Part shown: positions 1-25,968 of the stretch, in pieces | Numbering within the stretch: the first letter of the stretch is position 1 | Layout of the letters: every line of letters begins with the position of its first letter | IMG/VR virus record: IMGVR_UViG_3300025674_000334 | Location: 1 to 25,968 of that record | Reading direction: 5' to 3' (one strand) | Length of the DNA: 25,968 nucleotides | From: a virus | Notes under the pieces: model-generated | The model's database searches: none | Seen by the model: the letters and a program-made list of their open reading frames with translations, nothing else | What the model was told of the DNA's origin: nothing | Translations under genes and position numbers: made by a program

Positions 1-120
1 AAGTCTTGCTACTAAAAATTGATCTTCTAGTGTCGACTCAAAATTGAATGGACTCAGTCCTACTTCAACCGGTTCAAGGCTGTCCATTGAATTAAAGATG
101 ATTACCAGTCTAACTACTTA

Positions 121-846
121 ATGCTTTTAGTTCACCCTGTCAACCCTAAAATCATGAATAGCGCACTTACCAAAAAATCACAGAACACCAAGACAGGTCC
201 AATCGCAGTCAGCGCAACATCACGGGCAAGCTGCTCACCGGATTGTCCCCTGGCTGGAGATGGTGGCTGTTACGCCGAGGCTGGCTACTACACCCGCATG
301 CACTGGGACGCCGTCACCAACGGGGAGCGGGGTCTGCCTCCGATTGACTTCATCAACTCCGTAGCAAAACTTCCGGTCGGCTCCCTGTTCAGGCACAACG
401 TTGGTGGTGATCTGTGGCCTGGTGTTCAACCCAGGTTGCTGGATGGGGTCAGGCTAAGGATGCTGGCTGATGCAAGCAAGCATCTGGTCTCTTGGACCTA
501 CACCCATTACGCCAAAATCAGAGAGAACCTAGCAGCAATCAGGTCTGCCCTGCGTCGTGGGTTCACAGTGAACCTATCAACTGAGTCCAGAGGTGAGGCT
601 GCCCGGTTCTTCAAGAGAGGTTACCCCGTCGCCTGCGTTGTCGCTGAGGATTCGCCCAAGCAGTTCACCTACCAGGGGGTTCTGTTTCGCCAGTGCCCAG
701 CAACATTGGATGGATCAACCGTGACTTGCTCCAGTTGCGGTGGTAAATACGGCAAACCCTTGTGCTCCATAGCCGATCGGAAATTCGTCGTTACTTTTCC
801 AGTCCACGGTGGTCGGGCTTCTGTCGCAGAAAGCCATTGTTCTTGA
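121..846 (+). CDS. Cys-rich phage protein, DUF7227-like
   Basis: Conserved phage family of unknown biochemical role. The N-terminal part has a cysteine cluster (CSPDCPL then GGCYAE) followed by HWDAVTNGERG. The middle carries LFRHNVGGDLWPG, WTYTHY and FTVNLSTES. The C-terminus has a second cluster (CPATLDG, CSSCGG, PLCSIADR) ending in VTFPVHGG. This order of motifs is what I associate with the DUF7227 family, and the paired Cys clusters suggest metal binding. The ATG at 121 gives 241 residues; an in-frame ATG at 154 (MNSALTKKSQ) is an equally plausible start, and no clear Shine-Dalgarno decides between them. It heads a rightward run of early-type genes. Family assignment is from memory of motifs; function unknown. 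Confidence 0.82.
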   Translation: MLLVHPVNPKIMNSALTKKSQNTKTGPIAVSATSRASCSPDCPLAGDGGCYAEAGYYTRMHWDAVTNGERGLPPIDFINSVAKLPVGSLFRHNVGGDLWPGVQPRLLDGVRLRMLADASKHLVSWTYTHYAKIRENLAAIRSALRRGFTVNLSTESRGEAARFFKRGYPVACVVAEDSPKQFTYQGVLFRQCPATLDGSTVTCSSCGGKYGKPLCSIADRKFVVTFPVHGGRASVAESHCS

Positions 847-894
847 TCTTGATACGAGTCTGCAGTAAAATCAAACGCCTTCACTCAGATCCTA

Positions 895-1029
895 ATGGCT
901 AAGACAGCAACAACCACTACCGCTCACAAAGAAGGGCCACCGAAACGGACTTCCATTGGCCACGGTCGCCGCAAGCGTGGGTCTTTTAAGACTCGCAATG
1001 AGAAGCATTATCGAGGCCAAGGGAAGTAA
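895..1029 (+). CDS. small highly basic protein (44 aa)
   Basis: A 44-residue ORF starts at the ATG at 895 (MAKTATTTTAHKEG) and ends in TAA at 1029. About a third of its residues are Lys, Arg or His (for example GHGRRKRGSFK and NEKHYRGQGK), with no hydrophobic core. This composition suggests nucleic-acid binding or an intrinsically disordered peptide. It lies between the DUF7227-like gene and the SWIM gene in the same direction, filling a gap that would otherwise be empty. I do not recognise a family. Support is the intact frame, the typical phage start MAK and the gene-sized gap. Confidence 0.6.
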   Translation: MAKTATTTTAHKEGPPKRTSIGHGRRKRGSFKTRNEKHYRGQGK

Positions 1030-1079
1030 CGCCGAGTCCTGAGCAGGACTATAAAAGGCTCACACACACCACACCTACC

Positions 1080-1913
1080 ATGACAACTACAACCTCAATC
1101 CTGACTGCAGCTCAACAAATTGTTTACACTCGCAGCAGAATCTTAAGTACTCTATGCAACAAAAGTGCTGAAACGTTTGGTCATTTAGAACCAAAAGATA
1201 TTCTATCAATCAGTTTGGATGATACGGAAGTTATTTGTAAAGTTGATGATGGAAATATTATATTGTATAGACGGGATGTATTGCTTAATTTTTGGGAACA
1301 CCGAACTAGAACTCCGTCCTATTTTGATTACAAAGTTTGGCGCCAGGTGGAACGGCTTCGTGGTCAAAAAGGAATTGCAGTTGGTGCTATTGATTACAGC
1401 TCTTACCCAAACAAGATTGCTGTAGATAGAAACGGTGTTCGCAAAATTTACTTTGTCAATGAAATAGACAGGACGTGTACGTGCGATGCCTGGGCTCAAC
1501 TCAATGAGCATCGCATCGAACTGGATAAAGAGTTCAAGCGGTTCAACCTGTGTTGCTTTGAAGCAACCTGTAAGCACGTTAGGTGGGCTGAAGCCAACAC
1601 AAACCTGCAGACGCTCAGATGCATCAAGAGCGCAACCCAAGACGAGTACAACCCTAGATTGTGTGTCTACTCCTTTGACCACAGGCGCGGTCTGTTGTTG
1701 TACCGGGTTACCTGGGACGGCGTTAAGACTGGTGGGCAGTGGTTTCCAGTTGATGGTTGGAAAGAAAAAGCTGTCTATGGGAAGGGAGGTATTCCAACTG
1801 GTGAGTGCTGGGACACACTGCTGTCTGCGTTAAATCAAGAGGAACCTTTTAAGCTCTGCCCTTATTCACAAAGTGTTGCTGCTTTAATGCAAAGCAGCCG
1901 CGCAAAAGTTTAA
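1080..1913 (+). CDS. SWIM-type zinc-finger protein
   Basis: A 277-residue protein with a SWIM zinc-finger signature (CxCx(n)CxH). C133-T-C135-DAW opens it and C164-K-H166-V closes it, separated by a charged helical stretch. SWIM fingers bind DNA or protein partners and occur in bacterial helicase-associated proteins, transposases and phage proteins. Nothing outside the finger is recognisable: the first 120 residues are mixed alpha/beta and the last 100 are rich in Trp and Tyr. It starts at ATG 1080, shortly after a TATAAA at 1050, and precedes the Gp157 gene by 21 bases, suggesting one transcript. The first half is clearly more AT-rich than the second. Role in the phage is unknown. Confidence 0.75.
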   Translation: MTTTTSILTAAQQIVYTRSRILSTLCNKSAETFGHLEPKDILSISLDDTEVICKVDDGNIILYRRDVLLNFWEHRTRTPSYFDYKVWRQVERLRGQKGIAVGAIDYSSYPNKIAVDRNGVRKIYFVNEIDRTCTCDAWAQLNEHRIELDKEFKRFNLCCFEATCKHVRWAEANTNLQTLRCIKSATQDEYNPRLCVYSFDHRRGLLLYRVTWDGVKTGGQWFPVDGWKEKAVYGKGGIPTGECWDTLLSALNQEEPFKLCPYSQSVAALMQSSRAKV

Positions 1914-1934
1914 CTAACCACTTAGAGATTAATC

Positions 1935-2534
1935 ATGGCTGACAAGCAAAGTTTTATTCAACTTTCTGAGTCTATTCAACACATTTCTTTTCTTAAAGAT
2001 TTCCCAACTGTTAGTGAAGATGAGCGTGGTGAATTAGAAGAACATCTAAGGGAGCTTGCTTCCAGGCAAGAGTCTAAGTTTGATTCAATTATTGGTTTGA
2101 TTAAAAAGTGTGATGCTTACATTGCAGCTTTGCAGAATGAAATGGAGGAAATAAAAACTAATTTAGATGCTTGGAAAAAGAACAAAGATAAGATAACAAA
2201 CATCATTAAGTTTGCTTATCAGCAGAAGTTAATTGATGGGACGCCAACAGGGATCAAGTACCAGGCAACCATTAAGAGGGTTAAGCCCAGGGTGGCGGAC
2301 AACTTTTCCATGTGGAGCGAAGAAGAGGTTTCTGAGTTTGGTCTACAGAAAACAACGACTGTGACTCGGATCAAAGATGGGACCGTGGTCGACGTCAAGG
2401 AGGAGAAGCTGCCAGATAAGGACAGGGTTCGACAGGCCTTGGTTCAGGACCAGGGGGACGCTCCCTTGGCGTCACAGCTGATCCCATCTGTTGCGTTTGT
2501 TTACGAAAGGAGGAAAAGGCTCACTTCCTGTTAA
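1935..2534 (+). CDS. Gp157-family coiled-coil protein
   Basis: A 199-residue protein with the build of the Siphovirus Gp157 family. A long, charged, helical N-terminal half (roughly residues 25-105, coiled coil with heptad-like Leu/Ile) is followed by a short beta-rich part beginning [15 protein letters not shown]. Gp157 genes usually sit in phage early regions near single-strand binding and recombination genes; their exact role is unclear. It follows the SWIM gene by 21 bases and is followed by a strong intrinsic terminator, so it is probably the last gene of that transcript. The start ATG at 1935 is preceded by a weak purine stretch (AGAG). The C-terminus (RRKRLTSC) is basic. Confidence 0.7.
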
Positions 2535-2584
2535 AATTCAAACGCTCAAAAACAAAATCCGGAAACGGGTGTGGAAAAATTAAT

Positions 2585-2614
2585 AATCCTGGGTGAGCGC
2601 CAGGATTTTTTTTT
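2585..2614 (+). terminator. Rho-independent terminator
   Basis: Perfect 8-bp stem AATCCTGG / CCAGGATT with a 7-base loop, running directly into nine T residues. It lies 50 bases after the Gp157 stop codon and ends the first rightward run. Confidence 0.88.
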
Positions 2615-2656
2615 AGTGTAAACACCACAGCAAGATTCGGTTTATGCCAATGTGTG

Positions 2657-2686
2657 TTGACAGATGTATCGATCAGAATGCTTAAA
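2657..2686 (+). promoter_or_regulatory. sigma70-like promoter (perfect -35)
   Basis: TTGACA at 2657-2662 matches the -35 consensus exactly. The best -10 candidate is CTTAAA at 2681-2686 (18-base spacer), which is weak. It lies just after the terminator and before the 67-residue gene, where a new transcript is expected. Confidence 0.4.
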
Positions 2687-2753
2687 CAATTGAGTGTTCC
2701 TCGTTGCAGTGTTGATCTTTTCTCCTATAGTTAGAACACCTAAGAAATCTGAA

Positions 2754-2957
2754 ATGGCCTTATCAACCCAAGTAAAAGAGTCTGTTCAAACAGCAACAGC
2801 AGCCTTGAGGGAAGGACTTGCGTTCGCTGCCAGGGCTGAACATCCGATGACAATTGCAAACCTCACAGACATCCTGGTGAGACTTGAGTCTCTTGAGTCT
2901 ATGGAAGAGATTATGGAAAAGTTTAGCAAACCGAGGGAGACACCGAGATCATTCTGA
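2754..2957 (+). CDS. small helical protein (67 aa)
   Basis: Translation from the ATG at 2754 gives MALSTQVKESVQTATAALRE and continues for 67 residues. The protein looks all-helical and acidic to neutral, without cysteines. An upstream start at 2694 would add 20 residues rich in hydrophobics, but these resemble the untranslated leader and no ribosome site favours them. A perfect -35 box lies upstream at 2657. I do not recognise a family. It stands alone between a terminator and the phosphoesterase promoter, so it is probably expressed with the following genes. Confidence 0.6.
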   Translation: MALSTQVKESVQTATAALREGLAFAARAEHPMTIANLTDILVRLESLESMEEIMEKFSKPRETPRSF

Positions 2958-2993
2958 CTTCGAATTCCGCCTGAGTGTCTTAAAAATGGGATC

Positions 2994-3021
2994 TTGCAAG
3001 GTGCTTGCTCAGGTTTAAACT
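2994..3021 (+). promoter_or_regulatory. possible sigma70 promoter
   Basis: TTGCAA (2994-2999), a 16-base spacer and TAAACT (3016-3021), about 45 bases before the phosphoesterase start. The hairpin GCAAG-GTG-CTTGC overlaps the -35 end, which could be an operator or chance. Confidence 0.35.
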
Positions 3022-3067
3022 ACTGACGCCTCCCGCTGCAGAAAGCGTAACCACTAGGTCAGAGCCC

Positions 3068-3640
3068 ATGACAGCTTTTGTTATTGCAGATACACACTGG
3101 GGACATGCAAAAAGCCTGACGTTCCTCACTCGTGACGGAGAAAGGCTTCGTCCGTTTGATTCAGTAGAGGAAATGGATGAATTGATGGTTGAAAATTGGA
3201 ATAAAGTTGTAAATAATACAGACACTGTATATCATCTTGGCGACGTAGTTATTCCCAGGGCTTCCCTTAAGTTGCTTGGAAGATTGAAAGGTAGGAAGAT
3301 ACTAATTCGTGGTAATCATGATCGATTTAAATTAAAAGATTACGCTGAACATTTTGAAGATATTCGTGGCGCTCACTACCACCAGCCGGGGTCTATGTTT
3401 CTTGGTGGTTTGATCATGACTCACATCCCTGTTCACCCTGAAAACTTACAGGGCCACTACAGAGGAAACATCCACGGGCATTTGCACCTCTACAAAGTAA
3501 TGGACGGGGAACAAGAAGATAGAAAGTACTTCAATGCCTGCGTTGAATGTAATAACTTCACGCCTGTAGCATTTGATACGGTCTTGGATTATTTTAGAAA
3601 GCAAAAAGCTCCTGCCGGACAGCATGTGTTGCAGCAGTAA
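3068..3640 (+). CDS. calcineurin-like metallophosphoesterase
   Basis: A 190-residue protein with the full set of metallophosphoesterase metal ligands: D8-T-H10, G58-D59, G82-N-H84-D85, H119 in MTHIP, and G137-H138-L-H140. Such enzymes use two metal ions to hydrolyse phosphomono- or diesters; phage versions may act on nucleotides, RNA ends or cyclic nucleotides. The length suits a minimal single-domain enzyme. The ATG at 3068 (MTAFVIADTH) puts the first motif at the N-terminus as usual; a TTG at 3005 would add 21 residues without matching character. Substrate cannot be told from sequence. It is followed by the DUF5872-like gene in the same direction. Confidence 0.9.
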   Translation: MTAFVIADTHWGHAKSLTFLTRDGERLRPFDSVEEMDELMVENWNKVVNNTDTVYHLGDVVIPRASLKLLGRLKGRKILIRGNHDRFKLKDYAEHFEDIRGAHYHQPGSMFLGGLIMTHIPVHPENLQGHYRGNIHGHLHLYKVMDGEQEDRKYFNACVECNNFTPVAFDTVLDYFRKQKAPAGQHVLQQ

Positions 3641-3672
3641 TGTTAAAATTACAGAACGAGTGAACACTCTAT

Positions 3673-3918
3673 TTGTCTAATGACTCTGTGACTTATACAA
3701 AACCAGAGCTTCGTGAGCGGCTAAAAAATAAAATTAAATCTGGCTCTAAAGGCGGCTCTCCAGGTGAATGGTCTGCTCGTAAGGCCCAGATGCTTGCCCT
3801 TGCTTACAAAGAAAAGGGCGGCGGTTACAAAGGTGGTAAGACTGAGGGACAGAAGTCTCTTAAGCGTTGGGGTGAGCAGAAGTGGATGACCAAAGAAGAG
3901 TATGAAAAAAATGGTTGA
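3673..3918 (+). CDS. DUF5872-like protein, N-terminal part (frameshifted)
   Basis: From a TTG start at 3673 the 81-residue product has TKPELRERLKNKIKSGSKGG, then EWSARKAQMLA, GGGYKGGKTEGQKSLKRWG and KWMTKEEY. This matches the first half of the DUF5872 family, short basic Gly-rich proteins found in viruses of algae and cyanobacteria; function unknown. The reading stops a few codons after a run of seven A residues (3905-3911), and the expected second half continues in the +1 frame (3902-4123). It is therefore best read as part of one gene split by a frameshift, not an independent protein. The nearest ATG (3680) is out of frame. Confidence 0.72.
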   Translation: MSNDSVTYTKPELRERLKNKIKSGSKGGSPGEWSARKAQMLALAYKEKGGGYKGGKTEGQKSLKRWGEQKWMTKEEYEKNG

Positions 3919-4123
3919 TAAAGCCATAGAGAAAGGAAGAACTGAACGCTACTTACCAGAAGAGGCATGGGCTCGGCTCACACCAGAGGAGCGGAGAGCA
4001 ACAGATGAGAAGAAGCAGCGTGCAAGCCGGGAGGGCAGGCAGTTCGTACCCAACACCGAGAAAGCAAAGAAGGTGCGCAGAGCTGTTGACCTGGCCAGTA
4101 AACGGAAACAAAATAGAAGTTAA
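3902..4123 (+). CDS. DUF5872-like protein, C-terminal part
   Basis: The 73-residue frame overlaps the end of the preceding one and supplies the missing half of the same domain: KGRTERYLPEEAWARLTPEE, then ATDEKKQRASREGRQFVPNT. The family carries the RYLP..AW and QFVPNT-type motifs after the KW..KE segment of the N-terminal half. An ATG at 3902 exists but has no well-spaced ribosome site. Expression may need a +1 shift or slippage at the A7 run, or translational coupling. A sequencing error in the homopolymer would give the same picture. Confidence 0.65.
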   Translation: MKKMVDKAIEKGRTERYLPEEAWARLTPEERRATDEKKQRASREGRQFVPNTEKAKKVRRAVDLASKRKQNRS

Positions 4124-4135
4124 CCGAAGCGAAAC

Positions 4136-4151
4136 TGTATCATTTGATACA
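4136..4151. repeat. 16-bp palindrome, possible operator
   Basis: TGTATCA-TT-TGATACA is a perfect inverted repeat in the gap between the DUF5872 gene and the next promoter. It is followed by a T-rich stretch, so it could be an operator or a weak terminator hairpin. Confidence 0.5.
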
Positions 4152-4181
4152 TTTTAATTATTTTCAAAAGTAACGGCACTC

Positions 4182-4210
4182 TTGTCAAATCTTGGCTAGG
4201 GTCCTATCTT
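4182..4210 (+). promoter_or_regulatory. sigma70-like promoter
   Basis: TTGTCA (4182-4187), 17-base spacer, TATCTT (4205-4210). It would start transcription near 4217, just before the ATG at 4233, and drive the three overlapping genes up to 4921. Confidence 0.55.
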
Positions 4211-4232
4211 GGTGTGTCCTTCACCCCCTCCA

Positions 4233-4553
4233 ATGAAACCCTATTACATCGCCGACTTCTCGGGTTACTCAGATTATTTCAGACAGTACAGCATTGCTCA
4301 GGTTGAGCTGATGCGGATATTGAAAGAGGTTATAGAAGTAGAAGGGATGGAAGCACCCCCTACAAAACAACTCTATAACATGGTTACTAACAGTCTTTAT
4401 GAGGTTGATTCTCTTTATGAAGCAGCTAAAGGAATCGTTAAAAATAAGAGTGACTTTGTATCATATTTAAGTAGCCAAGAAATTATGGATAGTGTTATGA
4501 AAACTATTAAAACTGAGATTCAATCGCTTAAAACTAATGACAACTCAAACTGA
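4233..4553 (+). CDS. unknown small protein (106 aa)
   Basis: From the ATG at 4233 the product is MKPYYIADFSGYSDYFRQYS and continues for 106 residues, mostly helical and acidic, without cysteines or a recognisable motif. A TTG at 4209 in the same frame would lie on the predicted transcription start, so the ATG is preferred. The gene is AT-rich in its second half. Its end overlaps the next gene by 17 bases, indicating translational coupling with the AbrB-like gene. No family recognised. Confidence 0.68.
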   Translation: MKPYYIADFSGYSDYFRQYSIAQVELMRILKEVIEVEGMEAPPTKQLYNMVTNSLYEVDSLYEAAKGIVKNKSDFVSYLSSQEIMDSVMKTIKTEIQSLKTNDNSN

Positions 4554-4722
4554 TGTCAAAACCGACAAACGCTGGTCAGTACATGTTGATGAGGAAGGTA
4601 TTCTCACCTTCCCGGACGATCTTCTCGATCAACTTGGCTGGAAAGAAGGAGATGAAATTAATTTCATTGATAAAAAAGATGGCTCTTTCGTTCTGGAAAA
4701 AGTGAATGAAGTTGAAGTCTAA
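4537..4722 (+). CDS. AbrB/MazE-like (SpoVT fold) DNA-binding protein
   Basis: A 61-residue protein with the swapped-hairpin AbrB pattern: RWSVHVDEEGILTFPDDLLD, then LGWKEGDEINFIDKKDGSFV. The G-x-L-T-(I/F)P-x-x-(L/I) stretch followed by L-G-(W)-x-x-G-D is the hallmark of the AbrB, MazE and SpoVT families, which bind DNA as dimers and act as transcription regulators or antitoxins. No toxin gene is adjacent. It overlaps the genes on both sides by 17 bases each (4537-4553 and 4706-4722), so the three are probably made in a coupled fashion. Confidence 0.78.
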   Translation: MTTQTDVKTDKRWSVHVDEEGILTFPDDLLDQLGWKEGDEINFIDKKDGSFVLEKVNEVEV

Positions 4723-4921
4723 GATTTGTCAATCGCAACCTGACTGGGTCTGCATTCCCTGTGGTGAGAAGTGGGGTTTCTGGTGGACTGGAGGCACCTA
4801 CAAAGGCCCCCAGCCCCACGTAGCCACTTTTCATGAAGGTGAGTGCGGCGTGTGTGGTAACACCCGTAGTGTGACCGAGGCCAGGGACTTCGGGTATTTA
4901 CTGTCTGGCTGGGATTTGTAG
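4706..4921 (+). CDS. zinc-ribbon protein (71 aa)
   Basis: Two CxxC pairs, CIPCG near residue 16 and CGVCG near residue 48, separated by a Trp/Gly-rich stretch (KWGFWWTGGTYKG), form a likely zinc ribbon. Small zinc-ribbon proteins of this size are common in cyanophage early regions but their role is not known. It starts inside the end of the AbrB-like gene and is the last gene before the strand switch at 4942. No terminator hairpin is visible in the 20-base convergent gap. Confidence 0.68.
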   Translation: MKLKSKICQSQPDWVCIPCGEKWGFWWTGGTYKGPQPHVATFHEGECGVCGNTRSVTEARDFGYLLSGWDL

Positions 4922-4941
4922 CGCACTTCCCCCTTTATGAC

Positions 4942-6282
4942 TCACCTTGAAATTTCTTCCCAGTCGGCAGCTGCATAAACGTCGGTATTTGTTACGCTTC
5001 CAGCAACAGTAACTGTTAATTCGAAAGGAGTACTAGTAAAACTATTACGTTCTAACTGAAATTTAAATAAAGCTTCTTTTAGAATGTCAACTGATGTTAC
5101 TGATTGGTTAGAGGCGCTAGAAAACCCTTGCGCCAGGATGCGCCCACCTGTAAAACTTGTTCCTGTCAAATTATATTCCACTGCTGAATCTGTTCCCGCA
5201 CTTACCCAGGTGCCGCCTGTCGTTGTGCCAGACGCTACAACACGCCAGTTGTAGTTGGCGTTGTTGGTGATTCCCATAATTGAAATGGCTGTAAGAATTA
5301 CAATCGCATCTAAAAAATTAGGGGATGTTTTAAGCCGTAGGGAAATAATTGGATAGTAAGTACCGGAAAGGGCTAAGTTGGTAGGCGTTGTAATAGGCAC
5401 GCCGATACCCTGCTGTAGTCCGGTTAACTGATAACCTCCTTCTGAGATAACAGTAGAACAAACCTGGGCCAACGTGCTGTTACTTGCTGTGGCTCCTGTA
5501 TTTTCAATCTCGTAACGCAATGGCAGTGATGCTGTAGTGATATAAGTTGATGTAATTAAGTTGGCGTGGTGAAACTGGTGACAAAGGATAAACTTTCCAT
5601 CGATAACAAAGCCCAGACGAACTGTGCCAAGCCCCAACCACTCGATGTCCATCCACAGGATCTGAGCTTTTGCAATGTCTAATGTCATCCCGGAAGGTCC
5701 GGTGCCGTCCATTTTGTCGTAATTCCAAGCACTTTGAGCAACTTTTGTTTCCACTAGAGAGCCGCTGACTGAACTCCGCTCAACAAAAGAAAGTACACTT
5801 CCGCCCGCACCACCTAGCTCCAAATACAGGCCGTTAGCTGCGCCATAGTAACCGACACGCTGTTGCAGGTTTGCCTTTGCAGGGTTCATTACAAAGGTGG
5901 TCATCACCAGGAGGCTTTTCCCTGGTTGATAACTAAATACTTTTGTTGTCTCACGGTAAACTCTAGAGCCTGAAGTTGTTGTTACATTTAAATCAACTAG
6001 GCCTCCGTTGGCATTAAAAACCGCAGCACCACCGGAAGCTGTCGATGTACTCCACAGGTTGTTGTCTTTGTAACGGTGACTAGAATCAAACAGAGTAAAT
6101 GGATTGGAGACACGCAAACGACCAAAAGCATCCAATGCTGCTGACTTGTTTCCAGTGCCGGGATCTGTGGTTACGCTGATCGGCTGACCAGTAATGGCAA
6201 CATTCGTCGGCGCATCGTTGTACGGCGACATCTTGATCACTTCGTATCTGTTGTGATCAATTGAATCAATAATGGTTGCCAT
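4942..6282 (-). CDS. phage virion/tail-type structural protein
   Basis: A 446-residue protein rich in Thr, Ser, Gly, Ala and Asn with strong beta-strand alternation, typical of phage tail or decoration proteins. Near residue 50 it has SAALDAFGRLRVSNPFTLFD, a segment I associate with marine and freshwater phage structural proteins. The middle (residues 60-250) resembles a beta-sandwich of concanavalin or lectin style (FVIDGKFILCHQFHH). Only three cysteines or fewer are present and no signal peptide. It is a single leftward gene between two rightward groups, starting at ATG 6282. Exact place in the virion cannot be told; a capsid-decorating or tail-fibre role are both possible. Confidence 0.72.
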   Translation of the reverse strand: MATIIDSIDHNRYEVIKMSPYNDAPTNVAITGQPISVTTDPGTGNKSAALDAFGRLRVSNPFTLFDSSHRYKDNNLWSTSTASGGAAVFNANGGLVDLNVTTTSGSRVYRETTKVFSYQPGKSLLVMTTFVMNPAKANLQQRVGYYGAANGLYLELGGAGGSVLSFVERSSVSGSLVETKVAQSAWNYDKMDGTGPSGMTLDIAKAQILWMDIEWLGLGTVRLGFVIDGKFILCHQFHHANLITSTYITTASLPLRYEIENTGATASNSTLAQVCSTVISEGGYQLTGLQQGIGVPITTPTNLALSGTYYPIISLRLKTSPNFLDAIVILTAISIMGITNNANYNWRVVASGTTTGGTWVSAGTDSAVEYNLTGTSFTGGRILAQGFSSASNQSVTSVDILKEALFKFQLERNSFTSTPFELTVTVAGSVTNTDVYAAADWEEISR

Positions 6283-6362
6283 TGTTGCTACTGCTTACGT
6301 TTGATCAGTTTAAACGGTTTCGCCTCCAGGTGAACAGCCCTGAGCTGAATTCGTATATCTGG

Positions 6363-6390
6363 TTGCACTTTAGGTGGGGCAGGCTATGCT
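6363..6390 (+). promoter_or_regulatory. sigma70-like promoter
   Basis: TTGCAC (6363-6368), 16-base spacer, TATGCT (6385-6390), 28 bases before the ATG at 6419. It lies in the divergent gap between the leftward structural gene and the next rightward run. Confidence 0.45.
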
Positions 6391-6418
6391 GTTTAGCAGC
6401 TAACACTTTCCTTCCCTT

Positions 6419-6649
6419 ATGAAAGGCAAAAAAGTCTTCCGGTACAAAGGCGGGCCTTCTGAGATCCTGGAATCCATTCATTACGAAGGTTACGAGATCA
6501 AGTCGTTGAAGCACGGGAATACGGGCCACGTGCTTTACTGTTCGCCTAGTAAGGATTATGAATGGGAAGACTGCTGGGGCACTGATCTGCAGACCGCGAA
6601 GAACAATGTGCTTAAGCACAAGCAATCCAAGGCCAGTAAAAAGGTTTAA
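6419..6649 (+). CDS. unknown small protein (76 aa)
   Basis: The product MKGKKVFRYKGGPSEILESI continues to a Lys-rich C-terminus (KHKQSKASKKV). It contains an alternating beta pattern and SPSKDYEWEDCWGTDLQTA, which resembles a small alpha/beta domain. No family recognised. The opposite strand has a longer open frame (6305-6661), but this direction fits the promoter at 6363 and the genes that follow. It is probably the first gene of the run leading to the nuclease. Confidence 0.6.
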   Translation: MKGKKVFRYKGGPSEILESIHYEGYEIKSLKHGNTGHVLYCSPSKDYEWEDCWGTDLQTAKNNVLKHKQSKASKKV

Positions 6650-6704
6650 GGCATGAGTCAAACACCCGTAGAATCAAAATTGTAGTAAATCAGTTACAGA
6701 ATAA

Positions 6705-6965
6705 ATGGCTCGTCCGGTAATGACAGATTTGATGGATGACCTCGCTATGGACATTCACGATTATCTGCTCGAGGTTTCGGTTAAATACGGTGAAAACAGC
6801 TACGTATTGATACCTGTTACTGAAGTTGTTCAAAAATTTCAAAGAAACCATAGGACAATTCAACGGCGCATCACTGCGTTGAAGGATGCCGGCCTGCTCA
6901 TTCCTGTCATCAAGAAGAACACCATCACTCTTTACCACGTCAAGGAGCAAGACGACGAACCATGA
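6705..6965 (+). CDS. winged-helix DNA-binding protein
   Basis: An 86-residue protein with a winged-helix pattern: a first helix (DDLAMDIHDYLLEV), a strand (SYVLIPV), then TEVVQKFQRNHRTIQRRITA as helix-turn-helix, followed by LKDAGLLIPVIKKNTITLYH as the wing. The L-x-x-A-G-L-(L/I) turn after the recognition helix is typical of MarR/ArsR-type and phage replisome-organiser-like winged helices. It could be an early regulator. Its stop overlaps the next start in an ATGA, so the two are translationally coupled. Confidence 0.65.
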   Translation: MARPVMTDLMDDLAMDIHDYLLEVSVKYGENSYVLIPVTEVVQKFQRNHRTIQRRITALKDAGLLIPVIKKNTITLYHVKEQDDEP

Positions 6966-7267
6966 CAGAAAAGTCTGAAAGCAACGGCAATCTGGACAAT
7001 CTGGCTTTCTTGCTTGCATCTTTAAGCGACAATGGCAGGTCGTTGAGGGCGTTCATATCTAACCCACAAGAGCTGGCAATCACCATCATCACCGCTGGTC
7101 TGTTGTCCAACTCAAAGCTGATGATCAGCCCCGAAGACGCGGTTAAATCTGCTTTCGATATCCATTCCAGGATTCAAAGGCATGTGGCCAACTACCAATC
7201 CATGCAGTTTGCCGCCAACATCGAGAACTGCTTTTCGCAAAGGCCTCCAGAAGTAGAGGGTGATTGA
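6962..7267 (+). CDS. unknown protein (101 aa), coupled to the regulator
   Basis: A 101-residue, mainly helical, mildly acidic protein (MTEKSESNGNLDNLAFLLAS) with a single cysteine (NCFSQ). It begins in the ATGA overlap with the winged-helix gene, so a shared function such as a regulator partner is likely. No domain recognised. The segment PEDAVKSAFDIHSRIQRHVA resembles a short amphipathic helix. It is followed, 51 bases on, by the nuclease. Confidence 0.62.
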   Translation: MTEKSESNGNLDNLAFLLASLSDNGRSLRAFISNPQELAITIITAGLLSNSKLMISPEDAVKSAFDIHSRIQRHVANYQSMQFAANIENCFSQRPPEVEGD

Positions 7268-7318
7268 GTCGCGCCAGTAAGAAAAACCCGTTATCTTGCA
7301 GGTAATTGGTTTGCCCTC

Positions 7319-8251
7319 GTGCCTGCTGTACTGGATGAAATTGATGCAGCAGTTCTCTCCAGGGAGGAACTAGAGCATAAAGTTTATGCGTCGTACTCTC
7401 GAACTGCACCGTATGGGCAGTTTGTGGATTACAGGTCGGAAGGAGATACCCGCTTAACCATAAACGGAAGCAGGCATTACAAAACACCGTATGGGGCTCT
7501 AGCGTCCGTCACAACAATCCTCTCGGCTACACAAGGAAATAAAGCTGCATTAGAGAGGTGGGCGGCAAAAAACCCAGGAGGCCGTGAAGCTGCTGCTGCA
7601 CGCGGTACAAAAGTCCACTCCTTGATGGAAGAGTATCTTCTGGGAATCGAAAAGAACCCAACCCTTGAAGATGAGGAGATTGCTCAGTTCTGGGACGGGC
7701 TTCCTGAAAACCTTGACAAACTGGAGCGGGTGGTGTGGGCAGAGAACCCTGTCAACCCATCTGATTTTTCCTGGACCATGGGCGGTGATGGTATCAGCCG
7801 TGTTTGGCATCCTGGAGTAAAAGAAAATGAGACGTGGGGATGGGCTGGGGCACCAGATATTGTTGCCGAGTACAAAGGGAAAACTGTTCTTGGAGATTTA
7901 AAGACGAGTAACGGCCTGTACTACGGTCGGTGGCCTGGTCCTGAGACGCCAAAAAATGAATATGCCATGCGTCGATCTGGTTTTATGAAATATCAGAAAT
8001 GCATGATGCAGATGGGAGCATACGCTATGGCGCTGGAGCATACGATCGGAATCGATCCAGAGCTTTTGATGATTTTTGTTGCAACTAGAGAGCGTTCCCA
8101 GGTGTTTGTTGTTCAGGGAGGTACTATCGAGAAGTACAAACAGAAGTGGTTGGATGCTGTTGCTAAGTACTACGGCGAGATTCTTCCGCAACAGCAGGCT
8201 GAGGCTTTTGAAATGGAGATTATTGACGGAGATAAGCAAGACTCACAGTGA
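7319..8251 (+). CDS. PD-(D/E)XK exonuclease, RecB/Cas4-like
   Basis: A 310-residue nuclease with the RecB-type motif order: RGTKVHSLMEEYL (H100 of motif I), GAPDIVAEY (D180), VLGDLKTS (D193 and K195), and the QMGAY box (Q231, Y235) of motif IV. These residues bind metal and cut DNA. Phages use such enzymes for DNA end resection in recombination and replication. The start is a GTG at 7319; the nearby ATG at 7337 is out of frame. It is followed by the primase-helicase, and Gp157 lies upstream, consistent with a replication and recombination module. Confidence 0.85.
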   Translation: MPAVLDEIDAAVLSREELEHKVYASYSRTAPYGQFVDYRSEGDTRLTINGSRHYKTPYGALASVTTILSATQGNKAALERWAAKNPGGREAAAARGTKVHSLMEEYLLGIEKNPTLEDEEIAQFWDGLPENLDKLERVVWAENPVNPSDFSWTMGGDGISRVWHPGVKENETWGWAGAPDIVAEYKGKTVLGDLKTSNGLYYGRWPGPETPKNEYAMRRSGFMKYQKCMMQMGAYAMALEHTIGIDPELLMIFVATRERSQVFVVQGGTIEKYKQKWLDAVAKYYGEILPQQQAEAFEMEIIDGDKQDSQ

Positions 8252-8385
8252 GACTGGGCAGGTGCAAATGCATTCCCCGTACATTGGAATCACAGAAAAA
8301 CTACAGGATTGAAAATGGGCTATCCTGGGAAGGTCGCCTAGCATCGGCCTGTCGTCAAATCCAAATCGCTTGAAATAAAACCACA

Positions 8386-10980
8386 GTGATCGTAGCCGCA
8401 CCAGAACCCCAGCGCCCCGGTAAACACCTCAAGCCTGGACAGATTGATCTCAATCTGATTCCTTTGGATTGGGCTTTAACGCCGCTTAGGGAGAAACGTG
8501 CCTATGTGCCAGGGTGGACCTCGAAGCCACACTCTATTGAGCAGATCCGCGTAGAGCTGAATGAGGGCCGTGCCACAGGGGTAGGCCTGATGAGTGGCCA
8601 GTGGTCCAATGAGGGTGCGCTGATCTGGGTTGATATTGATGGGCCAGAAGCAATCCCTGCACTGGAAGAGCTGGCAGGTGGATCGCTTTATACCATTTTC
8701 CCCCCTACGCTGACGATTTCGTCTGGTAAACCGGGTCGGATGCGTATGCTTTACAGCGTACCAGCAAGCAAAATCCCGCTGCTGCCGGACAAGGCGACTA
8801 TCAAGATAGGTGTTCCGTCGTTCGAAATCCTGTTTCGCTCTAGGCAAGGAGCAATCATGGGGAGTCACCCGGAAACAGATGGCTATTTCACCATGCCCCA
8901 CGGTGGTTTTGAGTTTGCTAAAAATCTTCCGGAAGTTCCTGAGTGGTTATATGAAGGAATCGGCCAAGCTTTTCCAACAAATAAGTATAGAAAACCTGTT
9001 AGGTCTGGAGTAATTACTCAAAACATCAACCTTCAATACGAAGAAGGATCTAAGTTTAAATTAGAAGAGGCAATTGAGGAGGCGAAGTCTTATCTTCCTT
9101 ACTTGAGCATTGAAAGGGCAACTGACTACGAGGAGTGGCTTGCCATTGGTATGGCTCTTCACCAGGTCAGTGAAGATCTGTTGAATGCCTGGATTGAATG
9201 GTCGTCCCAAGCGGCGAATTTTGATCCTGAAGCCTGCAATGAGAAGTGGCGTTCGTTTGAGCGGTTGCCAGGGGGACCAAATCCTGATAATGGTAGAGGA
9301 ATTCATACGTTGAAATCTAAGGCGAAAGAGGATGGATACCTTGAGCTGGGTGGATTTGTGGTTGAGTCGCCAGAAGAGTTGATGCAGCAGGCGCAAGAAG
9401 CGTTTGATGATGCTGATATGGACAGCGTTTCAAGCTTCGGTGCATTGGATCGGGCAATGCGAGCCATGATCGGTGTTACTGACGATTTCGGTGATGATAT
9501 GGAAGAGGAGGTTAAGCAAGGTTCAAAACGTGGCCGCCCCAGGACACCTCCCGCTTCGGAGCTGGCAAACATAGTTACCGGGATGGTTAATGAAATCGGG
9601 TGGCGCTACGATCCGAAGTACGACACCTTTATGTTTTACCATCGCAGCAGGGGAATTTGGCGGCGAGAGGATTATCCCCATGAATTCCGCCACACTGTTC
9701 AGGATCTTTTTATTAGGGAGCGAGTTCCTACTCCCAGTGGATTTACAACTCACCTGATCAATGACGTCGTATCGCTGACTCAGGCGTACATTTCTCAACC
9801 TGATTGGCACGATGATGACGATTTACTTTCCTTCCATAACGGTGTTCTGGAAGTCAGTACAGGTGAGTTTCTTGACCATGATCCTGAAAATTATTTGGTC
9901 TGGGGCCTGGATTTTGATTATGATCCGCAAGCAAATCCTGGTCCAATTATTGACTGGTTGCGACGCACTCAATATGGTGACGAAGGTCGGCTCCAGGTTC
10001 TCAGGGCCTGGTTGAGAGCCTGCCTCGTCGGTCATGGTCACGAGATTCAGAGATTCCTGGAGGTCATCGGACCCGGCGGACGCGGTAAGTCCACTTTTGC
10101 AAACCTGTGTTGCGCTTTGGTTGGTACCGGCAACTACGCCAGCACTACTCTTAATCAGTTAGAGCAGAGTCGGTTTGAGATTGCCTCTATTAAAGGTAAG
10201 CGATTAACTCTGATTAACGATTCAGAGCGTTATGGTGGTTCCGCTCAAATCTTTAAGGCTTTGACGGGTGGTGATAATCTTCGCTTTGAGGAGAAAAACA
10301 AGAATGTCGGGGAACCCTTTGTGTACACAGGCATGGTTATGGTTTGCGCCAACGAGCCGATCCAGACCACCGACAACACGTCTGGCTTGACGAGGCGACG
10401 TCTTACTCTTGAGTTCAATCGTCCCCTGTACGACAAGAATTCAGAAGCAAAGGAGATGATTAAGCTTGATAACGGTATCGTAAAGGGCTTATGGAAGAAT
10501 TATTTACCTGGGTTAGTGAACTGGGTTCTGGAAATGAGTCACAAAGAGATGAAGGAGTATCTACTCGATACTTACGAAAAAGTTCCGTCTCTTTCCAGGG
10601 TTAGAAATGAAATTTTGTTGAATAGTAATAACTTGATTGAGTGGTTGCAGTCGGAAATTGTTTATGTTGAGGGGCATGTCTCATCTGTTGGTAAAAAGAT
10701 TCCAGCAGCTAAGGACGCACCAGAGAGGTATAACAACAGTGGCCACCACCTTTATGCAAGTTATTGCTCTTACGCTGAAGATACTGGCAGCAAGCCTATA
10801 GGTCAGAAGAGATTTATTGCTCTACTTCTGGACTGCTGCACCAATCAACTTGGTTTGAAAGATGTTAAGCAGTTTAGTAAGTATGGTAGACCTTTTGTTA
10901 TAGGTCTTGCTGTTCGATCTAGTGATGTGAAGTTTCAGTCCTATCCTACAATTCTTCCAGAAGGTAAAATTGAGTCTTAG
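8386..10980 (+). CDS. bifunctional primase-polymerase / SF3 helicase
   Basis: An 864-residue replication protein. Residues about 20-190 form an archaeo-eukaryotic prim-pol domain with the ALIWVDIDG motif (D83 and D85) and the later GSHPETDGYF strand. Residues about 225-318 match the PriCT-2 linker (SIERATDYEEWLAIGMALHQ). Residues 480-690 are a D5/P4-type superfamily 3 helicase: Walker A GPGGRGKST at 562-570, Walker B LTLINDSE at 607-614, sensor MVMVCANEP, and an arginine finger near TRRRL at 670. It would prime and unwind phage DNA. The GTG at 8386 is used because the first ATG lies beyond the prim-pol start. Its stop overlaps the end of a convergent leftward gene. No separate replicative polymerase is in the window. 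Confidence 0.92.
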   Translation: MIVAAPEPQRPGKHLKPGQIDLNLIPLDWALTPLREKRAYVPGWTSKPHSIEQIRVELNEGRATGVGLMSGQWSNEGALIWVDIDGPEAIPALEELAGGSLYTIFPPTLTISSGKPGRMRMLYSVPASKIPLLPDKATIKIGVPSFEILFRSRQGAIMGSHPETDGYFTMPHGGFEFAKNLPEVPEWLYEGIGQAFPTNKYRKPVRSGVITQNINLQYEEGSKFKLEEAIEEAKSYLPYLSIERATDYEEWLAIGMALHQVSEDLLNAWIEWSSQAANFDPEACNEKWRSFERLPGGPNPDNGRGIHTLKSKAKEDGYLELGGFVVESPEELMQQAQEAFDDADMDSVSSFGALDRAMRAMIGVTDDFGDDMEEEVKQGSKRGRPRTPPASELANIVTGMVNEIGWRYDPKYDTFMFYHRSRGIWRREDYPHEFRHTVQDLFIRERVPTPSGFTTHLINDVVSLTQAYISQPDWHDDDDLLSFHNGVLEVSTGEFLDHDPENYLVWGLDFDYDPQANPGPIIDWLRRTQYGDEGRLQVLRAWLRACLVGHGHEIQRFLEVIGPGGRGKSTFANLCCALVGTGNYASTTLNQLEQSRFEIASIKGKRLTLINDSERYGGSAQIFKALTGGDNLRFEEKNKNVGEPFVYTGMVMVCANEPIQTTDNTSGLTRRRLTLEFNRPLYDKNSEAKEMIKLDNGIVKGLWKNYLPGLVNWVLEMSHKEMKEYLLDTYEKVPSLSRVRNEILLNSNNLIEWLQSEIVYVEGHVSSVGKKIPAAKDAPERYNNSGHHLYASYCSYAEDTGSKPIGQKRFIALLLDCCTNQLGLKDVKQFSKYGRPFVIGLAVRSSDVKFQSYPTILPEGKIES

Positions 10981-11141
10981 TTTGTGTTGGTGAGTTTCTC
11001 TACCATCCGAAACAAGCCGTCAGCGTAAAAGCCCAGAACAATCCAGCCAACAACGAAGGAAATGATCGAAGCGTTTCTGTTGTGACGTGTTATTGCCAGG
11101 TCAATCAAGTTCTGAACTTCCTCTTTGGTAATTGAGTTCAT
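10977..11141 (-). CDS. small single-pass membrane protein (54 aa)
   Basis: A 54-residue leftward ORF (MNSITKEEVQNLIDLAITRH then NRNASIISFVVGWIVLGFYA) has a polar amphipathic N-terminus, one hydrophobic segment at residues 24-41 that could span the membrane, and a charged tail (FRMVEKLTNTN). It starts in an ATGA overlap with the upstream 48-residue gene and its stop overlaps the stop of the convergent primase-helicase gene. Position in the leftward virion/lysis-type group could fit a spanin- or holin-like role, but one short TM is not enough to say so. Family not recognised. Confidence 0.68.
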   Translation of the reverse strand: MNSITKEEVQNLIDLAITRHNRNASIISFVVGWIVLGFYADGLFRMVEKLTNTN

Positions 11142-11284
11142 TTCTTTTCTTGCTTTTTGGCCTTACTCCAGGTGCGATCGCCGGGGATGGGTTCCATGCC
11201 CACGTCCCAGTCATCATAGGTTTCTGAGTTTCTCAGAAGCTTGGCAACTTCTTGGATGTATTTTTTGATAAGTTCAGTCGGCAT
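11138..11284 (-). CDS. small unknown protein (48 aa)
   Basis: A 48-residue leftward ORF starting at ATG 11284: MPTELIKKYIQEVAKLLRNS, then ETYDDWDVGMEPIPGDRTWS, ending in a Lys-rich tail. The helix-then-acidic layout and the ATGA overlap with the following membrane protein support real coding. It also contains the HIP1 octamer at 11174. No family recognised; a coupled pair with the membrane protein is likely. Confidence 0.62.
   Translation of the reverse strand: MPTELIKKYIQEVAKLLRNSETYDDWDVGMEPIPGDRTWSKAKKQEKK
11174..11181. other. HIP1 octamer GCGATCGC
   Basis: One copy of the highly iterated palindrome known from many cyanobacterial genomes. A single copy is weak support for a cyanobacterial host. 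Confidence 0.5.
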
Positions 11285-11323
11285 GGTCGCTGGTGACGAT
11301 GCAAGGGAATCAGCCTAAGGTTA

Positions 11324-11746
11324 TCAGGTTCCGATCAGACCATGAGCAATCAGGTCATCGACTAAGGCCTTGACACGTTCAGCCAATTGTTCAAGGGTAA
11401 CAGTTGACGTTACAAATGTAGTCCTTGTTGCAGTACCGGTTGCAGCAGCCCAGCCAGTAACGCGGGCACCAACAACCTGGGTCCCATTGACTTCGTAAAC
11501 CTTTCCGCTTGCTAGGTCAACATTCTCAGTGAAGACAGTTCCTGTAGAGCTGACCGTCAGGTGTTGAACACCGTTGGAAACAATACCAATGTCTCCGTTT
11601 GACGCGCAACTTACACCGCTGTCAGCGGAGTCAATGAAACTAAGGCCAGGAGCGGTTGAAGTTCCTCCGGGTAGCTGAAGATACGACTTGGAAACAAGTC
11701 GACCATCTTTGGGATTAACAAAGAGGTAGTTAGGGGGGAGGGTCAT
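11324..11746 (-). CDS. phage tail fibre-like protein
   Basis: A 140-residue protein with the repetitive beta pattern of phage fibre tips: GLSFIDSADSGVSCASNGDI, then IVSNGVQHLTVSSTGTVFTE, VYEVNGTQVVGARVTGWAAA and a helical end (LEQLAERVKALVDDLIAHGL). The strand-turn repeats followed by NGTQVVG and a terminal coiled coil are typical of trimeric fibre shafts and short tail fibres. The start ATG at 11746 gives MTLPPNYLFV. It is short for a whole fibre, so it may be a fibre subunit or a small virion protein. Confidence 0.68.
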   Translation of the reverse strand: MTLPPNYLFVNPKDGRLVSKSYLQLPGGTSTAPGLSFIDSADSGVSCASNGDIGIVSNGVQHLTVSSTGTVFTENVDLASGKVYEVNGTQVVGARVTGWAAATGTATRTTFVTSTVTLEQLAERVKALVDDLIAHGLIGT

Positions 11747-11801
11747 GCTACGCGCCTTGAGTTAACTATTCTTTTATCAGTCTACATTAAAAATATATTT
11801 G

Positions 11802-12308
11802 TCACACAGGAGGAAGTTGTATGCCCCTAGACATAATGCCACGGCGTTCCAGTTCTTGCTGTAGTTGTTGATTTTGCATTGAACCACTGCCGCCCTGTAA
11901 ACGGAGCAATTGCTCACCTGAGCGACGGCCTAATGCCCCCTGACTTTGATTAATATCAAAGCTAGGTGATCTTGCTTCTTTTACTCCAGGAGATCCAAGC
12001 TTGCGGCGGATGTCGTCAAAAAATCCTGCTGGTGGTTTGGCGCCAGGTTGCTCCATCTTCTCTATAGCTTCCCGAGGAACCTCTTGTCCAGGACTGCCAC
12101 CCCAGTTCGGCTGCTTTTGACCAATGAAAAAACGAAGAAAGTCAAAGCCTGGGGCATTTTGTTTGTCTGGCAGCGTCTCAATATCAAAAGTCATCCCTGG
12201 TCTGACCGGCAGCGTCTCAATATCAAAAGTCATTCCAGGCCTGACTGGCATTGTTGAGAACCCGTTATTACCAGGCATTCGAGTTCTGCCTTCGTCAAAA
12301 GTCATCAT
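11802..12308 (-). CDS. low-complexity protein with internal tandem repeat
   Basis: From the ATG at 12308 (MMTFDEGRTRMPGNN) the product is 168 residues, rich in Pro, Gly, Gln and Arg, and probably disordered. It holds two tandem copies of PVRPGMTFDIETL (39 bases each at DNA level). The C-terminal third has QNQQLQQELERRG, a possible helix. Starting at 12308 places it directly behind the stop of the upstream gene (TAA overlap region 12310-12312), arguing for coupling; a longer frame to 12365 overlaps the neighbour heavily. Probable virion-associated or assembly protein; no family recognised. Confidence 0.6.
   Translation of the reverse strand: MMTFDEGRTRMPGNNGFSTMPVRPGMTFDIETLPVRPGMTFDIETLPDKQNAPGFDFLRFFIGQKQPNWGGSPGQEVPREAIEKMEQPGAKPPAGFFDDIRRKLGSPGVKEARSPSFDINQSQGALGRRSGEQLLRLQGGSGSMQNQQLQQELERRGIMSRGIQLPPV
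12169..12246 (-). repeat. two tandem 39-bp repeats inside a gene
   Basis: Units 12169-12207 and 12208-12246 differ at only a few third-codon positions and encode PVRPGMTFDIETL twice. It is an in-frame duplication. Confidence 0.9.
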
Positions 12309-12309
12309 G

Positions 12310-13017
12310 TTACTTGATCCCGTAAGCGGCAAGAGTGTAGCCCTGTTCTGCTTGTGCGCCAGCACCTAGGTCACGGGGATGGACATATGAGTCCTCTTCT
12401 GTCTCCGCCGCTTTCTTGGCTTTTGTTTTTTCAAAAAGGCGTTTGGCCAGCATCGGATTGGCTTCTGCCCATTGAGCAAGGGGAGTTTCTTTGGCGTACC
12501 CCAGGCCTTCGGTAATGGCAGGCATCTCAGCACGACCAGCAGCACTCTGGGACCTGTAGTAGGTCGAGAGTGGTGTCTCCATCGGAGCCTTCTGTTGCGT
12601 CGCCAGTGTCATCATCTCCTCTGCTGTCTTAGGAGCGCCGGCACTACGAGAGGAAGCGCCGAAGAAAGGATCCATTTCACTGGTACCGAAGTAGCGTGTG
12701 AACTGCCCTTCACTGGTCATGGGTTGCGCCTTGAATTGAGGCCGACCACCGCCCCCTCCAGTGATTGAGTTTTCAGGAGCAGGGAGGACAGGCGCTGCTG
12801 GAACCGTGAAAGGAACCTGCATGTTGCCAGGTATGTAACGCCCAGTTGGATCGCCTTGAAGTGGATTTGGAGCAAACAAACCACCTAGAAACTTTTCAAT
12901 GCGAGGAATTATGCCAGCAGTAAAGTCGCCAGGGGCACCATACCGGTACTCCCCTTTATCAGTAAGAAAGCGTTTACCTTTCCCTGGAACATTAACGAAA
13001 CGACCTCCATTAGACAT
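12310..13017 (-). CDS. unknown virion-type protein (235 aa)
   Basis: The ATG at 13017 gives MSNGGRFVNVPGKGKRFLTD and 235 residues. The N-terminal 100 residues are Gly/Pro-rich with low complexity (SITGGGGGRPQF); the rest is Ala/Gln-rich with helical character and ends DLGAGAQAEQGYTLAAYGIK. This composition is usual for phage virion or scaffold-associated proteins. A longer frame to 13092 would start in the divergent promoter region and is not preferred. It is followed closely by the repeat-containing gene in the same operon. No family recognised. Confidence 0.62.
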   Translation of the reverse strand: MSNGGRFVNVPGKGKRFLTDKGEYRYGAPGDFTAGIIPRIEKFLGGLFAPNPLQGDPTGRYIPGNMQVPFTVPAAPVLPAPENSITGGGGGRPQFKAQPMTSEGQFTRYFGTSEMDPFFGASSRSAGAPKTAEEMMTLATQQKAPMETPLSTYYRSQSAAGRAEMPAITEGLGYAKETPLAQWAEANPMLAKRLFEKTKAKKAAETEEDSYVHPRDLGAGAQAEQGYTLAAYGIK

Positions 13018-13042
13018 TTCTATTCTGATGCAGCAATTATTT

Positions 13043-13071
13043 AGTACAATAGTAACACCGGCAAATAGCAA
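13043..13071 (-). promoter_or_regulatory. overlapping divergent promoters
   Basis: Leftward: TTGCTA (13066-13071), 17-base spacer, TGTACT (13043-13048). Rightward: TACAAT at 13045-13050 as -10, with a poor -35 (TTCTGA, 13023-13028). Both read from one 60-base gap, so expression of the two sides may be linked. Confidence 0.4.
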
Positions 13072-13077
13072 AGTTCT

Positions 13078-13263
13078 GTGAAGATTATTCAAACTTTTTC
13101 AAAAGGAACAACTATTGAATTCGGAGAGGACTCAAAAGGCCACCAGATTTACCGCGTCTGTTCCGCCACAGGAGCCATGTGCCGCCTAACCGAGCCATAC
13201 CACTGCGCATTGGTTTATGCCCAGCAGTACGAAGAGTTCTATTCGATGACGGAGCCAAAATAG
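13078..13263 (+). CDS. unknown small protein (61 aa)
   Basis: A GTG start at 13078 gives MKIIQTFSKGTTIEFGEDSK, then GHQIYRVCSATGAMCRLTEP and a Tyr-rich end. Two cysteines lie eight residues apart and the strand-turn pattern suggests a small beta domain. It sits behind a possible TACAAT -10 at 13045 and before the repeat-rich non-coding region. The GTG is used since no ATG follows before the core of the protein. No family recognised. Confidence 0.6.
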   Translation: MKIIQTFSKGTTIEFGEDSKGHQIYRVCSATGAMCRLTEPYHCALVYAQQYEEFYSMTEPK

Positions 13264-13294
13264 GGTCCGGTAAGCAAAGAGAAATCAGTTTTTT

Positions 13295-13338
13295 TGTACG
13301 GTCAGATACTAACCCATGTATTAGTATGTGCGCGTACA
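13295..13338. repeat. inverted repeat, 18-bp arms, 8-base loop
   Basis: Arm 13295-13312 (TGTACGGTCAGATACTAA) pairs with 13321-13338 (TTAGTATGTGCGCGTACA) with three mismatches. It shares the TGTACGGTCA core with the 26-base copies further on. Confidence 0.8.
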
Positions 13339-13340
13339 GT

Positions 13341-13357
13341 TTTCTGGACCCCAGAAA
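13341..13357. repeat. perfect 7-bp hairpin TTTCTGG/CCAGAAA
   Basis: Stem TTTCTGG and CCAGAAA around ACC. The CCAGAAA half also occurs in the arms of the large repeat (13508-13679). Confidence 0.7.
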
Positions 13358-13380
13358 TGTACGGTCAAAACCTACCCCTT
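13355..13380 (+). repeat. 26-base direct repeat, copy 1
   Basis: Starts AAATGTACGGTCAAAACCTA; repeated at 13601-13626 with a single base difference. The 13295 arm is a diverged third copy. Confidence 0.85.
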
Positions 13381-13507
13381 TTTAATTTTTTGTATTTTTT
13401 TGTTCTAGATTGGCCACTATTTGAGAAATAGTTGGGGTTATAACACGAAATTGGCAAACCCTTGTTGGGTTGAAGGGGCAGCATCCCAGTCAGGAACTGA
13501 AAAAAAA

Positions 13508-13679
13508 TCAACGGCCAGAAACATCCAAAAAAAGGGCGATTTCACTTAGTACGTAAATCTAAGGGTTAGGTTCTGCCAGTACATTCTGAACAAGGGTTTA
13601 AAATGTACGGTCAAAACCTAACCCTTAAAATTACTATATAAGTAAAAAGAGGCTTTTTTTGGGTGTTTCTGGCCGTTGA
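13508..13679. repeat. 172-base element bounded by 27-bp inverted repeats
   Basis: Arm 13508-13534 (starts TCAACGGCCAGAAACATCC) and arm 13653-13679 (its reverse complement) differ at one base; in RNA the mismatch is a G-U pair, so 27 of 27 positions could pair. Inside lies a second inverted repeat (13561-13626). Confidence 0.88.
13561..13626. repeat. inner inverted repeat, 26-bp arms
   Basis: Arm 13561-13586 (starts AAGGGTTAGGTT) is the reverse complement of copy 13601-13626 at 22 of 26 positions, with a 14-base loop. The right arm is direct-repeat copy 2. Confidence 0.82.
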
Positions 13680-13687
13680 AAATTTCC

Positions 13688-13716
13688 TTGACACAGCAAG
13701 AGATTTAGGCTAACGT
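13688..13716 (+). promoter_or_regulatory. sigma70-like promoter for the HNH-like gene
   Basis: TTGACA (13688-13693, exact consensus), 17-base spacer, TAACGT (13711-13716). It starts nine bases after the 172-base repeat element and would begin transcription about 17 bases before the ATG at 13740. Confidence 0.6.
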
Positions 13717-13739
13717 GAGGCGTACCTTGGTCATCCGTC

Positions 13740-14873
13740 ATGGGTCCGATCCAGTGTTTCCTTGAAAACGATCTGTCCACCAGGGATGCCGTGCTTTTTT
13801 CGATGGTTTTTCAGGCCTACCTGACCTCCCTTGGCCCAGACCGGTGCTGGTGCATGAAGAAAAACTCTCTCAGCAGCTTCACCGGATTCACCATCTCTCA
13901 GCCTTGTAAAACCAGATACAAAGGCCGCGATGCCAGGATTCTCTCCCTGGCGATAGCCGGGGTGGTGCTGAAAGAGGATGCCGGGCAGGTGGTTGTTCGC
14001 AGGAGTTGTTGCAAGTCTCCGCATTGCATCAACCCAGCGCATTACTACTATGGTTTTAAGAGCGATGTAGCGATGGAGGACCAGGGAAAGAAGCAAATAA
14101 AAAAGGGGGACCCTGCTGCGATGACGCCTAAGCTGGTCGAATTGCTCCGTAGTGAACGTGCCAGGGGGAAATCAATCGCCTCTTTAGCCATTAAATACAG
14201 GCTTAATTACCACGTTGCTCGTCGCGTTTGCAGCGAAGACACCTACAGAAGCAGTGGAGGTGTAAACTTCAATGAAGACTCATTGCAAGCCCTGTGGCTT
14301 ACGGCATCTCAAAACTGTATTAATATATACAAAAACCACCCGGATGCCGCCAGGGAACTCAACATCTCGTATAACGTGACTCAGCGACTAACCTGCCCCT
14401 GGCACCAGAAAAAAAGCGACAAGCACAAAGGCAACTTTGGGCTGATGGGCGAATGCCTGGATTGCATGGAGGAGCTTAAGGAGGGCCGCTGCTCCGTGGA
14501 TGTGACCCAGTTCGACATGGATTGGTACTGGCAGGTGAAGCGGTTCTGGGAGCAGGTAGACATTAAGAGTCCGAACGAGTGCTGGCCGTGGCTAGGACCG
14601 ACCAGGAGGGGCGGTAGGGAGTCAGTGGCGTACTTCCCCTCCCCTATCCACGCAGGCACCGCTCAGTCCGCTTCCAGGGTTGCTTTTTGGCTAAGCCGGG
14701 GCTATACAGGTAAGTATCGGGTTTTCTCTCGTAAGGACTGCACGTCTTTCTGTTGCAACCCACTGCATCTAAGCCTGACGGAAGCGGTGGAGTGTAAAGC
14801 TCCAAGTGAAATTTCTAACATCAAACTCAACCATTCCAATGTCCTCCAGCACTACAAGCAAGCCAGTAAGTAA
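13740..14873 (+). CDS. duplicated HNH-like zinc/HTH protein
   Basis: A 377-residue protein with two copies of an HNH_3-like zinc module. The first (residues about 35-105) has RCWC, a helix, then C91-KSPH-C96-INPAH. The second (about 280-345) has ECWPW, ASRVAFWLSRG, then C334-TSFCC-NP-LH343. The C..NP.H pattern and the CW and R-V-A-F elements are those of phage HNH homing-type endonucleases. Two helix-turn-helix-like stretches (SIASLAIKYRLNYHVARRVC and DAARELNISYNVTQRL) and a CxxC pair near 239 lie between them. The catalytic His that normally precedes the first zinc Cys is not evident in either copy, so cutting activity is doubtful and DNA binding alone is possible. It lies against the repeat region. 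Confidence 0.7.
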   Translation: MGPIQCFLENDLSTRDAVLFSMVFQAYLTSLGPDRCWCMKKNSLSSFTGFTISQPCKTRYKGRDARILSLAIAGVVLKEDAGQVVVRRSCCKSPHCINPAHYYYGFKSDVAMEDQGKKQIKKGDPAAMTPKLVELLRSERARGKSIASLAIKYRLNYHVARRVCSEDTYRSSGGVNFNEDSLQALWLTASQNCINIYKNHPDAARELNISYNVTQRLTCPWHQKKSDKHKGNFGLMGECLDCMEELKEGRCSVDVTQFDMDWYWQVKRFWEQVDIKSPNECWPWLGPTRRGGRESVAYFPSPIHAGTAQSASRVAFWLSRGYTGKYRVFSRKDCTSFCCNPLHLSLTEAVECKAPSEISNIKLNHSNVLQHYKQASK

Positions 14874-15177
14874 GACGAGTCAGGTTTTACCTTCAAACTA
14901 CCACCTGAGAGATAGGACGTACGTAGGGCACGTACAGATTGGTGGTGATAATTACTACACGAAATACTTTGACACAAAGGAAGAAGCAGAGCTGGAACTT
15001 CTTTGCCTTGAAAAAAGTCTTAGTTATGAGTTAATTGAAACAGTGAAAGACGAAGGCTTTTACCCTGAACGCGCTATAATTATGGAACAAAAATACCAAG
15101 AATCTGGTCGCACAAATGGCTTGTACACCGGATTAAACATAAAAGATGGCGCGGTTCCTGTCAACAATCCCGAATAA
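14839..15177 (+). CDS. AP2-like DNA-binding protein (112 aa)
   Basis: From the ATG at 14839 the core DRTYVGHVQIGGDNYYTKYF followed by DTKEEAELELL reads like an AP2 domain: three short strands and a helix with the YFDT-x-EEA signature. AP2 modules bind DNA and are often found fused to or beside HNH endonucleases. The gene starts 35 bases inside the end of the HNH-like gene and overlaps the next by 32, which supports a functional link to it. An earlier start at 14806 is possible but unsupported. AP2 assignment is by pattern. Confidence 0.6.
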   Translation: MSSSTTSKPVSKTSQVLPSNYHLRDRTYVGHVQIGGDNYYTKYFDTKEEAELELLCLEKSLSYELIETVKDEGFYPERAIIMEQKYQESGRTNGLYTGLNIKDGAVPVNNPE

Positions 15178-15832
15178 TACTGGGTTATACAACTTAGGAA
15201 ACGTCTGGGCATACCCAACCGGTGGAACCGGACCGACAGCTTATGGACCAACATCTTATTTCGGATCTGATCCTCGCCCTTCGGATGCTGGAGACAGCCT
15301 GTATAACCCTATCGATCTTGGCGATTTTGGTGTACCGTTCAAGATCGTAGATATAACTAACAGTCACGGTGGCCTCACCCGTAGAGTATCTACATTCTTT
15401 AAACTGACTCTCAGCAAATCAAGAACAATACAATTTACACAAAATTTCAGTCAGTTTTCTTACCAGGGAAAAACAAACCGAAACACCCTGCTGGCGTTTT
15501 ACAAAATTGATGGAGACAAACGTAGGGTAGAGCTACCAATAAACGACTCTGGTTACGTTTACAACAGCACAGCAATCCCGTACGACCAGGATAATGAACA
15601 AGATGAATACATAAATGGCGATTACCCCATTACTAGGATGGCGCCAGGGGAGTATTTGTTCTTAATAACTAACGATATTAAGTTTATAGAAACTACTTAC
15701 TCAATTAGCATTTCTATATCCAACCTAGATTGGCGTTTTATTGTAGAAGATGTTGAGGATTCTCTTGATTTCGGACTTGTAACAAATCCAGTAGAAGGAG
15801 CACCTATCGACTTCGGGAACCTTGCTTCCTGA
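15146..15832 (+). CDS. beta-rich protein, PPC-like (228 aa)
   Basis: The protein begins MARFLSTIPNNTGLYNLGNV and has a Gly/Pro/Tyr-rich head. Residues 80-200 are an all-beta domain: alternating strands, then PITRMAPGEYLFLITNDIKF and TTYSISISISNLDW, a layout that recalls bacterial pre-peptidase C-terminal (PPC) and other jelly-roll domains. This suggests a virion or fibre-associated protein rather than an enzyme. It overlaps the AP2-like gene by 32 bases, so it is carried on the same transcript even though its neighbours look early. Family uncertain. Confidence 0.55.
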   Translation: MARFLSTIPNNTGLYNLGNVWAYPTGGTGPTAYGPTSYFGSDPRPSDAGDSLYNPIDLGDFGVPFKIVDITNSHGGLTRRVSTFFKLTLSKSRTIQFTQNFSQFSYQGKTNRNTLLAFYKIDGDKRRVELPINDSGYVYNSTAIPYDQDNEQDEYINGDYPITRMAPGEYLFLITNDIKFIETTYSISISISNLDWRFIVEDVEDSLDFGLVTNPVEGAPIDFGNLAS

Positions 15833-15870
15833 CGCAACCTTGCTAGGATTGCCACAGATTTTACACTGCC

Positions 15871-16122
15871 ATGAAAGTCATCACTCTTTCCGAGCTAGAA
15901 ACCAACTTCGATGCAATCATGGAAGACGTAGAGACCAACAGGCAGTTCTATAAGATCCAACGCGAAGAAGGAGACGTCATGCTTGTTCCTTACGCTGAAT
16001 ACTCAGTACTCACGGAGACCTACCAGGAATGGGCAGAAAATCCGGACAACGAAATCATGAAGGATTTCGATCCTAACCCGCTGCCAGTGGAGTATATCAA
16101 CGAAGCTGAGCCGACTCTTTAA
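15871..16122 (+). CDS. Phd/YefM-like antitoxin, no toxin partner seen
   Basis: An 83-residue protein starting MKVITLSELETNFDAIMEDV and continuing with FYKIQREEGDVMLVPYAEYS. This is the Phd/YefM layout: strand, two helices, then a strand and the P-x-x-(E/D)-Y segment, followed by an acidic tail (ENPDNEIMKDF) that in the family often binds the toxin. Such proteins bind DNA as dimers and repress their own promoter. No RelE/Doc/ParE-like toxin is adjacent: the next gene lies on the other strand and the previous one is beta-rich. It may serve as a stand-alone regulator or counter host toxins. Confidence 0.78.
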   Translation: MKVITLSELETNFDAIMEDVETNRQFYKIQREEGDVMLVPYAEYSVLTETYQEWAENPDNEIMKDFDPNPLPVEYINEAEPTL

Positions 16123-16128
16123 ACCACT

Positions 16129-16782
16129 CTACGACTTGCTTGCCAAAAGTCTGGCGTCGTAAATAAGCTTGCCAAGCCAAGTAGTTGGCATTTTTTCTTC
16201 CGATTTTGCCTCAGAATCTGGAGGACTTGTAGGAATGGTTTTTGTTGTATCCATTGCTCCTTTCCAAAGCTCCTCATCTGCCCAGGAGGGCTTTTCAGAT
16301 TTGGGAGGAGCTGGGACTTCATTAACCCTGGTCAGAGCATCGGCGTATTGAGCACGAGCTTCTGATGAGGCCGTACTTGACGCACCTCTAGGTGGCCCCA
16401 TCATCCCACTTGTACCACTGTAAGAACGGGTGAAAGTGTCCGGCTCGTTGTAGGTGCCAGAAGCGGTTTCAAGGCCACCAGTTTGCCCAGTGGTGTAAGA
16501 CTTGTAACGGTCTACGCTTCCAGCCGGTTTGCGGCCAGGGAGCGACGCGAGGTAAGCCTCCTCTGTTTTAACGTCACGCGCCCTTTGCCTAGCACCAATT
16601 TCACCTGGCGTACCTACTTCTGAGTAGCGTTGCTTTTTAATCTCTTCTCGCTGCTGCTGGTACCTTTCCATTTGAGCAGCCAAATCTTTGTAGCTCTGCT
16701 CTGGTACGATCGATTGGAATACAATCGGAGCCGTAGGGGCAGGCATGACGACCTGCGGTGCGCTTGGCTTTGAACCACCCAT
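16129..16782 (-). CDS. phage virion-type protein (217 aa)
   Basis: Starts MGGSKPSAPQVVMPAPTAPI, a Pro/Ala-rich head, then a charged helix (DLAAQMERYQQQREEIKKQR) and a Gly/Ser/Tyr-rich disordered region, ending in LGKLIYDARLLASKS. Short proteins with MGG-(S/G)-K-P starts and VGTPxEIGAR motifs are common among marine phage structural genes; their place in the particle is not known to me. It lies leftward between rightward genes and shares the divergent gap with the next gene to the right. Function unassigned. Confidence 0.66.
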   Translation of the reverse strand: MGGSKPSAPQVVMPAPTAPIVFQSIVPEQSYKDLAAQMERYQQQREEIKKQRYSEVGTPGEIGARQRARDVKTEEAYLASLPGRKPAGSVDRYKSYTTGQTGGLETASGTYNEPDTFTRSYSGTSGMMGPPRGASSTASSEARAQYADALTRVNEVPAPPKSEKPSWADEELWKGAMDTTKTIPTSPPDSEAKSEEKMPTTWLGKLIYDARLLASKS

Positions 16783-16791
16783 CTAACTTAC

Positions 16792-16819
16792 TTGACACGT
16801 ACTTCTATACTGATTCTAT
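16792..16819 (+). promoter_or_regulatory. possible sigma70 promoter
   Basis: TTGACA (16792-16797) is an exact -35; a 16-base spacer leads to TTCTAT (16814-16819), a poor -10. It sits 20 bases before the ATG at 16839 in the divergent gap. Confidence 0.32.
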
Positions 16820-16838
16820 CTGCGACAAATCCGTAAAG

Positions 16839-17228
16839 ATGCTGAAGACCTACGACCCCAAGCGGCCCAAGAGTCAGGATCAACAGCAGCTCAGCCCAGG
16901 TGAGTGCGCGGTTCATTCAGATCAATACCCATTTATTAAAGAGTTTAGCGAATTTATCGCTACAGTGCCAACTAATTCGTTGGTTGGTAAGTTGATGACG
17001 CACCAACAGAGACTCTCAGCTAAGGCTTTCTGGGAAGCAGAGAACTACGGCGGGTCAGAATCGAATTGCATTGAAAGGCTCAAGGATGTTTACGGCTATC
17101 ACTGGCGCCAAGTCACGAGACTTTCGGATCACATGGCACCGTTTCGTGCTTACTGCGAATACGTTTTGATCCTGGATCACATGAGGCAGTGGGAAAATGC
17201 CGAAAAGTTGTTACAGTACGGGAAATAA
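16839..17228 (+). CDS. unknown protein (129 aa)
   Basis: From the ATG at 16839 the product begins MLKTYDPKRPKSQDQQQLSP and then has a mostly helical body with KAFWEAENYGGSESNCIERL and an aromatic end. It has two cysteines and no recognisable family. The ATG is preferred over a GTG at 16758, which lies inside the leftward neighbour. It is the first gene of a rightward run ending in the methyltransferase and is followed 10 bases on by the next gene. Confidence 0.6.
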   Translation: MLKTYDPKRPKSQDQQQLSPGECAVHSDQYPFIKEFSEFIATVPTNSLVGKLMTHQQRLSAKAFWEAENYGGSESNCIERLKDVYGYHWRQVTRLSDHMAPFRAYCEYVLILDHMRQWENAEKLLQYGK

Positions 17229-17238
17229 AACAGCAGCC

Positions 17239-17838
17239 GTGTCTGAAACGTCGCTTGAAGTGTGGATAGAAGAGCTAGAGGATACCGATTACCTTCCGCT
17301 GCCCATCGATGCCAACGTTTTTCAGAGCTACAGGTTTGCTGACCTGGACATTTCCCAGGTCACCGTAGAGAATTATAAAGAAATTCTTAAGACTTCCCTA
17401 GCAGAACAAGTTAGCATCTTTATTCCGCCTTCTGGTAGTTTCGAGACGCCAGACTTGAGGCGTTACCTGGAGCTGGTCTGTAGTTATGAGACCAGTACGG
17501 CTGACCTTGTTCTCGGGTTGTCACTAGCGGATCAGATCCGCATCACATTCAGCGACATGAAGATCAGTACCATCTGTGATCGCTATCCAGAAATTGAACT
17601 GGCGGAGAAGAGGCGCTACAGGTGTGTTGCTGAATACTTAATTCGCCAGGGAGAACTGACCAAGCTGAGGGATTCAGAAGGAAAATTGATCAAGAAGATG
17701 GGCAACATGCAGAAAGCAGTGGTTTTGTATAAACCGCTACCAAAACTACTGGAAAGTCTTAAAAAATCAAACTTAACGCACTTGATAAAAAAAGATCCGT
17801 TAAAGCCACCTGAAACAAGCGATGCTTTGATAAACTGA
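17239..17838 (+). CDS. unknown protein (199 aa)
   Basis: A GTG at 17239 gives MSETSLEVWIEELEDTDYLP, and the frame is open from an ATG at 17197 that overlaps the previous gene by 32 bases; either start is possible. The N-terminal half is acidic, residues 90-160 are mixed helical (DLVLGLSLADQIRITFSDMK), and the last 50 are basic (LLESLKKSNLTHLIKKDPLK). The helix and charge pattern could suit a DNA-binding adaptor, but no family is recognised. It belongs to the same rightward group as its neighbours. Confidence 0.6.
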   Translation: MSETSLEVWIEELEDTDYLPLPIDANVFQSYRFADLDISQVTVENYKEILKTSLAEQVSIFIPPSGSFETPDLRRYLELVCSYETSTADLVLGLSLADQIRITFSDMKISTICDRYPEIELAEKRRYRCVAEYLIRQGELTKLRDSEGKLIKKMGNMQKAVVLYKPLPKLLESLKKSNLTHLIKKDPLKPPETSDALIN

Positions 17839-17857
17839 AGCAACCGATTTACTTATT

Positions 17858-18265
17858 ATGAGCGAACGCCGCAAAAAAATGATTGACAAGCTGATGTCAA
17901 CCGCTCCTACAAAAACTGAACAGGACATGCTCAAGCTTGCAATTGAGCGTATCTGCGCTGACATGGGTGATTACTATAGAGGTTTTAACAGCATTGAGGG
18001 ACCAGGCGTACTTGTTTACGTGCCAGATGCAGAAGAAAAGGACAGTATGTTCTATCTGAGCGTAGACTCGTTGATCACCGCCCTTTCAGATTTCAACAAG
18101 CGTGGAATGGATGGCCCAGCCGAAGTAATTCAAAAAGCAATTACACGCGCAGAACTTATCGATCCAACGAAAGAATCACTGTTTATTGTTCAAGATAAGG
18201 ACCAAATGTCGTTGGTTCATTACAAAAATGATAATCAAGAAGATGCTTTCATGAGGATGGAATGA
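17858..18265 (+). CDS. unknown protein (135 aa)
   Basis: Starts at ATG 17858 (MSERRKKMIDKLMSTAPTKT) with a basic helix, then an alpha/beta body including GPGVLVYVPDAEEKDSMFYL and an acidic end. No cysteine-rich or catalytic motif is seen. It overlaps the methyltransferase start by 4 bases (ATGA-type), which implies coupled translation. Family not recognised; the linked position may mean a partner or regulator of the methyltransferase. Confidence 0.62.
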   Translation: MSERRKKMIDKLMSTAPTKTEQDMLKLAIERICADMGDYYRGFNSIEGPGVLVYVPDAEEKDSMFYLSVDSLITALSDFNKRGMDGPAEVIQKAITRAELIDPTKESLFIVQDKDQMSLVHYKNDNQEDAFMRME

Positions 18266-18888
18266 AGAGAGGAAATCTACCCTGGTGGAAATACAAACGA
18301 ATTATCTCACGGATCAATAATATTCGTGACGACTGGCTTACACCAGTTGCATACTTACCTTACATTGATGCTTTACTTGGTGACATTGATCTTGATCCGT
18401 GCTCAACCCACCTGGCTAACACTCAGTTCCTTAGAGCAAAGAAAATTTACACTTATGACGAAGACGGATTAAATACTTTGGAACCATGGACCGGACAAGT
18501 TTATTTGTTTCCTCCAACTTACGGTCGTTGTTCCTACATCAAAGAACGTGGAATCTGGCGCTGGGGTAAGCGGCTGCCTATACAAAACCGAGCTGCTTCC
18601 GTGATCTGGTTCAAAAAACTGTTGAGGGAGTGGAAACTGCGCAATGCTAGAGAAGCTTTGTTCTACACAACTAACACGGAAATGTTGAGGGTCATTCCAG
18701 AAGTATGGGATTTTCCAGTGTGCATACCTAAGGATCGCCCAAAGCTTGTACACGGCAAGCTGTTGTTTGAGCCATCAATTCCAATTCACTGGGGATTCTT
18801 TGTCTACTTGCCACCCCCTGATTTTGGTTTAGCTGAGATCGATCGATTTACTTATATCTTCTCCAACATCGGCAGAGTTATTGCCTAG
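18262..18888 (+). CDS. phage Dam-type N6-adenine methyltransferase-like protein
   Basis: A 208-residue protein aligned by eye with the phage DNA N-6-adenine-methyltransferase family: DDWLTPVAYLPYIDALLG, then DIDLDPCSTHLANTQFL and YDEDGLNTLEPWTGQVYL. In active enzymes the next element is (N/D)PPY; here the sequence is FPPTYG at residues 83-88, with Phe in place of the Asn/Asp and an inserted Thr. Activity may be lost or altered. Such proteins methylate adenine in phage DNA against host restriction. It follows the 135-residue gene in a 4-base overlap, and its end overlaps a convergent leftward gene by 11 bases. Confidence 0.7.
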   Translation: MKRGNLPWWKYKRIISRINNIRDDWLTPVAYLPYIDALLGDIDLDPCSTHLANTQFLRAKKIYTYDEDGLNTLEPWTGQVYLFPPTYGRCSYIKERGIWRWGKRLPIQNRAASVIWFKKLLREWKLRNAREALFYTTNTEMLRVIPEVWDFPVCIPKDRPKLVHGKLLFEPSIPIHWGFFVYLPPPDFGLAEIDRFTYIFSNIGRVIA

Positions 18889-19102
18889 CTCTAAATCCAT
18901 TAAGGAAACTGTAGACTGCGTCCCCTGGCCCAGAAACCGTGAAGCGATTAACCGCTTCATTGTCTGAGGGGATTTTATCTTTTTTCTTTGCAGACTGAAG
19001 ATAATTTAAAGCAAAATTGAGACCTTTGTCATCATCTTGAGCGTTTTTCAGACCCTTATACCTGGAGTCAACCTTGTAGTTCTGGCTTAGTTGATTTCGC
19101 AT
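18878..19102 (-). CDS. unknown small protein (74 aa)
   Basis: A leftward 74-residue ORF (MRNQLSQNYKVDSRYKGLKN) with a charged, Asn/Asp/Lys-rich middle (AKKKDKIPSDNEAVNRF) and a C-terminus VYSFLNGFRARQ. It is probably partly disordered with a helix in the middle. Its end overlaps the convergent methyltransferase gene by 11 bases. It follows the lysozyme gene in the leftward run by 29 bases. No family recognised. Confidence 0.55.
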   Translation of the reverse strand: MRNQLSQNYKVDSRYKGLKNAQDDDKGLNFALNYLQSAKKKDKIPSDNEAVNRFTVSGPGDAVYSFLNGFRARQ

Positions 19103-19131
19103 TTACCTATTGTAAATCAACTTTGCAATGT

Positions 19132-19869
19132 TTAATCCAGGTTCTCAGCATGGCCAAACACATGGGGTTTTTCACTCCAGTAACGGAAGAATCGACGCAC
19201 AACTTCACCAGATGGATCGAATTCACTGAGCTTCTTTTCCAGGTACTCAATAGCTCTTACTTGCTGCGTGCCACCATTCCAGGTCTCTGCTAGGTTCATT
19301 AAGCAGTGCTTAGATGCACATTTATGGTAAGCCGCAGCAACCATTGTCTCCTGTGGGGCGTAATATAGATTCAATTCAGTGCGACGCCTGTCAATCATTG
19401 TCTGGCCGCCGCTTTGCCAAATCGTGTTTATGTATGGACTCCACTCACGTAAAATTTCTTTTTTGTTTGCAAAAGTATTGATCAACTCAAGCAATCTGCT
19501 TTTTTTAAACGATTGAACTCCAATGCTGAAAGCAAAGCTTAACAACGCCGCTTTCTTATTTGAATTCGTGCGTACAAAAACATACTGATTAACGTACTCA
19601 GAAAACTCTTTTAAGTCTTCTACCAGTTGAGCATCAATTTCTGCGCGGGTCAGTCTATCCTTGGCGCCAACCGGACGTTTTTTAATAAAGTAACTGCCGT
19701 GGCCAATTCGCCAGCTTGAATCACCGTAATCTTTGTATGAAGCAAAAGTACCCATACCCAAGTTAGTCCTCGGGGATGAGTACATTTTTACTAGTTCAAT
19801 CCCTTTCCAAGTCAAGAAAGGGTGATCTTTAAATTTTTCTGTACTTTCGTTATGGGACGTCGACTTCAC
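19132..19869 (-). CDS. GH24-like phage lysozyme
   Basis: A 245-residue protein with GH24 character. WKGIELVKMYSS (E25 in the catalytic Glu position) is followed by a loop and WRIGHGSYFI, in place of the T4-type TIGIGH. AALLSFAFSIGVQSFKKSRL and SGGQTMIDRRRTELNLYY match the conserved second half, including the R-R-x-x-E-L end. The part between E25 and the GHG motif is longer than in T4 lysozyme. GH24 enzymes cut peptidoglycan for lysis or tail penetration. There is an extra ~75-residue C-terminal tail of unknown function. The start ATG overlaps the upstream gene by 20 bases. No holin is obvious beside it. Confidence 0.68.
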   Translation of the reverse strand: MKSTSHNESTEKFKDHPFLTWKGIELVKMYSSPRTNLGMGTFASYKDYGDSSWRIGHGSYFIKKRPVGAKDRLTRAEIDAQLVEDLKEFSEYVNQYVFVRTNSNKKAALLSFAFSIGVQSFKKSRLLELINTFANKKEILREWSPYINTIWQSGGQTMIDRRRTELNLYYAPQETMVAAAYHKCASKHCLMNLAETWNGGTQQVRAIEYLEKKLSEFDPSGEVVRRFFRYWSEKPHVFGHAENLD

Positions 19870-20236
19870 AGACGTAGTTGGTGCCAGAATCTGTGGCCAA
19901 CTCTAGCAATACAACGTAGTCTTTAGTTGCATCCGTTACCGTCACACCAACAGCGCCCTTCTCTTTACCAGCTTTAGCCACGTTAAAAAATTTGAAGTAT
20001 CCGCTGGGGGCATTACCAGACGTGTAACTATCCTCTTGAAAAACTTCAATGGAGTCAACGCCGCTACTTTTAACCAGTTTGACAAGCAGGTCTCCAGTAC
20101 CAGCGGGGTTCACACGAAACGCCCGGTAGTTAAACGATGTTGACGATTCAAAAGAGGTATTGCCAAGATAAGTAATCTCGGAGCCACCGTCAACAAAGAA
20201 TTTGTCAACAGTGCCTGTAACAATGCGAGTCGGCAT
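19850..20236 (-). CDS. beta-rich virion-type protein (128 aa)
   Basis: The product begins MPTRIVTGTVDKFFVDGGSE and consists of alternating strands with Gly/Ser/Thr turns (NAPSGYFKFFNVAKAGKEKG), ending in NYVCEVDVP. The layout suggests a small decoration, tail or fibre-associated protein. It lies between the NblA-like gene (6 bases away) and the lysozyme (20-base overlap). Only one cysteine. No family recognised. Confidence 0.62.
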   Translation of the reverse strand: MPTRIVTGTVDKFFVDGGSEITYLGNTSFESSTSFNYRAFRVNPAGTGDLLVKLVKSSGVDSIEVFQEDSYTSGNAPSGYFKFFNVAKAGKEKGAVGVTVTDATKDYVVLLELATDSGTNYVCEVDVP

Positions 20237-20241
20237 GGGAA

Positions 20242-20457
20242 TCAGGAGACTTGTCCGATGGTTGAAAGATTGAAGTTGATATCAGCATCAATACCGTGTT
20301 CTTTCAAAATGCTTAAAAACATCTGTCGATCCACGGCTTTTTGGTGAAGAAGCTCAACAAAAGCTTCCTCCAGTTCATCTCTATTCAGGTTTTGAATAGC
20401 AAGGGCGGCGGCGTGGATTGAGAACTCCACATCCATTGGAAGACCAACCACGTTCAT
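20242..20457 (-). CDS. NblA-like phycobilisome degradation protein
   Basis: A 71-residue protein with the NblA layout: an L-P-x-x-x-E-F-S start (LPMDVEFSIHAAALAIQNLN), a helix-loop-helix body (LEEAFVELLHQKAVDRQMFL) and an LK-x-H-G-(I) end (SILKEHGIDAD). NblA proteins of cyanobacteria are about 60 residues, bind phycobilisome rods and hand them to Clp protease. Cyanophages carry copies that speed phycobilisome breakdown. Assignment rests on length and motif order only; the C-terminal Leu-Lys pair needed for phycobilisome binding looks retained. It leads a leftward group with a possible promoter at 20480-20507. Confidence 0.58.
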   Translation of the reverse strand: MNVVGLPMDVEFSIHAAALAIQNLNRDELEEAFVELLHQKAVDRQMFLSILKEHGIDADINFNLSTIGQVS

Positions 20458-20479
20458 ATCTGAAGTGAACCTTACAGCT

Positions 20480-20507
20480 ATCCTAACAGCGATGAACTAA
20501 AGATCAA
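20480..20507 (-). promoter_or_regulatory. possible promoter for the NblA-like operon
   Basis: Leftward TTGATC (20502-20507), 16-base spacer, TAGGAT (20480-20485), about 25 bases before the NblA-like ATG. It overlaps the end of the small ORF at 20504. Confidence 0.35.
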
Positions 20508-20662
20508 CCGAGTTGAGGTTTTACTGGCAACCGGTCTGGACCAGTGTGATCTGTGGCAAAATCGGGATCGTCAGAACCTTCCTCAAAAATGCCAACTGCT
20601 TGGCTTGGCAAGCGATTCGTAACGTATTCTTGAAGATGCTCGTAAGGAGTTGGTTGTGGCAT
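20504..20662 (-). CDS. small unknown protein (52 aa)
   Basis: A 52-residue leftward ORF: MPQPTPYEHLQEYVTNRLPS, then QAVGIFEEGSDDPDFATDHT and a Pro-rich end. It is acidic and fills most of an otherwise empty 340-base gap between the NblA-like gene and the oxygenase. Composition and start are protein-like, but there is no family or ribosome site to confirm it. It lies upstream of the NblA-like gene and could be on its transcript or just inside a promoter region. Confidence 0.5.
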   Translation of the reverse strand: MPQPTPYEHLQEYVTNRLPSQAVGIFEEGSDDPDFATDHTGPDRLPVKPQLG

Positions 20663-20750
20663 GGTGGCGCAATTCCCGGCGCAAGAAGAACGTACTGATT
20701 CCGTAGGTACTGCAAAATCCTAATGCAAACATTAAAATCAGTACTTCCAC

Positions 20751-20778
20751 TTGAAACCCTGGTTTAAACCATTATATT
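20751..20778 (+). promoter_or_regulatory. sigma70-like promoter for the oxygenase
   Basis: TTGAAA (20751-20756), 16-base spacer, TATATT (20773-20778), 22 bases before the ATG at 20800. The palindrome GGTTTAAACC (20761-20770) lies in the spacer and may be an operator. Confidence 0.5.
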
Positions 20779-20799
20779 GTACAGAGTGTTTACTTCAAA

Positions 20800-21603
20800 A
20801 TGGATATCGAATCTCTGGCCGCCGACGTCCCAATGCTAACTAGCATGGCCGTATCAGGTGTTACAAAATCTAGCGTCATTCGCTATTTTCAAACAGCAAA
20901 CAGCTGCACTGACGCAGACATAGAAGCGCTTATTGACCTTTGTTCTTTTAAATCAAAACCAAAAAAGATTGATTATAACCATTTCTATAAAGTAGGACAA
21001 TCATTACAAGCAGAAAACATAAGTTACCCTTTTACTCAAATTTACAAAAAACCTAAGTTTTTAAACAAAGATGAATGCAACCAAGTAATTGAACTTATAG
21101 ATGAGCATTGTCAACGCTCTTATGTAGCTAACTTAAAAGACGAACCAATTGTATCTGATTACAGAACAAGTAAAACAGCAGATCTTAGCTATATAAAACG
21201 CCCACAGCTATTTGATATTGATTACAAGATAACAAAATTAATCGGTCTTAACCCGTTAGCATCTGAAGTTATGCAAGGACAACGTTACGACATTGGCCAA
21301 TACTACAAACAACACTGTGACTATTTCAGTCCACTGACAAAAGAGTATAAAACTTACTGCGAATGGATGGGTCAGCGAACCTGGACATTCATGATTTACT
21401 TAAATGATGTAGAAGAGGGTGGTGAAACTTACTTCAAACACCTAAAATTGAAAATAAAACCAGAACAAGGAACCGCTGTTATCTGGAACAACCTTTATAG
21501 AAACGGATTACCTAACCCCAAAACCTTGCACGAGGCTTTACCGCCAGTGAGTGGAAAGAAGTACATCATTACGAAGTGGTTCAGATCCTGGAGCCTGGTT
21601 TAG
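20800..21603 (+). CDS. 2OG-Fe(II) oxygenase, prolyl-4-hydroxylase-like
   Basis: A 267-residue protein whose last 110 residues carry the 2-oxoglutarate/iron site: H172-C-D174 in QYYKQHCDYF, distal H244 in KTLHEALPP and the 2OG-binding Lys at K254 in GKKYIITKW. The strand TWTFMIYLNDVEEGGETYF matches P4H-type enzymes. These hydroxylate protein or small substrates using 2OG and O2; in cyanophages they are frequent accessory genes of unsettled function. The first 80 residues are helical and not recognised. AT-rich codon use differs from the GT-methyltransferase gene. It has its own promoter and its stop overlaps a convergent gene by 4 bases. Confidence 0.88.
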   Translation: MDIESLAADVPMLTSMAVSGVTKSSVIRYFQTANSCTDADIEALIDLCSFKSKPKKIDYNHFYKVGQSLQAENISYPFTQIYKKPKFLNKDECNQVIELIDEHCQRSYVANLKDEPIVSDYRTSKTADLSYIKRPQLFDIDYKITKLIGLNPLASEVMQGQRYDIGQYYKQHCDYFSPLTKEYKTYCEWMGQRTWTFMIYLNDVEEGGETYFKHLKLKIKPEQGTAVIWNNLYRNGLPNPKTLHEALPPVSGKKYIITKWFRSWSLV

Positions 21604-21944
21604 TTGGCCGCAATATCAAACTGAACAACTGCGTCATATCCTCCAGTCTCTTTAAGAAAGTTGCCTCTTATTTTTCTTACTGGTGACCCAGAAACGTTGT
21701 AAATATAACAACCATTTTCAGAAATAGTATTAGATATTAGCGGAGCATATTGACATCCGTCTACGCTACCGTCTAATCGTACAACTACGCTTTCATTAAT
21801 GTTTTTTACTGTTACGAACAAAGTGTAATACCTTGTAGATAAATAATTAGTTACATATACATCTACACATTTTGTTACCCCTGGCATTGTCATTTCAGGA
21901 AACTGATAGAATACTGTTTGCTGATGACTTTCGTAAAAACCCAT
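21600..21944 (-). CDS. beta-rich unknown protein (114 aa)
   Basis: A 114-residue leftward protein (MGFYESHQQTVFYQFPEMTM) with strong strand alternation, such as YTLFVTVKNINESVVVRLDG, and three cysteines. It ends in GGYDAVVQFDIAAN. It looks like a small beta-sandwich or barrel of a virion or fibre protein. A -10-like TATAGT lies upstream at 21965-21970. Its 3' end overlaps the oxygenase gene by 4 bases. No family recognised. Confidence 0.6.
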   Translation of the reverse strand: MGFYESHQQTVFYQFPEMTMPGVTKCVDVYVTNYLSTRYYTLFVTVKNINESVVVRLDGSVDGCQYAPLISNTISENGCYIYNVSGSPVRKIRGNFLKETGGYDAVVQFDIAAN

Positions 21945-21952
21945 GGTTCTTT

Positions 21953-21970
21953 GTTAATTAATTAACTATA
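21953..21970 (-). promoter_or_regulatory. palindrome and -10 box upstream of a leftward gene
   Basis: GTTAATTAATTAAC (21953-21966) is a perfect 14-bp palindrome. A leftward -10 TATAGT (21965-21970) overlaps it, but the -35 17 bases upstream (GTAACG) is poor. The palindrome could bind a regulator. Confidence 0.35.
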
Positions 21971-21992
21971 GAAGCAGCACAATTAAACGTTA

Positions 21993-22448
21993 CTACCCGT
22001 CTGCACAGGAGTTCTTAGCCAGAAAACAAGTGGCACTGTCTGGATAAAGGTTAGCAAAACAGTCTGTAACTGTCATTTCAATTTCATGTTCCTCAACGAT
22101 TGAAATAAGTTTCTCTAAATACCACCGGCATTTCTTAAGATCTTCCGATCGGTTCTGTTTTTTTTCGTACCTGTACAAGTACTTGATGCAGTTGCCCTTG
22201 AGATAACCTTTAAAAGCCTCCAGGGTCATAGAGGCTTCAATGGCATCAATGCATTCCACTCCCCCGCTGGTGTAGTGTCCGGGGTGGTTTACTGGATCGT
22301 ACACCGCAAAAAACAGCTCTAACAACTTTATAGCACAGAAATCGCGCACTGACCAATGAATCAAGCACTCGGGTAGCTGTGCTGTTGTGGCCTTAAAATA
22401 ATTAACAAAGATAGATGGTTGCACATCTACGTTTACCTGAGGAGCCAT
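21993..22448 (-). CDS. DUF3310-domain protein (T7 gp1.7-type)
   Basis: From the ATG at 22448 (MAPQVNVDVQPS) the product is 151 residues; an earlier ATG at 22484 would add 12. The domain DPVNHPGHYTSGGVECIDAI followed by KGNCIKYLYRYEKKQNRSED and LKKCRWYLEKLI is the DUF3310 pattern seen in phages, related to the T7 gp1.7 nucleotide-kinase-like protein. An unusual 50-residue N-terminal extension precedes it. Its role here may be in nucleotide metabolism. Its start touches the start of the rightward gene at 22447. Confidence 0.82.
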   Translation of the reverse strand: MAPQVNVDVQPSIFVNYFKATTAQLPECLIHWSVRDFCAIKLLELFFAVYDPVNHPGHYTSGGVECIDAIEASMTLEAFKGYLKGNCIKYLYRYEKKQNRSEDLKKCRWYLEKLISIVEEHEIEMTVTDCFANLYPDSATCFLAKNSCADG

Positions 22449-22752
22449 GCTATCCACTGCATATCGCCTTCGTTTGTCTACCATCTGTAACAGAATTGCA
22501 ACTCAACAATCCATTGATTTAGAAGATCGCATCTGGGCACAGAAGCTCGGGGAGGCCAATCGTACTGCTGCCAGTATGCTCCGTTGTGCTCACAGAAATG
22601 CCGCCAACCCCGACATGATTGAAGGCGGCATGGATGCCTTCCTCAACGCTTTGGATATTGGTGGTCAACCCAAGCGACGGTTTGAAAGCCCTGATGATAT
22701 TGCTGATTGGTTCAGGCGGGACAATTCTTTGGATTGGCGCCAGCGGGACTAA
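22447..22752 (+). CDS. conserved-looking small protein (101 aa)
   Basis: The ATG at 22447 gives 101 residues. The likely core begins near residue 17 (ATQQSIDLEDRIWAQKLGEA), followed by NRTAASMLRCAHRNAANPDM and DIADWFRRDNSLDWRQRD at the end. It is helical, rich in Arg/Asp and without a known motif. The ATG overlaps the start of the leftward DUF3310 gene, leaving no room for both promoters, so the true start may be downstream (for example the TTG at 22474). Its end overlaps the convergent GT-methyltransferase gene by 41 bases. Confidence 0.58.
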   Translation: MLSTAYRLRLSTICNRIATQQSIDLEDRIWAQKLGEANRTAASMLRCAHRNAANPDMIEGGMDAFLNALDIGGQPKRRFESPDDIADWFRRDNSLDWRQRD

Positions 22753-24334
22753 ACACCATGGCATTTTGCAGGAACCACCCCATGTGGTAACCCTTGCCGA
22801 TATGTAGCAGCATCTCGCCTTCAAGCTGCATCATGCGCGTAAGACCCTGTGCTTCAAGGCGCTGCTGCCAATATGCCTTGTCTTGACAGTTGATGTGACC
22901 CACGCCGCCTTGACCAGGTTTCGCGGCGCTCCATATCAGCGTGCCGCCATCAGCAACGGCGCCAGCAATACTTGCTGCAACGGCATCCGCATCAGCTTCG
23001 GGTAAATGCTCAGCTACTTCAAGACATAGCACCACGTCGGCAATTTCGGTGAGGTCAAACATGCTTTGCTGCGTCAGGTGCGGCTTACCTTTGACGCGCT
23101 CATCAGTGTCGATGCCTGCTGCATCGATGCCATTGTCACGCATGGCGTTGACGTAGGTGCCAGGTCCGCAGCCAATGTCCAAGGCAGTGGCGGGATCAAG
23201 CGTGTCGGCTATCCACTCAGCAAGTCGCTTGGCAAATGGCCCTTCTTCGCATTCGATTTCGTAGTAGTTGATCTGGTCCACCTCGTACCACCCTTTGCGA
23301 TACAGGTCATTGAGCTGCTTGAAGATTTTGTCGTATCGCTTGCCGCAAGCATCAAGGCTGTAAACGGCGCGTGCTCTGTCCGCAATAGCAGCACGATCCA
23401 GCTCACCAACGTCATTGATACCATCTAACCAATCTTGCAACGTGTGGCAACGAAAGCCCATACCATCCTGCACAGTTTCAGTCATGGCACCGTAGTCCAC
23501 GCTTACCACGGGAGTGCCGCAGAGCATGGCTTCTACTGCCATGCCGCAGAAGGGCTCGGTGAAGACAGTCGGCGCCAGCAGTGCGCGGGCATTACGCAGG
23601 AACTCGCTGCGGGCTGCGCCAGTGATGGGCCCGCGATATTCGATGTTGGGGTGCCCCCATGGCGCGGGGTCGCCTTGGCCGTGCAGCACAATCGGCCACG
23701 GGCTGTAATCGGCAATCGCTTTGATGGTATCAATGCCTTTGAGTGCAGTGATGCGCCCCAGGAAGGCGAGGTACTGCCCCGGCTCGTAGTTGGGTTGCCA
23801 GTCGTCGAGGTCGTAGTAATTGGGCACTACCCATTCGTAGTTCTTGCCGTTGCGGCCCTCTTTGCCTTGGTGGTAGTGCATCCATGCGTAGCTCTCGAAA
23901 ATGCGGAAGCTATTGGGCATCAGCGTGGGGTAGCCGATGCCGGTTTCAACGTGCTGATGGTTGGGGAACTCAGCCATCAGTTGCTGGTGCGCATGGCCGA
24001 ATGGGTGGCAGATTATGTCTTGTGGTTGCAGTCGCTCACGTAATGCTGGGATCAAGCGTTGCTCGAAGAGTTGGTGGGCTTTGCTGCCGACAGTGGCATC
24101 GTTGCCGTGAAAGTCGGTTTCGCTGCGCTGGAATAGGGCTCCAAACTCTGCTGCGTCGAGCATGGTGACGTGCTCATCTGCACCAGCTTCAGAGCCGGCA
24201 TTGCTGTATTCCACCACGCGATAACCTTGGCGTTGCATCATCTTGGGAAAGCGCAATGCCTTGCCGGTGAAGGCGCAGTGGCTATATGCAGCAGTGTGTT
24301 GCGTGTGGAAGATGCCGATTAGGTGGAGGGTCAC
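22712..24334 (-). CDS. GT4 glycosyltransferase fused to SAM methyltransferase
   Basis: A 540-residue bifunctional protein. Residues 1-345 form a GT-B glycosyltransferase of family GT4: LAFLGRITALKGID around residue 190, then E260-PFCGMAVE-A-MLCGTPVVS with the EX7E motif (E260 and E268). Residues about 355-530 are a class I methyltransferase: ALDIGCGPGTYVNAM (motif I, 386-392) and later LEVAEHLPEADA. It would transfer a sugar and methylate it or a neighbour, on virion or host glycans. The gene is more GC-rich than both neighbours. Its ATG overlaps the stop of the 67-residue gene (ATGA), and it overlaps a convergent gene by 41 bases. Confidence 0.82.
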   Translation of the reverse strand: MTLHLIGIFHTQHTAAYSHCAFTGKALRFPKMMQRQGYRVVEYSNAGSEAGADEHVTMLDAAEFGALFQRSETDFHGNDATVGSKAHQLFEQRLIPALRERLQPQDIICHPFGHAHQQLMAEFPNHQHVETGIGYPTLMPNSFRIFESYAWMHYHQGKEGRNGKNYEWVVPNYYDLDDWQPNYEPGQYLAFLGRITALKGIDTIKAIADYSPWPIVLHGQGDPAPWGHPNIEYRGPITGAARSEFLRNARALLAPTVFTEPFCGMAVEAMLCGTPVVSVDYGAMTETVQDGMGFRCHTLQDWLDGINDVGELDRAAIADRARAVYSLDACGKRYDKIFKQLNDLYRKGWYEVDQINYYEIECEEGPFAKRLAEWIADTLDPATALDIGCGPGTYVNAMRDNGIDAAGIDTDERVKGKPHLTQQSMFDLTEIADVVLCLEVAEHLPEADADAVAASIAGAVADGGTLIWSAAKPGQGGVGHINCQDKAYWQQRLEAQGLTRMMQLEGEMLLHIGKGYHMGWFLQNAMVFSPAGANPKNCPA

Positions 24335-24534
24335 AAGGCATCAGGCTCTAGCGGCAGGTCAAAGAACAAGCGTGCCTCTTCTTCTGTGTCAAACCAGTAC
24401 CAGCCATCAATGGGGTAGGAATGCTGATCACGGGTTTCCCGATACAGTTTGTAGTTGGCGTTTAGCACGTAGTTGGGTCCATAAAGAAGGATCTCGTCAA
24501 GTTTGTAAAATCCGCTGGTGTTCATGTTTGTCAT
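24331..24534 (-). CDS. small protein coupled to the fibre and GT genes (67 aa)
   Basis: The ATG at 24534 gives MTNMNTSGFYKLDEILLYGP and 67 residues ending in EEEARLFFDLPLEPDAL. It is rich in Tyr, Leu and Asp; the alternating beta pattern (NYVLNANYKLYRETRDQHSY) suggests a small fold, perhaps a fibre chaperone or adaptor. Both ends overlap neighbours in ATGA: the LRR fibre gene upstream and the glycosyltransferase downstream. This arrangement implies coupled translation of three genes. No family recognised. Confidence 0.62.
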   Translation of the reverse strand: MTNMNTSGFYKLDEILLYGPNYVLNANYKLYRETRDQHSYPIDGWYWFDTEEEARLFFDLPLEPDAL

Positions 24535-25968
24535 CCGGCTACCGTCCATCCTTTGTTTTCTGCAATACTAGGGGTGTCACCAGCAGTGCCATGATTGCCC
24601 GTGACAGTGATAGTTTGTGTTGTCGCCACTGTTGGAAGATTAGTGTAGATTTCGTTCAGTTCGGTAGCACCAAGTTTACAATTAGCAACAGAAAAAGTAT
24701 AGTTAAAATTGGACGCTTGGATGCGAGATAAAGAGCCGCAATCGGTAAACATAGAGCCAAAGTTTCCTGAGGAAGAAACGGCAGATACATTAAGCGCTGG
24801 CACACTAGACAGAGAAGAGCACCCCTGAAACATGCTGCCTGCATTTGTCACCGCTGCGGTATTGAACAGCGGTACGGTGACCAAAGATCTGCAGTTCCTA
24901 AGGAAATTATTTGCATTTGTAACTGCGCCGATATTAAATAATGGCACATTGGCTAAAGCTTCGCAGCTAATAAACATTTGGTTTGCATCAGTAACTGCTG
25001 CAAGATTAAACAATGGTACGGAGACCAATGAAGAACAGTTTCTGAACATTGTGGCCGTGTTGTTCACCGCTACAGTGTTAAATAGCGGCACAGTAGTTAA
25101 GGATGAGCACTCCGCAAATGTGCCAGCCATTGATATTGTGCCTGTAGTCTTAAAATTAAAAAGGGGCACACTAATTAACGACCTGCAGCCAACAAACATT
25201 TCGTTTGCATTATTTACATTTATTAAATTAAGCAACGGAACGGTAGTTAGGGATGTGCAGCCGTTAAACATGCTGTTTGCATTGGTTACCACTGCAGTGT
25301 TATATAACGGAACTGTAGTTAAAGATGAACAACCAACGAACATTTGCGAAGCGTTATTTACGGCTGCCGTATCAAAAAAAGGCGCAGCGGTAAGGCTGAC
25401 GCAACTGTTAAACATGCTAAACACGTTTGTAACTGCTGCGGTATTGCCGAGTATAATTTGTCTTAGCTTTCGAAAGCCATTGAACAGATTGCTTAAGTTA
25501 GTGCAGCTACCGATTGACCGAATCGCAGCTCGTTCGCACATCGCAAAGCGCACATTAGTGCCGCCAATGGTCAGGCCAGACGCACTTAAGTTTGTGCCGC
25601 TTAGCTCAATATCCAACCAACCAGTTTCGTATGTTTGCAAATTGGTGGCAGTGTGTTTTACGTTTAAGTTAAACGTAGTAAGATTTTGTCCTGCTTGCGG
25701 AGTAACAACAACAATGGCCTGCTTATAGGGCAGTAGAGTTGCAGAGCCGTTTGTAGTGAGCGCAATGGCAGAGCCACCTACGGTTTCCGTCACTTGAAAA
25801 TTATTTGTCGTCGCATTGATAACATAATATGTCTGTGCTGCTGTCAGTCCAGTGGTGGAAACAATGTTATAGAAACGCACTTCCATGCCATTGCTATAGC
25901 CGTGTGCCGTGCGCTCAACCAAATCCCCTGCATCGGTGAGCGTTACCGGCGCATTGGTATTGGCTAGG
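24531..25968 (-). CDS. BspA/DUF285 leucine-rich-repeat tail fibre (5' end outside window)
   Basis: The frame is open to the window edge, so the start lies beyond 25968; at least 478 residues are visible. After a beta-rich head with turns like THN and AQTYYVINATTNNFQVT there are about ten copies of a 24-residue repeat of the type NTAAVTNANSMFxGCSSLTTVPLF, the BspA/DUF285 family of surface leucine-rich repeats. The C-terminus ends GTAGDTPSIAENKGWTVAG. Such repeats in phages usually lie in receptor-binding fibres. The product is followed by the coupled 67-residue gene and the glycosyltransferase. Confidence 0.78.
   Translation of the reverse strand, partial: LANTNAPVTLTDAGDLVERTAHGYSNGMEVRFYNIVSTTGLTAAQTYYVINATTNNFQVTETVGGSAIALTTNGSATLLPYKQAIVVVTPQAGQNLTTFNLNVKHTATNLQTYETGWLDIELSGTNLSASGLTIGGTNVRFAMCERAAIRSIGSCTNLSNLFNGFRKLRQIILGNTAAVTNVFSMFNSCVSLTAAPFFDTAAVNNASQMFVGCSSLTTVPLYNTAVVTNANSMFNGCTSLTTVPLLNLINVNNANEMFVGCRSLISVPLFNFKTTGTISMAGTFAECSSLTTVPLFNTVAVNNTATMFRNCSSLVSVPLFNLAAVTDANQMFISCEALANVPLFNIGAVTNANNFLRNCRSLVTVPLFNTAAVTNAGSMFQGCSSLSSVPALNVSAVSSSGNFGSMFTDCGSLSRIQASNFNYTFSVANCKLGATELNEIYTNLPTVATTQTITVTGNHGTAGDTPSIAENKGWTVAG
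24723..25445 (-). repeat. array of about ten 72-bp coding repeats
   Basis: Each unit codes 24 residues centred on MFxGC(S/T)SLTTVPLF. Units vary at the DNA level, some close to identical in protein, which is a setting for recombination. Confidence 0.75.

Follow-up and report, generated by a model that had tools for sequence, protein, structure and literature searches.

What is the function of the repeat-rich stretch that separates a small conserved gene from an HNH-like gene in a relative of Synechococcus phage S-EIV1? The window, meaning the whole stretch of DNA analysed here, is contig G000, a virus record of 25,968 bases. A preliminary description, made from the letters alone, had noted several hairpins and repeats between positions 13264 and 13739 and proposed a replication origin with iteron-like elements, a large operator, a mobile element or an RNA element. 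We found no account in the literature of how S-EIV1-like cyanophages start replication, and such phages are widespread in the viral contig collection that we searched. Judged by its sequence and by analogy with known systems, a 172-bp palindrome in this stretch is, on balance, probably the replication origin of the phage lineage, of the pRN1/BPP-1 type and displaced from the replication gene.

A single nested palindrome in the window

The inner and outer inverted repeats proved to be parts of one imperfect palindrome, in which positions 13508-13591 and 13596-13679 are complementary at 66 of 84 positions across a 4-nt gap (Table 1). In ungapped scoring the palindrome reached 43.5, whereas 100 dinucleotide shuffles of the whole window averaged 12.1 and peaked at 14.5. 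Folded as RNA, the region had z values of -13 (+ strand) and -18 (- strand). Both inverted repeats, the two 26-base direct copies and the AT-rich stretch are present as previously described, and a base-by-base check bore out the perfect 7-bp hairpin. The hairpin with 18-bp arms (hairpin A) exists with imperfect pairing. A core had been said to run through every repeat except the outer one: hairpin A, copy B and the right inner arm do have TGTACGGTCA in common, and the 7-bp hairpin lacks it. This 10-mer has three exact matches in the window, all within the repeat region; taken alone it is unremarkable, because three matches with one mismatch allowed were reached in 12 of 100 shuffles. The 476 bases, described as non-coding, are overlapped in their left part by a 68-aa ORF (13179-13385).

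Table 1. Features of the palindrome region and of the genes discussed, in window coordinates.
Feature	Position	Strand	Basis
Long nested imperfect palindrome, proposed stem-loop replication origin	13508..13679		84-nt arms, conservation, covariation
Left outer arm	13508..13534		26/27 pairs with 13653-13679
Right outer arm	13653..13679		Partner of 13508-13534, 26/27
Middle stem TTTCACTTA	13539..13548		Pairs with about 13639-13648 (TAAGTAAAA); RNA folds
Left inner arm	13561..13586		22/26 pairs with 13601-13626
Right inner arm, TGTACGGTCAAAACCTAACCC word	13601..13626		Direct copy of 13355-13380, 25/26
Upstream hairpin A, shares TGTACGGTCA word	13295..13338		13295-13312/13321-13338, 15/18 pairs
Small 7-bp hairpin, perfect	13341..13357		7/7 pairs
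Further copy B of inner-arm word	13355..13380	+	25/26 against the copy at 13601; also in L081
AT-rich stretch	13379..13404		92% A+T
Replication protein: Prim-Pol, PriCT_2, D5_N, DUF5906 (SF3-type) helicase	8386..10980	+	Pfam PF09250, PF08707, PF08706, PF19263
61-aa conserved gene left of palindrome	13078..13263	+	Found in most relatives
Sigma-70-like promoter of HNH-like gene, TTGACA-17-TAACGT	13688..13716	+	Scores 8.6 on average in relatives; control windows 4.3
HNH-like/HTH protein, 377 aa, always adjoins palindrome	13740..14873	+	PHROG HNH matches; weak HTH matches among relatives

Conservation among relatives and pairing of the arms

The window's replication protein is 68-88% identical to those of 69 IMG/VR loci, about 40 of which also carry the HNH-like neighbour protein at 42-76% identity, and it shares 36% identity with that of S-EIV1. 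The interval between the 61-aa gene and the HNH-like gene contains this palindrome in the window and in 38 further loci, a set that is partly redundant, with several near duplicates, and that forms 18 groups below 80% identity. Syntenic relatives devoid of repeats, which the preliminary description had named as grounds for refutation, did not turn up: the palindrome is kept in every relative whose flanking genes were in hand.

The relatives' palindromes, about 155-178 nt long, follow a common plan of outer arm, AT-rich inner loop, middle stem, inner arm and small loop. Their middle stem is short and built around ACTTA/AAGTA, TTTTACTTA/AAGTAAA is present in most of them, and the mean column identity of the palindrome alignment is 63%. 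The outer-arm sequence differs by lineage, reading CAACGGCCAGAAACA, TAAACGACCAAGAGGAGTC, TTGGCCTTCCAAA, TTATCTACCAAA or TGAACACCCAA, each with its own matching partner. In S-EIV1 the counterpart is the strongest palindrome of the genome (centre 7899). It lies about 1.8 kb downstream of the primase, a short HNH-like gene (AHV82135.1) follows close behind it, and its arms read GAAGTAACAGCCTTA/TAAGGCTGTTACTTC and its inner arms GGATATGTAAGAT/ATCTTACATATCC.

In seven relatives and S-EIV1, searched over their full contigs, the inner-arm word is essentially confined to the palindrome region, where by our reading it occurs two to five times. The additional copies vary: the window has two direct copies plus inverted ones, several lineages (G006, G010) have the palindrome arms only, and an upstream equivalent of hairpin A is found in L081, L080 and several marine relatives and is absent in others. 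An origin is the best supported of the readings first proposed, but its key part would be the long palindrome and not iteron-like elements, many relatives being without the extra repeats. The mobile element is contradicted, because each genome has a single copy, always in the same position.

In an ungapped scan, the palindrome was the strongest or tied strongest of its contig in the window, G001, G003, G004, G005, G007, G010 and S-EIV1, although those of G003 and G004 did not rise above shuffled sequence; it was not the top palindrome in G006 and G011. With gapped scoring, the elements of the AT-rich marine relatives stood only mildly above background (z 1.7-2.8), and for these lineages the case is made by the alignment and not by hairpin strength alone. 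Neither the window nor the region had a nucleotide match among phage records. A scan of IMG/VR with the 17-mer TGTACGGTCAAAACCTA returned nine stretches, all within unrelated sequence, which were set aside.

On a structure of 24 pairs, 83.8% of alignment cells pair, against 71.5% in shuffled controls and at most 50% in slid ones. Double-changed cells number 102, against 36.3 in shuffles (none of 500 as high), and double changes occur in 19 of the 24 modelled pairs (11 of 13 outer, 8 of 11 inner). Relatedness among the sequences inflates these counts; this is answered by the slid controls, which retain the relatedness and come out far lower. The comparison indicates that pairing between the arms is under selection. 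Covariation might also arise as a by-product of quasi-palindrome correction by template switching, with little function, a mutation route described as known (PMC3820800). We regard this as most improbable, as the palindrome is kept once, in one place, down to about 36% primase identity (S-EIV1), whereas chance palindromes elsewhere are not kept.

RNA helices tolerate G-U pairs and not A-C. Isolated G-U and A-C mismatches stood at 30:35 in a symmetric hairpin alignment of 18 representatives (summed by hand) and at 19:9 at fixed columns, and single-sequence folds were better on the + strand in most relatives and on the - strand in the window. The mismatches show no consistent strand bias, which fits pairing in DNA better than in RNA; the sequences favour the former while leaving the latter some room. 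That the palindrome encodes a structured non-coding RNA, for instance a partner of the HNH-like protein or an RNA of the 6S kind, is accordingly weakened from its place in the preliminary description and appears quite improbable. Very stable folds on both strands, the better + strand folds of most relatives and the ratio at fixed columns speak for such an RNA, against the unbiased symmetric count, the window's preference for the other strand and an Rfam search without a match at either the gathering or a permissive threshold, HEARO included. Promoter scoring in the relatives also found, in the left flank, no promoter that would transcribe the palindrome, and the HNH-like protein has no RuvC or IscB match. 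The HEARO/omega RNA of IscB resembles this locus as a structured stretch upstream of an HNH-type gene and differs in the Rfam result, in the missing RuvC and in the lack here of a consistent RNA signature. As a candidate, HEARO/omega RNA with IscB was rejected on the absence of an Rfam HEARO match and of a Pfam match for the window protein.

The HNH-like neighbour and its promoter

In the protein encoded beside the palindrome, HTH-like and Cys-rich parts are flanked by two HNH-like motifs. None of the aligned full-length relatives has the usual catalytic His in the C-terminal motif; at the N-terminal one, L015, L069, L023, L076 and L046 have His, and most, including the window, have Ser, Ala or another residue. 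Neither Pfam nor NCBIfam has a model that the window's protein matches, and a Foldseek search with its predicted structure (pLDDT 81) gave only weak I-PpoI and HTH matches, none of them at E<=0.001. Assignment to the HNH homing endonucleases was rejected, the catalytic His being unconserved, and for the same reason its sequence marks the protein as probably DNA-binding rather than reliably a nuclease. If the origin reading is true, a function would also emerge for this conserved gene, which annotation would label an HNH endonuclease.

The preliminary description had remarked that the region holds more structure than a promoter needs; a promoter does exist beside that structure, directly right of the palindrome. 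Its spacing is 17 bp in most relatives, and in most it lies 4-12 bp from the palindrome. This arrangement brings in the main rival to an origin, namely an operator of the HNH-like gene, that is, a large cis-regulatory site whose words would be bound by the HNH/HTH protein or a host factor and whose looped or extruded palindrome would control the adjacent promoter. We give it a lesser share of probability, as an unlikely reading that nevertheless has substance. Its best support comes from S-EIV1, where a third copy of the inner word, ATCTTACATATCCACTT, stands just after the TATAAT upstream of the HNH-like gene; the well-scored promoter so close by in most relatives, the words found nowhere else in the genome and the constancy of the HNH-like neighbour agree with it. 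However, the outer arms still pair while their sequence changes completely, where an operator would be expected to retain its sequence, and about 170 bp is far beyond an operator's need.

Two further blocks were observed in the flanks of relatives. The left flank often has a block such as CTGCGCTGCAAGGGATTT (e.g. L029, L031, L069), which resembles the TTGACACGACAGGGATTT block of the right flank. In the marine relatives L048:7303, L052:7253, L053:1170 and L049:4979 (- strand), a block TTGTAxGTxxTGTACGGTTxCTGTCAATAA..GTAGAATAA lies shortly before an ATG and is possibly a promoter class.

The replication gene and stem-loop origins shown or proposed elsewhere

Besides its Pfam domains, the replication protein has a weak profile match to poxvirus D5 and, in its C-terminal part, a P4-type primase match (TIGR01613) below the curated cut-off. 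Inspected for a C-terminal winged-helix DNA-binding domain, residues 789-843 were modelled as helix-helix-strand-strand at a pLDDT of about 45-71, within a poor model (mean pLDDT 49). Wherever both elements occur (38 loci), the palindrome lies 1.8-9 kb downstream of the Prim-Pol gene and shares its orientation, with genes between.

A close parallel is the crenarchaeal plasmid pRN1, in which a 100-nt stem-loop downstream of the Prim-Pol/SF3 gene is essential (Berkner et al. 2014, PMC4234260). The structure of that stem-loop is conserved while its sequence conservation is low, and restoring the symmetry by a compensatory stem change rescues replication of a stem mutant (PMC4234260). The window shares with the pRN1 origin (ORF904) a long stem-loop with structure conserved above sequence, present in one copy downstream of a Prim-Pol/SF3 gene. 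In pRN1, however, the stem-loop lies directly behind the gene and without repeats, and the need for it as an origin was shown by genetics, whereas here the element is about 155-178 nt long, lies 1.8-9 kb away, has repeated inner words in some lineages and an HNH-like neighbour, and is a putative origin.

For the Bordetella phages BIP-1 and BPP-1 a like stem-loop origin was proposed in 2014, the authors stating that there was no direct evidence of origin firing (PMC4234260). The BPP-1 replication protein has the same Pfam set of Prim-Pol, PriCT_2, D5_N and DUF5906, an architecture that the group BPP-1/BIP-1/BMP-1 shares with the window, together with a strongest palindrome just downstream of the gene. 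In BPP-1 this palindrome scores 30, against about 13 in shuffled sequence, and lies 519 bp downstream; the group differs in this distance, in the palindrome's sequence and in having no HNH-like neighbour of the window's family, and its origin is predicted and unproven. We scanned 15 other Prim-Pol phages for palindromes and found a clear top palindrome directly behind the Prim-Pol gene in only three. In S-LBS1 the strongest is at +218 from the replication gene, and in Loktanella phage pCB2051-A the two strongest (of 45 kb read) are at +147 and +380; C7, phiHSIC and ZP6 have none behind the gene, and the remaining phages are mixed. In S-LBS1 we also observed, at L122:34364-34544, palindrome arms of CCTAACCTACC repeats that resemble the CCTAACC of S-EIV1-like inner arms.

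Two more distant systems offer partial likenesses. The oriV of the IncQ plasmid RSF1010 is alike by description, with ssiA/ssiB hairpins recognised by a dedicated primase and repeats nearby (PMC4234260), and differs in its small hairpins and separate Rep proteins. The alpha protein of phage P4 is of the helicase-primase class that TIGR01613 matches here, and P4 uses iterons and a Toprim-type primase (PMC4234260) where the window has a Prim-Pol and a long palindrome.

If the palindrome is an origin, supercoiling or local melting of the DNA would let its arms form a hairpin or cruciform, at which the Prim-Pol/SF3 helicase may assemble, open the DNA and lay the first primer. Sequence recognition or control would probably fall to the repeated inner-arm word and the adjoining HNH-like protein; a helper protein is plausible because the pRN1 replication protein has not been seen to bind its own stem-loop specifically. 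Against an origin stand the 1.8-9 kb that separate it from the replication gene, unlike in pRN1, and the HNH-like gene with its promoter as the constant close neighbour. The mild pairing in some AT-rich marine relatives, the scarcity of clear top palindromes directly behind the gene in other Prim-Pol phages and the lack of a skew change at the element also count against it. A more elaborate version is a two-part initiation system, in which a stem-loop origin detached from the Prim-Pol/SF3 gene is recognised through a co-inherited, degenerate HNH and HTH protein of homing-endonuclease descent that brings the helicase-primase to the hairpin. Such a system is not yet described, and we offer it tentatively, as a rather doubtful elaboration. 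The lineage adds deep comparative support, from dozens of genomes, to the idea of a stem-loop origin in Prim-Pol phages, put forward in 2014 for one phage group, and S-EIV1 is an isolate in which the origin reading is testable.

Composition (GC) skew does not flip at the palindrome and is uninformative as an origin test. A very unlikely alternative is a single-strand DNA signal, either a lagging-strand start or a single-strand promoter, formed by the folding of an exposed strand. The DNA-level pairing without strand bias would suit it, and uniform third-position GC skew in some relatives hints at one-directional copying, but no known single-strand promoter or sso sequence was identified, and its content overlaps that of the origin reading. 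The skew itself was seen in G003, G004 and G011, where its sign on each strand stays constant over almost the entire genome, which suggests one-directional or strand-displacement copying. The 80,858 bp of G011, with 94-bp identical ends, are therefore probably a complete circular map.

Elsewhere in the window, three genes on the - strand drew attention. Positions 22712-24334 encode glycosyltransferase and methyltransferase domains in a single protein, the ORF at 11802-12365 contains the tandem peptide repeat LPVRPGMTFDIET, and the ORF at 24531-25922 has many short repeats, which we take to be of the leucine-rich surface-protein kind.
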